Assembly: GCF_030369675.1 (NCBI RefSeq)
Contig: NZ_CP128477.1
Span: 1,984,001-2,048,000, forward strand
Direction of reading: 5' to 3'
DNA length: 64,000 nucleotides
Origin: Peteryoungia algae
GTDB lineage: Bacteria > Pseudomonadota > Alphaproteobacteria > Rhizobiales > Rhizobiaceae
Shown piece by piece: positions 1-64,000 of the stretch (its first letter is position 1; every line of letters begins with the position of its first letter). The position numbers and the translations under genes were made by a program. Below the pieces are notes generated by a model that worked only from the letters and a program-made list of their open reading frames with translations, searched no databases and was not told the DNA's origin.

Positions 1-1294
<1,294 letters not shown>

Positions 1295-1774
1295 TCAGGG
1301 CAGCATCAGCAGGGCAAGGTCTGCGCCGGGCGCATCTGAGGCTTCGTAGGAAAAATGTCGACCGCGCACGAGCGTCAGCAGCGTCGCGCCATTGGCGTCG
1401 GAAATGCTTACACTTCCATCCTCGTTTTGCGTCCAGTTGCTCGCCCGCGCCAGACCAGGCCAGACCTCATCGCAATCCGGGGGCGCGAAGAAATCCCGGC
1501 TTCGGCTCGTCAATGCAGCCCCACGCTCCACCAGACACACCGTCTTGAGCGTAAAGTTTGACACCGAGAAAATGGCCGGCGGAGACGCCGAATGCACGTA
1601 CATCGACAGCGCAACGGGTCGACCCGTCGCGAGAGCATCGGGAATGGTCCCAAGAACGATCGGATCTGCCGCGTCCCTAGCGATCTGCTGCGGCGCAGAC
1701 CAGAAGGTGATCCCGACGGCAGAAATACACGCACACGACAATGCCGTCGCCACAATGACGAAAGAGGACTTCAT
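1295..1774 (-). CDS. AprI/Inh (Omp19-like) metalloprotease-inhibitor family protein
   Basis: 159-residue exported protein. Residues 1-25 form a hydrophobic signal or anchor. The C-terminal half resembles the Inh/Omp19 eight-stranded barrel: C80 and C101 are placed to form the family disulfide, and motifs W106-P-G-L, NW near 113 and ISDANGATLLTLVRG follow in the expected order. In the family such proteins sit in the periplasm and inhibit serralysin-type metalloproteases. It is a single gene between the TRAP gene and the hydroxyacid dehydrogenase, with no protease gene nearby, so the target is unknown. Assignment rests on pattern and spacing rather than a database match. Confidence 0.55.
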   Translation of the reverse strand: MKSSFVIVATALSCACISAVGITFWSAPQQIARDAADPIVLGTIPDALATGRPVALSMYVHSASPPAIFSVSNFTLKTVCLVERGAALTSRSRDFFAPPDCDEVWPGLARASNWTQNEDGSVSISDANGATLLTLVRGRHFSYEASDAPGADLALLMLP

Positions 1775-1850
1775 CGGAGCATCCTTCAGCGCGAAACCTC
1801 ATGATCGCCGCAGGATGCGACATCAAGCTTGCGGAAGGCTGGCCACCGAA

Positions 1851-2813
1851 TCAGTGCATCGGGACAGGCGTCTCGGGAACCGGGGTCAGCGGGCGACCGC
1901 TGTCGAACCAGGCAATCACGTTGTCGGCCACGAGATCCGCCATGGCATCGCGCGTCGGCATCGAAGCCGAGGCGACATGCGGCAGAAGCGAGACGTTCGG
2001 CAGGTCGATGAGCGCCTGCGGCACATGTGGCTCCGCAGCGAATACATCGAGACCGGCAGCTGCGATCGTACCGTTCCGCAGCGCCTCGATCAGGGCGGGC
2101 TGATCCACGGTCGAGCCGCGACCGACATTGATCAGGACGCCGCTTGATCCCAGCGCCGTCAAGACCTCGGCATTGATCGCTCCGTTCGTCTGAGGGGTCG
2201 ATGGGACGATCGAGATCAGGATGTCGACCGCCTTGGCCAGTCCGATCAGGCTGTCATGATAGGCATAGGACACGTCTTCGCGCGGGCGACGGGTATGGTA
2301 GGCGAGATCGACCTTGAACGGGGCGAGCCTGGCGGCGATCTCCATTCCGATGCGACCGAGGCCGTGAAGACCGACCTTGCGCCCTTTCAGGGACAGGGGC
2401 GAGAGCGGGAAAGCCCCTTCCCGCTCCCAACGCCCCTCACGCAGATAGTGCTCGGCCCGATAGAATTGGCGCACTGTGTTGAGAAGCAGTGCGATCGTGG
2501 TGTCTGCCACCTCGTCGTTGAGCACGTCGGGCGTATGCGTCACGACAATACCCCGAGCCGCAGCCGCACCCACATCGACGCCGTCATAGCCGACCCCGAA
2601 ACTGCCGATCACCTCGAGCTTCGGCAGACGTTCGATCAGGGAAGCAGGGAAGCGCCCTGAGACGGCTGCACCGCGTACGCGCGCCAATTGCTCGGTCGTG
2701 GCTTCCGTCGCAGATGCGTCAGTGACGTCCAGAACATCGAAACGTTCTGCCAGACGGGCGCGCACACGGGGATGGATGCGACCGGGGATCAACACGAGGG
2801 TACGATCGGACAT
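1851..2813 (-). CDS. D-isomer-specific 2-hydroxyacid dehydrogenase
   Basis: 320-residue NAD(P)-dependent oxidoreductase that interconverts 2-oxo and 2-hydroxy acids, closest in look to glyoxylate/hydroxypyruvate reductases. The Rossmann glycine motif GLGRIG is at 151-156. The catalytic triad is visible as Arg232 (NVGRG), Glu261 (AEP) and His279 (PHVAS). The gene lies 59 bases downstream of the LacI regulator on the same strand and is probably co-transcribed with it. With a TakP-like 2-oxoacid receptor nearby, a role in reducing an imported 2-oxoacid is plausible, but that is inference. The exact substrate cannot be read from sequence. Confidence 0.88.
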   Translation of the reverse strand: MSDRTLVLIPGRIHPRVRARLAERFDVLDVTDASATEATTEQLARVRGAAVSGRFPASLIERLPKLEVIGSFGVGYDGVDVGAAAARGIVVTHTPDVLNDEVADTTIALLLNTVRQFYRAEHYLREGRWEREGAFPLSPLSLKGRKVGLHGLGRIGMEIAARLAPFKVDLAYHTRRPREDVSYAYHDSLIGLAKAVDILISIVPSTPQTNGAINAEVLTALGSSGVLINVGRGSTVDQPALIEALRNGTIAAAGLDVFAAEPHVPQALIDLPNVSLLPHVASASMPTRDAMADLVADNVIAWFDSGRPLTPVPETPVPMH

Positions 2814-2872
2814 GACTGTCTCCTGACAATAATAAAATGATGAGGCGGCCGGACGCGAGAGACGGCCGAGGT

Positions 2873-3889
2873 TCAGCGGCGGATCGGAGCCGTTGACTGA
2901 CGGATTCGCATCTCGGGCTTGATCAGATGGATGCCGTCGGGCTCGTGGCTGCCGGCAAGTTTATCGAGCAAGGCACGCGCGGCAAGCCGTCCGACCTCCG
3001 CCTGCCCGTTCCAAACCGTTGTCAACGACGGCGTTGCGATCGAAGCTTCCTCCAGGTCGTCATAGCCGGTGACGGAAATATCCTGTCCTGGGATCAGTCC
3101 CGCGCGCGCGATGCCATTCATCAACCCGATCGCGACCAGGTCGTTCCAGCAGACGGCCGCCGTCGGTTTCTGCGGCAAGGACAGGAAGTTGACTGCCGCC
3201 TCGAAGCCACCCTGCTTGGTTCTCGGCCCGGGAATACGCAGCCCCGGATCGACTTCAATCTCCGCCTTGCGCAACGCATTTACATAACCCTGATAGCGGT
3301 CTCGCCCTGTCGACGTCTGGTCCGTGCCGCCGATCATGGCAATCGACCGATGGCCAAGGCCGATCAGATGGTTGGTCGCCAGGGAAATGCCATAGGTGTC
3401 GTCGCCGCGATAGATTGGCACATCGAGCCCATCCATCGAACGCGCGACGAAGATCGCCGGCATATTGTTGTTCTCGGCCAGCAATACGTCTTCCGGCGGT
3501 GTGCCGATGGCCGGCGACATGATCACGCCGTCGCCGCCGAGCTGCAGCAGCGTCTCGATGAACATGCGCTGCTTGTCGACGCTGTCGTAGTGATTGGAGA
3601 GAATGAAAGTATGACGGCTGCGGTCGAGCTCGGTCTCGATGGCTTTCAGGATTTCCCCGTAGAACGGGTTCATGATGTCATGCACGACAACACCGATGAT
3701 TCCGGAACGCGAGGTGCGAAGGCTGGCAGCACGGCGGTTGTAGATATAGCCGAGCGCGCGCGCCTGATCCTTGATCTTTTCACGGGTATCGGCTGCAACC
3801 AGCGGGCTGTCGCGCAGGGCAAGCGATATGGTGGCAGTGGAAAGACCGAGCGTTTCCGCAATGGTCGAAAGCTTTACCTTTTGTGCCAC
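2873..3889 (-). CDS. LacI-family transcriptional regulator
   Basis: 338 residues. The N-terminal helix-turn-helix (residues about 5-25, LSTIAETLGLSTATISLAL) and the hinge helix are followed by a periplasmic-binding-protein-like effector domain (IIGVVVHDIMNPFYGE, VTGYDDLEEASIATPSLTT). Members repress or activate sugar and organic-acid genes and release DNA on binding a small ligand. The gene heads a unit with the 2-hydroxyacid dehydrogenase. Immediately upstream are two tandem TTAAA-N3-TTTAA palindromes, suggesting autoregulation. Effector unknown. Confidence 0.92.
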   Translation of the reverse strand: MAQKVKLSTIAETLGLSTATISLALRDSPLVAADTREKIKDQARALGYIYNRRAASLRTSRSGIIGVVVHDIMNPFYGEILKAIETELDRSRHTFILSNHYDSVDKQRMFIETLLQLGGDGVIMSPAIGTPPEDVLLAENNNMPAIFVARSMDGLDVPIYRGDDTYGISLATNHLIGLGHRSIAMIGGTDQTSTGRDRYQGYVNALRKAEIEVDPGLRIPGPRTKQGGFEAAVNFLSLPQKPTAAVCWNDLVAIGLMNGIARAGLIPGQDISVTGYDDLEEASIATPSLTTVWNGQAEVGRLAARALLDKLAGSHEPDGIHLIKPEMRIRQSTAPIRR

Positions 3890-3928
3890 GTTTCCTCCCT
3901 CGCAGCAGGCCGGCGGGCATTCGAGCCC

Positions 3929-3954
3929 TTAAACGATTTAATTAAACAATTTAA
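3929..3954. promoter_or_regulatory. Tandem TTAAACRATTTAA palindromes, candidate operator of the adjacent lacI-type gene
   Basis: TTAAACGATTTAA at 3929-3941 is followed directly by TTAAACAATTTAA at 3942-3954. Each has perfect 5-bp arms, and they differ at one base. They lie 40-65 bases upstream of the LacI-family start and after the MarR stop, an ideal spot for autoregulation of the lacI/dehydrogenase unit. The AT-rich block stands out from the GC-rich surroundings. Confidence 0.5.
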
Positions 3955-3963
3955 TCCGGGATA

Positions 3964-4491
3964 TCAATCGTCGTCGTCGGCGGTATCGGAGGATCTGGCC
4001 GCGGCTTGGCCTGAGAGATTGTCATCGATCACCGACAGCAGCTTCACCAGCGTCTTCAACTCTTTACCCGAGAGGCCCTGGACTGCCTGCGCTTCGCAGG
4101 ACTGCATGGCTTCCTCGATGCGCGCGACGCTGCCACGCCCCTCGTCGGTGAGATAGACCTTGGTGAGCCGTCCGTCGCGGTCGTCGGTGCGGCGCTGGAC
4201 GAAGCCCTGCGCTTCCATCCGCCCGATCGTGCGTGTCATGGTCGGCGCCTTGACCCCGAGCTGCTGCGCGAGCGCACCCGGCGTTTGACCATCTTCCTGG
4301 GCAAGCAGCTGGACCACCCCATCCTGCCCCGGATAGAGGCCGCTCTGGGCCAAGCCATGCGAGAGCCGCGTGCGAAGAGCCCGTGCGACCTGGGTCACGG
4401 CAGCGCTCAGCACGCCGGATCCCGGTGGGTTTTTCTTCTTGGGTTTCTTCTTTTCGCCGCGGTCCTTGTCGGCCTTGTCCTTTTTCGCCAT
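3964..4491 (-). CDS. MarR-family transcriptional regulator with charged tails
   Basis: 175 residues. The winged-helix MarR core spans roughly residues 28-160 (LAQQLGVKAPTMTRTIGRME recognition region, then the wing RRTDDRDGRLTKVYLTDEG). It is flanked by a lysine-rich N-terminal tail of about 25 residues and an acidic tail ending DTADDDD. MarR proteins are dimeric repressors that often respond to phenolic or oxidising ligands. The gene is divergent from the creatininase-family gene, with 93 bases between the starts, so that enzyme is the natural candidate target. The charged tails are unusual for the family. Confidence 0.88.
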   Translation of the reverse strand: MAKKDKADKDRGEKKKPKKKNPPGSGVLSAAVTQVARALRTRLSHGLAQSGLYPGQDGVVQLLAQEDGQTPGALAQQLGVKAPTMTRTIGRMEAQGFVQRRTDDRDGRLTKVYLTDEGRGSVARIEEAMQSCEAQAVQGLSGKELKTLVKLLSVIDDNLSGQAAARSSDTADDDD

Positions 4492-4584
4492 GACTCTCCC
4501 CGGTGGACACGCGCTGCAACCCTCGCTTTATCCCGCTGCGATGGCTGGTTGCCATGCATAACGAAGATCAGGAGCTTAGACCAG

Positions 4585-5382
4585 ATGGTGAAACCGGCGT
4601 CGTCCTTTGAGCAGAACGATCCGGCCCTTGCGCCCAGGGACCGCGCGGACTGGATTGCCGTGCTGCCGCTCGGCGCCCATGAACAGCATGGCCCGCACCT
4701 TCCCTTCGAGACCGACACGATCATTGCCTCGGGCATTGCAAGACGCCTGGCAGATACCCTCCCCGGGCATCTTCCGGTGACCATCCTGCCGGTGGAACCG
4801 GTCGGCTACTCCGTCGAACACATGGATGTCCAAGGCACGCGCACACTCACCTATGACGAAGCCATCGGGCGCTGGCTCGGCATCGCCGAGAACCTGAACC
4901 GCCGGGGTATCCGCAAGCTCGTGCTGCTCAACGCCCATGGCGGCAACTCACCGCTGCTGACCATCGTGGCGACCGAAGCCCGTGTGAGGTTCAACATGCT
5001 GGTCGTCGCCACCAGCTGGACCCGCTTCGGTGTTCCAGCCGGCTGGATGCGGCCGGAGGACAAGGCGATCGACATCCATGGCGGCGATATCGAAACATCC
5101 GTCATGCTGGCGCTCGCCCCGGACCGGGTCGACAAGGCAAAGGCCCGCCCCTTCCCCTCCCGCCAGTCGGAGTTTGCCACCCGCTACAAACACCTGCGCG
5201 CCTATGGCCCGCATGCCTTCGGCTGGAAGATGTCGGACCTCAACCAGGACGGCGTCGCCGGCAACGCGGCGGCCGCAACGGCAGAGCGAGGGGAGATGTT
5301 GATTGCTCATGCTCTTGAGGGACTGCTGGAGCTCCTGGACGACGTGAACAGGTTCGACATCTCCGACCTCGACACACCTTGA
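4585..5382 (+). CDS. Creatininase-family amidohydrolase
   Basis: 265 residues from the ATG at 4585, chosen because AGGAG ends about 10 bases upstream; an in-frame extension would run through the MarR gene. Metal-site motifs of the creatinine amidohydrolase fold are intact: GAHEQHGPHLP with Glu33 and His35, Asp44, NAHGGN with His118, and DIHGGDIETS with Glu170. Members hydrolyse cyclic amides (creatinine, riboflavin-pathway formamides) or act in peptide-cofactor maturation, so the substrate is open. It is cytoplasmic with no signal, and divergent from the MarR regulator, which may control it. Confidence 0.88.
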   Translation: MVKPASSFEQNDPALAPRDRADWIAVLPLGAHEQHGPHLPFETDTIIASGIARRLADTLPGHLPVTILPVEPVGYSVEHMDVQGTRTLTYDEAIGRWLGIAENLNRRGIRKLVLLNAHGGNSPLLTIVATEARVRFNMLVVATSWTRFGVPAGWMRPEDKAIDIHGGDIETSVMLALAPDRVDKAKARPFPSRQSEFATRYKHLRAYGPHAFGWKMSDLNQDGVAGNAAAATAERGEMLIAHALEGLLELLDDVNRFDISDLDTP

Positions 5383-5423
5383 CGAAAGCCTTTGAACTGG
5401 CGAAGCGGAACGCCTATATGGGG

Positions 5424-5436
5424 GTAATACCATTAC
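5424..5436. promoter_or_regulatory. Candidate zinc-regulator (Zur-type) palindrome before the CobW gene
   Basis: GTAATACCATTAC is a palindrome with perfect 5-bp arms, 39 bases before the CobW-family start. A COG0523 gene with a His-rich segment is a common Zur target, and AT-rich GTAAT/ATTAC arms resemble Fur-family metalloregulator sites. The regulator identity is inference; only the symmetry is seen. Confidence 0.3.
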
Positions 5437-5475
5437 AGCCGCATCGCCCGGCGCCCCCTGACATCAGAGGCTTTC

Positions 5476-6579
5476 ATGACCGAAGCATCCGCGAAACCGA
5501 CACCCGTCACCGTGCTTACCGGCTACCTCGGCTCCGGCAAGACGACACTGCTCAATCGCATCCTCTCCGAGAACCACGGCAAGAAATATGCCGTCATCGT
5601 CAATGAATTCGGCGAGATCGGCATCGACAACGATCTGATCGTCGAGTCGGACGAGGAAATCTACGAAATGAACAATGGCTGCGTTTGCTGCACGGTGCGT
5701 GGCGACCTGATCCGGGTCGTTGAAGGCCTGATGCGCCGCCCGGGCCGCTTCGACGGCATCATCGTTGAGACAACCGGCCTTGCCGACCCGGTCCCGGTCG
5801 CGCAGACCTTCTTCATGGACGACGACGTCCGCTCCAAGACGGAGCTGGATGCCGTCGTGGCTCTGGTCGACGCCAAGCATCTGCCGCTGCGCCTGAAGGA
5901 CAGCCGTGAGGCCGAAGACCAGATCGCCTTCGCCGATGTCGTCGTGATCAACAAGTCCGATCTCGTCAGCCATGACGAACTGCACCAGATCGAGCACATC
6001 GTGCGCGCGATCAATCCGTCCGCTCGCATCTACTCGACAACCCGCTCGGGCGTCGATCTCGCCAAGGTCCTCGACCAGGGCGCCTTCAACCTCGAGCGCG
6101 CGCTGGAAAACGATCCCCATTTCCTTGATCATGAGGACCCCGACCATGTCTGCGGTCCCGATTGCAGCCATGATCATCACCATCATGACCATGATCACGG
6201 GCATGACCACCAGCATCACGATCACGATCACGATCACGGTCACCATCACCACGATCATGCGCCCTCGGCGATCCACGATGTGACGGTCACGTCCGTCTCG
6301 TTGCGCGGCGGCGAAATGAATCCGGACCGCTTCTTCCCCTGGATCCAGAAGGTGACCCAGACGCAAGGCCCGAACATCCTGCGCCTCAAGGGCATCATCG
6401 CCTTCAAGGGCGACGAGGAACGCTATGTGGTTCAGGGCGTTCACATGATCGTGGAAGGCGATCACCAGCGCCCGTGGAAGGATGGCGAGAAGCGCGAAAG
6501 CCGCCTCGTCTTCATCGGCCGCGAGCTGGATCGCGAGAAGCTCGAAGCGAGCTTCAAGGCCTGCGAAGCCACCGCCTGA
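5476..6579 (+). CDS. CobW/COG0523-family GTP-binding metallochaperone
   Basis: 367 residues. G3E GTPase with Walker A GYLGSGKT (16-23), the metal-binding CxCC motif (Cys69, Cys71, Cys72), an ETTGLADP switch and NKSD near 155, followed by the CobW C-terminal domain. A segment at about residues 222-262 contains 20 histidines alternating with aspartate, plus a CGPDC pair, and probably stores or senses zinc. Relatives (ZigA, YciC, ZNG1) deliver zinc to client enzymes, usually under zinc starvation. A WD40 gene follows after 55 bases, probably in the same operon. Zinc specificity is inferred from the family and the His-rich segment. Confidence 0.93.
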   Translation: MTEASAKPTPVTVLTGYLGSGKTTLLNRILSENHGKKYAVIVNEFGEIGIDNDLIVESDEEIYEMNNGCVCCTVRGDLIRVVEGLMRRPGRFDGIIVETTGLADPVPVAQTFFMDDDVRSKTELDAVVALVDAKHLPLRLKDSREAEDQIAFADVVVINKSDLVSHDELHQIEHIVRAINPSARIYSTTRSGVDLAKVLDQGAFNLERALENDPHFLDHEDPDHVCGPDCSHDHHHHDHDHGHDHQHHDHDHDHGHHHHDHAPSAIHDVTVTSVSLRGGEMNPDRFFPWIQKVTQTQGPNILRLKGIIAFKGDEERYVVQGVHMIVEGDHQRPWKDGEKRESRLVFIGRELDREKLEASFKACEATA

Positions 6580-6634
6580 CCGGGGCAATTTGCCCCTTAA
6601 CGCCAGAACTCTGCCTGAAAGAAAGCCTGAACGT

Positions 6635-7621
6635 ATGCCTACAGTCGCCCCTCTCGATATCGAAGGTCATGTTGTCTCGACCCATTTTCTCGGAGACATC
6701 CCGGTCTTTGCTGCCGCGACGGGCGCCATCCACCGACTGGATGGTGGCGAGAAGGTGACCGAGGCCAATGCCGGCCTCCTCACCTGCGTCAAGGATCCGG
6801 CGAGCCAGACGTTGCTGACCGGCGGCGAAGACGGCCGCGTGCTGCGCGTCGCCCATGATGGAACCGTCACCGAACTCGCCCATGTGCCACGCAAGTGGAT
6901 TTCGGTCGTGGCACCCGGCCCGCAAGGGGCGGTCGCCTATGCCCATGGCAAATCCACCTTCGTGCGCCTTGCCGACGGCACGACGAAGGAATTCACCGAA
7001 GAGCGCACGGTCGAGGCGGTCGATTTCGCTCCCAAGGGACTGCGCATCGCGGTCGCCCGCTACAACGGCGTCACGCTCCATTGGGTCGGTACGGCAGGGG
7101 CTCCCGTGGATCTCGACTGGAAGGGCGCCCATACGGGCGTGACCTTCTCGCCTGACGGCCGCTTCGTCGTGACGATGATGCAGGAAAGTGCCCTGCATGG
7201 CTGGAAGCTCGACGGCAAGGCCGCCGACACCCGCCACATGCGCATGACAGGCTATCCTGCCAAGGTGAAGTCCCTCTCCTGGTCGCCCAAGGGCAAATGG
7301 CTCGCCTCGTCCGGGGCGCCGGCTGCAATCGTCTGGCCCTTCTCCGGCAAGGACGGCCCGATGGGCAAGGCGCCGCTCGAACTCGGCACCCGCGCCAACA
7401 TCCTCGTCACCCATGTCGCGTTTCACCCGATGGAAGAGGTTCTCGCCATCGGCTTCATCGACGGCATGATCCTCGCCGTGCGGGTTACAGACGGCAAGGA
7501 GGCGCTTCTGCGCCGTCCGGGCAAGGGTGCAGTCACCTCGCTTGCCTGGAGCAGCACCGGCAAGCTTCTGGCCTTCGCCTCCGAAGCGGGCGACTGCGGC
7601 GTCATCGACATCACCGGCTGA
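6635..7621 (+). CDS. WD40-repeat beta-propeller protein
   Basis: 328 residues from the ATG at 6635; a longer in-frame ORF would overlap the CobW gene. Repeats with TLLTGGEDGRVL, VTFSPDGRFVVT, LSWSPKGKWLASSG and LAWSSTGKLLAFAS show a WD40 propeller of about seven blades with no enzymatic domain, no signal and no membrane segment, so it is a cytoplasmic protein scaffold. It directly follows the CobW metallochaperone, and the unit ends at a perfect 11-bp stem-loop (7704-7730). The pairing suggests a client-recognition or assembly role with the chaperone; that is inference. Confidence 0.85.
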   Translation: MPTVAPLDIEGHVVSTHFLGDIPVFAAATGAIHRLDGGEKVTEANAGLLTCVKDPASQTLLTGGEDGRVLRVAHDGTVTELAHVPRKWISVVAPGPQGAVAYAHGKSTFVRLADGTTKEFTEERTVEAVDFAPKGLRIAVARYNGVTLHWVGTAGAPVDLDWKGAHTGVTFSPDGRFVVTMMQESALHGWKLDGKAADTRHMRMTGYPAKVKSLSWSPKGKWLASSGAPAAIVWPFSGKDGPMGKAPLELGTRANILVTHVAFHPMEEVLAIGFIDGMILAVRVTDGKEALLRRPGKGAVTSLAWSSTGKLLAFASEAGDCGVIDITG

Positions 7622-7703
7622 TTGCTGACAGCAAGGCCTCGAAACCTCTTGTTTGCGTGCAGATCCCGGACGTCATCGCCGCGCCGAATGCAAGATCTGC
7701 ACT

Positions 7704-7730
7704 ACGCTGGTCGATACCTTCGACCAGCGT
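7704..7730 (+). terminator. Stem-loop after the CobW-WD40 unit
   Basis: Perfect 11-bp inverted repeat, ACGCTGGTCGA, loop TACCT, TCGACCAGCGT, 83 bases after the WD40 stop. There is only a short T stretch after it, so it could be a terminator or an mRNA 3' stabiliser. Confidence 0.45.
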
Positions 7731-7795
7731 TTGCAACCGCTGCGTCAGGACCGCAATCACTCCATTCTGCCGCCTGAACCCGGGCGAGCGGACAC

Positions 7796-7832
7796 AAAAA
7801 AGCCCGGCTTCCGCGAGGAAGCCGGGCTTTTC
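7796..7832 (-). terminator. Intrinsic terminator of the outer-membrane barrel gene
   Basis: A 12-bp perfect stem (AGCCCGGCTTCC, loop GCGA, GGAAGCCGGGCT) flanked by A and T runs on both sides. It lies 19 bases beyond the stop of the minus-strand barrel gene and could work in both directions, also closing the plus-strand CobW-WD40 unit. Confidence 0.85.
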
Positions 7833-7850
7833 CGTATCCGTTGGATCCGA

Positions 7851-8465
7851 TCAGAACTTGACGGCGAGGCCGACATTGACCGTGTGCTGGCTGAAATCGA
7901 CGTCTGCGCCGCCGAGGTCGCCGTTGCCGAAATCGTTGTAACGATATTCGACGCGGGTGAACATGCGGTCGGTCAGGGCGTAGTCGACGCCACCACCGAT
8001 GGTCCAGCCATGCAGCGTGTCGTCGTCGCCAGCACCCTCAATGTTCGTGCCGGTGTAACCACCGGCTGCGAACAGCAGCGCGCGGTCCATGGCATAGCCG
8101 ACGCGCGCACGAGCCGACCAGTTCATGCCGGTCTCGTAGTCTACGCCGGCTACGTTTTCTTCGTTCCAGTCGTAGTTCAGGTCGCCTTCGACACCGACGA
8201 CCAGCTGGTTGCCGAGATCCCAGTTGTAACCTGCAAAGCCACCAAAGCGGGCGCCATCGAAGCTATCGTCGATACCGCCGACTTCGCCGTCACCCCAACC
8301 ATAGCCGGTCAGGATACCTGCATAGCCACCTGCCCAGGAAAACTGCGGCACGGTTTCGACAGACACCGGCGGCTCAGCCGGAGCTTCGTAGATTGCGTCA
8401 GCTGCAAAAGCCGAGGTCGAAATCGCCAGAGCGGCGGCAGATCCGAGAAGGATGCTCTTCATCAT
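7851..8465 (-). CDS. Outer-membrane beta-barrel protein, RopB/Omp25/Omp31 type
   Basis: 204 residues. A signal peptide ends at AFA-AD near residue 22. The mature part contains glycine- and aromatic-rich antiparallel strands (WAGGYAGILTGYGWG, FGGFAGYNWDLG, WSARARVGYA, FTRVEYRYNDFG) and ends in VNVGLAVKF with a terminal phenylalanine, the signal for outer-membrane assembly. This is the 8-stranded small-barrel family abundant in rhizobia and Brucella, where it affects envelope stability. A strong ribosome site (AGGAG), a good promoter and an intrinsic terminator fit a highly expressed single gene. Confidence 0.92.
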   Translation of the reverse strand: MMKSILLGSAAALAISTSAFAADAIYEAPAEPPVSVETVPQFSWAGGYAGILTGYGWGDGEVGGIDDSFDGARFGGFAGYNWDLGNQLVVGVEGDLNYDWNEENVAGVDYETGMNWSARARVGYAMDRALLFAAGGYTGTNIEGAGDDDTLHGWTIGGGVDYALTDRMFTRVEYRYNDFGNGDLGGADVDFSQHTVNVGLAVKF

Positions 8466-8526
8466 GTTTTTAACTCCTGTGTTACAAGGCCACTTATAAC
8501 GCCACCTCTGGTTAAAGTATGTGATG

Positions 8527-8554
8527 ATTATACAACATAACCATCTAAACCCAA
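8527..8554 (-). promoter_or_regulatory. Sigma70-type promoter of the outer-membrane barrel gene
   Basis: On the minus strand, TTGGGT (8549-8554), a 16-base spacer and a perfect TATAAT (8527-8532) lie about 60 bases before the start codon, giving a 5' leader of roughly 55 bases. Confidence 0.6.
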
Positions 8555-8857
8555 CCGGCGCTTTTGTTCCCGCCCGTGCGAAATAATTCGCGCCGGACCC
8601 CGCAGCAGGAAGCTTCGAACAGCAAAATGGTTCCTTGATATGGCGGAAAAAAGGACAACTGTGTCAGCAACACGTGGCCGATGTCTGAAATCCGCCACAC
8701 CGGCAGCCGTGCAGCAATACGACGGCGCAGTATCGCGTCGTTCAAGCAACTGCGTTGCCACGCTTTTTCCGCTCTGAGCCCGCAAGGTGGCAGACGGCGG
8801 ATCAGCAACCTAAAGCGGAACGCGGAAACTCACAAATTTGAAAGCTGCGTCAAAGCA
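8555..8857. other. Intergenic region, no gene seen
   Basis: About 300 bases between the barrel gene promoter and the acetyltransferase terminator. Short ORFs on both strands show no ribosome site or recognisable product. Confidence 0.5.
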
Positions 8858-8893
8858 AAGGGCCCGGCGCGACGAGTCGCGACCGGGCCCTTC
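8857..8893 (-). terminator. Terminator of the GNAT acetyltransferase gene
   Basis: AAGGGCCCGG and CCGGGCCCTT arms (8858-8867, 8883-8892) enclose an inner GCGAC/GTCGC stem, 23 bases beyond the acetyltransferase stop on the minus strand. The T tract is short. Confidence 0.7.
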
Positions 8894-8915
8894 AGCGAGC
8901 ATCCGGGAGCCTTGC

Positions 8916-9506
8916 TCAGGCTGCGCGGCGCAGGTCCGTCGGCTGCGACAGCTTGCGACCGGATGGAACCACCATGCCGGCGGCTCCTTCGAGCCAGCCG
9001 GGCACGAGTTCCAGTGCCAGGAAGCGGTCGCGCGCAAACGGACCCGGCATCACCAGATGCTGCGTCTTGTCGGCAAAGAAGCCGAAGCGCTCGTAGTAAG
9101 GGGCGTCACCAACGAGAAGCACGGCGCCGTGTCCGCGCTTGCGGGCTTCGAGAAGCGCTGCCCGCATCAATGCGCCACCAATGCCCTTGCCCTCATGCAT
9201 CGCATCGATGGCAAGCGGGCCGAGCAGCAGGGCATCGATCGCCCTGCCCTCACGGCAGATTCCGGCTTCGACGTTCCACAGGCGCACCGTACCGATGACA
9301 TGGCCCGCGGCATCGCGCGCGACGAGCGCCAGGCCCTCGGCCGGAATCCGTCCGTGACGGATCTTCTCCGATGACTTCTTGCGGCGATCGCGACCCATGG
9401 TGCGGTCGAGCAGCGCCTCGCGTGCGACGACGTCGGCAGGCGTTTCAGTATCGATGACAAAGGCAGGCGCGAAAAGCGCACGCATGCTGGTCAGAACAGC
9501 GGCCAT
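8916..9506 (-). CDS. GNAT-family N-acetyltransferase
   Basis: 196 residues from the ATG at 9506, chosen over an ATG six codons upstream because GGGAGG lies 5 bases before it. The acetyl-CoA-binding motif A is visible (LGPLAIDAMHEGKGIGGALM, with the Q/RxxGxG/A-type loop as EGKGIG), followed by VLLVGDAPYYERFGF, as in YhbS-type enzymes. Cytoplasmic; the acceptor is unknown. Downstream of the decarboxylase on the same strand, but separated from it by a GC-rich stem-loop. Confidence 0.85.
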   Translation of the reverse strand: MAAVLTSMRALFAPAFVIDTETPADVVAREALLDRTMGRDRRKKSSEKIRHGRIPAEGLALVARDAAGHVIGTVRLWNVEAGICREGRAIDALLLGPLAIDAMHEGKGIGGALMRAALLEARKRGHGAVLLVGDAPYYERFGFFADKTQHLVMPGPFARDRFLALELVPGWLEGAAGMVVPSGRKLSQPTDLRRAA

Positions 9507-9547
9507 GTTGGCCTCCCATCCCAAGCGATGACGATGATTGTGAAGGT

Positions 9548-9570
9548 CCGCGCCGGTTGTCCGGCGCGGG
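9548..9570 (-). terminator. GC stem-loop between the decarboxylase and acetyltransferase genes
   Basis: CGCGCCGG, loop TTGT, CCGGCGCG: a perfect 8-bp GC stem just after the decarboxylase stop codon. There is no T tract, so it is either a weak terminator or a 3' stabilising structure. Confidence 0.4.
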
Positions 9571-9575
9571 AGACG

Positions 9576-10709
9576 TCAGATGACGTAGGACTTCAGCGGG
9601 TCGAAGCCGTTGAACGCCACCGCCGAATAGGTGGTGGTGTAGGCGCCGGTGCCCTCGATCAGAACCTCGTCGCCGATCGAAAGCGAGATCGGCAGCGGAT
9701 ACATGTTCTTCTCGTACATGACATCGGCCGAATCGCAGGTCGGACCGGCGAGAACGCAGGGCTCCATGGCATCGGCATCATGGGCGGTGCGGATCGGGTA
9801 ACGGATCGCTTCGTCCATGGTTTCGGCGAGACCACCGAACTTGCCGATGTCGAGGAACACCCAGCGGTGCTCGTCATTGTCAGACTTCTTCGAGATCAGC
9901 ACGACTTCCGCCTTGATCACGCCGGCATTGCCGACCATGCCGCGGCCGGGCTCGATGATGGTCTGCGGGATGTTGTTGCCGAAGTGCTTCTTCAGCGACT
10001 CCTTGATCGCCAGACCATAGGCTTCTGCCGACGGGATGTCGCGCAGGTACTTGGTCGGGAAACCGCCACCCATATTGACCATCTTCAAGACGATGCCCAG
10101 CTTGGCCAGCGAATTGAACACACGCTTGGCGTCGGCAAGAGCGCCGTCCCAGGCATCGACCTTGGTCATCTGCGAGCCGACATGGAACGAGACGCCGAAG
10201 CTTTCGAGACCGAGCTGGTGGGCGTAGACGAGAACGTCGACGGCCATCTGCGGCACGCAGCCGAACTTGCGGGAAAGCGGCCATTCGGCGCCGTCGCCGT
10301 CCGTCAGGACGCGGCAGAACACACGGGCGCCGGGAGCGGCACGGGCGATCTTCTCGACTTCCTCGTGGCTGTCGACGGCATAGAGGTCAACACCGAGTGC
10401 AAACGCCCGGGCGATGTCGCGCTCCTTCTTGATGGTGTTGCCAAACGAGATGCGCGAGGCATCCGCACCGGCATCGAGCGCCATCTGGATTTCGGCAACG
10501 GAAGCGCAGTCGAAGTTCGAACCGAGCGAAGCCAGGAGCTGGAGGATCTCGGGCGCAGGGTTCGCCTTGACTGCGTAGTAGATGGCGCTGTCCGGCAGGG
10601 CATGACGGAAGGCACCGAAATTGTCGCGCACGACATCGAGGTCAACCACGAGGCAGGGACCTTCAGGACGTCGGGTGTTGATGAAGTCGAGGATGCGTGC
10701 AGTGGTCAT
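9576..10709 (-). CDS. odc2: Lysine/ornithine decarboxylase (PLP fold type III)
   Basis: 377 residues from the ATG at 10709, with AAGG 10 bases upstream; an in-frame upstream extension is not needed. Decarboxylates ornithine to putrescine and often lysine to cadaverine, in the cytoplasm, using pyridoxal phosphate. Motifs: the PLP lysine in YYAVKANP, FHVGSQ, the phosphate-binding NMGGGFPTKY and EPGRGMVGNAG, and the catalytic cysteine in GPTCDSAD. The small alanine-racemase-fold enzyme is the usual type in rhizobia. A long leader of the kind known as speF RNA in this group precedes it. It pairs in function with the putrescine uptake operon at 59-64 kb. Confidence 0.93.
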   Translation of the reverse strand: MTTARILDFINTRRPEGPCLVVDLDVVRDNFGAFRHALPDSAIYYAVKANPAPEILQLLASLGSNFDCASVAEIQMALDAGADASRISFGNTIKKERDIARAFALGVDLYAVDSHEEVEKIARAAPGARVFCRVLTDGDGAEWPLSRKFGCVPQMAVDVLVYAHQLGLESFGVSFHVGSQMTKVDAWDGALADAKRVFNSLAKLGIVLKMVNMGGGFPTKYLRDIPSAEAYGLAIKESLKKHFGNNIPQTIIEPGRGMVGNAGVIKAEVVLISKKSDNDEHRWVFLDIGKFGGLAETMDEAIRYPIRTAHDADAMEPCVLAGPTCDSADVMYEKNMYPLPISLSIGDEVLIEGTGAYTTTYSAVAFNGFDPLKSYVI

Positions 10710-11060
10710 CGATCTAACCTTCCAAATTCCAGTTATCCGAGGCTGCCAAGCTTCGGATGGACAAAGGACGGCGAGACATCGCTCGAAACCAGTCGGTGGA
10801 GACACCGGTACCGTACGAACGCTCGACGCGCGAAACTATGGATCGAAACGCTCGATACCGAGCAAGTAGATCCGCTTTGTCTGCCATGGATTGGAGGGGA
10901 ACCCTACCGCACTTCCGGCAATGATGGTGTGCCTCTGAAGTAACTCCGGCTGATGGAAAGCCGGAAGAGACTAGAAAGGCCCGCACCGTCGTTGCTTCGT
11001 ATGTCCTCGCATTTTCCGGTTGGCCGGAATAGCGACTGGAGGGGTTAGTTCCAGGTACCT
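10710..11060 (-). ncRNA. Candidate speF-type structured leader of the decarboxylase gene
   Basis: Alphaproteobacterial ornithine decarboxylase genes often carry a conserved structured leader (Rfam speF). Here a long leader with several inverted repeats precedes the gene: TCCGGCT/AGCCGGA (10945-10965), CCGGTG/CACCG and a run of (A/G/T)TCGAGCG elements on the minus strand. An open frame of 57 codons (10887 to 10714) ends 4 bases before the decarboxylase ATG, but it has no good ribosome site and lacks the usual GC-rich third positions. Identification rests on position and helix content; no covariance search was possible, and the 5' limit is approximate. Confidence 0.5.
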
Positions 11061-11271
11061 TACCGATAACCTCACCTTAGGGATAAATCCCAGTTCGAGG
11101 GTCGGCGGACACACACGGGCACGTGCGACTTTGGGCTGAACAGGACATAAGAAATGTGTTCGTCATAATCAAGAGGAAATTTTTGCCCTGCTTAATTTTG
11201 CTGCCCAGCATACTGTTCATTGAACAATTTCCTCCATACGTTCACAAACAGCGACAAATTGGGGGATTGAG
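11061..11271. promoter_or_regulatory. Divergent promoter region with TGTTCATTGAACA palindrome
   Basis: Region between the decarboxylase leader and the LysR gene. TGTTCATTGAACA at 11214-11226 has perfect 5-bp arms and a T-N11-A pattern, the typical LysR box, and sits 46 bases before the LysR start, fitting autoregulation. Confidence 0.45.
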
Positions 11272-12165
11272 ATGGACACGCTCACGCGAATACGGGCCTT
11301 CATCGATGTGGTCGAAGCCGAGGGCTTTTCCGCAGCCGCCCGCAAGACCGGCCGCTCGAAGGCACTTCTGTCCAAATATGTCAGGGAGCTCGAAGACGAA
11401 CTCGGCGCGCTTCTGCTCAACCGCACCACGCGGCAATTCTCGCTGACGGAGGCCGGCCACACCTACTTTCGGACCGCCTCCGACATTCTGAAGGAGATCG
11501 ACAACCTCGCCGATCTCGTGCGCGAGAACAATGCCGACCTCAAGGGCAAGCTCAAGGTGACGGTCCCCCGCACCTTCATCGACGCGGATGTCGGCCAGTC
11601 GCTGATCGATTTCGCCAAGGAAAATCCGCAGATCTCGCTTGAAATCGTCGCCGAAGACCGCTTCGTCGATCTGATCGAGGAGGGCTTCGACCTCGGCATC
11701 CGAATCACCAAGCTCGACGATTCCGGAATGATCGCGCGCAAGCTCTCCGACTTCCAGGTCTATGCCTGCGCCACACCCGCCTTCGTAGCCGAGAACGGCC
11801 CGCTGACCCATCCGAGCGAGTTGTCGCGCGTTCCCTTCCTCATCGACACCAACTCGCGCTCGCACAACAGTCTGCGTTTCGTCGATACGAACGGCGAGAC
11901 CATCTCGGTCAGCGTGACAGGCCCGATCGAGGTCAACAGTCCGCTGGCGACACTGCGGGCAGCCCGCGCCGGCATGGGCATCGCGATGATCCCGGATTTC
12001 ATTGCCAGGCCCCATATCGCCTCCGGTGAACTCGTCTCGCTGTTCGACGACTTCATCGCCAAGGATCGTGGCATCTATGCCGTCTATCCGCATCGCCGCT
12101 ATCTGCCGGCCAAGGTCCGCGCCCTCGTCGATTACCTTCACGCATGGTTCAAGCGCTATTCCTGA
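11272..12165 (+). CDS. LysR-family transcriptional regulator
   Basis: 297 residues. The N-terminal winged helix-turn-helix (residues about 5-60, FSAAARKTGRSKALLSKYVRELE) is followed by a two-lobed effector domain (LKVTVPRTFIDADVGQSLIDFAKENP, then LRAARAGMGIAMIPDFIA). It looks like the CrgA/AaeR-like branch in which a single target operon is often adjacent. It is divergent from the decarboxylase, about 560 bases away, and a palindromic LysR box precedes it. Target and effector unknown. Confidence 0.9.
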   Translation: MDTLTRIRAFIDVVEAEGFSAAARKTGRSKALLSKYVRELEDELGALLLNRTTRQFSLTEAGHTYFRTASDILKEIDNLADLVRENNADLKGKLKVTVPRTFIDADVGQSLIDFAKENPQISLEIVAEDRFVDLIEEGFDLGIRITKLDDSGMIARKLSDFQVYACATPAFVAENGPLTHPSELSRVPFLIDTNSRSHNSLRFVDTNGETISVSVTGPIEVNSPLATLRAARAGMGIAMIPDFIARPHIASGELVSLFDDFIAKDRGIYAVYPHRRYLPAKVRALVDYLHAWFKRYS

Positions 12166-12254
12166 AAGGTATGGCGGGCACGAAGTCCCACTTTCGTCCC
12201 AATTATCGGACAGGGAGGGACCGTCAGTGGGAATGCGGGAAGGGTGTTTGAAGC

Positions 12255-12899
12255 ATGCGGAAGAGCCTCGGTTACTGCGCGGCCGGAGCGGCCATGGCGT
12301 TTGCAGCGCCGGCCCTCTCCCATCCGCACATCTTTGCCGAAGCACGCGTGGAGATCGTTGCGACAGACGACGGCATGCTGAAGGAACTGCGCAATGTCTG
12401 GCGCTTCGACGACATCTTCTCCTCCAGCGTCCTCATGGATTTCGACAAGAACAGCGACCTGAAGCTCGACCATGGCGAATTGAGCGAGATCGCAAATACG
12501 ATCCGCGACTCGCTCGGCGACTACGGCTACTTCACCTTCATCACCGCGGATGGCGCATCGAGCGAAGTCGCCAAGCCGGAAATCTTCAATGTCGACTTCA
12601 AGGACAATCAGCTTCTCGTTTTCTTCGTCGCCAAGCCCAAGACGCCTGTAAAGATCGGCGGCTCCATGACCTTCGGCGTCTATGACCCCACGCTCTACAC
12701 CGCGATCGACTTCGCCAAGGATGAGGACATGGTTGTCGAGGGCAAGCCATTCGAGGCCTGCACCCACAAGGTCGTCCGCCCGGATCCCGACCAGGTGATC
12801 GCCCAGAACCAGTCGAACCTGACGGAGGCCTTCTTCAGTGATCCGGCCGGCACGGATATGGGCAAGCTCTTCGCGACGCGGCTGGAGGTGACATGCTGA
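12255..12899 (+). CDS. DUF1007 periplasmic protein with EF-hand-like loop
   Basis: 214 residues. The signal peptide ends near ALS (residue 22), so the mature protein starts at or near His-Pro-His, a likely N-terminal metal site. An EF-hand-like loop DKNSDLKLDHGE spans residues 64-75, with the central glycine replaced by leucine. DUF1007 proteins are found next to NicO-type transporters, and the genes here overlap by 7 bases, so the two surely work together. The likely role is a periplasmic metal-binding partner of the transporter. The metal (nickel, cobalt or zinc) is not determined by sequence. Confidence 0.85.
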   Translation: MRKSLGYCAAGAAMAFAAPALSHPHIFAEARVEIVATDDGMLKELRNVWRFDDIFSSSVLMDFDKNSDLKLDHGELSEIANTIRDSLGDYGYFTFITADGASSEVAKPEIFNVDFKDNQLLVFFVAKPKTPVKIGGSMTFGVYDPTLYTAIDFAKDEDMVVEGKPFEACTHKVVRPDPDQVIAQNQSNLTEAFFSDPAGTDMGKLFATRLEVTC

Positions 12900-14011
12900 G
12901 GATCGCGGGGCGCCTGTTACCCGCACGCTTCGCCGTCGCCGCCCTCACCCTCTTCTTGGCCGCCGGCTTCGCACATGCCGCTTCGCCGCTCGGGATCGGC
13001 GCTGCCGAGCCGAGCTACCAGCCCGCAAGCGGCCCCTTCGCCGAAATCCTGGTATGGATCAACACCCACCAGCAGGCCTTCTATCGATCGTTGACGAATG
13101 CGCTGAAGGCGATGCGCGAGGATCCCTGGAGCCTGGTCACCCTGGTCGGCCTCTCCTTCGCCTATGGCATTTTCCACGCCGCCGGTCCCGGCCACGGCAA
13201 GGCAGTGATCTCGTCCTATCTGCTAGCCAACGAGATCGAACTGCGCCGCGGCATTCTCGTCTCCTTCGTCTCGGCCTTCCTGCAGGCCTTCGTCGCCATC
13301 GCCGTGGTCGGCGTGACCTACATTTTCTTGCGCGGCACATCGATCAGCATGACCGCTGCGACGCAGACCCTGGAGATCGCGAGCTACGCGATGATCGTCG
13401 CCTTCGGCGTCTGGCTCCTGATACGCAAGCTCAGGGCTTCTTTCGCCAGAGGGACGCCGACGGGCGCGAGCGGAGCCCTGTTCGGAGGGGCTGATACCAC
13501 AGCCACCGGCAGCGTTACGGCCTCGCTCTTTGCCGAGCCGGCGACGCAATCGACACCGCGCGATACGGCCGGCTCCCGCTTCCGGGCCATGGCCGTCGCC
13601 CATGACCATGATGCACTGGCGCCGGGCTCCGTCTGCCATGAATGCGGCATAGCCCACGCGCCGGATCCGAGCCTTGTCGGCGGCAATACCTTCAGCCTAC
13701 GGGATGCCTGGTCGGCCGTGATTGCAGTTGGCATGCGCCCCTGCTCCGGCGCATTGCTCGTCATGACCTTTTCACTGTTGAACGGTCTGCTGCTTGGCGG
13801 AATACTCTCGGTCCTCGCCATGGCGCTCGGCACGGCAATAACGGTCTCGGTATTGGCAAGCCTCGCCGTCAGCGCCAAGAGCGTGGCCCTCCGGCTCTCC
13901 GGCCCCGGCTCACGCCGCGCCGGTATCGTTGCCGGCTCCATCGAAGTGGCGGCGGCAGTGCTCGTCATTCTGCTCGGGGCGCTGCTGCTCGCTGCGAGTC
14001 TGACGGCTTGA
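12893..14011 (+). CDS. NicO/RcnA-type nickel/cobalt transporter
   Basis: 372 residues with an N-terminal signal-like segment, about six further membrane helices and the family metal motifs: HAAGPGHGKAVISSYL near residues 98-114 and GMRPCSGALLVM near 280. A cytoplasmic or periplasmic loop at about 235-260 contains HDHD and CHECGIAH, a potential metal-binding stretch. Family members export or import Ni2+/Co2+. Translation is coupled to the DUF1007 gene by a 7-base overlap. Direction of transport cannot be read from the sequence; pairing with a secreted metal-binding protein suggests uptake, but that is inference. Confidence 0.88.
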   Translation: MLRIAGRLLPARFAVAALTLFLAAGFAHAASPLGIGAAEPSYQPASGPFAEILVWINTHQQAFYRSLTNALKAMREDPWSLVTLVGLSFAYGIFHAAGPGHGKAVISSYLLANEIELRRGILVSFVSAFLQAFVAIAVVGVTYIFLRGTSISMTAATQTLEIASYAMIVAFGVWLLIRKLRASFARGTPTGASGALFGGADTTATGSVTASLFAEPATQSTPRDTAGSRFRAMAVAHDHDALAPGSVCHECGIAHAPDPSLVGGNTFSLRDAWSAVIAVGMRPCSGALLVMTFSLLNGLLLGGILSVLAMALGTAITVSVLASLAVSAKSVALRLSGPGSRRAGIVAGSIEVAAAVLVILLGALLLAASLTA

Positions 14012-14016
14012 GCCGA

Positions 14017-14418
14017 TCAGCTCTCGTCCGGCTCGTGGCTCCGCTGATAACGCGAGCGCAGCCACAGGATCAGGAAGATCGCCATCAGCGCAATGGCGCC
14101 GACAAAGGCGCCCAGTTCCGGCGAATAGCGGCCGATCCAAAGCACGACGGTCGGCACGAGCAGCATCAGCCCGAAGATGACGGCAACGACAACTGCGGCC
14201 TGTCTCGTCTGTGAGCGGGAGGACGGTGCAGCCGCACCCTGCCTTGCGATCTTCTTCGGCTCCGGCAGAAAGCGGAAGGCATAAACCACGAGCCCTATCA
14301 CCACACAAAGGCCGACCGACAAGGCGACGGTGGCATTCTTGTAGCTTCCATAGGCCAGTGCTGCGACGACAACGGCGGTGCCGGCATAGAGGATGATGCT
14401 GAAGATGTTCGGCTTCAC
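14017..14418 (-). CDS. Small membrane protein of unknown function, four predicted helices
   Basis: 133 residues from a GTG at 14418 with AGGA upstream; a longer frame would run into the neighbouring acetyltransferase gene. Four hydrophobic segments are visible at about 5-25, 32-52, 73-95 and 103-122, separated by a basic stretch with a KKIARQ motif, so it is an inner-membrane protein. The stop of the upstream GNAT gene lies 14 bases before, so the two are probably co-transcribed. It is convergent with the NicO gene, 5 bases away. No family recognised. Confidence 0.7.
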   Translation of the reverse strand: MKPNIFSIILYAGTAVVVAALAYGSYKNATVALSVGLCVVIGLVVYAFRFLPEPKKIARQGAAAPSSRSQTRQAAVVVAVIFGLMLLVPTVVLWIGRYSPELGAFVGAIALMAIFLILWLRSRYQRSHEPDES

Positions 14419-14432
14419 GATGTGATTTCCTA

Positions 14433-15122
14433 TCAGGTCTGGGCCGCGGCCAGCTCGGCCCGCAGGTCTTCCAGCCGGCGCTTCTGGCGTCCGACCTCGT
14501 CGAAATTTTGAGGATCGAGCCAGGCCTCGAATGCGGCCCGGTTCAGTGGCCATTCTCTGTCGATCATAGAGAACCAGGCCGTGTCGCGGTTCTTTCCCTT
14601 GGACAGCATGTGCTGGCGGAAGACGCCCTCGAAGCTGAAACCGTAGCGTTTCGCCGTCACCTTGCTCGGCACGTTCTCGTTATGGCACTTCCACTCGTAC
14701 CGGCGGTAACCGAGATCATCGAAGACATGCCGCGCGAGCAGGTAATGCGCTTCGGTCGCGAGAGGCGAACGGCTCATCGCGGGGCCATGTGCGACGCCAC
14801 CGACCTCGACAACGCCGTTTGCCGGATCGGGCCGCATGTAGTTGGCCATGCCGACGACCGTCCCGGTCGCCCTGTCGAGAAACACCTCGGTGATCCATCC
14901 GCTTTTCTGGACGGCAGTCAGCCATGCGTCGAAATCATCGATCCCGGCAAAGTCCGGCTGGGTGAAATAGGTGAGCAGCGAATTGACCTCATGGCCACCC
15001 AGGCCCTCCCACAAGGTTTTAAGATGGGTCGCGCGATCATAGGGTTCGACCACGACGAACCGCCCCTCCAGCCGGACGGGCTGTGGCGCCGGACATCCCT
15101 TGAAGGTGGACAGGTCACGCAT
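14433..15122 (-). CDS. GNAT-family N-acetyltransferase, RimJ/RimL type
   Basis: 229 residues. Resembles ribosomal-protein alanine acetyltransferases (RimJ/RimL branch): RLEGRFVVVEPYDRATH at the start, GMANYMRPDPANGVVEVGG in strands 3 and 4, LATEAHYLLARHVFDDLGYRR around the CoA site and KCHNENVPSKVTAKRYGF near residue 145, the usual N-x-x-S-x-x-x-x-x-x-x-G-F ending. Acceptor unknown. It likely forms a two-gene unit with the small membrane protein. Confidence 0.85.
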   Translation of the reverse strand: MRDLSTFKGCPAPQPVRLEGRFVVVEPYDRATHLKTLWEGLGGHEVNSLLTYFTQPDFAGIDDFDAWLTAVQKSGWITEVFLDRATGTVVGMANYMRPDPANGVVEVGGVAHGPAMSRSPLATEAHYLLARHVFDDLGYRRYEWKCHNENVPSKVTAKRYGFSFEGVFRQHMLSKGKNRDTAWFSMIDREWPLNRAAFEAWLDPQNFDEVGRQKRRLEDLRAELAAAQT

Positions 15123-15222
15123 GGCAGAACCTCAGGCTGATCAATCGTCCGAGGCTTAAGTCAGGCAGGCGACAAAGGCAACCGTCGGAGCGGCACCCGG
15201 GCGGACCGGATGCCGCAGGCGA

Positions 15223-15921
15223 TCAGAGACTGATCTTGGCGGAGGCCACGGTCGCCTCGATATGATCGACCAGCGCGTCCGGAAGGCCAAGACGGCCGGC
15301 GAGCATGTCGAGATAGCCGCGTTCAGTGCGGGTGTCCGGTTCGATGGTGAGGCGCGAAGCGGTGTAGATTTCGACCCGCTGTTCCTCGGTCTGGGCCGAG
15401 GCGACAAGCGCATCGAGATCGATCGGCCTTGCGAGCTCCGCGTCGATGAAAGCTTCCGCTTCCGTGCCGAGACCGGACAGATGCACCTTGTCCATGATCC
15501 GCGACCGTTCGCCCGCGTCGATATGACCGTCGACCTTGGCGGCCGCGATCATTGCACGCACCAACGACAAGGCAAAGTCGTTGGAAACGGCCTGGGGCTC
15601 AGTGCTGAAAGGCGAATCCTTCGGCGGCGGCAGAAGTTCGGGCAGCGCCTGGGACGGTTCAGGTTTCTGACCGGCCTGGTAATTCTTGTAGGCCTGATAG
15701 CCGAGACCGGCGATCACGGCGAGACCGCCGAGCTTCAAGGCGTTACCGCCAATCGAGCGGCCGGTCTTCGTGCCAAGCAGAACGGCCGCAAGAGCGCCAC
15801 TCTTCCAGGGATTGGCCTTGGCCATCCCCAGGAGATCATTGCCCTTCTGGCCGATCGACCCGGATCCTCCCGGCACCTGTGATCCCAGGAACTGATCCAG
15901 CAGCTTCTTGGCGTCGAACAT
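15223..15921 (-). CDS. DUF533/TerB-like family protein
   Basis: 232 residues. The N-terminal glycine-rich and hydrophobic segment (about residues 35-80, LAAVLLGTKTGRSIGG and LAVIAGLGYQAYKNYQAG) is followed by a helical TerB-like domain (MIAAAKVDGHIDAGERSRIM near 120-140, then YTASRLTIEPDTRTERGYLDMLA). The DGHID acidic motif is the metal-binding type of TerB domains. Good AGGAG site at the start. Biochemical role unknown; DUF533 proteins are common single genes in proteobacteria. Confidence 0.85.
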   Translation of the reverse strand: MFDAKKLLDQFLGSQVPGGSGSIGQKGNDLLGMAKANPWKSGALAAVLLGTKTGRSIGGNALKLGGLAVIAGLGYQAYKNYQAGQKPEPSQALPELLPPPKDSPFSTEPQAVSNDFALSLVRAMIAAAKVDGHIDAGERSRIMDKVHLSGLGTEAEAFIDAELARPIDLDALVASAQTEEQRVEIYTASRLTIEPDTRTERGYLDMLAGRLGLPDALVDHIEATVASAKISL

Positions 15922-16008
15922 CTTGGTCTCCTTGTTGTCTCTGTCGCTCCCTAGATAGGAAGCGACTTCGATTTTACAAAGAGCGTGACGTTGGAGCCGA
16001 CGTGAATG

Positions 16009-16647
16009 TCAGCCCTTGAGGGCTGCGGCTTCGCTGGCGAGTTTGGTGATGCCTGCCCAGTCACCGGCCGAGACCAGTTCCTTCGGTGCAACCCACGAAC
16101 CGCCGACGCAGACGACGTTCGGCAGCGACAGATAGTCCATGGCGTTCTTCAACGAGATGCCGCCGGTCGGGCAGAACAGCGTGCCGGCGAGCGGCGAAGA
16201 CAGCGCCTTGAGATAGGCGGCACCACCGGCCTGTTCTGCGGGGAAGAACTTCAGAACCTTGTAGCCCTCTTCACGCAGCGCCATGACTTCGGACGCGGTC
16301 GCCGCACCCGGAAGCAGCGGAATGTCCGACTGGCGGGCGACATCGAGCAATTCCTGCGTCGTGCCGGGGCTGACGATGAACTGCGAACCGGCATCGACGG
16401 CTGCTGCATAATGGGCGGCATTGAGGATCGTGCCGGCGCCGACCACGGCGCCCTCGACTTCCCGTGCCACCAGACGCACGGCTTCGAGCGCGGCTGCGGT
16501 GCGCAGCGTGATCTCGATCGCCTTCAATCCGCCTGCGACAAGCGCGCGCGCCAGAGGCACTGCGGTCTTGGCATCCTCGATGATCAGGACCGGAACGACC
16601 GGCTGAAGTTTCAGGGTGGAGAGGAGCTTTTCGGTTTTATCGCCCAT
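16009..16647 (-). CDS. eda: 2-dehydro-3-deoxy-6-phosphogluconate (KDPG) aldolase
   Basis: 212 residues. Cleaves KDPG to pyruvate and glyceraldehyde 3-phosphate in the Entner-Doudoroff pathway, the main glycolytic route of rhizobia. The active-site residues coincide in number with the E. coli enzyme: Glu45 and Arg49 (IEITLRT) and the Schiff-base Lys133 (VLKFFPAE). GAGTIL, SPGTT and FCPTGGIS complete the TIM barrel. Single gene divergent from the CYTH gene; edd is not nearby. Confidence 0.95.
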   Translation of the reverse strand: MGDKTEKLLSTLKLQPVVPVLIIEDAKTAVPLARALVAGGLKAIEITLRTAAALEAVRLVAREVEGAVVGAGTILNAAHYAAAVDAGSQFIVSPGTTQELLDVARQSDIPLLPGAATASEVMALREEGYKVLKFFPAEQAGGAAYLKALSSPLAGTLFCPTGGISLKNAMDYLSLPNVVCVGGSWVAPKELVSAGDWAGITKLASEAAALKG

Positions 16648-16802
16648 GGCAGGACCCTCTTTTAAAACGATTAGATCGGCAGTTCACTAACGCGCGTCGA
16701 CTTCGATGTCGAGCCCGACAGGTAACACGGAATCTTTCGGGTTTCCTAACACTCCGGCCTCCGCTATGGTCCGGCGGCGGAATATTTTCGGGGCGTGAGC
16801 AT

Positions 16803-17291
16803 ATGGCGAAGGAAATCGAGCGCAAGTTTCTCGTCCGGACCGATGGCTGGAAAAGCTCCGTCACTTCCGAAACGCGAATTCGGCAAGCCTATATCGCCGC
16901 CGAGGCGGATCGCTCGGTGCGCGTCCGCACCCGCAATGACGAGACCGCCCAACTGACGATAAAATTCGGCAAGGGCATGCTCACGCGCGACGAATTCGAA
17001 TACCCGATCTCCCATGACGACGCCTTGGAAATGCTGGCCTTCTCGATTGGAAACGTCATCGAAAAGACCCGCTTTACCGTGAACTTCGAGGGCTTCACCT
17101 GGGAAATCGACGTGTTCGAGGGTGTCTATCGCGGGCTCATCACCGCCGAGGTGGAGATGGCTTCCGAAGACGATGCCCCGGCGCTGCCGGCCTGGCTCGG
17201 CCGCGAGGTGACCGGGGACAAGCGCTATTCCAACCAGGTCCTCGCCACTGAGCGCACGCGGCCGGAGCTGGTGCATGCCATATCGCATTAG
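16803..17291 (+). CDS. CYTH-domain protein (inorganic triphosphatase family)
   Basis: 162 residues. The signature ExExK is intact at the N-terminus (EIERK, residues 4-8), followed by the charged strands of the triphosphate tunnel (IRQAYI, VRVRTRND, LTIKFGKG) and FEGFTWEIDVFEG, AEVEM. Family members hydrolyse triphosphates (inorganic PPPi, thiamine triphosphate) with divalent metal. The C-terminus overlaps the CHAD gene by 17 bases in another frame, so the two proteins are translated together, whereas E. coli YgiF has both domains in one chain. Confidence 0.92.
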   Translation: MAKEIERKFLVRTDGWKSSVTSETRIRQAYIAAEADRSVRVRTRNDETAQLTIKFGKGMLTRDEFEYPISHDDALEMLAFSIGNVIEKTRFTVNFEGFTWEIDVFEGVYRGLITAEVEMASEDDAPALPAWLGREVTGDKRYSNQVLATERTRPELVHAISH

Positions 17292-18198
17292 GCCGGACCG
17301 CCCGCTTCTCGCCGAAGTGCAAAACGTTGCACGCCGGGAACTGGAAAAGGCGATCGAAACGCTGGAGGCGAGACCGGAGGGGCTGCACGAGGCGATCCAT
17401 GCGGCCCGCAAGATCTTCAAGCGCCTGCGCAATCTCTATCGCCTTGTGGCGCGGGGCGACAAGGCTTTCTGGCGCCGGGAGAATACGAGATTGCGCGAGG
17501 CCGCCCGCAGCCTCTCGAGCATCCGCGATGCCACGGCCCTGATCGAGACGGTCGAGCATCTCTCGGTCCACGCCCTGACCGACGACGAGGCCGAGACACT
17601 CGCGGCAGCCCGCGAAGTGCTGGCCCTGCGCCGCGACGACATCGCCGAGAGCGAACGCGACCTTGAGGCCAAAGTGTCCGGTGTCGTTACCGAATGCCGG
17701 GCCGCTGTCTCGGCCCTGCACGATCTTTCCCTGCCCTCGAAAGCCGGCCATACCGCTCGTCTCGTCGCCCGGGGCTGGCGCAGAAGCCTCGACGAGGCCC
17801 ACGAGGCGCTCGACACCTGCAAGGGCGAGAGCCATGGCGAAGCCTTCCATGACCTTCGCAAGGCCTCGCAAGCCTACTGGATGAACCTGTCCCTGCTGAG
17901 CGACCTCTGGCCGAGCGCCTTTTGTGCAAAGCGCCGGGACGCAAAGAGACTTGTCGACCTGCTCGGCCACGAACACGACCTGACGGTGCTCATCACCCTG
18001 CTCGACCAAGAACCGGAAATCTTCGGCAATGGGGAAGGTCAGTCCTTCCTGCTAGCCATCATCATCCGTCGCCAGATGGACCTGCGCCGCGAGGCTCTGA
18101 CCTTGGCCGGCCGCATCTTTGCCGACGCCGCGAAGGACGAGGCCGACATCATCGAGACCCTGTGGATGAGGGCAGCGATCCAGCGCCGGACCGGTTGA
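17275..18198 (+). CDS. CHAD-domain protein (polyphosphate-binding)
   Basis: 307 residues of alpha-helical CHAD repeat. Conserved histidine and lysine/arginine patterns are visible: [21 protein letters not shown] near residues 43-63, and [18 protein letters not shown] near 193-210, which form the basic central pore that binds polyphosphate or bound nucleotides. Together with the upstream CYTH triphosphatase (17-base overlap) it forms a two-component version of a CYTH-CHAD protein. A role in polyphosphate or triphosphate metabolism is expected from the family, but the biochemistry here is inferred. Confidence 0.88.
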
Positions 18199-18305
18199 TC
18201 CCGGCCACCGCCCGTCCCCAGGCGCAAGAATTGACAAATCCCAAACTTGGCGCGGCCAGCGGAAATCCGTTGCGCTGCAAGGGGAGAGGCGGTATTTCGC
18301 AGCCT

Positions 18306-19250
18306 ATGACCGAACACATTGCAGCACCCCGTCACGAAGAAGGCGGCGCTTTTTGCGTCGCCGCGCTCTACCATTTCGCAAGGTTTTCGCGGTTTGAGAG
18401 CTTCCAGGAGCCGTTGGAAACGCTGTGCAAGTCGCATGGCGTCAAGGGGACGTTGCTCATTGCCCATGAGGGCATCAACGGCACGATCGCCGGCACCGAT
18501 TCCGCGATAGCAACCGTGCTTGCCTTCATCCGCAGCCAGCCGGAATTTTCCAACCTCGAGCACAAGGAAAGCCGGGCCTCCAGGATGCCTTTCCTGCGCA
18601 TGAAGGTGCGGCTGAAGAAGGAAATCGTGACGATGGGCGTCGAGGACATCGACCCCAACGAGATCGTCGGCACCTATGTCGACCCCAAGGACTGGAACGA
18701 GCTGATCTCTGATCCCGAGACCATCGTCATCGACACCCGCAACGATTACGAGACCGCGATCGGGCTCTTCCGCGGCGCGGTCGATCCGAACACCAAGACC
18801 TTCCGCGAATTTCCGGACTGGGTGAAGAACAATCCCGGCCTGCACAACAAGCCGAAGATCGCCATGTATTGCACCGGCGGCATTCGCTGCGAAAAGGCGA
18901 CCGCCTTCATGAAGCAGCAGGGCTTTGAGGACGTCTACCACCTGAAGGGCGGCATCCTGAAATATCTGGAACAGGTTCCCGAAGAGGAGAGCCTCTGGGA
19001 CGGCGCCTGCTTTGTCTTCGACGAACGCGTCTCGGTGACTCACGGCCTGAAAGAGGGCAACCACAAGCTTTGCCACGCCTGCCGTAATCCGATTACGGCC
19101 GAGGAAGTGACGCACCCTCACTACGAGGAAGGCGTCTCCTGCAGCCATTGTTATGAAAGCCGCACCGAAGCAGACCGCGACCGGTATCGTCAGCGCCAGC
19201 TTCAGATCGCGCTGGCAAAGAAGCGCGGCGACAAGCACATCGGCGGCTAG
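18306..19250 (+). CDS. trhO: tRNA uridine(34) hydroxylase (rhodanese-like)
   Basis: 314 residues from the ATG at 18306; an in-frame upstream extension would overlap the CHAD gene. TrhO/YceA installs the 5-hydroxyl of wobble uridine-34 in tRNA using oxygen. N-terminal acylphosphatase-like domain ([22 protein letters not shown]), then a rhodanese domain ([19 protein letters not shown]) with catalytic cysteine in [11 protein letters not shown], and a C-terminal pair of CxxC motifs ([12 protein letters not shown]) typical of the family. Confidence 0.95.
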
Positions 19251-19273
19251 TGCCGCCGATCAGTCAGAGCCGC

Positions 19274-19522
19274 TCATCCTGAAATTGCGTCACCGCGCTT
19301 CCAGTCTCGGCGCCCCCAGTTGCGCAACCGCATGCGCGGAGCAACGGCAAGAGCAAAGAAAGGTGCGGCCGCAAAGGCGGCGATGACGACGAACGGCAGC
19401 AGGATCTTTGCGTGGGCGGCGAGAGCCGGGACTGACAGGACGAGAACAGCACCAGCGCCGAAGATCACGGCATTGATCATCATGCTGCAGACAATTCTGA
19501 GCCAGGTATCGGTGGTAAACAT
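19274..19522 (-). CDS. Small membrane protein, two predicted helices, unknown function
   Basis: 82 residues from the ATG at 19522, preceded by AGGAG about 8 bases upstream. Two hydrophobic segments (about 10-32 and 38-60) and a basic C-terminal tail (RMRLRNWGRRDWKRG) indicate an inner-membrane protein with a cytoplasmic tail. It lies 70 bases downstream of the GGDEF-EAL gene on the same strand. Not recognised as a named family. Confidence 0.65.
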   Translation of the reverse strand: MFTTDTWLRIVCSMMINAVIFGAGAVLVLSVPALAAHAKILLPFVVIAAFAAAPFFALAVAPRMRLRNWGRRDWKRGDAISG

Positions 19523-19592
19523 CTGAAGTCTCCTTTCAGGGAAGGAGAAGCCCCGAGCCCCGTCCCGGGTTCCCGAATGTTCACGCGCGATG

Positions 19593-21827
19593 TCAGACCA
19601 GCATCGCCCCGTCGCGGTTGCCGGCAAAAGCGAGCTCGGCGGCCTTGGCCCGCAGTTCCATCGGCCGCAGCATCAAGGCACCGATCTCTTCCGGCGATTG
19701 TGGGCGGCCAAAGAGATAGCCCTGCAACTGGTCGCAGCCGGCAAGCCGCAGGATGACGGCCTGCTGTTCGGTCTCCACACCTTCCGCCGTCACGGGTATG
19801 CCGAGCGACCGGGCCAATGCCACCGTCGCCTGCAGCATTTCGACGGCGCGGTGACCGCGATCCAGCGACTGGACGAGCGACCGGTCGATCTTCATCCGAT
19901 CGAAGCCGAACTGCCTGAGATAACCGACGCTGGAGAAACCTGCGCCGAAATCGTCGAGCGCGATGCGCAGCCCGAGCGCCCGGAGCCGCTCCATGGCCAG
20001 ACGCGCGCGATCCGGGCTCTGAATGAAATAGGTCTCCGTCATTTCAAGGACGACACGACCGGCCTCGATATTGGTCTCCTCGAACATGGCAGCGACACGG
20101 TCGACGAAGGACGGATCCCGGAACTGCCCCGGTGACACATTGACCGAGAGCTTCAATTCCGGCCAGTGAGAGAGTTGCTGCAACGACTGGCGCAAGACAC
20201 AGAGACCGAGCTGATCGATCAAGCCGCTCGTCTCTGCAATCGGGATGAAGACATCTGGCGAAACGGGGCCATGCCCCCTGCGGGTCCAGCGGGCCAGTGC
20301 CTCGACACTGACCAGCGCAAACGTCTTGGCATCCACGACGGGCTGGTAGACCACCTCGATCTCGCTGCGGGCGATCGCCGCGCGCAGATCGATTTCCATC
20401 TGGTTGCGGGTCTCGCGCTCCTCGTCCATGCGCGGGTCATAAACCGTCGACCGGCCCCGCCCGCAATCCTTGGAGGAATACATCGCCATGTCGGCGCGCC
20501 GTGTGAGCTCGCCACCGTCGACGCTCCCCCCCTCGGAAACGCACACGCCAATGCTGCATCCGACCACGACGGTCCGCTCTCCGAGAAGCACAGGCTCATC
20601 GAAGAAGGCGAGGATCGACTCCGCGAGATGGGATGCCCGCACCTGGGCATCCTTGCCGGTCAAAACGATCCCGAACTCGTCACCGCCAATGCGGGCAAGC
20701 CCGGCTTTTTCCTCGACCAGGACCGAGAGACCGGCCCCGACAGCCCGGATCAACCGGTCCCCGGTCGCGTGGCCATAGGCATCATTGACTTCCTTGAACC
20801 CGTCGAGATCGAGATAGAGCAGGACGACATCTTCGCCCGCGTCACGCCCGCGCTGGACCGCGTCCTCGAGAAACTGGTTCAATCCCGCGCGATTGAGAAG
20901 CCCGCTCAGCCGGTCGGATTGCGCAAGCTTGACGGCATTTGCCTCATCCGCCCGGACGCGCCGCATCTCTGCATTTCCCAGGACCACGAGCAGAAGGCAG
21001 TAGATGATGATGATCACAAGCGCCGCCGTGATCAACGGCTTGACCTGTTCACGGCTCTGATCGCCCGGTACGCGCGGAATCCAGGCAAGCGACGCGACCG
21101 GCTCGCCTGATGGGGCAGAGATCGTGACGGAGGTCTTGCTTGAGGATGGCGGAATGAGCTCGAGGCCTGGAAGCACATAGGCCTCCGAGATCCGCTCCAC
21201 GGTCGAGGGCGACAAGTGCCGAATGAAGGAGAGATAGACGAATTCGTCCTGCGGCCTGCCGATGTCGCCGGATTTGGGCCGGATGAGCGCAACGCCGGCA
21301 GAGCCAATCCCCTTCTGGGTCCTGACGAAGCCGAGCGCTTGCGGAACAAGCCCACTCTGGCCCGTGCGCACCTTTTCGAAAAGCGCCATGAGTGCCGGCG
21401 TCAGATACCCCTCGGCGCGCCCGTCGATCGGGGAACCGTCGGCATAGGCCATCATCGGCTGGCCCTGCGCGTCCAGCACGATTGCGACATCGAAGAGGTC
21501 ACTGTCGAAGGTCATGTCGCCGAAATTGCTGATCATCCAGGCCATGTCCTGGTTGTCATAGGCATTGGCCGCCGCGTCATCCCAGGCGGTGTAATCGAGC
21601 AGCGTGGCACCCAGTTGGTGCTCGAATGTCTGGATGGCGCCGACCAGCGTCTCGCGCGACCGTTCCTCGTCCAGGTGATTGGCATAATTTGCGACGCGCT
21701 CGAGTGCGGTCATCACGATCGAGGCGACCATCATCGCCATCGTCGCGAACACCACGAGCAACGCCGCGACTGCCACCCGTCGGGTAGCGAGTGGTTGGAG
21801 CCGTCCGTTCAGATCGCGAAGCCGCAT
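19593..21827 (-). CDS. CHASE4-GGDEF-EAL membrane protein (c-di-GMP turnover)
   Basis: 744 residues. A first membrane helix at about 16-40, a periplasmic CHASE4-type sensor (YTAWDDAAANAYDNQDMAWMI) to about 250, a second helix, then a GGDEF domain with an intact ARIGGDEFG active site and an EAL domain with SVEALARW, ETY, DDFGAGFSS and DRSLVQSL. No RxxD inhibition site is visible before GGDEF. It can in principle both make and degrade cyclic di-GMP, linking an external signal to motility and biofilm. Start ATG has no clear ribosome site. Net activity cannot be told from sequence. Confidence 0.92.
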   Translation of the reverse strand: MRLRDLNGRLQPLATRRVAVAALLVVFATMAMMVASIVMTALERVANYANHLDEERSRETLVGAIQTFEHQLGATLLDYTAWDDAAANAYDNQDMAWMISNFGDMTFDSDLFDVAIVLDAQGQPMMAYADGSPIDGRAEGYLTPALMALFEKVRTGQSGLVPQALGFVRTQKGIGSAGVALIRPKSGDIGRPQDEFVYLSFIRHLSPSTVERISEAYVLPGLELIPPSSSKTSVTISAPSGEPVASLAWIPRVPGDQSREQVKPLITAALVIIIIYCLLLVVLGNAEMRRVRADEANAVKLAQSDRLSGLLNRAGLNQFLEDAVQRGRDAGEDVVLLYLDLDGFKEVNDAYGHATGDRLIRAVGAGLSVLVEEKAGLARIGGDEFGIVLTGKDAQVRASHLAESILAFFDEPVLLGERTVVVGCSIGVCVSEGGSVDGGELTRRADMAMYSSKDCGRGRSTVYDPRMDEERETRNQMEIDLRAAIARSEIEVVYQPVVDAKTFALVSVEALARWTRRGHGPVSPDVFIPIAETSGLIDQLGLCVLRQSLQQLSHWPELKLSVNVSPGQFRDPSFVDRVAAMFEETNIEAGRVVLEMTETYFIQSPDRARLAMERLRALGLRIALDDFGAGFSSVGYLRQFGFDRMKIDRSLVQSLDRGHRAVEMLQATVALARSLGIPVTAEGVETEQQAVILRLAGCDQLQGYLFGRPQSPEEIGALMLRPMELRAKAAELAFAGNRDGAMLV

Positions 21828-21945
21828 ACGAGTTACCCAAGGCTGAAACTACACCTTGCGACACAATATGTTCAATTTGGCTTAACATGCTGAACAGCAT
21901 GCCGAATAACGATTTATCGGGGTATGCGGATGTCTGGCCGATCAT

Positions 21946-21972
21946 GAAAAAAGGCTCCGGTTGCCCGGAGCC
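21946..21972 (-). terminator. Intrinsic terminator of the nitroreductase gene
   Basis: On the minus strand GGCTCCGG, loop GCAA, CCGGAGCC is followed by a run of six T. It lies 46 bases after the nitroreductase stop and separates it from the GGDEF-EAL gene. Confidence 0.9.
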
Positions 21973-22017
21973 CTCACGGCCGACCTGGAGGTGCCGGCGG
22001 GAGACTGTTGACCGTCG

Positions 22018-22656
22018 TCAGGCGACGGTCGAAACGAACTCGTCCTTCGGGCGACGCACCTTCTTCAGGTTCGCAAGCCAATCGCCCTCGGCAGCACGAT
22101 AACCGATCGGCAGAATGGTGACCGAACGCAGGCCCTTTTCGCGCAGGCCCAGGATCTCGTCGAGCTTGGCAGCATCGAAACCTTCCATGGGTGTGGCGTC
22201 GACGCCCTCGAAGGCGGCAGCAGCAACGGCCATGCCGAAGCCGATATAGGCCTGGCGTGCAGCATGCTCGAAGTTCACCGCCGCTTCACGCCCGGGATAC
22301 ATGTCGAGCAACATCTGGCGATAGTTCTCGAAGCCCTCGTTCGTGGTTCCACGCTCTTCATTGGTGAGGTCGAACATGTGGTTGATACGCTCGACGGTGT
22401 AATTGTCCCAAGCGGCGAAGACGAGCAGATGCGAACCCTCAGTGACCTGGGCCTGGTTCCAGGCGATTTCCTGAATCTTGGCGCGAACGTCCTTGTTCGT
22501 CACCACGATGACTTCGAAAGGCTGCAAGCCGCTGGAGGTTGGCGCGAGGCGGGCCGCTTCGAGAATACGCTCCACCTTGTCTTCGGAAACGACCTTGGCC
22601 GGGTCCATCTTCTTGGTGGCATAGCGCCAGTTCAGCTTTTCAATGAGTGCGGACAT
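22018..22656 (-). CDS. NAD(P)H nitroreductase family flavoprotein
   Basis: 212 residues, FMN-dependent oxidoreductase of the NfsB/YodC branch. Motifs: NWRYATKKMDP with the Arg/Lys pair for FMN phosphate, LAPTSSGLQPFEV near 37-50, a helical insertion and ILGLREKGLRSVTILPIGYR near 170-188. It reduces nitroaromatics and quinones. Single gene with a strong terminator, good AGGAG site, and divergent from an HxlR regulator whose N-terminal cysteine matches YodB. That layout parallels Bacillus subtilis yodB-yodC, so control by electrophile or quinone stress is a reasonable inference. Confidence 0.9.
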   Translation of the reverse strand: MSALIEKLNWRYATKKMDPAKVVSEDKVERILEAARLAPTSSGLQPFEVIVVTNKDVRAKIQEIAWNQAQVTEGSHLLVFAAWDNYTVERINHMFDLTNEERGTTNEGFENYRQMLLDMYPGREAAVNFEHAARQAYIGFGMAVAAAAFEGVDATPMEGFDAAKLDEILGLREKGLRSVTILPIGYRAAEGDWLANLKKVRRPKDEFVSTVA

Positions 22657-22716
22657 GCTGTCGCTCCTGGTTGGACCCGTGCGGCGCCTTGGGAGTTGGC
22701 AGGACCAGCAGGGTCT

Positions 22717-22793
22717 GGTATCAATTCGTAACCAGGCCTAAATATGTAACCATCAATTTTGTGCAAGAAGGCACATTCCTGATACCAGGTTAC
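22717..22793. promoter_or_regulatory. Candidate HxlR operator cluster between nitroreductase and regulator genes
   Basis: GTAACC occurs at 22728-22733 and 22746-22751 (18 bases apart) and in inverted form, GGTTAC, at 22788-22793. GGTATCA at 22717-22723 is matched by TGATACC at 22780-22786. The symmetric arrangement in the divergent promoter fits a dimeric HxlR repressor controlling both genes. Confidence 0.45.
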
Positions 22794-22817
22794 ATCGATG
22801 GAACGATTGGATCCGCC

Positions 22818-23213
22818 ATGTGCGACAATTATGACCCGACAAAATGCCAGACCGTCAGCGAGATGCTGGCGCGGCTGGGCGACAAGTGGACGGTCCTTGT
22901 CATCATGATGCTCGGCGACGGACCACAGCGCTTTTCCGATCTCAAGCGCTCCGTCGTCGGGATCTCGCAGCGCATGCTGACATTGACTTTACGGGCGCTG
23001 GAAAGAGACGGCATCGTCGAGCGGACGGTGCAACCGACCGTGCCGCCAAAAGTGGAGTATGCGCTGACGGACCTCGGACGCTCATTCGGCGAACCGATCC
23101 GGGCACTGGGAGGCTGGGTCTTCACCCATCACGACCGCATCCGGTCGGCCCGCGCCGAGTTCGACCAGCGCAACGAGGCCGACTCCGGAAACAAGCTGAT
23201 CAAGCTCGGGTGA
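22818..23213 (+). CDS. HxlR-family transcriptional regulator, YodB-like
   Basis: 131 residues from the ATG at 22818; upstream in-frame codons lie in the promoter. Winged helix of the HxlR family: SEMLARLGDKWTVLVIMMLGDGPQRFSDLKR, then ISQRMLTLTLRALERDGIVERT. Cys10 is spaced from the LGDKW motif exactly as the redox-active Cys6 of Bacillus YodB is from LGKRW; an additional Cys2 is present. Such regulators release DNA when the cysteine is modified by quinones or diamide. The nitroreductase is the divergent neighbour and likely target. Confidence 0.85.
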   Translation: MCDNYDPTKCQTVSEMLARLGDKWTVLVIMMLGDGPQRFSDLKRSVVGISQRMLTLTLRALERDGIVERTVQPTVPPKVEYALTDLGRSFGEPIRALGGWVFTHHDRIRSARAEFDQRNEADSGNKLIKLG

Positions 23214-23247
23214 GAACGCTAAATTAGGGGCGGTTCGCGCCGCTGCA

Positions 23248-24621
23248 TCAGTCCGGCTTGAAATTCCCCTTGGGAAATTCGAGCGCCAGATCGCGGTACC
23301 ACTTGCCGCTCTTCTTGATGGTGCGGACCTGGGTGTCGTAGTCGACATGCACCAGCCCGAAGCGCATCTTGTAGCCTTCCGCCCATTCGAAATTGTCCAT
23401 CAGCGACCAGGCGAAATAGCCCTGCATCGGATATCCCTCGGCAATCAGATCGGCGACCTTGTCGAGATGCTCGGCGTAATAATCGAGCCGCGGCTGATCC
23501 TCGACCTCGCCGCCCTCGACGTCCATATTGTAGCAGGCGCCGTTCTCGGTGATGTAGCAGACCGGCAGATCGTAGCGGGCATAGAGCCGCTCGATAAGCG
23601 ACTTCAAAGCCGGCGCATAGACCTCCCAGCCGATATCGGTCTTCACCTCGGAGACCGGCGGAGCATTTGACGTTGCCGGGAATTCTGCGCCCGGCGTCGG
23701 ATCGTCGGCGACACGCATCGGCGTGTAGTAGTTGAGCCCCCACCAGTCGAGCTTCTGGCTGATGATCGCGAGATCCCCCTCCTCGCTCTTGGGCATGCGA
23801 CGACCAAGCGCGGACAGGAAGTCTGCCGGATACTCTCCTTTGAACACCGGATCGAAGAAGACGCCGTTGTGGAACTGATGCGCGCGTTCGGCCGCCGCCT
23901 TGTCGGCGGCGCTGTCCGAGCCGGGCAGCGTCTCATGCGCATTCAGCACCAGCCCGACCGGCACATTCGGCGCGATTTCGCGGATCGCCTGCACCGAGAG
24001 CCCATGCGCGAGATTGGTGTAATGCAGCGCATGCAGTGCCGCATCCATGTTGCGTTCGCCAGGTGCATGAATGCCGTAGAGATGGCTGAGCCAGACCGAG
24101 CACCAGGGCTCGTTGAAGGTTGCAACCGCATCGAGCCGATCGCCGAGCCGCTCCATGACGACCTTGGTGTAACGCTGGAAGGCCTGCGCTGTAGACCGCG
24201 CCGTCCAGCCCCCCTCGCCCATCAGCGCCAGCGGCAGATCCCAATGATAAAGCGTCGCATAGGCCTTGATGCCGCGCGCCTTCAGGCCATCGACGAGCTT
24301 GTCGTAGAAATCGAGACCCTTTTCGTTGATCGGGCCGGTGCCTTCGGGAATGATACGCGGCCAGGCGATCGAGAAGCGATAGCCGGTGACGCCCATGTCC
24401 TTGATCAGGTCGAGATCGCTTTCCCAGCGATTGTAATGATCGCAGGCCAAATCGCCATTGTGCCGCCCGAACACACGGCCCGGCATGTTGGAAAACGCAT
24501 CCCAAATCGAGGGCTTGCGCCCATCCGCCTTCGACGCTCCTTCGATCTGGAAGGAGGCCGTGGCTACGCCGAACAGGAAGTCACCGGGAAAACGCGAGGC
24601 GAGAGCCTTGGGATCGATCAT
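23248..24621 (-). CDS. GH1 beta-glucosidase
   Basis: 457 residues, family-1 glycosidase TIM barrel acting on cello-oligosaccharides and aryl beta-glucosides in the cytoplasm (no signal). The acid/base is Glu171 in TFNEPW and the nucleophile Glu359 in YITENGA. FGVATASFQIEG at the start and GYFAWSLMDNFEWAEGY at the end bind the glucose. A 14-bp palindrome (24726-24739) nearly identical to one before the isomerase gene at 28 kb lies about 105 bases upstream, suggesting a shared sugar-responsive regulator. Confidence 0.95.
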   Translation of the reverse strand: MIDPKALASRFPGDFLFGVATASFQIEGASKADGRKPSIWDAFSNMPGRVFGRHNGDLACDHYNRWESDLDLIKDMGVTGYRFSIAWPRIIPEGTGPINEKGLDFYDKLVDGLKARGIKAYATLYHWDLPLALMGEGGWTARSTAQAFQRYTKVVMERLGDRLDAVATFNEPWCSVWLSHLYGIHAPGERNMDAALHALHYTNLAHGLSVQAIREIAPNVPVGLVLNAHETLPGSDSAADKAAAERAHQFHNGVFFDPVFKGEYPADFLSALGRRMPKSEEGDLAIISQKLDWWGLNYYTPMRVADDPTPGAEFPATSNAPPVSEVKTDIGWEVYAPALKSLIERLYARYDLPVCYITENGACYNMDVEGGEVEDQPRLDYYAEHLDKVADLIAEGYPMQGYFAWSLMDNFEWAEGYKMRFGLVHVDYDTQVRTIKKSGKWYRDLALEFPKGNFKPD

Positions 24622-24725
24622 GGGAAATGTCCTTCGTCGGATCGAGGCGGAAGGGCCGCCGCTGGTCAGTCGATGAGCGGTTTAGAGCAATCGGACGACG
24701 CGGTGAAGACGGCGGAAATAAAAAA

Positions 24726-24739
24726 CTGCAACGTTTCAG
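24726..24739. promoter_or_regulatory. Candidate LacI-type operator CTGCAACGTTTCAG before the beta-glucosidase gene
   Basis: The 14-bp near-palindrome with central AACGTT has the form of a LacI/GalR-family operator. A copy differing at one base (CTGCAACGTTTCCG, 28103-28116) precedes the isomerase gene, arguing for one regulon. Confidence 0.5.
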
Positions 24740-24746
24740 TTTTCAC

Positions 24747-25012
24747 ACCCTCCCATTGAGGGGGAGCGTCGGAGCGAAGCGCCGGGGTGAGCAGAATGCC
24801 GGCGTGACCTCCTCGCCCCCCGGGGAGAGGATCACCGATCGAAGCGGAGGCGAGGTGAGGGGCGGATCTGCAAAGCTTCTGCAGGGCTCGTGAAAGCCAT
24901 GCCCCTCATCCGCCCTGCGGGCACCTTCTCCCCGCAGGCGAGGAGAAGACCTAACCCGCAAACGCCTGACATCCCTCTCCCCGCTTGCGGGGAGAGGGTC
25001 AGGGTGAGGGGC
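24747..25012. repeat. Rhizobial-type intergenic palindromic repeats (locus A)
   Basis: Two palindrome-rich blocks. The first (24747-24865) begins CCCTCCCATTGAGGGGGAGCG and includes GGAGCGAAGCGCC. The second (24901-25011) runs from GCCCCTCATC to GTGAGGGGC and contains CTCTCCCCGCTTGCGGGGAGAG. The same kind of blocks occurs at 37081-37192, 48245-48359 and 60478-60601. Family resembles the RIME-type mosaic elements of Rhizobiaceae. This covers most of the 410-base gap between the GH1 and dehydrogenase genes. Confidence 0.75.
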
Positions 25013-25031
25013 ATTTGCGCCAGCGTGAACC

Positions 25032-26204
25032 TTACACCTTCACCCAACCGCCATTTTGCTTCGAAGACGCGATGCAAGCCTCGACAAACGCCACGCCCTT
25101 CACGCCGTCATCGACAGTGGGATAGACGACCGCCGGATCGACCGCAGCACCAGACTTCGCCGCGTTGATGGCCGCCGCTGCTTCCGTGTAGATCGTCGCG
25201 AAGGCTTCCAGATACCCCTCCGGATGCCCGGACGGGATCCGGGTGACGCGGGCCGCAGCGGCATTTGCCCCTGCCCCGCCGCGCGTGATCAGCTGCTTCG
25301 GTTCGCCCAGACGCGTGAACCAGAGATAGTTCGGATCTGCCTGCGTCCATTCGATGCCGGCCTTGGTGCCGTAGATGCGAACCTTCAGCCCGTTCTCGTT
25401 GCCGGTCGCGACCTGGCTGCACCACAGCATACCCTTCGCACCGCCCTTGAAGCGCAGCATGACATGGGCGTTGTCGTCGAGGCGGCGTCCTTCGACGAAG
25501 GTGTGCACATCGGCGGCCAGCTCATCAAGCTCGAGGCCCGAGATGAACGAGCCGAGATTGTAGGCGTGGGTGCCGATGTCCCCGGTCGAACCGCCAGCAC
25601 CGGACTGTGCCGGATCAGTTCGCCAGACGGCCTGTTTCGCGCCAGTCTGCTCGACGGGTTCGGCTAGCCAGTCCTGCGGATACTCCATCTGCACAAGCCT
25701 GATGTCGCCAAGGTCACCCGATGCCACCAGTTCGCGGGCGTGGCGGACCATCGGATAGCCGGTATAGTTATGCGTCAGGATAAACAGCGCCTTTGCCTTG
25801 TCGGCAATGGCCTTGAGCGCCTTGGCGTCTTCGAGGTTCGATGTCAGCGGCTTGTCGCAGATGACATGGATGCCCTTTTCGAGGAAGGCCTTGGCGGCAG
25901 CAAAATGCACATGGTTCGGCGTCACGATCGACACCGCCTGGATGCCGTCTTCCCGCGCCGCTTCCTTCTCCGCCATCTCCTGGAAGGAACCGTAGCAACG
26001 CTCCGGGTCAAGGCCGAGGTCACGTCCGGACGCGAGCGACTTCTCAGGCGTCGACGAAAGCGCGCCAGCAACCAGATCATAGTGGTCGTCCAACCGGGCC
26101 GCCATGCGATGCACCGCACCGATAAACGCCCCCTGCCCGCCGCCGACCATGCCCAGCCGGATCTTCGGTGTCCGCTCGCCCGTCTTGCTCGCTTCGATCG
26201 CCAT
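25032..26204 (-). CDS. Gfo/Idh/MocA-family oxidoreductase
   Basis: 390 residues from the ATG at 26204, with GGAGGA seven bases upstream; the longer frame would add a region with no site. NAD(P)-dependent sugar or inositol dehydrogenase: Rossmann motif GMVGGGQGAFIGAVHR at the start, the cofactor/substrate motif CDKPLTSNL near residue 116, and a catalytic-region motif DIGTHAYNL with the family histidine. It lies near a TIM-barrel isomerase and a sugar ABC transporter. Pairs of this kind oxidise and isomerise imported sugars or keto-sugars. Substrate not determinable. Confidence 0.9.
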   Translation of the reverse strand: MAIEASKTGERTPKIRLGMVGGGQGAFIGAVHRMAARLDDHYDLVAGALSSTPEKSLASGRDLGLDPERCYGSFQEMAEKEAAREDGIQAVSIVTPNHVHFAAAKAFLEKGIHVICDKPLTSNLEDAKALKAIADKAKALFILTHNYTGYPMVRHARELVASGDLGDIRLVQMEYPQDWLAEPVEQTGAKQAVWRTDPAQSGAGGSTGDIGTHAYNLGSFISGLELDELAADVHTFVEGRRLDDNAHVMLRFKGGAKGMLWCSQVATGNENGLKVRIYGTKAGIEWTQADPNYLWFTRLGEPKQLITRGGAGANAAAARVTRIPSGHPEGYLEAFATIYTEAAAAINAAKSGAAVDPAVVYPTVDDGVKGVAFVEACIASSKQNGGWVKV

Positions 26205-26388
26205 GATGCGTCCTCCTTCTTTAAGCTGCGTCTGGAGTTCACGCTCCAGATCCGTTAGACTGACATCCGTAAAGAAGGATGCCCTGACAGTGAACAACTG
26301 AGATCCGCCTCTTCTGAGGCAAAGCATTTGAAGCCGGTGTCAGCGATTGACGCGACGCCCAAGCCAAGCTTTTGCAAGGATCTCAACC

Positions 26389-27024
26389 ATGCCTTTTCTC
26401 GACCCGAGACAACCCCATCCCATCACGCTCGCCGATGGCACGCCCTATCGCGAGACCGTTCAGCTTGCCGCCGTCATCGATCATCCCCGCATGGAGATCG
26501 GCGACTTCAGCTACTTCACCCATTCCCGCACAGTGGAAGAGACGGCGGCGATCCTCGCGCCCTATCTCTACCCCTTCAGCCAGGAACGGCTGCTGATCGG
26601 CCGCTTCGTGCAGATTGCCCGTGAGGCGATCCTCATCACCAGTTCGGCCAACCATGCCATGTCGGGCGTAACGACCTATCCCTTCCGCGTCTTCAGCCCT
26701 GACACCATCGAAGGCTACCAGGACCTGCCTTTTCAGGACACAATCGTCGGCCACGACGTCTGGATCGGCCATGGCGCAACGATCATGCCGGGGGTCACGA
26801 TCGGATCCGGCACCATCATCGCCGCCCGCGCCGTGGTAACCCGTGATGTGCCAGCCTACACCATCGTCGGCGGCAATCCTGCAACCGTGCTGCGCCAGCG
26901 CTTCACAGACGAGAAGATCGCCGATCTGCTGGCACTGGCCTGGTGGGATTGGCCCATCGACAAGATCGAACGGGCCTTGCCCCACCTCGAGAGCGGCGAC
27001 ATCGCCGCCCTCAGGCAGGTTTAG
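26389..27024 (+). CDS. CatB-like hexapeptide-repeat O-acetyltransferase
   Basis: 211 residues from the ATG at 26389, with AAGGA 8 bases upstream. Left-handed beta-helix of hexapeptide repeats (IGRFVQIAREAILITSSANH, VWIGHGATIMPGVTIGSGTIIAARAVVTRDVP) like virginiamycin and chloramphenicol acetyltransferases (Vat/CatB). The catalytic histidine lies in SSANHAMSG near residue 88. It acetylates small hydroxylated molecules with acetyl-CoA. It is divergent from the Gfo/Idh gene and convergent with the isomerase, 3 bases apart. Drug resistance should not be assumed; many rhizobial members modify sugars. Confidence 0.88.
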   Translation: MPFLDPRQPHPITLADGTPYRETVQLAAVIDHPRMEIGDFSYFTHSRTVEETAAILAPYLYPFSQERLLIGRFVQIAREAILITSSANHAMSGVTTYPFRVFSPDTIEGYQDLPFQDTIVGHDVWIGHGATIMPGVTIGSGTIIAARAVVTRDVPAYTIVGGNPATVLRQRFTDEKIADLLALAWWDWPIDKIERALPHLESGDIAALRQV

Positions 27025-27027
27025 GGA

Positions 27028-28080
27028 TCAGAGACCCAGCATCCGGCGGTTGGCCGCATCGTCGGTCCCGCCGGAGGCGAAGTCGTCGAACGCCTTTTCA
27101 GTCACGCGGATGATATGCGCCCGGACGAAATCTGCCCCTTCGCGGGCGCCGTCTTCCGGATGCTTCAGCGCGCATTCCCATTCGACAACAGCCCAGCCGT
27201 CGAAATCATTCGCCGCCATCTTCGAGAAGATTGCGCCGAAATCGACCTGGCCGTCACCGAGCGAACGGAACCGTCCTGCACGCTCCACCCAGCCCTGGTA
27301 GCCGCCATAAACACCCTGCCGACCGGTCGGATTGAACTCCGCGTCCTTGACGTGGAACATCTTGATCCGGTCCTTGTAGATGTCGATGTTGTCGAGGTAG
27401 TCGAGGCACTGCAGCACATAGTGCGACGGGTCATAGAGCATGTTGGCGCGGGAGTGGTTCTTCACCCGCTCGAGGAACATCTCGAAGGTCACGCCGTCAT
27501 GCAGGTCTTCACCCGGATGGATCTCGTAACAGACGTCGACGCCCTGCTCCTCGGCATAATCGAGGATCGGCAGCCAGCGGCGCGCGAGTTCATCGAAAGC
27601 GGTCTCGACGAGACCGGCGGGACGCTGCGGCCAGGGATAGATGTAGGGCCAGGCGAGCGCGCCCGAGAAGGTCGCATGCGCCTTGATGCCGAGATTGCGA
27701 GAGGCCTTCAGCGCGTACTTGACCTGCTGCACGGCCCATTCCTGACGTGCCTTCGGATTGCCGCGCACTTCCGGTGCGGCAAAGCCGTCAAAGGCTTCGT
27801 CATAGGCCGGATGCACGGCGACCAGCTGGCCCTGAAGGTGGGTGGAGAGTTCGGTGATCTCAACGCCATTCTGGCGGGCGACACCGGCGAGCTCATCGCA
27901 ATAATCCTTGGATTCGGCAGCCTTTTTCAGGTCCATGAGCTGCCCGGCCCAGGTCGGAACCTGAACGCCGACATAGCCCTTGTCCGCCGCCCATTTGGTA
28001 ATTCCATCCCAGGTGTTGAACGGTGCGGCATCACCCGCAAACTGGCCGAGAAAGATCGCCGGTCCCTTGATCGTCTTCAT
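27028..28080 (-). CDS. Sugar phosphate isomerase/epimerase (TIM barrel, AP-endonuclease 2 family)
   Basis: 350 residues from the ATG at 28080, with GGGAGGAG close upstream. Metal-dependent TIM barrel of the IolE/xylose-isomerase-like superfamily: metal ligands are suggested by CYEIHPGEDLHDG, YDPSHYVLQ, FHVKDAE and VVEWECA. Related enzymes act on inososes, keto-sugars or hydroxypyruvate. It is the last gene of the ABC transporter unit, separated from the binding-protein gene by a perfect 12-bp stem-loop and preceded by its own LacI-type palindrome, so it may be transcribed both with the transporter and alone. Confidence 0.87.
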   Translation of the reverse strand: MKTIKGPAIFLGQFAGDAAPFNTWDGITKWAADKGYVGVQVPTWAGQLMDLKKAAESKDYCDELAGVARQNGVEITELSTHLQGQLVAVHPAYDEAFDGFAAPEVRGNPKARQEWAVQQVKYALKASRNLGIKAHATFSGALAWPYIYPWPQRPAGLVETAFDELARRWLPILDYAEEQGVDVCYEIHPGEDLHDGVTFEMFLERVKNHSRANMLYDPSHYVLQCLDYLDNIDIYKDRIKMFHVKDAEFNPTGRQGVYGGYQGWVERAGRFRSLGDGQVDFGAIFSKMAANDFDGWAVVEWECALKHPEDGAREGADFVRAHIIRVTEKAFDDFASGGTDDAANRRMLGL

Positions 28081-28102
28081 GAATTCTCCTCCCTGAGTAT
28101 TC

Positions 28103-28116
28103 CTGCAACGTTTCCG
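28103..28116. promoter_or_regulatory. Candidate LacI-type operator CTGCAACGTTTCCG before the isomerase gene
   Basis: Matches the palindrome before the GH1 gene (24726-24739) in 13 of 14 positions and lies 23 bases before the isomerase start, in a spacing typical of a repressor site. Confidence 0.5.
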
Positions 28117-28171
28117 TGAACGATTACAGGAGATGGAATTTCGACACAACCGCAATGATGGCTGCAGCAGA

Positions 28172-28200
28172 AGTCTGCCCGGGAAAAACCCGGGCAGACT
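28172..28200 (-). terminator. Perfect 12-bp stem-loop after the sugar-binding-protein gene
   Basis: AGTCTGCCCGGG, loop of five A, CCCGGGCAGACT. No T tract follows, so it more likely limits read-through and stabilises the 3' end of the abundant binding-protein message than fully terminates. Confidence 0.55.
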
Positions 28201-28221
28201 GATGGGGCTCGACTTTCCGGA

Positions 28222-29175
28222 TCAGAACGGAGAATCCGGGAAGTAGTAAGCTTCCGCGTTCTCAGGCGTGATCAGCGTCGCGTCCAGCGTATAGGTCCCG
28301 TGGACCGGAACGCTGTCGTAGAGAGCGGCGGCAGTCAGCTCCATGGCCGTGCCGACCATTGACGGCGGATAGAGAACATTGACCGGGACCATCTTGTCGC
28401 CATCCATGACCTTCTTGATCATGTCCTTCGAACCGGCACCGCCGATGATGTACTGGATGTCGGTACGGCCGGCCTGTTCGATCGCCTGCAGCACGCCAAC
28501 AGCCATGTCGTCATCCTGGCACCAGACCACGTCGATCTTCGGATATTTGGTCAGGTAGTCCTGCATCACCTTGAAGGCGTCGTCACGGTTCCAGTTGCCG
28601 AACTGGCGATCGAGGATCTTTACGTTGGATCCTTCGATGCCCTTGTCGAAACCGTCCTGGCGCTGCTGGTCGATCGGGATCGGCATGCCGCGGATGACGA
28701 CGACTTCCGCATCCGGCGTGGTCTCGGCGATGTATTTGCCGGCGACTTCACCGAGAGCAGGGTTGTTGCCGGCGACATAGAGGTCGCGGACGGTGTTGTC
28801 GTTGACGGAGGGCGCACGGTCGACGAGAGCGACGAACTTGCCGCTATCCTTGATCTGGCGGATCGCGTTGACCAGCGGATCCGGATCCGTCGGCAGAATG
28901 ACGAGGGCGTCGATGCCCTGTGTCGCCAGATCCTGCACGGCATTTGCCTGGCTGGACGGGTCAGCGGACGTCTTCACGACGACGTTGAGGCCCGGATGAC
29001 GCTCCATAAGCTGCTTGGCGATACGCTCGGCGTGATAGATGACACCCGATGTCCAGCCATGTGTTGCAGCCGGGATCGAGACGCCGATCGTCTTGGCGTC
29101 CTGGGCCTGCGCGGCGCCGAAGATCGACACGAGCGCGGTCATGGCGACGGCCATGCCCATAAGTTTCTTGTGCAT
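28222..29175 (-). CDS. Sugar ABC transporter substrate-binding protein (RbsB type)
   Basis: 317 residues. The signal peptide ends at AAQA-QD near residue 24, followed by a periplasmic-binding-protein fold of the ribose/galactose class: VSIPAATHGWTSGV, LATQGIDALVILPTDPDPL near 85-105, VDRAPSVNDN and WCQDDDMAVGVLQAIE. It delivers a monosaccharide-like ligand to the permease encoded next. Gene order binding protein, permease, ATPase (read downstream to upstream) is one operon starting at 31878, controlled by the divergent LacI gene. Ligand unknown. Confidence 0.92.
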   Translation of the reverse strand: MHKKLMGMAVAMTALVSIFGAAQAQDAKTIGVSIPAATHGWTSGVIYHAERIAKQLMERHPGLNVVVKTSADPSSQANAVQDLATQGIDALVILPTDPDPLVNAIRQIKDSGKFVALVDRAPSVNDNTVRDLYVAGNNPALGEVAGKYIAETTPDAEVVVIRGMPIPIDQQRQDGFDKGIEGSNVKILDRQFGNWNRDDAFKVMQDYLTKYPKIDVVWCQDDDMAVGVLQAIEQAGRTDIQYIIGGAGSKDMIKKVMDGDKMVPVNVLYPPSMVGTAMELTAAALYDSVPVHGTYTLDATLITPENAEAYYFPDSPF

Positions 29176-29244
29176 TGGTTTCCTCCCAAAGTGACGAGGG
29201 TCGAGTGCGAACGAACCGGGCGACCCTCCTGCCCGGTCGTTTCC

Positions 29245-30255
29245 TTACGCCTTGCGCGCCAGCGACCGCTGGACGAGCATTGCGATGATGATGATCGTGC
29301 CCTGGATGGCGCCGATCAGATATTCGGAGATGAAGTTCGACAGCAGCATGATGTTGCCGACGAGTTCCAGGATGAAGGCGCCGCAGATCGTGCCCCAGAC
29401 GCGGCCCGCCCCGCCTTTCAGCGCCGTGCCACCGACGACGACCGCTGTGATCGCCTGCAGTTCCCAGAGGATACCTGTGGTGGCAGACGTCGAACCGAGA
29501 CGCGGCACGTAGAGCAGCACCGCAATGGCGACGCAAAGCCCCTGGATGACGAAGGCGATGGTGCGCACTCGATCGACGGCAATACCGGAGTAGCGGGCGA
29601 CGTCTCTGTTTGAGCCCACAGCGACGACGTGGCGCCCATAGCGTGTGCGATAGAGCACGAGGGCAGCAATCGCGGTGACGACGAGAATGATGACGATCGG
29701 GACTGGCAACCCGAGGATAGAGCCGAAATAGACCGGACGGTAGATTTCCTGCTGGGCCGGATCGCGCAGCGTGATCGCCCCGCCCTGGGAGAGCCAGGTC
29801 GTGAGGCCGCGATAAATGCCCATCGTGCCGAGTGTGGCAATGAAGGGCTCGATCTTGCCGACCGTGGTGATCAGGCCATTGGCGAGGCCGCAGAGCGAGC
29901 CGATGACGACGGCAAGCACCATGGCAGCCGCGATCATCAGGCCGGGATCGGCAATCGCGCCGGAATTCATGAACAGGATCATCAGACTGGCGACGAAGGC
30001 CACCATCGACCCGACAGAAAGGTCGAGGTCTCCGGACGAGATGACAAAGGTCGCGCCCACGGCAATGATCGCGATGAAGGCAGAGCGCGTCGCGACATTG
30101 GCGAGGTTGTTGAGCCCGATGAAGTTGGGGTTCACCAGGGCACCGACGATCAGCAGGATCAGCAGCGCTGCAAAAGGGGCCACGGCGCGCAGGTCCACGT
30201 CGCGCCAGGTCCGGCCGCCACGGCCAGGTGTGGTCGTTTCAGTTTCGGCAGTCAT
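29245..30255 (-). CDS. Sugar ABC transporter permease (RbsC type)
   Basis: 336 residues from the ATG at 30255; the longer frame has no ribosome site. About eight to ten membrane helices, with the family motif SSGDLDLSVGSMVAF near residues 80-95 and AITAVVVGGTALKGGAGRVWGT near 290, the region that contacts the ATPase. It is the channel of the CUT2-class transporter formed with the neighbouring binding protein and ATPase. Confidence 0.93.
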   Translation of the reverse strand: MTAETETTTPGRGGRTWRDVDLRAVAPFAALLILLIVGALVNPNFIGLNNLANVATRSAFIAIIAVGATFVISSGDLDLSVGSMVAFVASLMILFMNSGAIADPGLMIAAAMVLAVVIGSLCGLANGLITTVGKIEPFIATLGTMGIYRGLTTWLSQGGAITLRDPAQQEIYRPVYFGSILGLPVPIVIILVVTAIAALVLYRTRYGRHVVAVGSNRDVARYSGIAVDRVRTIAFVIQGLCVAIAVLLYVPRLGSTSATTGILWELQAITAVVVGGTALKGGAGRVWGTICGAFILELVGNIMLLSNFISEYLIGAIQGTIIIIAMLVQRSLARKA

Positions 30256-30351
30256 TGTCTTCCCGTCTCCTCCCGCGCGCCCTCGTCGTCGATGGCAGCG
30301 CCGTCCCTGTGTCCGTTTCAAACCCGGATTTCGCCGGGCATGTCAGTCTCG

Positions 30352-31878
30352 TCAGCTTGCCATCTGCCGCTTGAGGCCGGCGGCATACCGCATGATTGTC
30401 TGTTCGTTGATGTCCTCGCCCTCAAGCAGGCCAACCATCCGGCCTTCGCGCATGACCGCCACCCGCGTGCAGAGCCCGATCACCTCGGGCATTTCCGAGG
30501 AAATGACGATGATCGACCGCCCCTCACGGGCCAGGGCTGCGACAAAATGATAGATCTGCTGCTTGGTGCCGACATCGATGCCGCGTGTCGGCTCGTCGAT
30601 GATGATGATATCCGGCTCGACTTCCATGATCTTGGCGAGCAGCAGCTTTTGCTGATTGCCGCCCGACATGCGCCCGACCCGGACCTTCTCGTCGCGCACG
30701 CGAATATCGAAGCGGCGCTTGGCCCGCGCCATGGCCTTGGCCTCGCTGCCGGGGTCGAGATAGCCGTGGCGCACATGATTGTCCATCGACTGCAGCGTCA
30801 GGTTGGCCGTCATGCTCTCGCCGAGCAGCAAGCCCTTGCCCTTGCGATCCTTGGTCATGTAGGCGAGGCCCCGCCGGTTCGCTTCGCGAAAATCGCCGGC
30901 ATCAAGGACGGCCCCCTTGAGCCGCACCGCGCCGGAAAGACGGGGACGCAGACCCGCGACCGCCTCCATCAGCTCCGTGCGCCCCGAGCCGATCAGGCCG
31001 GAAAAGCCGAGCACCTCGCCACGCTTCAGATCGAAGCTCGCATTCCTGACGAAACCGGTCGTGAGATCCTTGACCGACAGGACGATCTCTTCATCGACAT
31101 CAGGCTCGTGCTTGTTGGGATAGAGGCTCGATAACTCGCGACCCACCATCAGCTGAGCGATCGCCTCACCGTCGAGTGCAGATGTCGGCGCCGTCTTCAC
31201 CCACTGGCCGTCGCGGAGGACGGTGACGCGGTCGGTCAGCTCCATCACCTCGTCAAGCTTGTGGGAGACGAAGACGAAGCTGGTGCCCCGGGCACGCAAC
31301 TTGCGCACCTGGTCGAACAACACTTCGGTCTCGTCGCGCGACAGAACCGCGGTCGGCTCATCCATGAAGACGATCCGCGCCTTGCGGCTGATCGCCTTGG
31401 CGATCTCGACCATCTGCTTGTCGGCCACGGCAAGCGAGCTGATCAGCGCATTCTCGTCGATTGCGGAGCCCAACTGGTCGAGCACGCGCCGCGCCTCTGC
31501 CCGCATCACCTTGCGATCCAGCAGGCCGAAGCGTGTGACTTCGCGGCCGAGAAACAGACTTTCGGTGACGGTCAGATGGTCGGCAAGATTGAATTCCTGA
31601 TGGATGAGGACGATGCCCAGCGCCTCGGCGGCCCCATTGGCCGGCAGCGTCACGGGCTCACCATCGAGCAGGATACGTCCAGCCGTCGCCTGCTCGAAGC
31701 CTGACAGTATCTTCACCAGCGTCGACTTGCCCGCGCCGTTTTCGCCCATGAGCGCATGAACCTCGCCCGGCATCACGTCGAAATCGACGCTGAACAGCAC
31801 CTGCACGTCGCCAAAAGATTTGGAGATACGCTCCGCCACGAGCACGGGTGTCCGCACTTCGCCTCCAGTCAAATTCAT
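30352..31878 (-). CDS. Sugar ABC transporter ATPase with two nucleotide-binding domains (RbsA type)
   Basis: 508 residues. The first domain has a complete Walker A (GENGAGKST near 44-52) and a Walker B FMDEPTAVLS; its signature region LAVADKQMVEIAKA is the degenerate form usual for RbsA. The second domain has GLIGSGRTE in place of the Walker A and a proper signature SGGNQQK followed by IIIDEPTRGID. This asymmetry is normal for the CUT2 family, where the pair energises import of ribose-like sugars. It is the first gene of the transporter unit, read from the LacI-controlled promoter at 31.9 kb. Confidence 0.94.
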   Translation of the reverse strand: MNLTGGEVRTPVLVAERISKSFGDVQVLFSVDFDVMPGEVHALMGENGAGKSTLVKILSGFEQATAGRILLDGEPVTLPANGAAEALGIVLIHQEFNLADHLTVTESLFLGREVTRFGLLDRKVMRAEARRVLDQLGSAIDENALISSLAVADKQMVEIAKAISRKARIVFMDEPTAVLSRDETEVLFDQVRKLRARGTSFVFVSHKLDEVMELTDRVTVLRDGQWVKTAPTSALDGEAIAQLMVGRELSSLYPNKHEPDVDEEIVLSVKDLTTGFVRNASFDLKRGEVLGFSGLIGSGRTELMEAVAGLRPRLSGAVRLKGAVLDAGDFREANRRGLAYMTKDRKGKGLLLGESMTANLTLQSMDNHVRHGYLDPGSEAKAMARAKRRFDIRVRDEKVRVGRMSGGNQQKLLLAKIMEVEPDIIIIDEPTRGIDVGTKQQIYHFVAALAREGRSIIVISSEMPEVIGLCTRVAVMREGRMVGLLEGEDINEQTIMRYAAGLKRQMAS

Positions 31879-31920
31879 GCAATCCTCCCAGGCGGCTCCT
31901 CAACCGCTTATGCCCTCTTG

Positions 31921-31955
31921 TGTAAACCTTTACATGCCGGATGTAAAGGTTTACA
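31921..31955. promoter_or_regulatory. Tandem LacI-family operators TGTAAACCTTTACA / TGTAAAGGTTTACA
   Basis: Two 14-bp palindromes, 31921-31934 and 31942-31955, are reverse complements of each other. Their centres are 21 bp apart, two helical turns, so two dimers can bind the same face of DNA. They sit between the transporter operon and the divergent LacI gene and most likely regulate both. Confidence 0.8.
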
Positions 31956-32056
31956 TCATTCAATCACGGGGACAATTTGTTCCGTATCGGCTTTCGCAGT
32001 CGCAGCAGTGAATGTAAGGTCTCCAACGATTCCAGACGGATAGGGGATGAGGGCGC

Positions 32057-33076
32057 GTGCCGGAACAAGCACCAGCGACGATCGAGGACGTGGCCCGCAT
32101 CGCGGAAGTATCGATCGCGACGGTGAGCCGTGCGATCCACACGCCTGACAAGGTGGCGAAAACCACACGCCAGCGCGTCAATCAGGCGATTGCCATCACC
32201 GGCTATACGACCAATGCCATGGCGCGCTCGCTGCGCATGGGCCGGTCGAACATGATCCTGATTCTGGCACCCGATATCGGCGACCCGAACTTTTCCTCGA
32301 CCCTGATCGGGATGGAGAACGAAGCACGTGCTCACGGTTACGGCGTCCTGATCGGCCACACCCAGAACGATCCCGAGCGCGGCTTGGAATATCTGAAGTT
32401 CCTGAGCTCCGGTCAGGCGACCGGACTCGTCCTTTTCACCGGTCACGAACCCTTCGGCCATCAGGTCGTCGGCCAGCGTCTGCCGCCCTCGGTCGCCGTT
32501 TTCGAACCCGTCTTCGGCTCCAAGATTTCCTATGTCGGCGTTGACGATCTCGCCGGCGCCCGCAAGGCGGCCGAACATCTGCTGTCGGCCGGGCACCGCT
32601 GCATTGCCTTCATCGGCGACAGCAAGACGAGACTTGGCCACCAGCGCCGTCGCCAGGGCTTCGACAAGGCGCTCGACGCCGCCCGCATTCCGCCGCAGCA
32701 ACGCTTCGTGCTCGAGGGTGACGGCACGATCGAAAGCGGACGGCTGGCGGTCGAACAGCTCTTCATGCGCGACACGCTGCCGACGGCCTTCATGTGCGTC
32801 AACGACGCCACCGCCGTTGGCGTGTTGAGCGGCCTTACCGCCCGCGGCTACGACCTGCCGCACGACTTCTCCGTCATCGGCTTCGACGACGTGCCCCAGG
32901 CGACCTATGTAAACCCGGCACTCACCACCATCCGCCAGCCGCGCACCGCGATTGGACGGCAGGCCATGTCGCTGCTCATCAAGTCCCTTTCCGACCGCCC
33001 GACGGAACGCCAGGAAATCCTGCTGATGCCGGATCTGATCGTGCGAGGATCGGTGACGGGACCTGCTCGGCGATAA
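32057..33076 (+). CDS. LacI-family regulator of the divergent sugar transporter
   Basis: 339 residues from a GTG at 32057, preceded by GGGATGAGGG. HTH at residues about 6-26 (IEDVARIAEVSIATVSRAIH), hinge helix, then a sugar-binding effector domain (LILAPDIGDPNFSSTLIGME, VIGFDDVPQATYVNPALTTIRQP). It is divergent from the ATPase gene of the rbs-type transporter. Two TGTAAA-N2-TTTACA sites between them are the probable operators, so it is the local repressor released by the transported sugar. It resembles CytR/RbsR-type proteins. Confidence 0.94.
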   Translation: MPEQAPATIEDVARIAEVSIATVSRAIHTPDKVAKTTRQRVNQAIAITGYTTNAMARSLRMGRSNMILILAPDIGDPNFSSTLIGMENEARAHGYGVLIGHTQNDPERGLEYLKFLSSGQATGLVLFTGHEPFGHQVVGQRLPPSVAVFEPVFGSKISYVGVDDLAGARKAAEHLLSAGHRCIAFIGDSKTRLGHQRRRQGFDKALDAARIPPQQRFVLEGDGTIESGRLAVEQLFMRDTLPTAFMCVNDATAVGVLSGLTARGYDLPHDFSVIGFDDVPQATYVNPALTTIRQPRTAIGRQAMSLLIKSLSDRPTERQEILLMPDLIVRGSVTGPARR

Positions 33077-33207
33077 GGCGGCATTTGCCCGCCAACCGGG
33101 ATGGACCCAAAGCCGTCCTTGGCCGTTAGACCTGGATCATCCTATGATACACCAGTATTTTTGGGCGCCACGCGGCGTCACCTTGCCATTTGCCATCGGA
33201 GATCATC

Positions 33208-33690
33208 GTGAGCGTTGCCTTCACCAAGGAAGAGAGTTCGGAAACCGCAGCAGAACTCCATCTGCCGGACCGGCCAATCTCGCAACATCCGAACCTGGTG
33301 ACGGCAGAGGGACTAAAGCGTCTGGAGTCTGAAGCCGAGGAAGCGCGGGCCGCCTATCTCGCGGCCCAGGCTGTAGACGACGTCAACGAGCGTCGCCGCC
33401 AATCGGCTGTGCCCTATCGTGATCTGCGCTACCTGACCGAACGGCTGCGGACCGCACAGGTGATACCGGCACCGGAAAACAATGCCGTCGTCGCCTTTGG
33501 TAGCACGGTCACGTTTGAGCGCGACGACGGCCGCGTCCAGACCTATCGCATCGTCGGCGAGGACGAGGCTGACCCCAAGACCGGCTCCATCTCTTTCGTT
33601 TCACCCGTCGCGGCCCGGCTGATGGGCAAGGCCGTAGGCGATGTGGTGACGGTGGGCGATCAGGAACTGGAGATTACGGCCATCGCTTGA
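33208..33690 (+). CDS. GreA/GreB-like protein lacking the canonical acidic tip
   Basis: 160 residues from the GTG at 33208, which has GGAG upstream. Predicted N-terminal coiled coil (residues about 33-83) and C-terminal FKBP-like domain (VAFGSTVTFERDDGRVQTYRIVGEDEADPKTGSISFVSPVAARLMGKAVGDVV) match GreA/GreB, which rescue backtracked RNA polymerase. The tip of the coiled coil, VDDVNERRRQSAVPYRDLRY, lacks the DLxEN motif that positions the catalytic acidic residues in GreA. It may bind the polymerase secondary channel without stimulating cleavage, like Rnk or Gfh1-type proteins. Single gene after the LacI regulator. Confidence 0.85.
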   Translation: MSVAFTKEESSETAAELHLPDRPISQHPNLVTAEGLKRLESEAEEARAAYLAAQAVDDVNERRRQSAVPYRDLRYLTERLRTAQVIPAPENNAVVAFGSTVTFERDDGRVQTYRIVGEDEADPKTGSISFVSPVAARLMGKAVGDVVTVGDQELEITAIA

Positions 33691-33741
33691 AGGCCGGTCG
33701 TCTAGCGACGCCTTCTCCGGCGCCGTTTCGCCGGGACGCCC

Positions 33742-34614
33742 TCACTCCGCCGCGCCAACTCCGTCCAGTTCCGCCATAACATCCACAGGCAGATCGATTT
33801 CGGCGACGGCGAGATTCTGCCTGAGATGCGCCCGCGACGAGGTACCTGGAATGAGCAGGATGTTTGGCGACCGCTTCAAGAGCCAGGCGAGCGCCACCTG
33901 CATTGCTGTCAGGTTCAGCCGTGCGGCCACGTCGGACAGGGTTGACGGCTGCAGCGGCGAGAAACCGCCGAGCGGAAAGAACGGCACATAGGCCGTCCCC
34001 TCGCCCGCCAACTGGTCGATCAGCGCGTCGTCGGCCCGGTGCGCCAGGTTGTACATGTTCTGCACGCAGACGATCTCGGCGATCTTGCGGCCATCCGCCA
34101 CCTGCTTGGACGTGACATTGGAAAGGCCGATATGCCTGACCAGCCCCTGTTGCTGCAATTCGGCAAGCACGGTCAGAGGTTCTTCGAGATCACCTTCCGC
34201 CGGGCCATGCACATCGAACATCGCCCGCAGGTTGACGACATCGAGCGCGTCGAGCCCGAGGTTCTTCAGATTGTCGTGCACGGCGCGGGTCAGAGCCTCT
34301 TTCGAAAAGGCCGGGTTCCACGAGCCATCGTCGCCGCGCAAGGCACCGATCTTCGTGACGATGACCAGGTTGTCGGCATACGGGTGCAGCGCCTCGCGAA
34401 TGATCTGGTTGGTGATGTGCGGGCCGTAGAAGTCGCTGGTATCGATGTGATCGACGCCGCTTTCCACCGCTTCGCGCAAGACCGCCACGGCCTCCGCGCG
34501 GTCCTTGGGCGGCCCGAAGACACCCGGTCCAGCCAGTTGCATGGCGCCGTAACCGAGACGTTTGACGGTGAGGTTGCCCAGCGTGAAGCTGCCGGCTTTT
34601 GTCAGATTGGCCAT
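33742..34614 (-). CDS. Aldo/keto reductase family oxidoreductase
   Basis: 290 residues from the ATG at 34614, preceded by AGGAG. NADPH-dependent TIM-barrel reductase; the catalytic tetrad is recognisable as Asp and Tyr in HIDTSDFYGPH, Lys in VTKIG and His in VRHIGLSN. C-terminal ALAWLLKRSPNILLIPGTSS is the cofactor-binding end of the YghZ/Tas branch. Divergent from a LysR regulator, 113 bases apart, which is the usual arrangement for regulator and target. Confidence 0.92.
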   Translation of the reverse strand: MANLTKAGSFTLGNLTVKRLGYGAMQLAGPGVFGPPKDRAEAVAVLREAVESGVDHIDTSDFYGPHITNQIIREALHPYADNLVIVTKIGALRGDDGSWNPAFSKEALTRAVHDNLKNLGLDALDVVNLRAMFDVHGPAEGDLEEPLTVLAELQQQGLVRHIGLSNVTSKQVADGRKIAEIVCVQNMYNLAHRADDALIDQLAGEGTAYVPFFPLGGFSPLQPSTLSDVAARLNLTAMQVALAWLLKRSPNILLIPGTSSRAHLRQNLAVAEIDLPVDVMAELDGVGAAE

Positions 34615-34682
34615 GTCGATTTCTCCTATGTGTGGTGAACAGCTATGTACTGCGCCGACACTTTCAGGATAATCCGATGCAA

Positions 34683-34701
34683 TCCGGACAGGCCGTCCGG
34701 A
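34683..34701. promoter_or_regulatory. TCCGGAC-N5-GTCCGGA inverted repeat between the reductase and LysR genes
   Basis: Perfect 7-bp arms with a 5-base spacer in the divergent promoter. A plausible LysR site, although it could also be part of an RNA hairpin in one leader. Confidence 0.35.
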
Positions 34702-34727
34702 AAACAGCACAATAATCAGGAGCAGCA

Positions 34728-35639
34728 ATGGCCGATACACCCGAGATGAGCGATGTCAGCGCCTTTCTCGCAGTCGCCCGCGCCGGCGGATTTCGCGAGG
34801 CCTCGCGGCTGGGCAATACCAGCGCCTCTGCCCTGAGCGATGCGGTGCGCCGTCTGGAGGCCCAGCTCGGCATCCGCCTGCTCAACCGCACGACACGCGC
34901 CGTCGTGCCGACCGATGCCGGGCGCGGACTGATGGAACGCATCGGACCCGCCTTCGGGGAAATCGGTGCAGCGCTCGAACATGTCAGGAGCTTCGATGGC
35001 CGTGCCGCCGGCACGCTGCGGCTCAACGTGCCGGCAAGTGCTGCAAGACTGGTGCTGCCGGCGATCGTCCCCGGCTTCCTCGCCGCCTATCCCGACATCC
35101 GGCTGGAAATCGACACCGACGAGAGCCTGATCGATGTCATCGCCGCCGGTTACGATGCCGGCATCCGCTATGATGAGCGACTGGCGCAGGACATGATCGC
35201 CGTGCCGATCGGCCCGCGCCTGCAGCGCTACGGCCTTGGCGCCTCTCCTGCCTACCTGAACACGCACGGTCATCCGCAGCATCCCCGCGATCTGCTGGCG
35301 CATAACTGCATCCGCAGCCGGTTTGCCGGGCGTCCGGCCATGGCCTGGGAATTCGAGAAGGATGGCGAGACACTTGTAGTCGAGCCCAATGGCCAACTGC
35401 TCGTGCGAGCCGGGGATGCGACCGAGTTGGGCATCAGAGCCGCGATCTCCGGTGCAGGCATCCTTGCGCTGTTCGAAGACTGGCTGAGACCGCATTTCGC
35501 CAGCGGCGAATTGCTGCCGGTGCTGGAACCCTGGTGGTTGAGCTTTTCCGGCCCCTTCCTCTACTACCCGGAACGCCGGCTGATGCCGGCACCTCTGCGC
35601 GCCTTTGTCGACTACATCAAGACCAACCGCCCTGGATGA
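34728..35639 (+). CDS. LysR-family transcriptional regulator
   Basis: 303 residues. The N-terminal HTH (FREASRLGNTSASALSDAVRRLEAQLG) is followed by the standard effector domain (LRLNVPASAARLVLPAIVPGFLAAYPDI, IRAAISGAGILALFEDWL). CrgA-like branch, often encoded opposite an oxidoreductase. Good AGGAG site. It probably controls the divergent aldo/keto reductase; the inducer is unknown. Confidence 0.92.
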   Translation: MADTPEMSDVSAFLAVARAGGFREASRLGNTSASALSDAVRRLEAQLGIRLLNRTTRAVVPTDAGRGLMERIGPAFGEIGAALEHVRSFDGRAAGTLRLNVPASAARLVLPAIVPGFLAAYPDIRLEIDTDESLIDVIAAGYDAGIRYDERLAQDMIAVPIGPRLQRYGLGASPAYLNTHGHPQHPRDLLAHNCIRSRFAGRPAMAWEFEKDGETLVVEPNGQLLVRAGDATELGIRAAISGAGILALFEDWLRPHFASGELLPVLEPWWLSFSGPFLYYPERRLMPAPLRAFVDYIKTNRPG

Positions 35640-35661
35640 TGCGCCAGACCCAGCAACGGGA

Positions 35662-35691
35662 AAGGCCGGGACGCTTTCGCGCCCCGGCCCT
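35662..35691 (-). terminator. Stem-loop after xylA
   Basis: GGCCGGGACGC, loop TTTC, GCGCCCCGGCC arms lie 24 bases beyond the xylA stop, followed on the minus strand by TTTCCC. A moderately convincing intrinsic terminator of the xylose operon. Confidence 0.55.
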
Positions 35692-35714
35692 GGTCGTCAC
35701 GTCAGCAATACCGA

Positions 35715-37025
35715 TCAAACGTAGCGGTTGATGACGTTTTCCAAGAGTTCCTGCTTGCCGGAGACCGGCTTCGGATTGACGTTCTGGGCTTCGACGCGGG
35801 CAGCGATTGCATCGAGGCCTTCCTCGCCACGCAGCATCTTCTGGTTCTCGGCCTTGTCCCAACCGGCGTAACGGTTGCCGAGCGGCGCCGACAGCGCCTT
35901 GTCTTCCACCATCTTGGCGGCGGCTTTCAGGCCGCGGGCGCAGCAATCCATACCGCCGATGTGAGCGATCAACAGATCTTCGGCGTCGAGCGACTGGCGG
36001 CGCAGCTTGGCATCGAAATTGGTGCCGCCTGTCGTGAAGCCGCCGGCTTGCAGGACCTGGTAATAGGCCAGCGCCATTTCCGGCACATTGTTCGGGAACT
36101 GGTCGGTATCCCAGCCGGACTGGTAGTCGTTGCGGTTCATGTCGATCGAACCGAAGATGCCGAGCGCATTGGCGAGCGCCAGCTCGTGCTCGAACGAGTG
36201 GCCGGCGAGGATCGCATGGCCCTGCTCGATATTGACCTTCACTTCGTTTTCGAGCCCGTAGCGCTTCAGGAAGCCGTAGACCGTCGCAACGTCGTAGTCA
36301 TACTGGTGCTTCGACGGTTCCTGCGGCTTCGGCTCGATCAGGATCGCGCCCTTGAAGCCGATCTTGTGCTTGTATTCGACCACGAGGTTCAGGAAGCGGC
36401 CCATCTGGTCGAGCTCGCGTCCGAGATCGGTGTTGAGCAGGGTCTCGTAGCCTTCGCGGCCGCCCCACAAAACGTAATTCTCGCCGCCGAGCTTCAGCGT
36501 CGCGTCCATGCAGGTTTTCACGGTTGCGGCGGCAAAGGCGAAGACGTCTGGATCCGGATTGGTCGCGGCACCCGACATGTAGCGGCGATGTGAGAACATG
36601 TTCGCCGTGCCCCAGAGCAGCTTGACGCCGGTCTCTTCCTGCTTCTTCGCGAAGTAGTCGACGATCTCGTTCAGGTTCTTGGTGTTCTCGGCAAAGCTGT
36701 CGCCTTCAGGGCGAACATCCGCGTCGTGGAAGCAGTAGTAGGGCGTGCCGAGCAACTGGAAGAATTCGAAGGCGACATCGGCCTTCATCTTCGCTGCATC
36801 CATCGTATCCTTGAACCACGGACGCTCGAACGTGTTGCCGCCGAACGGATCAGTGCCCGGCCAGACAAAGGTATGCCAGTAGGCGATGGCAAAACGCAGA
36901 TGGTCTTCCATCCGCTTGCCCATGACCACTTCGTCGGGATTGTAGTGACGGAAGGCCAGCGGATTGGTGCTGCCTTCGCCTTCATATTTGATCTTCTGGA
37001 TATTGCCGAAGAAACCTGTGCTCAT
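35715..37025 (-). CDS. xylA: Xylose isomerase
   Basis: 436 residues from the ATG at 37025, with AAGGAGG upstream. Converts D-xylose to D-xylulose in the cytoplasm. The class II enzyme signatures are present: catalytic His in [12 protein letters not shown], metal and substrate residues in [34 protein letters not shown] and SIDMNRND with the metal ligands of the second site. It is the last gene of lacI-xylB-xylA; the repeat block at 37081-37192 lies between xylB and xylA. Confidence 0.97.
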
Positions 37026-37080
37026 GGGTAGTCCTCCTTGGTGTGTGTTTGTGTTGGTGTTCACGCGCCTCGCGACGCTG

Positions 37081-37192
37081 CCCCTTCACCCGCCTGCCGG
37101 CCTCTTCTCCCCGTGAACGGGGAGAAGGAATGCGCCGCCGCCGTTTCCGGCCTCTCTTCTCGCTTGCGGGGAGAGAGCCAGGGTCAGTGGCA
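37081..37192. repeat. Rhizobial-type intergenic palindromic repeat (locus B)
   Basis: Contains CTTCTCCCCGTGAACGGGGAGAAG and a second hairpin TCTTCTCGCTTGCGGGGAGAGA, the same family as locus A. It sits inside the xylB-xylA interval and may form an RNA structure between the two genes. Confidence 0.7.
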
Positions 37193-37197
37193 AATCT

Positions 37198-38646
37198 TCA
37201 AAGTCCCCGGATCGCCGGATAAAGCGCCCGATAGCGGCCGTATGCCGCCTCATAGGCCGAGGTAAGCGCCTTGACCGGCTCGACCGTCTCGGCCGTTTCC
37301 GGCGCCCTGCAAACCGACAGCGGATCGGCGCCGGTCGCCGCGATCAGCCCAAGGCGTGCGGCGCCGAAGGCAGCCCCGAAATCGCCGTCGGCCGGGATAT
37401 CGACCGGCATATCGAGAGCTGTGGCGATCGACGACAGCCAGTAGCGCGAGCGAGACCCGCCGCCGATGGCGGTAACACGGTCGATCTTCGTGCCGGCGGA
37501 TTTCAGCGCTTCCAGGCTGTCGCGAATGGCGAAGGTTACGCCTTCCAGCACCGCCTGGGTCAGCACCGCCCGGTCGCTTTCATGGCCAAGCCCGATGAAG
37601 GCGCCACGGATCTTCGCATCGTTGTGGGGTGTCCGCTCGCCAGAGAGGTAAGGAAGGAAGGTGACACCCGTCGGGGCATGAAGCGCATCGCCGAGTTCGC
37701 CGGTCAGTTCGCCGGCCGATTTGCCGGTCACGGTCGAATGCCAGTTGAGTGCATCGGTTGCCGACAGGATGACGCCCATCTGGTGCCAGGTTTTCGGCAG
37801 CGCATGGCAGAAGGCATGCACGGCACTTTCCGGCTTCGGGAGATAGGATGCATTCGCCGCGAAGAGAACGCCTGACGTGCCGAGCGACACGAAGGCCTGG
37901 CCTTCGGCAACAGTACCCATGCCGCAGGCGGAAGCGGCATTGTCCCCTGCTCCACCGGCGACGACGACGTTTGCGCCGAGGCCCCATTTCATCGCAAGCT
38001 CCGCACGCAGCGTGCCGGCCCGATCGGTCCCCTCGACAAGACCCGGCATCTGTTCGACGCTCAGCCCCGTGGCTTCGAGCAGCTCCGCCGACCAGGCCCG
38101 CTTGCCCGTGTCGAGCCAGCTGGTACCGGCCGAGTCAGACATGTCGGAGAGATATTCCCCCGTCAGCCAGAGCCGCAGGAAATCCTTCGGCAGCAAGACT
38201 TTGGCGACCTTCTCGAAGGTCTCCGGCTCGTTGCTTTTCACCCAGGCAAGCTTCGGCGCCGTGAAACCGGGGAAGACGATATTGCCCGTCAGTGCCCGGA
38301 AGCGCGGATCGGCGTCCAGTACCGCAGCCTCCGCATGGCTGCGGGTATCGTTCCAGAGAATGCAGGGTCGCAACACCCGGTCCTTGGCGTCGACAAGCGT
38401 CGCGCCATGCATGTGGCCGGAAAGACCGATGCCCCTGACGGCAGCGAGTTCCTTCGGATGCGAGGCCTTGAGCGCAGCAACGGCCTCTTCGGTCGCCCGC
38501 AGCCAGTCGCCCGGCGCCTGTTCCGACCAGCCGGGATGCGGCCGCTGCACGGTCAAGGCCGCATGGCCGACGCCGACAACCTTCTGATCGCCATCGATCA
38601 GCATAGCCTTGACGCTGGATGTGCCGAGATCCAATCCGAGATACAT
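37198..38646 (-). CDS. xylB: Xylulokinase
   Basis: 482 residues of the FGGY kinase family, phosphorylating xylulose to xylulose 5-phosphate. Opens with LGLDLGTSSVKAMLID (ATP phosphate loop), then SGHMHGATLVD, WNDTRSHAEA with the catalytic-region aspartate, VAGGAGDNAASACGMG near 238-252 and AIGGGSRSRYW near 400 for ATP binding. Only 23 bases separate it from the LacI gene, so they form one transcript. Confidence 0.96.
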   Translation of the reverse strand: MYLGLDLGTSSVKAMLIDGDQKVVGVGHAALTVQRPHPGWSEQAPGDWLRATEEAVAALKASHPKELAAVRGIGLSGHMHGATLVDAKDRVLRPCILWNDTRSHAEAAVLDADPRFRALTGNIVFPGFTAPKLAWVKSNEPETFEKVAKVLLPKDFLRLWLTGEYLSDMSDSAGTSWLDTGKRAWSAELLEATGLSVEQMPGLVEGTDRAGTLRAELAMKWGLGANVVVAGGAGDNAASACGMGTVAEGQAFVSLGTSGVLFAANASYLPKPESAVHAFCHALPKTWHQMGVILSATDALNWHSTVTGKSAGELTGELGDALHAPTGVTFLPYLSGERTPHNDAKIRGAFIGLGHESDRAVLTQAVLEGVTFAIRDSLEALKSAGTKIDRVTAIGGGSRSRYWLSSIATALDMPVDIPADGDFGAAFGAARLGLIAATGADPLSVCRAPETAETVEPVKALTSAYEAAYGRYRALYPAIRGL

Positions 38647-38669
38647 GGGTGTCCTCCAATGCTCTGCCT

Positions 38670-39695
38670 TCAGGGCAGATTGTCCTTCAGGAATATGTCG
38701 ATACGAATGCGCTCCTGGGCGGCCACGACAGGAAGCCCGTCGGCCTTGGCCTTCAGGACGCGGATGGCGCTGCGCACCTCGTGGCCGGCATCCTGATTGA
38801 GGACCGCATCGAACAGGCCCGATTGCAGCGCGCCGCGCGTCGTCTCGGTCAGCTCATGCGCGATGACGACCGGTCGGTTTTCCCGCGGCACACGTTCCAG
38901 CGCACGCACCAGTCCGCGATTGCCGGCACCGAGGCTATAGAGTGCGACGATGTCGGAGTGGCCCACAAAGAGCGCGGAGACCAGCCGCTCGACCACGTCA
39001 GGATCGTCGCGGCCTTCCGACACGGGCAACAGGTCAAGGCCCGCGAAATCCGAAGTGATCACAGAGGCGAAAGCCTCGCAGCGCTCGCGGTGATCACGCA
39101 CCAGCATGGAACCCGCGAGTACGGCGACCTTACCCCGGCGACCACCAACAAAACGCCCGAGCAGGCTCGCGGCCGTGCGTCCGGCAGCGGCATTGTCGAT
39201 GCCGGCATAATGATCGCGTTCTGCGCCTGAGAGATCCGAAACCAGCGTCACCAGCGGGATGCCGGCAGAGACCACCTCAGCGGCAGCTGCAGCCACGTCC
39301 GGCGCATCGACGGCGACGAAGGCGATGCCCGCCGGCTGCTCTGCTGCAGCGTCCCTGAGTGCTGTCGCCAGCGCCGCCGCATCGAAGGCCGGCACGTCGA
39401 CAAGGCGGATCGCAATGCGCTCCACGCCTGCCCGCTCCCCGGCCTCGTCGAGTGCGAGCCTCAAGCCTCGCATGAAGGAGTTGTCGTTAGAAGGAATGAG
39501 GAAGGTCAGCGGATAGGTTCGACCCTTGGCGAGATTGGCTGCGGCCACATCGCGCACGAAACCGAGCTCGCTGACGGCGAGGTCCACCTTTTCGCGGGTC
39601 CGTGCACTGACCCCCGGCCGCCGGTTCAATACCCGGTCAACGGTGGCAAGGCTCACGCCCGCGCGGCTCGCAATGTCATGGACGGTCGGCTTCAT
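38670..39695 (-). CDS. LacI-family regulator of the xylose operon
   Basis: 341 residues from the ATG at 39695, preceded by GGAGGAG. HTH at residues about 3-24 (VHDIASRAGVSLATVDRVLN), hinge helix, then an effector domain of the ribose-binding type (LTFLIPSNDNSFMRGLRLAL, GIDNAAAGRTAASLLGRF). First gene of the operon with xylB and xylA and so likely xylose-responsive. A 15-bp inverted repeat just upstream is the presumed autoregulatory operator. Rhizobial xylose genes often use such a LacI-type regulator. Confidence 0.9.
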   Translation of the reverse strand: MKPTVHDIASRAGVSLATVDRVLNRRPGVSARTREKVDLAVSELGFVRDVAAANLAKGRTYPLTFLIPSNDNSFMRGLRLALDEAGERAGVERIAIRLVDVPAFDAAALATALRDAAAEQPAGIAFVAVDAPDVAAAAAEVVSAGIPLVTLVSDLSGAERDHYAGIDNAAAGRTAASLLGRFVGGRRGKVAVLAGSMLVRDHRERCEAFASVITSDFAGLDLLPVSEGRDDPDVVERLVSALFVGHSDIVALYSLGAGNRGLVRALERVPRENRPVVIAHELTETTRGALQSGLFDAVLNQDAGHEVRSAIRVLKAKADGLPVVAAQERIRIDIFLKDNLP

Positions 39696-39729
39696 TCTCT
39701 CCTCCGGCGCCTGTCCTACACCAGCGCCT

Positions 39730-39765
39730 GAGGTACGTAAATCAGGATTATGATGTACGTACCTC
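39730..39765. promoter_or_regulatory. Large inverted repeat upstream of the xylose lacI gene
   Basis: GAGGTACGTAAATCA (39730-39744), a 6-base loop and TGATGTACGTACCTC (39751-39765) match in 14 of 15 pairs. Each arm contains the palindrome TACGTA, so it can also hold two operator half-sites about 21 bases apart. It lies about 35 bases before the LacI start and is the probable operator of lacI-xylB-xylA. Confidence 0.7.
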
Positions 39766-39774
39766 TTCTGGATC

Positions 39775-39805
39775 AAAAAAAAGGCCGCCCACAGTATGGG
39801 CGGCC
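39775..39805 (-). terminator. Intrinsic terminator of the EmrAB unit
   Basis: GGCCGCCCA, loop of five, TGGGCGGCC, followed on the minus strand by eight T. It closes the emrB gene and lies 10 bases from the xylose operator. Confidence 0.92.
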
Positions 39806-39862
39806 GCGACCTGGAGATCGGCAAGAAGACTGGACCCGCAAGCTTACGCGGGCACTGTGCCG

Positions 39863-41446
39863 TCAGTGGCCGGCGCCGGCCGGTGCCGTCGCCGTCGGCT
39901 TCTTCAGCAGTAGCGCCAGGAAGACCAGGCAGGCGAAGAGGACCGTCAGCCCGAGAAACACATCCATGAAAGACAGGAGCCAGGCCTGCTGCGTGACAAC
40001 GCCGGAAAGCTTCTTGATCGCCACGGCCGTTCCATCGAGCCCATAGCTGTCGTAGTTTGCGCCGACGCTGGCAAGCCAGTCCAGCGCTGCCTGATTGCCC
40101 CAGTTCAGCTGTTCGGAGAGGCGGGCATAATGATCGTCGGTTCGCTGCGTCAGCATTGTGTTGATGATGGCAAGACCCACGGCCCCGCCGAGGTTGCGGG
40201 TCAGGTTGAAGAGGCCCGAGGCATTCTTGATACGATCAGGCGGCAGCGTGCCGAGCGCCAGATTGTTGATCGGCACCATGCACAGCATCAGCGAGCAGCC
40301 GCGCAGGATCTGCGGCACGAGCAGTTCGTAAAAGTCCCAGTCCGCGGTAATTCCGGTCATCATGTAGGTGCCGAGCGCAAAGCCGCCAAAGCCGATCATC
40401 ATCATCACACGCGGATCGAGCTTGCCCGACAGAACCCCGGCAACCGGTGCCGTCAGGAACATGGCCGCACCTGAGACGAACATGGTCTCGCCGATCATCA
40501 GGCTGTCATACCCGCGAATGCGCCCGAGATAGAGCGGATAGAGATAGGTCAGCCCGTAAAGCCCGACCCCCATGACAAAGGAGAACAGCGAACCGAAGGC
40601 GAAGTTGGCATTGGAGAAGGCGCGCAGGTCGACGACCGGCAACTCCACCCTGAAGACACGGCGGAAGAAGATGAAGCCGCCGATCACCATGGCAAGGGTG
40701 CCCATGACAATATGATGATCGTTGAACCAGTCCTTGTTGTTGCCCTCTTCCAGCACGAATTCCATCGAGCCCAGGAAGACCGCCATCGAGACCAGCCCCC
40801 ACCAGTCGAACTTCTTCAAGAGCTTGAGGTCCGGCTTGTCGAAATCGATCAGGCTCCAGGCGGCTGCCGCGACGATCACACCCGGCACGACATTGATCAG
40901 GAACAGCCAGTGCCAGGACATGGCGTGGCTGATATAGCCTCCGATCGTCGGACCGATTGTCGGCGCGAGTGTGGCGACAAGTCCGACCATCGGCGAGACG
41001 ATGTTGCGCTTCGAAGGCGGAAAGATGGTGAAAGCCGCCGCAAACACGGAGGGGATCATGCCACCACCGATGAAGCCCTGGATCGCGCGGTAGACGATCA
41101 TCTGCTCGATATTGGTGGCGGTCGCGCAGAGAGCGCTGGCAAGCGTGAAACCGGCCGCGCAGAAGGTGAACAGCACCCGCGTCGATACGATGCGTGCGAG
41201 CACGCCCGACAACGGAATCATGATCACCTCGGCAATCAGATAGGATGTCTGAACCCAAGCGACTTCCTCCGAGCCGGCGCCGAGTCCGGCCTGGATCTCG
41301 GCGAGTGATGCGGAGACGATCTGGATGTCGAGGATCGACATAAACATGCCGAAGACCATTGCCAGGAATGCGAGGACGCGCCTGGGGTCCATGCGCTCCT
41401 CGGCGGGTGCCAGGGAAGCGGCGTCCTGAGTGGTGATTGCGGCCAT
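39863..41446 (-). CDS. emrB: DHA2-family multidrug efflux MFS transporter
   Basis: 527 residues, about 14 membrane helices, drug:H+ antiporter-2 family (EmrB/QacA). Conserved pieces: LDIQIVSASLAEIQAGLGAGSEEVAWVQTSYLIAE in helices 1-2 and PTIGPTIGGYISHAMSWHWLFLINVVPG at motif C. It exports toxic amphipathic compounds. Operon with the EmrA-type fusion protein encoded just upstream, 33 bases away, and under a divergent TetR repressor. Confidence 0.93.
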   Translation of the reverse strand: MAAITTQDAASLAPAEERMDPRRVLAFLAMVFGMFMSILDIQIVSASLAEIQAGLGAGSEEVAWVQTSYLIAEVIMIPLSGVLARIVSTRVLFTFCAAGFTLASALCATATNIEQMIVYRAIQGFIGGGMIPSVFAAAFTIFPPSKRNIVSPMVGLVATLAPTIGPTIGGYISHAMSWHWLFLINVVPGVIVAAAAWSLIDFDKPDLKLLKKFDWWGLVSMAVFLGSMEFVLEEGNNKDWFNDHHIVMGTLAMVIGGFIFFRRVFRVELPVVDLRAFSNANFAFGSLFSFVMGVGLYGLTYLYPLYLGRIRGYDSLMIGETMFVSGAAMFLTAPVAGVLSGKLDPRVMMMIGFGGFALGTYMMTGITADWDFYELLVPQILRGCSLMLCMVPINNLALGTLPPDRIKNASGLFNLTRNLGGAVGLAIINTMLTQRTDDHYARLSEQLNWGNQAALDWLASVGANYDSYGLDGTAVAIKKLSGVVTQQAWLLSFMDVFLGLTVLFACLVFLALLLKKPTATAPAGAGH

Positions 41447-41479
41447 GACGAGGCCCTTTCGATAACGACTGCCGGTGGT

Positions 41480-42664
41480 TTACTTCGCGGCAAGCGCCTG
41501 GCCGTCAGGGGCCGTGCGGGTGTCGACGTCGACGATGACACTGAGGCCGGCACGCAGATGGCCGCCGGCAAGCGCGTCCTTGGGAAGAGCTATCCGGACG
41601 GGCACACGCTGGACCACCTTGGTGAAATTACCCGTCGCGTTTTCAGCCGGCAGCATCGAGAAGATGGCACCGGAAGCGGGGGCGATAGAGGTCACGGTGC
41701 CTTCGAGCGGCTGGTCACCGTAAGCATCGACATGGATCGAGACCTTGGAACCCGGGACGAGATCGGCGATCTGCGTCTCCTTGAAGTTCGCCTCGATGTA
41801 AAGCTCATTGGTCGGCACCAGGGCTGCAAGCCGCTTGCCGGCGGAAACGAGATCGCCCGCCTGGACGGACAGATTGCCCACAACGCCGTCATAAGGCGCC
41901 TTGAGAACGGTGAAATCCAGGTCGCGTCTGGCTTTGGCCACCACCTGATCCTGCACGCGCACGGCATTGATCGCCTCGTCGCGCTGCGCCTTCAGGATCG
42001 AAAGATTGGCCTCGGCGGAATCCACAGCCGCCTGACCGGCAACGAGATTGGCGCGAGCCTGCTCGAGCGCAACTCTTGCATTATCGAGATCCGCGGTCGT
42101 CCCGACACTCTTCGAGGCAAGTTCGCTGGCACGTTTTTCGGTGATCTCGGCGCCACGCACGGAGGCTTCGAGTGCCCCGAGTTGCGCCTTCGCTTCGGCA
42201 ACACTCGCCTGGCCGCCGGCGATCTGGGCATCGATACGGCTGACCGCGAGGGAAGAACTCTGCTTGCCGGCGACGGCCTGATCATAGGCGATCTGATAAT
42301 CGCCCCCATCCAGCGTGACCAGCGGATCACCCGCATGAACAACCTGGTTGCTGGCGACATTCACCTTGGCAACATAGCCGGAAACCTTGGGCGAGATGAT
42401 TGCAATGTCACCTTCGATATAGGCGTCTTCGGTCGACACCATGAACCGGCCGTCCGTCCACCATCCGTAGCCATACCAGGCGCCGGCGGCGAGCAGTGCG
42501 GCGAGAATAACAGGCAGAACCGGACTGCGCCGGGGCGCCGAGGCCGTCGCTTCAGGGGCCTGATGGGACACCCCGATATCCGTCTCTGCCGCAGGCGCAG
42601 CCTCATTCCGATCGACTGGAGTGGAGTTGGAACGAAGGGCGGTGGATCTTTGCATCGTTGACAT
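41480..42664 (-). CDS. emrA: EmrA/HlyD-type membrane fusion protein
   Basis: 394 residues. Cytoplasmic N-terminus, one membrane helix (residues about 48-66, PVLPVILAALLAAGAWYGYG), then the lipoyl-like and coiled-coil hairpin region of periplasmic adaptors (VSGYVAKVNVASNQVVHAGDPLVTLDG, VLKAPYDGVVGNLSVQAGDLV). It bridges EmrB to an outer-membrane channel for drug export. First gene of the unit; the start lies 174 bases from the TetR gene, with a GAACCG/CGGTTC operator between. Confidence 0.93.
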   Translation of the reverse strand: MSTMQRSTALRSNSTPVDRNEAAPAAETDIGVSHQAPEATASAPRRSPVLPVILAALLAAGAWYGYGWWTDGRFMVSTEDAYIEGDIAIISPKVSGYVAKVNVASNQVVHAGDPLVTLDGGDYQIAYDQAVAGKQSSSLAVSRIDAQIAGGQASVAEAKAQLGALEASVRGAEITEKRASELASKSVGTTADLDNARVALEQARANLVAGQAAVDSAEANLSILKAQRDEAINAVRVQDQVVAKARRDLDFTVLKAPYDGVVGNLSVQAGDLVSAGKRLAALVPTNELYIEANFKETQIADLVPGSKVSIHVDAYGDQPLEGTVTSIAPASGAIFSMLPAENATGNFTKVVQRVPVRIALPKDALAGGHLRAGLSVIVDVDTRTAPDGQALAAK

Positions 42665-42693
42665 GGCACGGACCGGGGAATGGTTGAAATTAT

Positions 42694-42716
42694 TCGAACT
42701 GAACCGTTCGGTTCGA
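42694..42716. promoter_or_regulatory. Candidate TetR operator between emrA and the regulator
   Basis: A 23-bp palindrome with core GAACCGTTCGGTTC (42701-42714, perfect 6-bp arms) extends to TCGAAC on the left and TTCGA on the right. It sits 30 bases before emrA in the divergent promoter, the expected site for a TetR dimer. Confidence 0.75.
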
Positions 42717-42837
42717 TTGACTTAGAGTGTTTCTTCCCCCATATCAAGAGGCACAGGCGAGCTTCTGCGCAGCGGTTGCTCGATTACGTTAATTTTTCTT
42801 TGGTCAGGATATGTCGAAACAATCCGAGGAAACTGCC

Positions 42838-43500
42838 ATGACTTCCCCTTGCCACTCCGTTGCCGGAGTTGGCCGCTTTGCTGCGGGCGCGGATCCCGTC
42901 AAGCGGGGACAGATCCTGGACGGAGCCAAGCGTGTCTTCATGAAGCTCGGCTATGACGCCGCGAGCATGAACGACGTCACCCGCGAGGCTGGTGTCTCCA
43001 AGGGAACCATCTACGTTTATTTCCAGAGCAAGGAAGATCTGTTCGGCGCGCTTGTAGAGCGCGAGAAGAGCGCCTTCGATGCTGCCATCCGGCAGATCCT
43101 GGAGGAAAGCGCCAATGTCGAGGAAGGCCTGCGGCGGTATGCGCTCGCCCACGCGCATTTCATTCTCGACACCGAAATGATCCCGACGATGCGAATTCTG
43201 ATGGGTGTACTCGATCGCATGCCGACGCTGTGTCAGCGCTTCTTCGCGTCTTCGCCCACAAACATCAAGGTGCTGTTGCAGGACTACATCGCGGCAGCAA
43301 ACGAGAAGGGCGAGCTCTTTGTCGAAGACACGGATCTTGCCGCGCGTCAGTTCATCGACATGTCGACGGCCGGCTATTTCAAGAAGCGGCTGTTCAACGA
43401 CATCCCCGTGCGCCCCGACGACAAGGAGATCGAGCGCGTCGTGGAGTCCGGCCTGCGGATGTTCATGAACTTCTACGGTCCGAAAACCGACAAAGCCTAA
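42838..43500 (+). CDS. TetR/AcrR-family regulator of the efflux pump
   Basis: 220 residues from the ATG at 42838, which has GAGGA 7 bases upstream; an ATG 27 bases earlier has only a site 2 bases away. HTH near residues 38-60 (ASMNDVTREAGVSKGTIYVYFQSKEDLF), then a helical ligand-binding domain. Divergent from emrAB with a palindromic operator between. Predicted repressor of the pump and of itself; inducer unknown. Confidence 0.92.
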   Translation: MTSPCHSVAGVGRFAAGADPVKRGQILDGAKRVFMKLGYDAASMNDVTREAGVSKGTIYVYFQSKEDLFGALVEREKSAFDAAIRQILEESANVEEGLRRYALAHAHFILDTEMIPTMRILMGVLDRMPTLCQRFFASSPTNIKVLLQDYIAAANEKGELFVEDTDLAARQFIDMSTAGYFKKRLFNDIPVRPDDKEIERVVESGLRMFMNFYGPKTDKA

Positions 43501-43618
43501 AGCTGATCAGAGACGGAACTTTGTTCCGACCGGAGACTTAATTCGCTGCTTGCCATTCCCCCGGATATGTCTCATGTCCTGGGCTCCCTAGTCCGTTTGA
43601 TCAGCACGGAAGACATCT

Positions 43619-44377
43619 ATGCAGGATATTATCGCCCTCCTTCAGGATCCCGCTGCCTGGGTCGCCCTCGTGACGCTTGTCGTCATGGAGATCGTGCTCG
43701 GCATCGACAACCTGATCTTCATCTCGATCCTGACCAACAAGCTGCCGCAGGAAATGCGCGAAAAGGCAAGACGGATCGGCATCGGCCTCGCCCTTGTCAT
43801 GCGCCTTGCACTTCTGGGTACGGTTGCCTGGATCGTGCAGTTGACCACGCCTGTCTTCGAGCTGTTCGGCCAGGGCTTCTCCTGGAAGGACATGATCCTG
43901 ATCGCCGGTGGTCTCTTCCTGGTCTGGAAGGCCACGAAGGAAATTCACCATGCCGTCGATCCGGTCGACAAGGAAGAGGACTTCATCGCCTCGACCGCAT
44001 CGACCACGTTCGTCAGCGCCATCGGGCAGATCCTGCTTCTGGACCTCGTCTTTTCGATCGACAGCATCATCACCGCCGTTGGCATGACACCGCATGTGCC
44101 GATCATGGTGGTCGCAGTGGTCGCGGCCGTGACGGTCATGCTTGTCGCGGCGACCCCGCTGGCGAATTTCATCGAGAAGAACCCGACCATCGTCATGTTA
44201 GCACTGGCATTCCTGATGATGATCGGCACCACGCTGATCGCCGAAGGCATGGGCTTCCATGTACCGAAGGGTTACGTCTACGCCGCCATGGCCTTCTCTG
44301 CGCTCGTGGAGGTGCTCAACATGTTTGCACGCCGCAAGCGTGAGCGGGACCGCAGGCTCAAGGCCACCACCCACTGA
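43619..44377 (+). CDS. TerC-family integral membrane protein
   Basis: 252 residues with seven or so membrane helices and the TerC acidic motifs [15 protein letters not shown] and [16 protein letters not shown], whose aspartates probably line a metal-binding pore. Recent work on relatives (Alx/MntP class) supports manganese export that feeds secreted metalloenzymes; older names refer to tellurium resistance. The upstream 118 bases contain no recognised Mn riboswitch. Ends at a strong terminator. With sitABCD at 51.7 kb this suggests manganese balance, but that is inference. Confidence 0.88.
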
Positions 44378-44398
44378 CCACGGCTGACATTAGAACTT

Positions 44399-44428
44399 GG
44401 AAAGGCCTGTCGATCGACAGGCCTTTTC
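44399..44428 (+). terminator. Terminator of the terC-type gene
   Basis: AAAGGCCTGTCGA and TCGACAGGCCTTT are a perfect 13-bp inverted repeat followed by a short T/C stretch, 21 bases after the TerC stop. Confidence 0.8.
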
Positions 44429-44525
44429 CGTGTGGAACGGCGGTTGCGGGATCGATCGGCCCTTGCCAGACTTCTCGCAAGAACTTACGCCTTCTCTCAC
44501 AACGCCAGCATCACGCCGGAACCCG

Positions 44526-46295
44526 ATGACATACGAGCAGACCCTCGCCTTCGGCATCATCGCCATCATGATGGCGGCATTCCTGTGGGAAAAGATCCGC
44601 TACGATGTGGTTGCCTGCTGCGCACTGGTGGCGGCAGTCGCCGTCGGCCTGATTTCGCCAAGCGAGGCCTTTTCCGGCTTTTCCGATGACCTCGTCATCA
44701 TTGTCGGCAGCGCGCTCGTGGTCAGTGCGGGTGTAGCCCGCTCCGGCGTGGTCGATCTCGCGATCAAGCGTTTTTTTCCAGCACTCACCGGCCTGCATGG
44801 CCAGATGCTGCTGCTTCTCGTGACGGTGGCTGTTCTATCCGCCTTCATCAAGAACATCGGCGCGCTCGCGATCATGATGCCGGTCGCGTTCCAATTCGCG
44901 CGACGCTCGAATGTGCCAGCCTCGACCTTTCTCATGCCGATGGCCTTCGCAGCCCTGCTCGGCGGCTTGATGACCCAGATCGGCACATCGCCGAACATCG
45001 CGGTGTCGCGCCTGCGTGAAGAACTGACCGGCCAGCCTTTCACGATGTTTGACTTCACACCTGTCGGCGCAGTGCTGGCCGCAGCCGGCATCGTCTTTCT
45101 GATATTCTTCTACTGGCTGGTGCCGCACCGCGAGAACCAGAACCCGTCATTGCAGGAGGCGCTGGAGAGTTCCAACTTCTCGACGGAAGCCATGATCACC
45201 CGCCAGTCGTCAGTCGTCGGAAAGACACTTCATCAGCTCTTGCAGACGTCGGACGGCGAAGTCACGGCAACCGCCATCCTGCGCGGCAACACTCGCCTCT
45301 CTCCCTTCCCGGACGTTCTCCTGCACGCGGAGGACACGCTTCTGCTGGAAGGCCCGTCCGAAGCACTCGACCGGATCGTTTCGCAGGGCAATCTCAGCCT
45401 CACCGGCAACACCGATGGCGACACCAAGAAGCGCGGCGACATCTCTTCCGTCGAGGCCGTGATCGGGCGTGGATCGCCCCTGATCGGCCAGACGATCAGC
45501 GAGCTTTCGCTGGTTCATTCCTACAACGTGAACCTGCTTGCGGTCAGCCGCCAGGGAAAGCGCATCCGCGAACGCCTCGGCCAGCTCACGCTGCGCTCCG
45601 GCGACGTGGTATTGCTTCAGGGGCTGCGCCAGCAGATGCCGGCAATTCTGACCGAGCTGGGCTGCCTGCCGCTGGCAGAACGCGAAATCCTGCTCGGCAC
45701 AAGCCGCAACGTCGTCATCCCCCTTGCCATCCTGGTGATTGCCATGGGGTCCACAGCACTTGGACTGGCACCTGTCGCGATCGCCTTTTTCGCCGCCGCC
45801 CTTGCCATGGTCGCGTTCGGGGTCCTGCCGGTGAATGAAGTCTATCGGGCGGTCGATGGGCCGATCCTCGTGATGCTCGCAGCCCTTATCCCCGTCGCCG
45901 ACACATTGCGGACTTCAGGCGGCAGCGACGTGATCGCCGGCTGGCTGAACATGGTCGCGGGCGGCCTGCCCGTCTGGGGTGCAGTTGCGATCATCCTGCT
46001 GACGGCCATGGCCGTAACGCCCTTCCTCAACAACGCGGCGACAGTGCTGGTCATGGCGCCCATCGCCGCAAGCTTCGCGACGGGCCTCGGTTACAAGCCG
46101 GAGGCCTTCCTGATGGCGGTCGCGATCGGCGCCGGTTGCGACTTTCTCACTCCCATCGGCCACCAGTGCAACACGCTGGTCATGGGCCCCGGCGGCTACA
46201 AGTTCTCGGACTATCCGCGCCTGGGTTTCCCGCTCTCGATCCTGATCCTGATTGTGTCCGTTCCAGCCCTTCTCATGGTTTGGCCCGTTCAATAG
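44526..46295 (+). CDS. SLC13-family permease with two RCK_C (TrkA-C) domains
   Basis: 589 residues from the ATG at 44526; the longer frame is blocked by the terminator of TerC. Membrane helices in the first 230 and last 190 residues (MTYEQTLAFGIIAIMMAAF; NNAATVLVMAPIAASFATG), with two TrkA-C/RCK_C regulatory domains in between at about 230-400. Divalent anion:sodium symporter family. Such proteins import sulfate, dicarboxylates or citrate and are gated by the cytosolic RCK domains. Substrate not determined. Confidence 0.9.
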   Translation: MTYEQTLAFGIIAIMMAAFLWEKIRYDVVACCALVAAVAVGLISPSEAFSGFSDDLVIIVGSALVVSAGVARSGVVDLAIKRFFPALTGLHGQMLLLLVTVAVLSAFIKNIGALAIMMPVAFQFARRSNVPASTFLMPMAFAALLGGLMTQIGTSPNIAVSRLREELTGQPFTMFDFTPVGAVLAAAGIVFLIFFYWLVPHRENQNPSLQEALESSNFSTEAMITRQSSVVGKTLHQLLQTSDGEVTATAILRGNTRLSPFPDVLLHAEDTLLLEGPSEALDRIVSQGNLSLTGNTDGDTKKRGDISSVEAVIGRGSPLIGQTISELSLVHSYNVNLLAVSRQGKRIRERLGQLTLRSGDVVLLQGLRQQMPAILTELGCLPLAEREILLGTSRNVVIPLAILVIAMGSTALGLAPVAIAFFAAALAMVAFGVLPVNEVYRAVDGPILVMLAALIPVADTLRTSGGSDVIAGWLNMVAGGLPVWGAVAIILLTAMAVTPFLNNAATVLVMAPIAASFATGLGYKPEAFLMAVAIGAGCDFLTPIGHQCNTLVMGPGGYKFSDYPRLGFPLSILILIVSVPALLMVWPVQ

Positions 46296-46325
46296 GACGC
46301 CTGACAGCGCCCATGAAAGCGCAAA

Positions 46326-46360
46326 GAAAAACCCGCGTCGGCGGACACGGGTTTTCCTTT
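46326..46360 (+). terminator. Terminator of the SLC13-family gene
   Basis: AAAACCCG and CGGGTTTT arms (46328-46335, 46348-46355) followed by TCCTTT, 32 bases after the stop. Confidence 0.75.
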
Positions 46361-46748
46361 GGGGCGGGGACTTAGGGGAGAGCGCCAGCTTCGCGATTAA
46401 GGGGCTCGCGTGCCTGCTTCAGCGAGGGAAAAAGTGGCGGGGGCACCGACCTTATCTGATCCTCGCATTCGCCAGACCCAGCCGGCGCTCTGCAGCAAAT
46501 AACGCCGCATCTGCCATCGGGTTCCGTCGCCGAAGAAATTTTTCGTTTTTTTTCTCACGTAGCCCCGGTTGGCTGGTTTCCGTGGTTTTTCTTGACGCAA
46601 GGCCATGAATATGGCCTAAGGCCAGCCGGTGGAACAGACGGCACATCTGGCGCCTCATCCTGTCCGCGCAGCCATCACAGGCAGTCTCACAACCTTGTCG
46701 ATCCGGCGCTTGTGCGTCTGATCCCCGCACGCACCACGAGCTGAGTTC
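46361..46748. promoter_or_regulatory. Intergenic region upstream of gltX with possible promoter
   Basis: About 390 bases without a convincing gene. A TTGACG at 46592-46597 is followed by the perfect palindrome GGCCATGAATATGGCC (46601-46616), which would sit in the spacer of a promoter, about 130 bases before gltX. An AT-rich CGAAGAAATTTTTCG with a T run is at 46531-46553. Neither is proven. Confidence 0.3.
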
Positions 46749-48206
46749 ATGACCAATTCCGGCGTCCGCGTCCGCATCGCACCCTCCCCGACAGGCGAGC
46801 CCCATGTCGGCACCGCCTATATCGCGCTGTTCAACTACCTCTTCGCGAAGAAATTCGATGGCGAGTTCATTCTGCGCATCGAGGATACCGACGCGACCCG
46901 CTCCACGGCCGAATTCGAGCAGAAGGTGCTGGATGCGCTGAAATGGACCGGCCTCACCTGGTCGGAAGGTCCCGATGTCGGCGGCCCCTACGGTCCCTAC
47001 CGCCAGTCCGAGCGCAAGGACCTCTATCGTCCCTACGTCGACAAGATGCTCGACAATGGCGGCGCCTTCCGCTGTTTCTGCACGCCCGAGCGGCTGGAAT
47101 CCATGCGCGAAGCCCAGCGCGCCGCCGGCAAGCCCCCGGGCTATGACGGCCTCTGCCTGCATCTCAAGGCCGAAGAAGTGACCGCTCGCGTTGAAGCCGG
47201 CGAGCCGCATGTCGTGCGCCTGAAGGTTCCGACAGAAGGCTCCTGCGATTTCCACGACGGCGTCTATGGCGACGTCTCGATCCCGTGGGAGAGCGTCGAC
47301 ATGCAGGTCCTGCTCAAGGGCGACGGCATGCCGACCTATCACATGGCGAACGTCGTCGACGACCATATGATGAAGATCACCCACGTCGCCCGCGGCGAAG
47401 AGTGGCTGGCCTCGGTTCCGAAGCACATCCTGATCTACAAGCATCTCGGTCTCGAGCCGCCGGTCTTCATGCACCTGTCGCTGATGCGCAATCACGACAA
47501 GTCGAAACTGTCGAAGCGCAAGAACCCGACATCCATCTCCTACTATTCGGCCCTCGGCTACCTGCCGGAAGCGCTGATGAACTTTCTCGGCCTGTTCTTC
47601 ATCCAGATTGCCGAGGGTGAAGAGCTTCTGTCGATGGAAGAGCTGATCGAGAAATTCGACCCCGACAACCTGTCCAAGGCCGGTGCGATCTTCGACATCC
47701 AGAAGCTCGACTGGCTGAACGGCCGCTGGCTGCGTGAAAAGCTGACCCCGGAAGACTTCGTTTCCCGCGTGCTCGACTGGTCGATGGAAAACGATCGCCT
47801 CGTCGAAGGCGTGAAGCTTGCCCAGAGCCGTGTGACCAAGCTCGGCGAAGTCCCGCCGCTCGCCGGCTTCCTTCTGGCAAATGATGTCGGCCTGACACCG
47901 GCCTCTTTCGGTGGCCTGAAGACCAGCCCGGCCGAAACGCTGGAAATCGTCACCACGGTTCAGGCGGATCTTGAAAAGATCCTCGAATGGAATGTGACGA
48001 CCATCGAGGAAGAGCTGCGCGCAGTCTCCGAGCGCATGGGCAAGAAGCTCCGCGTCGTGACCCCGCCTCTCTTCGTCGCCGTCTCGGGCAGCCAGCGTTC
48101 GCTGCCGCTGTTCGACAGCATGGCACTGCTCGGCCGCTCGGTCGTGCGCCAGCGCCTGAAGGTTGCAATCCAGGTGCTGACCGCGATGGTGGGTGCACAG
48201 AACTGA
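46749..48206 (+). CDS. gltX: Glutamyl-tRNA synthetase
   Basis: 485 residues, class I synthetase charging tRNA-Glu (and possibly tRNA-Gln, since rhizobia use the amidotransferase route). The HIGH-like motif is APSPTGEPHVGTAY (near 11-24), the KMSKS motif KLSKRK near 254, with the GluRS-specific RIEDTDATRS and the C-terminal anticodon-binding helical domain. Rhizobia often carry two gltX genes; this one precedes lysS by 189 bases containing a repeat block. Confidence 0.96.
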   Translation: MTNSGVRVRIAPSPTGEPHVGTAYIALFNYLFAKKFDGEFILRIEDTDATRSTAEFEQKVLDALKWTGLTWSEGPDVGGPYGPYRQSERKDLYRPYVDKMLDNGGAFRCFCTPERLESMREAQRAAGKPPGYDGLCLHLKAEEVTARVEAGEPHVVRLKVPTEGSCDFHDGVYGDVSIPWESVDMQVLLKGDGMPTYHMANVVDDHMMKITHVARGEEWLASVPKHILIYKHLGLEPPVFMHLSLMRNHDKSKLSKRKNPTSISYYSALGYLPEALMNFLGLFFIQIAEGEELLSMEELIEKFDPDNLSKAGAIFDIQKLDWLNGRWLREKLTPEDFVSRVLDWSMENDRLVEGVKLAQSRVTKLGEVPPLAGFLLANDVGLTPASFGGLKTSPAETLEIVTTVQADLEKILEWNVTTIEEELRAVSERMGKKLRVVTPPLFVAVSGSQRSLPLFDSMALLGRSVVRQRLKVAIQVLTAMVGAQN

Positions 48207-48244
48207 TTTGAATGAGTGCCGCCTGATGGGGCGGCGCAGGAACT

Positions 48245-48359
48245 ACCCCCTCTGCCCTGCCGGGCATCTCCCCCACATGGGGGAGAGCGGGCAAGCCCGA
48301 TCCGGCCGAGACCAGTCTCCTCCCTTGTGGGGGAGATGTCACCAAGTGACAGAGGGGGA
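48245..48359. repeat. Rhizobial-type intergenic palindromic repeat (locus C)
   Basis: Contains ACCCCCTCTGCC at the start and GACAGAGGGGGAT at the end, enclosing CATCTCCCCCACATGGGGGAGA and a second copy. The whole block is an inverted repeat between gltX and lysS; family as in locus A but a different subtype. Confidence 0.7.
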
Positions 48360-48395
48360 TGAAACATACTCAAGGCCGATCCGAGGCGATAGACA

Positions 48396-49892
48396 ATGAC
48401 CGAACAGACCACCGAAACCGCCCTGTCCTCCGACCCGACAGAAGTCCGCCGCCAGAAACTCGCGCTGCTGCGCGAACAGGTCGGCGACGTCTATCCGGCG
48501 CATTTCCACCGCACGATGACCAATGCGGAATTCGCCGAAAAATATGCAGGCCTGGAACTCGACGAAACGTCTGACGACATTATCACGGTTGCCGGTCGCG
48601 TCTATTCCTCGCGCAATTCCGGCATGTTCATGGATATCCACGACGCCTCGGGCAAGATCCAGATCTTCTCCCACAAGGACACGACGCCTGAAGGCGCCCG
48701 CGCGCTGCTGCCGATGATCGACCTCGGTGACATCATCGGCGTCACTGGCCAGGTGCGTCGCACGAAGCGTGGCGAACTGACGATCAACGCCCATGAAATC
48801 ACCATGCTGACGAAGACACTTCTGCCCATGCCGGAGAAGTATCACGGCCTCGCCGACATCGAGCTGCGCTACCGCAAGCGCCATCTCGATATCCTCACCA
48901 ACGAGGAGTCGAAGCTCCGCTTCCAGCAGCGCTCGAAGATCGTCTCCGGCATTCGCCGCTTCATGGAGGCCGAAGGCTTCCTCGAAGTCGAGACGCCGAT
49001 GTTGCAGACCGTTTATGGCGGCGCGACCGCCGAGCCCTTCAAGACGCACCACAACACGCTGAAGATGGACATGTATCTGCGCATCGCGCCGGAACTGTTC
49101 CTGAAGCGTACGCTGGTCTCCGGGCTTGCCGACAAGGTATTCGAGGTCAACCGCAACTTCCGCAACGAAGGTGTGTCGACCCGCCACAATCCCGAATTCA
49201 CCATGATGGAATGCTATTGGGCCTATGCCGACTACGAGGACATCATGGGCCTGGTCGAGCGCATGTTCGAGACGCTCGCCATCGCGATCCACGGAACGAC
49301 CGACCTCACGTTCGGTGACAAGCAGATCTCCTTCAAGGGCCCGTTCCAGCGCGTTCCCATGCCGGACGCCGTCAAGCAAGCAACCGGCATCGACTTCCTC
49401 GCGATGAAGACCGACGAGGAAGCCCGCGCCGCCGCCAAGGCCGCCGGCTTTGCCGTCGAGAAGGACTGGACCTGGGGCGAATGCCTCGCCTTCATCTTCG
49501 AGGAAAAGGTCGAGGGCACGCTGATCCAGCCGAGCCACGTCACGCATTTCCCCAAGGACATCTCGCCCTTTGCCAAGGAAGTTCCCGGCGAGCCGCGCCT
49601 CGTCGAGCGTTTCGAGACCTATTGCAACGCCTGGGAAGTCGGCAATGCCTTCTCCGAGCTCAACGACCCGGAAGAACAGCGCAAGCGCATGGTCGAGCAG
49701 CTCGAACAGGCCCATTCGCGCGGCGAAAAGGACAAGCAACTCGACGAAGAGTTCCTCGACGCGATCGACCAGGGCATGCCGCCGGCCGGTGGCCTCGGCA
49801 TCGGCGTCGACCGCCTGATCATGCTTTTGACCAACGCGCCCTCGATCCGAGACATCATTCTATTCCCGGCGCGACGCAACAAGGCCGACTGA
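48396..49892 (+). CDS. lysS: Lysyl-tRNA synthetase, class II
   Basis: 498 residues with the OB-fold anticodon-binding domain (TVAGRVYSSRNSGMFMDIHDASG near 63-85), motif 2 FRNEGVSTRHNPEFTMMECYWAY and motif 3 GLGIGVDRLIMLL. Charges tRNA-Lys. Many alphaproteobacteria instead use the unrelated class I enzyme, so the class II type is worth noting; whether a class I gene exists elsewhere cannot be seen here. Ends at a good terminator. No strong ribosome site before the ATG. Confidence 0.96.
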   Translation: MTEQTTETALSSDPTEVRRQKLALLREQVGDVYPAHFHRTMTNAEFAEKYAGLELDETSDDIITVAGRVYSSRNSGMFMDIHDASGKIQIFSHKDTTPEGARALLPMIDLGDIIGVTGQVRRTKRGELTINAHEITMLTKTLLPMPEKYHGLADIELRYRKRHLDILTNEESKLRFQQRSKIVSGIRRFMEAEGFLEVETPMLQTVYGGATAEPFKTHHNTLKMDMYLRIAPELFLKRTLVSGLADKVFEVNRNFRNEGVSTRHNPEFTMMECYWAYADYEDIMGLVERMFETLAIAIHGTTDLTFGDKQISFKGPFQRVPMPDAVKQATGIDFLAMKTDEEARAAAKAAGFAVEKDWTWGECLAFIFEEKVEGTLIQPSHVTHFPKDISPFAKEVPGEPRLVERFETYCNAWEVGNAFSELNDPEEQRKRMVEQLEQAHSRGEKDKQLDEEFLDAIDQGMPPAGGLGIGVDRLIMLLTNAPSIRDIILFPARRNKAD

Positions 49893-49916
49893 GCAAGACC
49901 GCCATTCAGAACATGC

Positions 49917-49946
49917 GAAAGCCCCGTCCGCATGGCCGGGGCTTTT
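49917..49946 (+). terminator. Terminator of lysS
   Basis: AAAGCCCCGTCC, loop GCAT, GGCCGGGGCTTTT: GC-rich stem followed by four T, 24 bases after the lysS stop. Confidence 0.88.
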
Positions 49947-50013
49947 GTGTTTCATGACAACCGGACTGCCCTTGGCTGCCACTCGTCTGGCAAATCATGT
50001 CCTGCCGCAGTGA

Positions 50014-51546
50014 TCAGTGATCAGCCTTTGCGTGCTCGTCGCCCTTGGCCTTAGCCTTGGGCGGCAGAATGGCCTCGTCCTCGGCAGGCGCGGCATGCTG
50101 CTGAACGACTGGCGCGACCGGTTTCGAAACGTGCTGCTCGCCGACAGGCGCATGATCGGTTGCGCCACCATGCTCCTCAGCCTTGCCCGGCGCAGCTGCC
50201 GCTCCCGCAGCATCGGGCGAAATCGGCTGCGCCCGCATCTGCTCGAGCCAGGCGGCGCCATGGTCGGTGCTTGCGCCAGCATCTGCGCCTTGTGGTTCCT
50301 CGGTCTTGGCAACAACATCCTCGGCAACGGCCTCTTCCTCGGAAGCCCCCAACCCGACCATGCCCTTCAACGAATCCAGCCAGCCCCCTTGAGAAGCAGG
50401 GGCCTCTTCGGTTGTGGGTCCATGCCCCACAGCCTTCTCGACAGCGGCGCCATGCTCGACGGCGGCATCATGGCCGGCGGCTTCGACGCCCGTGACCGGT
50501 TCTTCTGCGGCCTCATGCGCTGCCTGTTGTTCGCCATGCTCGCCATGCTCGCTATGCTCGGATGACTCGGCATGCGTGGCCACGGCCACCGCTTCCTTGC
50601 CATGAGCCTTTTCCGGAGCTGCGTGATCCATCGCGGGCTCGGTCCGGCCATCGCCATGCGCCACGGCCGCAGGCTCGACATGTTCTTCGGCCGGCGCATC
50701 GTGGCCATCGGCGACAGCGCCGTGACCATCCGCCGGCGCGTCACTGCCGCCAAGGCCGACCATGCCCATCACCGACGCCATCCAGCCCTTGCTTTCCTCC
50801 GCGCCATGTTCGGCAACGGGCGTTTCCTCGCCATGCTCGCCGGCAGGTGCATCGCCGTGTCCTTCGGCCGGCGCTTCGCCGTGGCTGTCGGCCGGGGCGC
50901 CGTGACCGTCACCTTCGGCCGCCTTCTCACCATGCCCTGCCGCCGGCGCACCATGTCCGCCACCATCGGGCACCGCCACATCCGCCTTCATGCAATCGGC
51001 CTGGTCGTTCAGATTGGCAACGAGACCTTCGATATCGGCTTCGAGCATGTCGATCCGGTCGCCGAAGAACTGGCCGTTCGGCGCGGCAAGACCATCGACA
51101 TAGCGCGCGGTGAAGACCCGCGCAGAGACTTCCTCAGGCACGTGGGCGGGGTCTGGAACATAGACGACATCTGCACCGACGGCGCGACCGCGCATGCCGG
51201 ACCGATCCTTCGGACCATTCGCGTCCAGCACGACGACCTGCACCAGATCGGCTTTCTTCGCTTCCTGCACCGCCTTTGCCACGCGCAGCGCCGTCTTGAC
51301 GCGCGCCAGACCATCGCCGGGTTCATCGGTGGTGACGAATGTTCGAACCCAGAACCGGTCCTTCTTGTGAATTTCGACCGAAGTGACCTCGGTGCATTCG
51401 AGCCCGTTGAGCTCCGCATAGGATGGCCCGAGCAGTTTGTCCGCACCGATATAGACGGCGGCCGCACCCGTGCCACCGAGGGTCACGAGAACCCCGCCCA
51501 ATACCAGCATGAGCTTTCGTGAAAGGTGGATCTTCGGCACCTTCAC
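50014..51546 (-). CDS. Membrane-anchored His/Ala/Glu-rich protein of unknown function
   Basis: 510 residues from the GTG at 51546, which has GGAG 8 bases upstream; the only earlier start in frame is a TTG without a site. One membrane helix (residues about 12-36, LMLVLGGVLVTLGGTGAA) places the rest in the periplasm. A globular part of about 150 residues follows, then roughly 310 residues of acidic low-complexity sequence with 28 histidines, mostly as GHG, EHG and DHA units. Two copies of the motif GW-x2-S-x2-GMVGLG-x-S interrupt it. It is divergent from sitABCD, sharing a 212-base promoter region with two Mur-like palindromes. No family recognised; a periplasmic metal-binding or buffering role is inferred from composition and position. 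Confidence 0.75.
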   Translation of the reverse strand: MKVPKIHLSRKLMLVLGGVLVTLGGTGAAAVYIGADKLLGPSYAELNGLECTEVTSVEIHKKDRFWVRTFVTTDEPGDGLARVKTALRVAKAVQEAKKADLVQVVVLDANGPKDRSGMRGRAVGADVVYVPDPAHVPEEVSARVFTARYVDGLAAPNGQFFGDRIDMLEADIEGLVANLNDQADCMKADVAVPDGGGHGAPAAGHGEKAAEGDGHGAPADSHGEAPAEGHGDAPAGEHGEETPVAEHGAEESKGWMASVMGMVGLGGSDAPADGHGAVADGHDAPAEEHVEPAAVAHGDGRTEPAMDHAAPEKAHGKEAVAVATHAESSEHSEHGEHGEQQAAHEAAEEPVTGVEAAGHDAAVEHGAAVEKAVGHGPTTEEAPASQGGWLDSLKGMVGLGASEEEAVAEDVVAKTEEPQGADAGASTDHGAAWLEQMRAQPISPDAAGAAAAPGKAEEHGGATDHAPVGEQHVSKPVAPVVQQHAAPAEDEAILPPKAKAKGDEHAKADH

Positions 51547-51674
51547 GCTTGGAACTCCGCCATGACACCGCCCCGACTGTTTACGCAATACTGAGCGGCA
51601 CCATACGTCCCTCTCCTTGCGGAACCTTTAACCGGGCATTTCCAGTTCCGGCACAGCCAATTTGGCAGCAGTTT

Positions 51675-51691
51675 TTGCAAATGATTTGCAA
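51675..51691. promoter_or_regulatory. Candidate Mur/Fur-type operator, site 1 (perfect palindrome)
   Basis: TTGCAAATGATTTGCAA is a perfect 8-1-8 inverted repeat in the sitABCD promoter, 61 bases before site-2's downstream ATG at 51753. Rhizobial sit operons are known to carry two Mur-responsive sites that act with manganese, and this arrangement fits. Confidence 0.75.
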
Positions 51692-51727
51692 GAGCATTGA
51701 CATCAGCAAGAAGCGCTATAGATTTTA

Positions 51728-51744
51728 ATGCGAATGACTTGCAA
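51728..51744. promoter_or_regulatory. Candidate Mur/Fur-type operator, site 2
   Basis: ATGCGAATGACTTGCAA matches site 1 in 14 of 17 positions, with centres 53 bases apart. It lies 8 bases before the first sitA ATG, so binding there would block transcription or initiation. Confidence 0.65.
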
Positions 51745-51752
51745 GAACAGGA

Positions 51753-52646
51753 ATGAACATGGTGTTGAAGCTTGCCTGCCGTCTATTCGCCCTGGCGCTC
51801 CTGCTGCCGGGGGTGGCCTCCGCCGACGACAAACCCAAGGTCGTCACGACCTTCACCGTGATTGCAGATATCGCCCGGAATGTCGCAGGCGATGCCGCGA
51901 CCATTGAAAGCATCACCAAACCCGGCGCCGAAATTCACGGCTATCAGCCGACACCGCGCGACATATTGAAGGCCCGAGACGCCGATCTCGTCCTGCGCAA
52001 TGGATTGAACCTCGAAGCCTGGTTCGAAAAGTTCCTCGTCAATCTCGGCGATGTTCCGACCGTGACCGTAAGCGACGGCGTCGAGCCGATGGGCATTGCC
52101 GGCGGCGCCTATGAAGGCAAGCCCAATCCGCATGCCTGGATGTCACCGGCAAATGCACTCGTCTATGTCGAGAACATCCGCAAGGCGCTGACCGATCTCG
52201 ACCCCGCCAACGCGGCGATCTACGAGGCCAATGCCCGCACCTATTCGCAGCAGATCAGCGCCGAAATCGAACCGATGAAGGCCGAAATCGCCAGGATCCC
52301 GGAGGACGAGCGCTTCCTCGTGACCAGCGAAGGCGCTTTCTCCTATCTCGCCCGCGACCTCGGCATGAAGGAACTCTATCTATGGCCGATCAATGCCGAC
52401 AGCCAGGGCACGCCCCAGCAGGTCAAGGCAGTGGTCGACCAGGTGATCGAAAACAAGATCCCCGTCGTATTCTCGGAAAGCACTGTCTCCGACAAACCGG
52501 CCAGACAGGTCGCAGCCGAAACCGGCGCCCGCTATGGCGGCGTCCTCTATGTGGACTCGCTGAGCGAGGCGGACGGTCTGGTCCCGACCTATCTGGATCT
52601 CCTGAAGGTGACGGTTTCGACCATCGTGAAGGGATTTGCCGGATGA
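51753..52646 (+). CDS. sitA: Manganese/iron ABC transporter substrate-binding protein
   Basis: 297 residues (an ATG two codons in, at 51759, is better placed behind AGGA). Signal peptide to about residue 24 (GVASA), then the cluster A-I metal-binding fold with the four ligands His62 (EIHGYQ), His127 (PNPHAW), Glu193 (TSEGAF) and Asp268 (YVDSLS), the PsaA/TroA set. Captures Mn2+ (or Fe2+/Zn2+) in the periplasm. The rhizobial sitA type is suggested by the two Mur-like sites before the gene. Translational coupling to sitB by ATGA. Confidence 0.95.
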
Positions 52647-53530
52647 TCATGGGTTCGGGCGCAAGACGCAACCGCGAAGGGATCGCCGCAGAAGATGTGA
52701 CGGTCACCTATCGCAACGGCCACACGGCGCTGCGCCATGCAAGCTTTGTCATTCCGCCAGGAACCATCACTGCGCTGGTCGGCGTCAACGGCGCTGGCAA
52801 ATCCACCCTGTTCAAGGCGATCATGGGCTTTGTGCCCGTCGCCGCGGGCGAAATCCGTGTGCTTGGCATGAGCGTACGCGAAGCCCTGCGCAAGAACCTC
52901 GTCGCCTATGTACCCCAAGCGGAAGAGGTCGACTGGAACTTCCCCGTCCTCGTCGAAGACGTCGTGATGATGGGCCGCTACGGCCACATGAATTTTCTGC
53001 GCATCCCCTCGAAACGCGATCACCAGCTGGTCAACGAGGCGCTTGCCCGCGTCGGCATGAGCGACTACCGCAAACGCCAGATCGGCGAACTCTCCGGCGG
53101 CCAGCGCAAGCGCGTCTTCCTGGCCCGCGCGCTCGCCCAGGAAGGACAGGTCATTCTGCTCGACGAACCCTTCACCGGCGTCGATGTCACCACCGAGGAT
53201 CAGATCATCGGCCTGATGAAGGACCTGCGCGCCGAGGGGCGCGTCATGCTGGTCTCCACCCACAACCTCGGCAGCGTGCCCGACTTCTGCGACCGCACCA
53301 TCTTCGTCAAGGGCACGGTCATCGCCTCGGGCAAGACCGAGGACATTTTCACCGAAGACAACCTCCAGACCGCATTCGGCGGCGCGCTGCGCCACTTCGT
53401 GCTCTCGGGCACCGACCTGCACGAGGATGAAGACGGCCGCGAGGTGAAGGTCATCACCGACGACGAACGCCCCTTCGTCATCTACGGCACGCCGAAACAG
53501 GGAGCCGCCGATGTTCGCGACCCTGATTGA
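52643..53530 (+). CDS. sitB: Manganese/iron ABC transporter ATP-binding protein
   Basis: 295 residues from the ATG at 52643, overlapping the sitA stop. Walker [10 protein letters not shown] near 48-56, signature LSGGQRKR near 152, Walker B VILLDEPF and the H-loop STHN. Powers import by the SitC/SitD permeases. A longer in-frame ORF starts inside sitA and is not credible. Confidence 0.95.
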
Positions 53531-54419
53531 ACCCTTCACCTATGACTACATGCGCAACGCCATCCTGGTCAGCGCGCTGGTCGGCGGGGTCTGTGGCTTC
53601 CTCTCGGCCTATCTGATGCTGAAAGGCTGGTCGCTGATCGGCGATGCGCTCTCCCATGCCATCGTGCCAGGCGTTGCCGGCGCCTACATGTTCGGTCTGC
53701 CCTTCGCCTTCGGCGCCTTCCTCTCCGGCGGTCTGGCAGCGCTTGCCATCCTCTTCCTCAACCAGCGCACCAAGCTGAAGGAAGACGCGATCATTGGCCT
53801 GATCTTCACCTCCTTCTTTGGTCTCGGCCTCTTCATGGTCTCGATCTCGCCCGTCTCGATCGACATCAAGACCATCGTGCTCGGCAATATCCTTGCCATC
53901 ACGCCTGCCGACACGCTGCAGCTGATCCTGATCGGCGGCGTCAGCCTGCTCGTGCTGACCCTGAAATGGAAGGACCTGATGGTCACCTTCTTCGACGAGA
54001 ACCATGCCCGCTCGATCGGCCTCAAGCCCGAGCGCCTGAAGGTGATCTTCTTCACCCTTCTCGCCGCCTCCACCGTCGCCGCCATGCAGACGGTCGGCGC
54101 CTTCCTCGTCATAGCCATGGTTGTTACACCCGGCGCCACTGCCTATCTGCTCACCGACCGCTTCCAGCGGCTCATCCTCATGGCGCTCGGTATTGGAGCG
54201 GGCACCAGCTTCATTGGCGCTTATGCAAGCTACTTTCTCGACGGCGCGACAGGCGGCATCATCGTCGTCCTGCAGACTGTTATCTTTCTTGCAGCTTTCC
54301 TCTTTGCTCCCAAACACGGCATGCTCGCAGCCCGCAGCCGCGCCCGCGAAGCACTGGAGCCCGTGCCGATGCATCAAACGGCAGAGAACCATCGCATCGG
54401 TGAGGAGCGCCCGGCATGA
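53511..54419 (+). CDS. sitC: Manganese/iron ABC transporter permease
   Basis: 302 residues, ABC-3 family permease with eight or so helices: [27 protein letters not shown] is the hallmark of this family and [30 protein letters not shown] is the metal-channel helix region. Overlaps sitB by 20 bases and sitD by 4 bases, indicating tight translational coupling. Confidence 0.95.
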
Positions 54420-55276
54420 GCGAAACCCTTGAACTCGCCATACTGCCGTTCCAGCTGCCCTTCATGCAGTCGGCCTTTGTCGTCACGCTTTTAATTGCGA
54501 TCCCGATGGCCCTCCTCTCCTGCCTGCTGGTTCTGAAGGGCTGGTCGCTGATGGGTGACGCCGTCTCCCATGCCGTGCTGCCGGGCATCGTCATCGCCTA
54601 CATCGCCGGCATCCCGCTCGCCATCGGGGCCTTCATCGCCGGTCTCGTCTGCGCGCTTCTGACCGGCTTCATCAAGGAGAACAGCCGTATCAAGGAAGAT
54701 ACCGTGCTCGGCATCGTCTTCTCCGGCATGTTCGGCCTCGGCCTCGTGCTCTACGTTCAGGTCGAAAGCTCCGTCCATCTCGACCATATCCTCTTCGGCG
54801 ACATGCTCGGCCTCCTGCCCTGGGACGTGATCGAAACAGGCCTGATCGCGTTGCTCGCCACGCTGTTCCTGATCGTCCTGCGCAAGGATCTGCTTGTCCA
54901 CGCCTTCGATCCCCAGCATGCGCAGGCCATCGGCCTCTCGGTGCGCCTGCTGCATTACGGCCAGCTTGCCGTGCTCTCGCTCGTCGTCGTCGGCGCCCTG
55001 AAGGCTGTCGGCATCATCCTCTCCGTCGCGATGCTCGTCGCCCCCGGCGCAATCGCCTTCCTGCTGACAAAGCGTTATGGGGCCATGCTGATCACCGCCG
55101 TGACGGTCGCGGTCGCGTCCTCTGTGGCTGGGATCTATGTGAGCTTCTTCATCGACAGCGCTCCCGCTCCGACGATCGTGCTCATCATGAGCGGCATCTT
55201 CATCCTCGCCTTCTTCCGCACACTCTGGCAAGCCCGGCGCGTCAACCGCATCGCGGCAGCCGAAGTGGAGACCTGA
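54416..55276 (+). CDS. sitD: Manganese/iron ABC transporter permease
   Basis: 286 residues, second ABC-3 permease. Same hallmark (SCLLVLKGWSLMGDAVSHAVLPGIVIAYIAG) and helix pattern as SitC; the two form the heterodimeric pore. Last gene of the four-gene operon, ATGA overlap with sitC. Confidence 0.95.
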   Translation: MSETLELAILPFQLPFMQSAFVVTLLIAIPMALLSCLLVLKGWSLMGDAVSHAVLPGIVIAYIAGIPLAIGAFIAGLVCALLTGFIKENSRIKEDTVLGIVFSGMFGLGLVLYVQVESSVHLDHILFGDMLGLLPWDVIETGLIALLATLFLIVLRKDLLVHAFDPQHAQAIGLSVRLLHYGQLAVLSLVVVGALKAVGIILSVAMLVAPGAIAFLLTKRYGAMLITAVTVAVASSVAGIYVSFFIDSAPAPTIVLIMSGIFILAFFRTLWQARRVNRIAAAEVET

Positions 55277-55351
55277 TATTTCAGCGTTTGGCATGGATCA
55301 AGTCGGCATGCGCAATGACGGGCTAGGCTCGCCCCGTCAATGCGAGGATGG

Positions 55352-57124
55352 ATGACCATGTCGACGATGAAACTGCTGCAGAAGCCCACCCGCCACTTGT
55401 TTTTCACCGGCAAGGGTGGCGTCGGTAAAACCTCGCTCAGCTGCGCAACCGCAATTGCGCTCGCCGATCATGGCCTGAAGATCCTGCTCGTCAGCACCGA
55501 TCCCGCCTCCAATCTCGACGAAATGCTCGGCGTGACGCTGGGCAGCGTTCCCGGCCCCGTGCCAGCGGTGCCGGGTCTGTTCGCCATGAACATTGATCCC
55601 GAGGCGGCCGCAGAGGACTACCGCCAACGCGTTCTTGGCCAGATGGGGCCGGACACCACCGACAAGGATCGGGCCACCGTGCGCGAACAGCTCTCCGGCG
55701 CCTGCACCACAGAGATCGCCGCTTTCGACGAATTTGTCGGCCTGCTGGCCGATGACGATCCCCGCTTCGACCACATCATCTTCGACACGGCCCCGACCGG
55801 CCACACCCTGCGGCTCCTCAGCCTGCCCAAGGCCTGGACCGGTTTTCTCGAGGCCAACGAACGTGGCGCCTCCTGTCTTGGGCCGCATTCCGGACTGAAG
55901 ATGCAGGAGGAGCGCTTCCGCACGGCGCTCGAATGTCTCGGTGATCCCGCCCGAACAACCATCGTGCTCGTGACCCGCGCCGATCGCGGCGCGATACGCG
56001 AGGCCGCCAGAACCGCCGGAGAACTCTCCGAGCTCGGCCTCTCCAACCAGATGCTCGCCGTCAACGGTCGCTTCACGCCGACCGATCCGCATGATCATGT
56101 GGCCGAAGCCTTCGCGGCAGAACAGACCAAGGCGCTGACGGACCCCCCTCCTGCCCTGGCATCGCTCCCCCGCGACGAGGTTGCCCTCAAGCCCTTCGAT
56201 ATGGTGGGGCTCGATGCCCTGCGCGGGCTCCTGTCGGACACCGCCATCAACCTTGCCGCTGACCCCGCCGACGACATCTTTGAAATCACCGACCTTCCCG
56301 GTCTGGCAACGCTGGTCGATGAAATCGCGGCAAGCGGCAAGGGTCTCGTCATGGTCATGGGCAAGGGCGGCGTTGGTAAGACCACTGTCGCTGCAGCCGT
56401 CGCCGTCGGGCTCGCCGCCCGTGGCCACACCGTCCACCTGACCACGACAGACCCGGCGGCCCACCTCTCCTTCGTCGTCGGCCCAGGCGCCATGCCCGGC
56501 TTGACCGTTGACCGCATCGATCCCGAGGCAGAGACGGCCCGCTACATCGACAAGATCATGTCGACCAAGGGCCGCGATCTCGATGACGCCGGCCAAGCCT
56601 TGCTCCGTGAGGATCTTGCCTCGCCCTGCACCGAGGAAGTCGCCGTCTTCCACGCCTTTTCCCGCGTCGTTGGTGAAGCCCGATCGAGCTTCGTCGTCAT
56701 TGACACGGCGCCCACCGGCCACACGCTGCTGCTGCTCGATGCAACCGGCGCCTATCACCGTCAGATGACACGCCATCTCGATGACACCGCCCCCGGACGC
56801 ATGGTGACCCCGCTGATGCGCCTGCAGGATCCCGCCTTTACACGCGTGCTGCTCGTTACACTGCCAGAGACGACACCAGTCTCGGAAGCATCAGCCTTGC
56901 AGGACGATCTGCGCCGTGCCGGTATTTCGCCCTATGGCTGGGTGATCAACAAGTCGATGGCAATCACCGGCACCCGCGATCCGCTTCTGCGCGCCCGCAT
57001 CCGGGGAGAGAAGGCCCAGATCGAAAGGGTCAAACGTGATTGCGCGAGCCGGGTCTACGGGCTGGATTTCCGGGCTGTTGCACCAGTGGGGCTGGACGAA
57101 TTGCGAAAGGTCTCGGATGACTGA
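55352..57124 (+). CDS. arsA: ArsA-family ATPase, two tandem domains
   Basis: 590 residues from the ATG at 55352 (GAGG close upstream; 55340 and 55358 are alternatives). Each half has a deviant Walker A typical of ArsA, GKGGVGKTS near 20-28 and GKGGVGKTT near 337-345, and a DTAPTGHTLRLL/DTAPTGHTLLLL motif that transmits nucleotide state. ArsA drives the ArsB arsenite pump or, as a Get3 relative, moves tail-anchored proteins. No arsB, arsC or arsR lies within this window, so the assignment is to the family rather than to arsenite. Not linked by overlap to sitD. Confidence 0.88.
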   Translation: MTMSTMKLLQKPTRHLFFTGKGGVGKTSLSCATAIALADHGLKILLVSTDPASNLDEMLGVTLGSVPGPVPAVPGLFAMNIDPEAAAEDYRQRVLGQMGPDTTDKDRATVREQLSGACTTEIAAFDEFVGLLADDDPRFDHIIFDTAPTGHTLRLLSLPKAWTGFLEANERGASCLGPHSGLKMQEERFRTALECLGDPARTTIVLVTRADRGAIREAARTAGELSELGLSNQMLAVNGRFTPTDPHDHVAEAFAAEQTKALTDPPPALASLPRDEVALKPFDMVGLDALRGLLSDTAINLAADPADDIFEITDLPGLATLVDEIAASGKGLVMVMGKGGVGKTTVAAAVAVGLAARGHTVHLTTTDPAAHLSFVVGPGAMPGLTVDRIDPEAETARYIDKIMSTKGRDLDDAGQALLREDLASPCTEEVAVFHAFSRVVGEARSSFVVIDTAPTGHTLLLLDATGAYHRQMTRHLDDTAPGRMVTPLMRLQDPAFTRVLLVTLPETTPVSEASALQDDLRRAGISPYGWVINKSMAITGTRDPLLRARIRGEKAQIERVKRDCASRVYGLDFRAVAPVGLDELRKVSDD

Positions 57125-57153
57125 GGGGCGCTCTGGCGTCAGTCTCCACCAAG

Positions 57154-58050
57154 TCAGACCCGCCCCACTTCCTCCGCCCGCCGCGCGCGGCGCGACACGA
57201 CCCATTCCCGCCAGACGGTGAACAGCCCGGCGCCGACAACGATGACGGCGCCAACCACTGTGTTCCAGCGCAGAACCTCGCCGAACACCGTTACCGCTAT
57301 CATAGCTCCGAGCACGAGCTGCCAGTAGGAGATCGGCTGGACGATCACGGCATCCAGTTCTTCATAAGCCTTGATCAGCGCCATATGCCCGATGATAGCG
57401 GTACAGCAGAGGCCGATCATCAAGCCCCAGCCGGTGGGCGAAAACGGCGTCCAGAAAAAGGGTCCGAGCAGGCTCGACCCGATGAAACCGACAATCGCAA
57501 TGTAGAAGAAGCTGGTCGACGGCTGGTCGTCACGACTGACGAGCCGCGTGGCAATCCCGTAGACCGCGCCCAGCACGGCACAGACCAGCGGCAGCCAGAT
57601 ATAGGAATTGAACCCGTCGCCACTGGGCGCCAGCATGATCACCACGCCCACGAGGCCGAACAGGATTGCCGTCCATCGCCGCCAGCCGACCTTTTCGCCG
57701 AGAATCGGCATGGAGAGAAGCGCCACGAAAATCGGCCCGGCCGCAAAGATCGCCTGGCTCTGGGCAAGCCCCACCTGTGTGAAGGCGACGATCGAGATCA
57801 GGATCTGCGAAAACAGCATGAGCCCGCGCAGGATCTGCAGAAAAGGCCGCTTTGTGTTGACGGCTGCCTGCAATCCGCCGTTCGACCGCATCGCAAGAAC
57901 AACTGCGAAGGCGACAAAGGCCCAGTAGCGCACCATCGCCACCTGCACGGGTGAATGCGTTTCCCCCAAATGTTTGGACAGGCCGTCCTGCGTGGCGAAG
58001 ACGGAAAAGGCAAGGAAGGTGAAGAGGTAACCGAGCGGCGTCGATTTCAT
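57154..58050 (-). CDS. EamA/DMT-family transporter
   Basis: 298 residues from the ATG at 58050; the longer frame lacks support. Ten membrane helices with two EamA repeats: GLSKHLGETHSPVQVAMVRYWAF at the start of the first, and GWGLMIGLCCTAIIGHMALIKAYEELDAVIVQPISYWQLV in the second. Inner-membrane exporter of metabolites or amino acids, substrate unknown. Divergent from the LysR gene at 58.2 kb, 186 bases apart. Confidence 0.9.
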   Translation of the reverse strand: MKSTPLGYLFTFLAFSVFATQDGLSKHLGETHSPVQVAMVRYWAFVAFAVVLAMRSNGGLQAAVNTKRPFLQILRGLMLFSQILISIVAFTQVGLAQSQAIFAAGPIFVALLSMPILGEKVGWRRWTAILFGLVGVVIMLAPSGDGFNSYIWLPLVCAVLGAVYGIATRLVSRDDQPSTSFFYIAIVGFIGSSLLGPFFWTPFSPTGWGLMIGLCCTAIIGHMALIKAYEELDAVIVQPISYWQLVLGAMIAVTVFGEVLRWNTVVGAVIVVGAGLFTVWREWVVSRRARRAEEVGRV

Positions 58051-58236
58051 GGGTAATGGAAGCTTTGCACGAGGAGGGATCCGTGGGCGAACCAACGGCG
58101 CGGGCAAGGTGATCCTACACCCTCGACACACTTTGACCAGTGTAGTTTTGCATAGCTGCCCAGTAACCTGACAACCGCTTCACCACCGGCGTGCCGCCCG
58201 CCTTGCCTCGGGACGGGTGCCGTGCTTCAAAAGGCC

Positions 58237-59145
58237 ATGGCCTTCACCCTCCGTCAGTTGCAGTATTTCGTCGCCGTCGCCGAACAGGGATCGGTGACCC
58301 GCGCCGCCCAGAACCTGTCGATTTCCCAGTCCTCGGTTACCGAGGCGATCAAGGAACTGGAGGGCGATCTCGGCGTCGAACTCTTCGAGCGCCATCCGCG
58401 CGGCCTGACGATCACCTATAACGGTCACCAGTTCCTCCGCCACGCGACGAAGATCCTGGCGGATGTCTCCGATGCGCGAAACGTTTTCACCGAGACCCAG
58501 AACAGCACTGGCGGCACGCTCAACATCGGCGTCACCTCGCTCGTCGCCGGTTACGTGCTGTCTGATCTGCTCGCACGATACCGCCGCGCCTGCCCGGGCG
58601 TGGAAGTCTCGGCCTTGGAAGACAACGGCTCCTATCTGGAACACCTGCTGATCGGCGGCGAACTCGATGTCGCCGTCATGGTGATCTCCAACCTGCGCGA
58701 CCGCATGGCGCTGCAGGCCGAAATCCTGGAAACCTCGCCCTATCGCCTCTGGCTCCCGATCGGCCATCCGCTCGTGTCCGCCGACATCATCTCGATTGCC
58801 GACATCACCAAGGAGCCGCTGATTATGCTGACAGTGGACGAAATCGAAGAGAATACCGGAAAGCTGCTCTCGGCACTCGGCGCCCGCCCGCATGTCGCCT
58901 TTCGCACCCGCTCGGTGGAAGCGGTCCGCAGCCTCGTCGCCACCGGCGCCGGCGTGGCCCTCCTGCCCGATCTTGTCTACCGCCCCTGGTCGCTGGAAGG
59001 CGACCGCATCGAAAGCCGCGATGTTTCAGGCTCGCTTCCCGTGGTGCAGGTCGGTATGGTCTGGCGCAAGGGCTCCAGCCTGCCGCAATCGGCACGCGAT
59101 TTCGTCGGCATTGCCGAGGCGAGCCGGAGTGGAAGAGTGAGGTGA
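58237..59145 (+). CDS. LysR-family regulator near the putrescine operon
   Basis: 302 residues from the ATG at 58237 (a GTG five codons earlier is possible). HTH at residues about 2-60 (FTLRQLQYFVAVAEQGSVTRAAQNLSISQSSV) and effector domain (LNIGVTSLVAGYVLSDLLARYRRACPGVEV). Close in style to CynR/OxyR-type activators. It precedes the ydcSTUV-like operon by 167 bases on the same strand, so it is the probable regulator of putrescine uptake, perhaps in place of the YdcR protein of enteric bacteria. Alternative target: the divergent EamA exporter. Confidence 0.9.
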   Translation: MAFTLRQLQYFVAVAEQGSVTRAAQNLSISQSSVTEAIKELEGDLGVELFERHPRGLTITYNGHQFLRHATKILADVSDARNVFTETQNSTGGTLNIGVTSLVAGYVLSDLLARYRRACPGVEVSALEDNGSYLEHLLIGGELDVAVMVISNLRDRMALQAEILETSPYRLWLPIGHPLVSADIISIADITKEPLIMLTVDEIEENTGKLLSALGARPHVAFRTRSVEAVRSLVATGAGVALLPDLVYRPWSLEGDRIESRDVSGSLPVVQVGMVWRKGSSLPQSARDFVGIAEASRSGRVR

Positions 59146-59312
59146 GGTAATCACCCCATTGTGACCAACCCGGCTGAAGTGCCCCAGCCATCGGAAAAAC
59201 CGATACCGCCATTCTGCCGAATGAATTTGCGAATGCGGTAAATTCGCGGCAACTTTCTCCTGGGAACAAATGGCCGCGAAAACGCGACCCTCGCAAACCG
59301 GGAGACCTCACG

Positions 59313-60470
59313 ATGAAGTCGTTATTGAAATCCTGCACCGTCCTTGCCTCCGTATTGAGTTTGACCACCGTTACCGTCGCACAGGAGCCGCTGAAGGAAC
59401 TGGTTCCGGGCGAAGGCGCCCTCTCCATCGTCGCATGGGCCGGCTATATCGAGCGCGGCGAAACCGACAAGAATTTCGACTGGGTCACCGATTTCGAAAA
59501 GAAGACCGGCTGCATGGTTTCGGTGAAGACCGCCGCCACCTCGGATGAAATGGTCGCCCTGATGAACGAAGGCGGCTTCGACCTCGTGACCGCCTCGGGC
59601 GATGCCTCGCTGCGCCTCGTCGCCGGCAAGCGCGTCCAGCCGATCAACACCGCCCTCATCCCCTCCTGGAGCACGATCGACGAGCGCCTGCAGAACGCCC
59701 CCTGGCACACCAAGGACGGCGTGCACTACGGCACGCCCTATGTCTGGGGCCCGAATGTGCTCATGTACAACACCAAGGCTTTCGGCGACAAAGCCCCCGA
59801 CAGCTGGAACGTCGTCTTCGAAGAGATGACGCTCGCTGACGGCCAGTCGAACAAGGGCCGCGTCCAGGCCTATGACGGCCCGATCCATGTGGCGGACGCT
59901 GCCAACTACCTGATGTTCCACAAGCCGGAACTCGGTATCAAGGATCCCTTCGAGCTGAACGAAGACCAGTACAAGGCAGCCCTTGACCTGCTGCGTGGCC
60001 AGCGCCAGCTCGTCAGCCGCTACTGGCACGATGCCTTCATCCAGATCGACGACTTCAAGAACGAAGGCGTGGTCGCTTCCGGCTCCTGGCCCTTCCAGGT
60101 CAACCTCCTCAAGGCCGATCAGCCGATCGCCTCGGTCTTCCCGAAGGAAGGTGTCACCGGCTGGGCCGACACAACCATGCTGCATGCCGAGAGCGAGCAC
60201 CCGAATTGCGCCTATATGTGGATGGAGCATTCGCTCTCGCCCAAGGTCCAGGGCGACGTCTCCGCCTGGTTCGGCACGGTTCCCTCGGTTCCCGCCGCCT
60301 GCAAGGGCAATGCCCTGCTGACCGACGACGGCTGCAAGACCAATGGCTTTGAGAACTTCGAACAGATCAGGTTCTGGAAGACCCCGGTCTCCAAATGCGA
60401 AAGCCAGGACGAATGCGTCCCCTACCACCGCTGGGTCTCCGACTATATCGGCGTGATCGGCGGACGGTAA
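59313..60470 (+). CDS. ydcS: Putrescine-type ABC transporter substrate-binding protein (YdcS-like)
   Basis: 385 residues. Signal peptide ends near VTVAQ (residue 24). The mature protein strongly resembles YdcS: WAGYIERGETDKNFDWV, SDEMVALMNEGGFDLVTASGDASLRL, and ends with conserved cysteines (CKGNALLTDDGCKTNG). Binds polyamine for delivery to the permeases; the family also includes PotF and PotD. GGGAGA site precedes the ATG. First gene of the operon. Confidence 0.92.
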   Translation: MKSLLKSCTVLASVLSLTTVTVAQEPLKELVPGEGALSIVAWAGYIERGETDKNFDWVTDFEKKTGCMVSVKTAATSDEMVALMNEGGFDLVTASGDASLRLVAGKRVQPINTALIPSWSTIDERLQNAPWHTKDGVHYGTPYVWGPNVLMYNTKAFGDKAPDSWNVVFEEMTLADGQSNKGRVQAYDGPIHVADAANYLMFHKPELGIKDPFELNEDQYKAALDLLRGQRQLVSRYWHDAFIQIDDFKNEGVVASGSWPFQVNLLKADQPIASVFPKEGVTGWADTTMLHAESEHPNCAYMWMEHSLSPKVQGDVSAWFGTVPSVPAACKGNALLTDDGCKTNGFENFEQIRFWKTPVSKCESQDECVPYHRWVSDYIGVIGGR

Positions 60471-60477
60471 CATCCCG

Positions 60478-60601
60478 CCTCCCCCTTGAAAGGGGGGAGG
60501 TCGCGCGGAACGCGCGGGTCGGGGTGATCAACAGCCTGATGTGACGCTGGTGGTTACCCCAGCCCGGACCTTCGGTCCGACCCTCCCCTCACGGGGAGGG
60601 T
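60478..60601. repeat. Rhizobial-type intergenic palindromic repeat (locus D)
   Basis: CCTCCCCCTTGAAAGGGGGGAGG is followed by GCGCGGAACGCGC, then in inverted order GGACCTTCGGTCCGACCCTCCCC and CACGGGGAGGG. Two hairpin units face each other between ydcS and ydcT, as in locus A. Confidence 0.75.
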
Positions 60602-60653
60602 GAAGACCAACGCTGGCCTTTTGCCGGCACTCATGGAAATTCTGGAGCCCTTG

Positions 60654-61643
60654 ATGTCCGCAGCCGTCTCCTTCTCGAAGGTCTCGCGCCATTTCGGCAG
60701 CGTGAAAGCCGTCGATGCCGTCGACCTGACCGTCGAGCCCGGCGAGTTCTTCGCCATGCTCGGCCCCTCCGGTTCGGGCAAGACGACCTGCCTGCGCCTG
60801 ATTGCCGGCTTCGAACAACCGACGACAGGCCATATCGAGATCTTCGGCGAAACCGCCGAAGGCGTGCCGCCCTATCGCCGCAACGTCAACACGGTCTTCC
60901 AGGACTATGCCCTCTTCCCGCATCTCAACATCCTCGACAATGTTGCCTATGGCCTGATGGTCAAGGGCGTGGCCAGGGCCGAGCGCCACCGTGAGGCCGA
61001 ACAGGCGCTCGACATGGTCAAGCTCCCGGGCTACGGCACCCGAAAACCCGGCCAGCTCTCGGGCGGCCAGCGCCAGCGTGTGGCCCTTGCACGCGCCCTC
61101 GTCAACAAGCCGAAGGTTCTCCTGCTCGACGAGCCGCTCGGCGCGCTCGACCTGAAGCTGCGCGAGCAGATGCAGGAGGAGCTGAAAAGCCTTCAGCGCT
61201 CGCTCGGCATCACCTTCGTCTTCGTCACCCACGACCAGGGCGAGGCCCTGTCCATGGCCGACCGCGTCGCCGTCTTCAACGATGGCAGGATCATTCAGGC
61301 CGGCACACCACACGAAATCTACAACCGCCCCCGCACCCGCTTTGTTGCGGATTTCGTCGGCTCCTCGAATGTGATTGCACCGGACGCAATGAAGGCACTG
61401 GGTGGCGAGGCCCGCTGGACAAGCTTGCGCCCCGAAGCCATCCGCATCGTCTCTGAAGGCGGCGTCGAGGCGACCGTCCGCTCGGCCAGCTTCCTTGGCG
61501 CCTCCACCAAACTCTTCGTCGAAACGGCGGTGACCGCCCTGACGATCTCCCTGCCTGCCGGCCAGTCCGCGCCGCAAGCTGGCGAAAGCATCCGCATTGC
61601 CTGGCTCACCACCGACCTGCATTACATGGAGGCCGGCACATGA
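60654..61643 (+). CDS. ydcT: Putrescine-type ABC transporter ATPase (PotA/YdcT-like)
   Basis: 329 residues from the ATG at 60654, with GGAG upstream; the longer frame starts in the repeat. Walker A GPSGSGKTT near 43-51, signature LSGGQRQR near 140, Walker B LLLDEPLGALD and a C-terminal TOBE domain. Couples ATP hydrolysis to polyamine import. Overlaps the next gene by ATGA. Confidence 0.93.
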   Translation: MSAAVSFSKVSRHFGSVKAVDAVDLTVEPGEFFAMLGPSGSGKTTCLRLIAGFEQPTTGHIEIFGETAEGVPPYRRNVNTVFQDYALFPHLNILDNVAYGLMVKGVARAERHREAEQALDMVKLPGYGTRKPGQLSGGQRQRVALARALVNKPKVLLLDEPLGALDLKLREQMQEELKSLQRSLGITFVFVTHDQGEALSMADRVAVFNDGRIIQAGTPHEIYNRPRTRFVADFVGSSNVIAPDAMKALGGEARWTSLRPEAIRIVSEGGVEATVRSASFLGASTKLFVETAVTALTISLPAGQSAPQAGESIRIAWLTTDLHYMEAGT

Positions 61644-62590
61644 CGGCAATCTCCTCAACCGCCATCACCCATGGCCGTCAGGGCCTGATGGGGCGGCTCT
61701 CGGATCAGCTCTGGCGGCGGCCCAACCTGCTGCTGGTCCTGATGCTGGTGCCGCCCCTGCTCTGGCTCGGCATCATCTATGTCGGCTCGTTGCTCGCACT
61801 CCTGTTGCAGAGCTTCTTCTCGATCGATGAGTTCTCAGGGCTGATCAACTACGAATTCACGTTTTCGACCTATGGCGAGCTCCTTCGCCCCGCCAATTTC
61901 GACATCATCCTGCGTACGCTTCTGATGTCGGCCGCCGTGACGCTCGCCTCTGCCGTCATCGCCTTCCCCATCGCCTATTACGCCGCGCGGTATGCGAAGG
62001 GCCGCTGGAAGGCTGTCTTCTATCTCGGCATCATGCTGCCCCTCTGGTCGAGCTACCTCGTCAAGGTCTATGCCTGGAAGCTGATCCTCGCCAAGGAAGG
62101 CATCCTCACCTGGATCTTCGCCAAGCTGCACCTCACCTGGCTGCTCGACGGATTGCTCGCCATCCCCGTTATCGGCGGCAATTCGCTGTCGATCAGCTAT
62201 CTCGGCACCTTCATCGTCTTCGTCTATGTCTGGCTGCCCTTCATGATCCTGCCCACCCAGGCAGCGCTGGAACGTGTGCCGGGCAACCTGATCGAAGCAT
62301 CAGGCGATCTTGGTGCAGATTCCCGCCAGACCTTCCGCCATGTGCTCTTTCCGCTGGCGCTGCCAGGCATTGTCGCGGGCTCGATCTTCACCTTCTCGCT
62401 GACCATGGGCGATTACATCATCCCGCAGATCGTTGGCACCTCGCGCCTCTTCATCGGTCAGGCCGTCTATGCCCAGCAGGGGACAGCCGGCAACATTCCG
62501 CTTGCTGCCGCCTTCTCGGTGGTTCCGATCGTCATCATGGGCATTTACCTCACCATCGCCAAACGCATGGGGGCCTTCGATGCGCTCTGA
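61640..62590 (+). CDS. ydcU: Putrescine-type ABC transporter permease (PotB/YdcU-like)
   Basis: 316 residues. Six membrane helices with the BPD EAA-type motif [25 protein letters not shown] near 224-248 that docks to the ATPase. Overlaps ydcT by 4 bases and ydcV by 11 bases. Confidence 0.93.
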
Positions 62591-63395
62591 CCGCTCCCAG
62601 TCCGCAGGCCTGTCGCTGAAACTCGCGGCCGGCGCAGGCCTCGCCTTCCTGCACCTGCCGATCCTCCTGATTTTCGTCTATGCCTTCACCACCGAGGAGA
62701 AGAGCTTCCAGTGGCCGCCGCCGGGCTTCACCACGAAGTGGTTCGCCGTCGCCTGGAACCGCCCGGATATCTGGGAAGCGTTGACGCTTTCGGTGAAGGT
62801 CGCGAGCATCGCCACCGTCATTGCCATGGTACTTGGCACGCTCGCAGCCGCCGCCGTCGCCCGCACCAAGTTCTTTGGCCGCGAAGTGGTCTCGCTGCTC
62901 GTCATCCTGCCCATTGCGCTTCCCGGCATCATCACAGGCATTGCGCTGCGCTCTGCCTTTTCGCTGGCGGATATCCCTTTCTCCTTCTGGACGATCATCC
63001 TCGGCCACGCGACCTTCTGCGTCGTCGTCGTCTACAACAACGCCGTCGCCCGCTTTCGCCGCACCTCCGGTTCACTGATCGAGGCCTCGATGGATCTCGG
63101 CGCCGACGGCTTCCAGACCTTCCGCCATGTGATCCTGCCGAACATTGCAACAGCCCTCCTCGCCGGCGGCATGCTCGCTTTCGCCCTGTCCTTCGACGAG
63201 GTCATCGTCACCACCTTTACCGCCGGCCAGCAATCGACCCTGCCGATCTGGATGCTGGAAGAACTGATCCGCCCGCGCCAGCGCCCCGTCACCAATGTCG
63301 TGGCGATGATCGTCGTGATTGTCACCTTCCTGCCGATCCTGGCCGCCTACTATCTGACTCGCGATACTGACCAGATCGCGGGCAGCGGCAAATGA
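62580..63395 (+). CDS. ydcV: Putrescine-type ABC transporter permease (PotC/YdcV-like)
   Basis: 271 residues from the ATG at 62580. Six helices and the EAA-type motif [22 protein letters not shown] near 178-199; [22 protein letters not shown] is typical of PotC. Ends 70 bases before the aldehyde dehydrogenase. Confidence 0.93.
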
Positions 63396-63465
63396 TAAAC
63401 CACCGGCACCGAGCCGCTTCCAACGCCCGGTCTCGCAATTGAAGTCTGATAAAAGGGAGAACGAC

Positions 63466-64000
63466 ATGGACACCCAGATGCTGATCGGCGCCAAGTTCGA
63501 AGCTGGCACAGAGACGGACGAAAAGATCCTGAACCCCAAGACCGGCGACACAATCGTCGATCTCCCGGAAGCCTCGCTTGCCCAGGTCGAGGCGGCCGTC
63601 GATGCCGCCGAAGGCGCATTCGTCTCCTGGTCGCAGACGACACCCGCCCAGCGCGCCGGTTACCTGCTCGCCATTGCCGATGCGATCGAAAAGGATGCCG
63701 CCGGTTTCGCCGCGCTCGAAAGCCTGAACTGCGGCAAGCCGATCAACGCCGTCCTGAACGATGAAATCCCGGCAATCGTCGATTGCTACCGCTTCTTCGC
63801 CGGCGCGATCCGCACCTTGCAGGCGCCGGTGTCAGGTGAATACCTGCCTGGCTTCACCTCGATGATCCGCCGAGATGCCGTCGGCGTCATCGGCTCGATC
63901 GCACCCTGGAACTACCCGTTGATGATGATGGCCTGGAAGCTGGCACCCGCGCTTGCCGGTGGCAACACCATCGTCTTCAAGCCCTCCGAGCAGACGCCGC
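63466..64000 (+). CDS. patD: Aldehyde dehydrogenase, probably gamma-aminobutyraldehyde dehydrogenase (3' end cut)
   Basis: The visible 178 residues open with MLIGAKFEAGTETDEKILNP and include the ESLNCGKPI, DCYRFFAGAIRT and IAPWNYPLMMMAWKLAPALA regions of the NAD-binding domain. The catalytic Cys and Glu lie beyond the window. Together with the upstream ydcSTUV-like transporter this matches E. coli ydcSTUV-patD, in which the enzyme oxidises gamma-aminobutyraldehyde from putrescine to GABA. AGGGAGA site precedes the ATG. Confidence 0.9.
   Translation, partial: MDTQMLIGAKFEAGTETDEKILNPKTGDTIVDLPEASLAQVEAAVDAAEGAFVSWSQTTPAQRAGYLLAIADAIEKDAAGFAALESLNCGKPINAVLNDEIPAIVDCYRFFAGAIRTLQAPVSGEYLPGFTSMIRRDAVGVIGSIAPWNYPLMMMAWKLAPALAGGNTIVFKPSEQTP

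Follow-up and report, generated by a model that had tools for sequence, protein, structure and literature searches.

A single-anchor, histidine-tailed protein family of Rhizobiaceae: a tentative envelope tether and apparently incidental neighbour of a manganese importer

In the genome of Peteryoungia algae (Alphaproteobacteria, Rhizobiaceae), a gene for a 510-residue histidine-rich protein lies divergent from sitABCD, a manganese import operon encoding a ZnuA-family binding protein, an ABC ATPase and two ABC-3 permeases. Is this protein part of manganese uptake, or does it serve the envelope in some other way? The initial annotation had suggested a possible periplasmic metal reservoir or SitA donor, co-regulated with uptake. 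The question was addressed in a 64,000-nucleotide stretch of contig NZ_CP128477.1 (positions 1,984,001 to 2,048,000; hereafter the window) and by comparison with relatives of the gene. The features of the locus are collected in Table 1.

Table 1 Features of the locus, in window coordinates
Feature	Position	Strand	Remarks
lysS, usual neighbour, convergent	48396..49892	+	
Coding sequence of the 510-residue protein	50014..51546	-	GTG start at 51546, stop at 50014
C-terminal histidine codon (CAC)	50017..50019	-	
Low-complexity tail, residues 191-510	50017..50976	-	28 His in 320 residues
Candidate docking motif copy 2, GWLDSLKGMVGLGAS, residues 388-402	50341..50385	-	pN/pS 0.30
Candidate docking motif copy 1, GWMASVMGMVGLGGS, residues 254-268	50743..50787	-	pN/pS 0.18
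Domain, presumed periplasmic, residues 48-187	50986..51405	-	bracketed by C51 and C185
N-terminal hydrophobic anchor, residues about 12-34	51445..51513	-	read by eye
Second conserved block TATTGCGT, about -44	51583..51590	-	upstream-region comparison
Conserved upstream element TTAAAGGTTCCGCAA	51617..51631	-	71-85 bases before start
Palindrome 1, Mn-type box, assigned to sitA	51676..51690	.	pattern search; follows sit in relatives
Sigma-70-like promoter site between boxes, towards sitA	51697..51724	+	10/12 letters, shuffles mean 0.2
Palindrome 2, Mn-type box, assigned to sitA	51729..51743	.	53 bases from palindrome 1
sitA-like metal-binding protein, neighbour outside family	51753..52646	+	

The gene has a single match in the whole genome. 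The interval first assigned to it ends at 51758, beyond the coding sequence, and includes the intergenic sit promoter. The GTG at 51546 fits the starts of near relatives, and an alternative TTG start at 51588 is possible and would give 524 aa. The membrane-anchored, histidine-rich protein described from the sequence is real. Ahead of the anchor, residues 1-11 are basic (by eye), and within it the small-residue pattern G24, G27, A30 is invariant in a 58-row alignment (A2) and not all invariant in a more divergent one (A3). The two cysteines that bracket the domain are both invariant in 25 of 25 divergent rows, the full set of invariant columns being C51, R82, L101, G111, P112, R115, G124, Y149, G158, G162 and C185. 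A C51-C185 disulfide probably clamps the domain, for which 19 sequences of the window's clade gave a pN/pS of 0.19.

One divergent genus (g13) carries a variant in which the frame extends about 205-245 residues upstream to a MAKK start, for a total of 520-563 residues. The extension is Lys-rich, precedes the hydrophobic stretch and contains three repeated basic LFGFL-RKKK-like segments, together with a KRGRPKK segment (KRGQPKK in one member) that resembles an AT-hook. The position of this Lys-rich extension before the hydrophobic stretch suggests that the latter is not cleaved off but anchors the protein in the membrane from within the chain, with a cytoplasmic N-terminus. All four sampled members (L042, L044, L180, L181) have two copies of the tail motif described below and Glu-rich tails, with 0, 3, 0 and 0 tail histidines, respectively (the last two by eye). 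The motif is therefore independent of the His-rich filler.

A protein search with residues 1-195 returned 196 relatives, of which the best 120 were listed. Of 297 genomes from the host's own family, 81 gave a match, spanning 26 of 109 genera, and a profile of 25 rows found the same 81 genomes. Each of these sampled bearers has one place for the gene; in the profile search one genome showed an additional fragment, also at that place, and in two genomes (G014, G245) the gene was reported with in-frame stops. When 297 genomes were drawn from the whole order, the five that matched all fell within the host's family, so the family looks clade-limited at this search sensitivity. A scan of named genomes likewise gave 196 relatives; the best 80 were taken and bear the titles Rhizobium, Agrobacterium, Allorhizobium, Neorhizobium, Pseudorhizobium, Ciceribacter, Peteryoungia, Endobacterium and other Rhizobiales, from which the group is here called Rhizobiaceae. 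A record titled as a metagenome-assembled Arenimonas (L116) also holds this rhizobial gene with lysS and sit, and is perhaps a mis-binned contig.

The protein had been assigned to no named family, and a search of its globular part had been proposed. The absence of a named family is supported, as all Pfam and NCBIfam models stayed below their cut-offs: the whole 510-residue protein matched no family of either library at E ≤ 1, six proteins of the family gave nothing near a cut-off in NCBIfam, and the domain alone produced two chance-level NCBIfam hits (14.2 and 13.2 bits). A PDB search by sequence profile found no solved relative, with three weak hits (best E 0.038), and nine proteins of the family gave nothing below E 0.16 in PHROGs. 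Membership in DUF4875 (PF16175) was considered and rejected, as the best score of 24.4 bits lies just under the 25-bit cut-off. Matches to it at E ≤ 1 were seen for 9 of the 58 members of A2 (best E 2.7e-5, L129, residues 57-133), the window's protein being without a match, and a DUF4875 scan was silent in all 21 genomes and all 14 controls, which does not prove absence. Searches of the literature library used found no paper naming DUF4875, nothing on a His-rich hypothetical protein beside lysS in Rhizobium, and nothing on a C-terminal histidine of periplasmic proteins in Rhizobiaceae.

Loci were compared in two sets, comprising 60 of the 81 family places (stretches up to 19 kb) and the 80 named loci, or 141 with the window. 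The sets overlap in organisms, giving 135 distinct proteins among 140 closed ones, and the locus counts are hence not independent. Tail length across the family ranges from 4 to 389 residues. Both copies of GW-x2-S-x2-GMVGLG noted in the tail of the window's protein are present, and one degenerate DNA pattern for the motif matched only these two places in the 4.4-Mb genome (control 0). Using a matrix built from 16 instances of this family, the window's included, and counting scores above the 99.9% level of the best ones that shuffled tails gave, the motif was detected in 88 of 135 proteins. Among tails of at least 200 residues it occurs in 66 of 69, with two copies in 62. By the same test 47 of 135 proteins lack it, 40 of them having tails under 60 residues, so docking by the motif would not be universal.

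Across 120 distinct copies the main motif columns are G (113), followed by W/F/L/M (119), S (97), M (105) and V/I (111). In 19 sequences of the window's clade, pN/pS of the two copies was 0.18 and 0.30, compared with 0.37 elsewhere in the tail. Motif cores had a helical moment only moderately higher than that of shuffles (0.25 vs 0.19), with a low value of 0.11 for copy 1 of the window. Presence of the motif changes state at least 10 times on the tree, and the pair may either be ancestral and then lost, or have been gained repeatedly. The early hint of a duplicated docking or membrane-touching element is supported as a candidate, the motif ranking with the best conserved parts in the tail.

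A second conserved feature is the last residue. Histidine ends 108 of the 135 distinct proteins (window included), compared with a histidine content of 6.5% elsewhere in tails; among the tails under 60 residues, 34 of 40 end in histidine, compared with 3.8%. The terminal codons are CAC (64) and CAT (44), followed by TGA, TAA or TAG, and the DNA downstream is not alike between relatives (by eye). Given the two codons, three stops and unlike downstream DNA, the conservation looks to act at the protein level. At least one member in 22 of the 26 genera has the terminal histidine, as does the majority of members in 19; the exceptions include g13 (...YN) and Agrobacterium vitis with nearby rows (...SLR). 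At least 16 state changes were counted on the tree.

From the anatomy and conservation of the family we infer an inner-membrane tether that would dock via its tail to an envelope partner, a reading adopted tentatively as the best supported, with its chances judged somewhat short of even. The short basic N-terminus would stay in the cytoplasm, and one helix would anchor the protein. The small domain would stand in the periplasm, probably clamped by its disulfide, while the long and probably disordered tail would reach outward across the periplasm to a partner, which may be a protein or the facing lipid layer. Docking would occur via the two hydrophobic motif copies and often also the C-terminal histidine; tail length and filler would drift freely, and selection would keep the docking points. 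Tethers of the TolA/TonB type are single-span periplasmic proteins in which one N-terminal helix is followed by a long low-complexity stretch that reaches a partner. The present protein would share the helix and the long low-complexity periplasmic stretch with them, to judge from its sequence read by eye and from the long N-terminal extension in g13, but it has a folded domain next to the membrane and short linear motifs on its tail. No Pfam or NCBIfam match to TolA or TonB was obtained at E ≤ 1.

The histidines of the tail raise a different explanation, namely a periplasmic metal buffer or metallochaperone whose GHG/EHG/DHA tail would bind Zn, Ni, Cu or Mn ions close to the inner membrane and without involvement of sit. 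This we consider rather unlikely, although several features are in its favour. His makes up at least 4% in 80 of the 90 tails that reach 100 residues. In the window's clade, pN/pS of the tail histidine codons was 0.08 (an alignment-biased value), below that of the motifs and the lowest of the residues tested, and with each letter masked in the alignment raw retention was highest for His (0.70), followed by Gly (0.65), Pro (0.64), Lys (0.62) and Ala (0.60), with E, D, V, S, T and Q at 0.24-0.55. The unmasked value of 0.85 for His was set aside as partly an alignment effect. In addition, the terminal histidine together with its carboxylate could chelate a metal. However, the masked lead over Gly and Pro is small, and retention expressed as fold over own frequency (8.3 for His) is exceeded by Q, K, V and S. 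Four of the 90 longer tails have under 2% His, the 40 tails under 60 residues hold 0-6 histidines, and no steady metal-gene neighbour was found among the genes looked for in the sampled loci. ZinT and ZrgA, periplasmic His-rich metal binders, would share a His-rich segment and a periplasmic location with this protein; no such family was matched, and His content varies widely here. Metal or proton binding may be a property of the long tails, with nothing in these comparisons linking it to manganese.

Two further explanations concern the same tail. In the first, the protein would act in the periplasm as partner to a sensor kinase or an envelope machine, in a regulatory or pH-sensing role, with tail histidines and acids changing charge near pH 6 and thereby altering docking. 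The His- and acid-containing tail, the single anchor and the same conserved motifs would suit such a role, but besides sit any cluster of upstream neighbours was prominent in a minority of loci at most (the clusters are unannotated and were built from stop-to-stop frames with much out-of-frame noise), and we regard it as improbable. In the second, the tail would be mostly slippage-driven, functionless filler and the domain alone would matter. Consistent with this are the range of tail lengths, the repeated GHGEAPA-like units, and the tails of two loci (L116, L139) that look frameshifted near the end, where the DNA past the stop is tail-like in another frame (by eye). The motif pair and the terminal histidine nevertheless persist in most long tails despite tail turnover, which leaves this explanation, too, with only a small chance.

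The neighbourhood of the gene bears on manganese. In the 60 sampled loci lysS adjoins 57 and sitA 18; lysS is missing at L065, L068 and L076, of which L076 lies at a contig end. Over all 141 loci, window included, lysS adjoins 138, whereas a full sitABCD lies beside 67, a partial one beside 2 and none beside 72. Adjacency to sit changes at least 10 times on the domain tree (a quick tree with 51 of 132 inner branches open). Neither His content nor tail length differed between the 18 loci with sit and the 42 without (p 0.24 and 0.54), and seven independent pairs, too few for a test, had no trend in motif or tail by sit. The gene's position beside the importer therefore looks incidental, and a part in sit-type manganese import by steady linkage was rejected.

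After sitD, the window also contains an ArsA-type ATPase gene (PF02374, 55340-57124), whose cluster occurs in 18 loci, 17 of these with sitA. In Ciceribacter naphthalenivorans (L108), lysS and this gene, with two motifs and 28 His, are accompanied by an ArsA-like gene on the other side, and no sit was found between the two.

The two palindromes in the intergenic region, which are putative Mur (Mn-type) boxes, are present as the initial annotation described. At three mismatches the pattern gave 6 matches in the window, 4 of which are the two sites on both strands and 2 of which lie elsewhere; shuffled controls gave a mean of 1.36 and reached 6 in 2 of 100. The promoter region had been read as shared, but both palindromes follow sit and flank the promoter-like site of sitA. 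Within 350 bases upstream and up to 3 mismatches, a palindrome was found in 61 of 67 full-sit loci (the six without being L110, L111 and L113-L116), in both partial loci and in none of the 72 sit-less loci. In the 40 two-box loci the spacing between boxes is 52-55 bases (53 in 33 loci), and the standard deviation of the near-box distance is 6.5 to the sitA start, as chosen by script, vs 33 bases to the start of this gene. The palindromes thus belong with sitA rather than with this gene, and membership of the Mur regulon on the ground of a palindrome kept across relatives was rejected. Mur control of sitA, with a Mur box upstream of sit, is reported for R. leguminosarum (PMC5575495); the neighbour operon there is the same, and here the palindromes follow sit, not this gene. 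A Mur-controlled manganese reservoir or donor for SitA, as first proposed, would account for the divergent arrangement with a complete sitABCD, which is seen at 67 of the 141 loci, the window among them, and for the near box lying 129 bases from the start codon, but appears already contradicted by the comparison and very improbable, given the box-free sit-less loci, the looser box distance to this gene, the tails and His content that showed no difference by sit, and L108, which keeps the gene with no sit beside it.

Sequence comparison points instead to upstream elements of the gene's own. Among 139 upstream regions (L042 and L044 were left out, their upstream being coding), TTAA-N3-4-TTC occurs in 116 at a median of -87 (shuffles 1.6), in 59 of 69 regions with sitA and 57 of 70 without. 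T[AT]TTGCGT was found at -44 in 65 of the 139, 40 with sitA and 25 without. Genome-wide, two strict forms of the TTAA-N3-4-TTC element had a single occurrence each, at this gene, and the reversed controls occurred 1 and 3 times. A sigma-70 promoter was sought up to 112 bases from the gene; over 64 sit and 68 sit-less regions the best scores were on average below those of shuffles, and no region reached 9 of 12. An ECF-type GGAAC-N15-18-CGTT was present in 0 of 141 upstream regions, a CtrA-type TTAA-N7-TTAA in 0 of 139, and TTAACCAT in 2 of 139 only.

The Rgs polar-growth proteins of Sinorhizobium meliloti (PMC7327166) include envelope proteins of unassigned function, some centred on Rhizobiaceae and near families. 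Compared by description, the present family would likewise be an envelope protein of unassigned function with a Rhizobiaceae-centred range; the passages compared hold no match to this gene. The gene occurs once per genome in the 81 sampled bearers, which come from a well-studied plant-associated group, and its family is named in none of the libraries used. The comparison weakens the manganese lead. The tether reading could be taken further: as an envelope tether specific to this lineage, the protein would organise or read out the periplasm through a code in which the two hydrophobic docking motifs, near-identical to each other, and the C-terminal histidine are the signs, the tail being free to vary in length and filler. 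In g13 the cytoplasmic arm, with its LFGFL-RKKK-like and AT-hook-like KRGRPKK segments, could then link the nucleoid or the membrane surface to the periplasm. We offer this wider proposal as speculative and on balance improbable. The cysteine pair, the two motifs, the last residue and the gene's own upstream element make what was a vague 'His-rich protein' directly testable.
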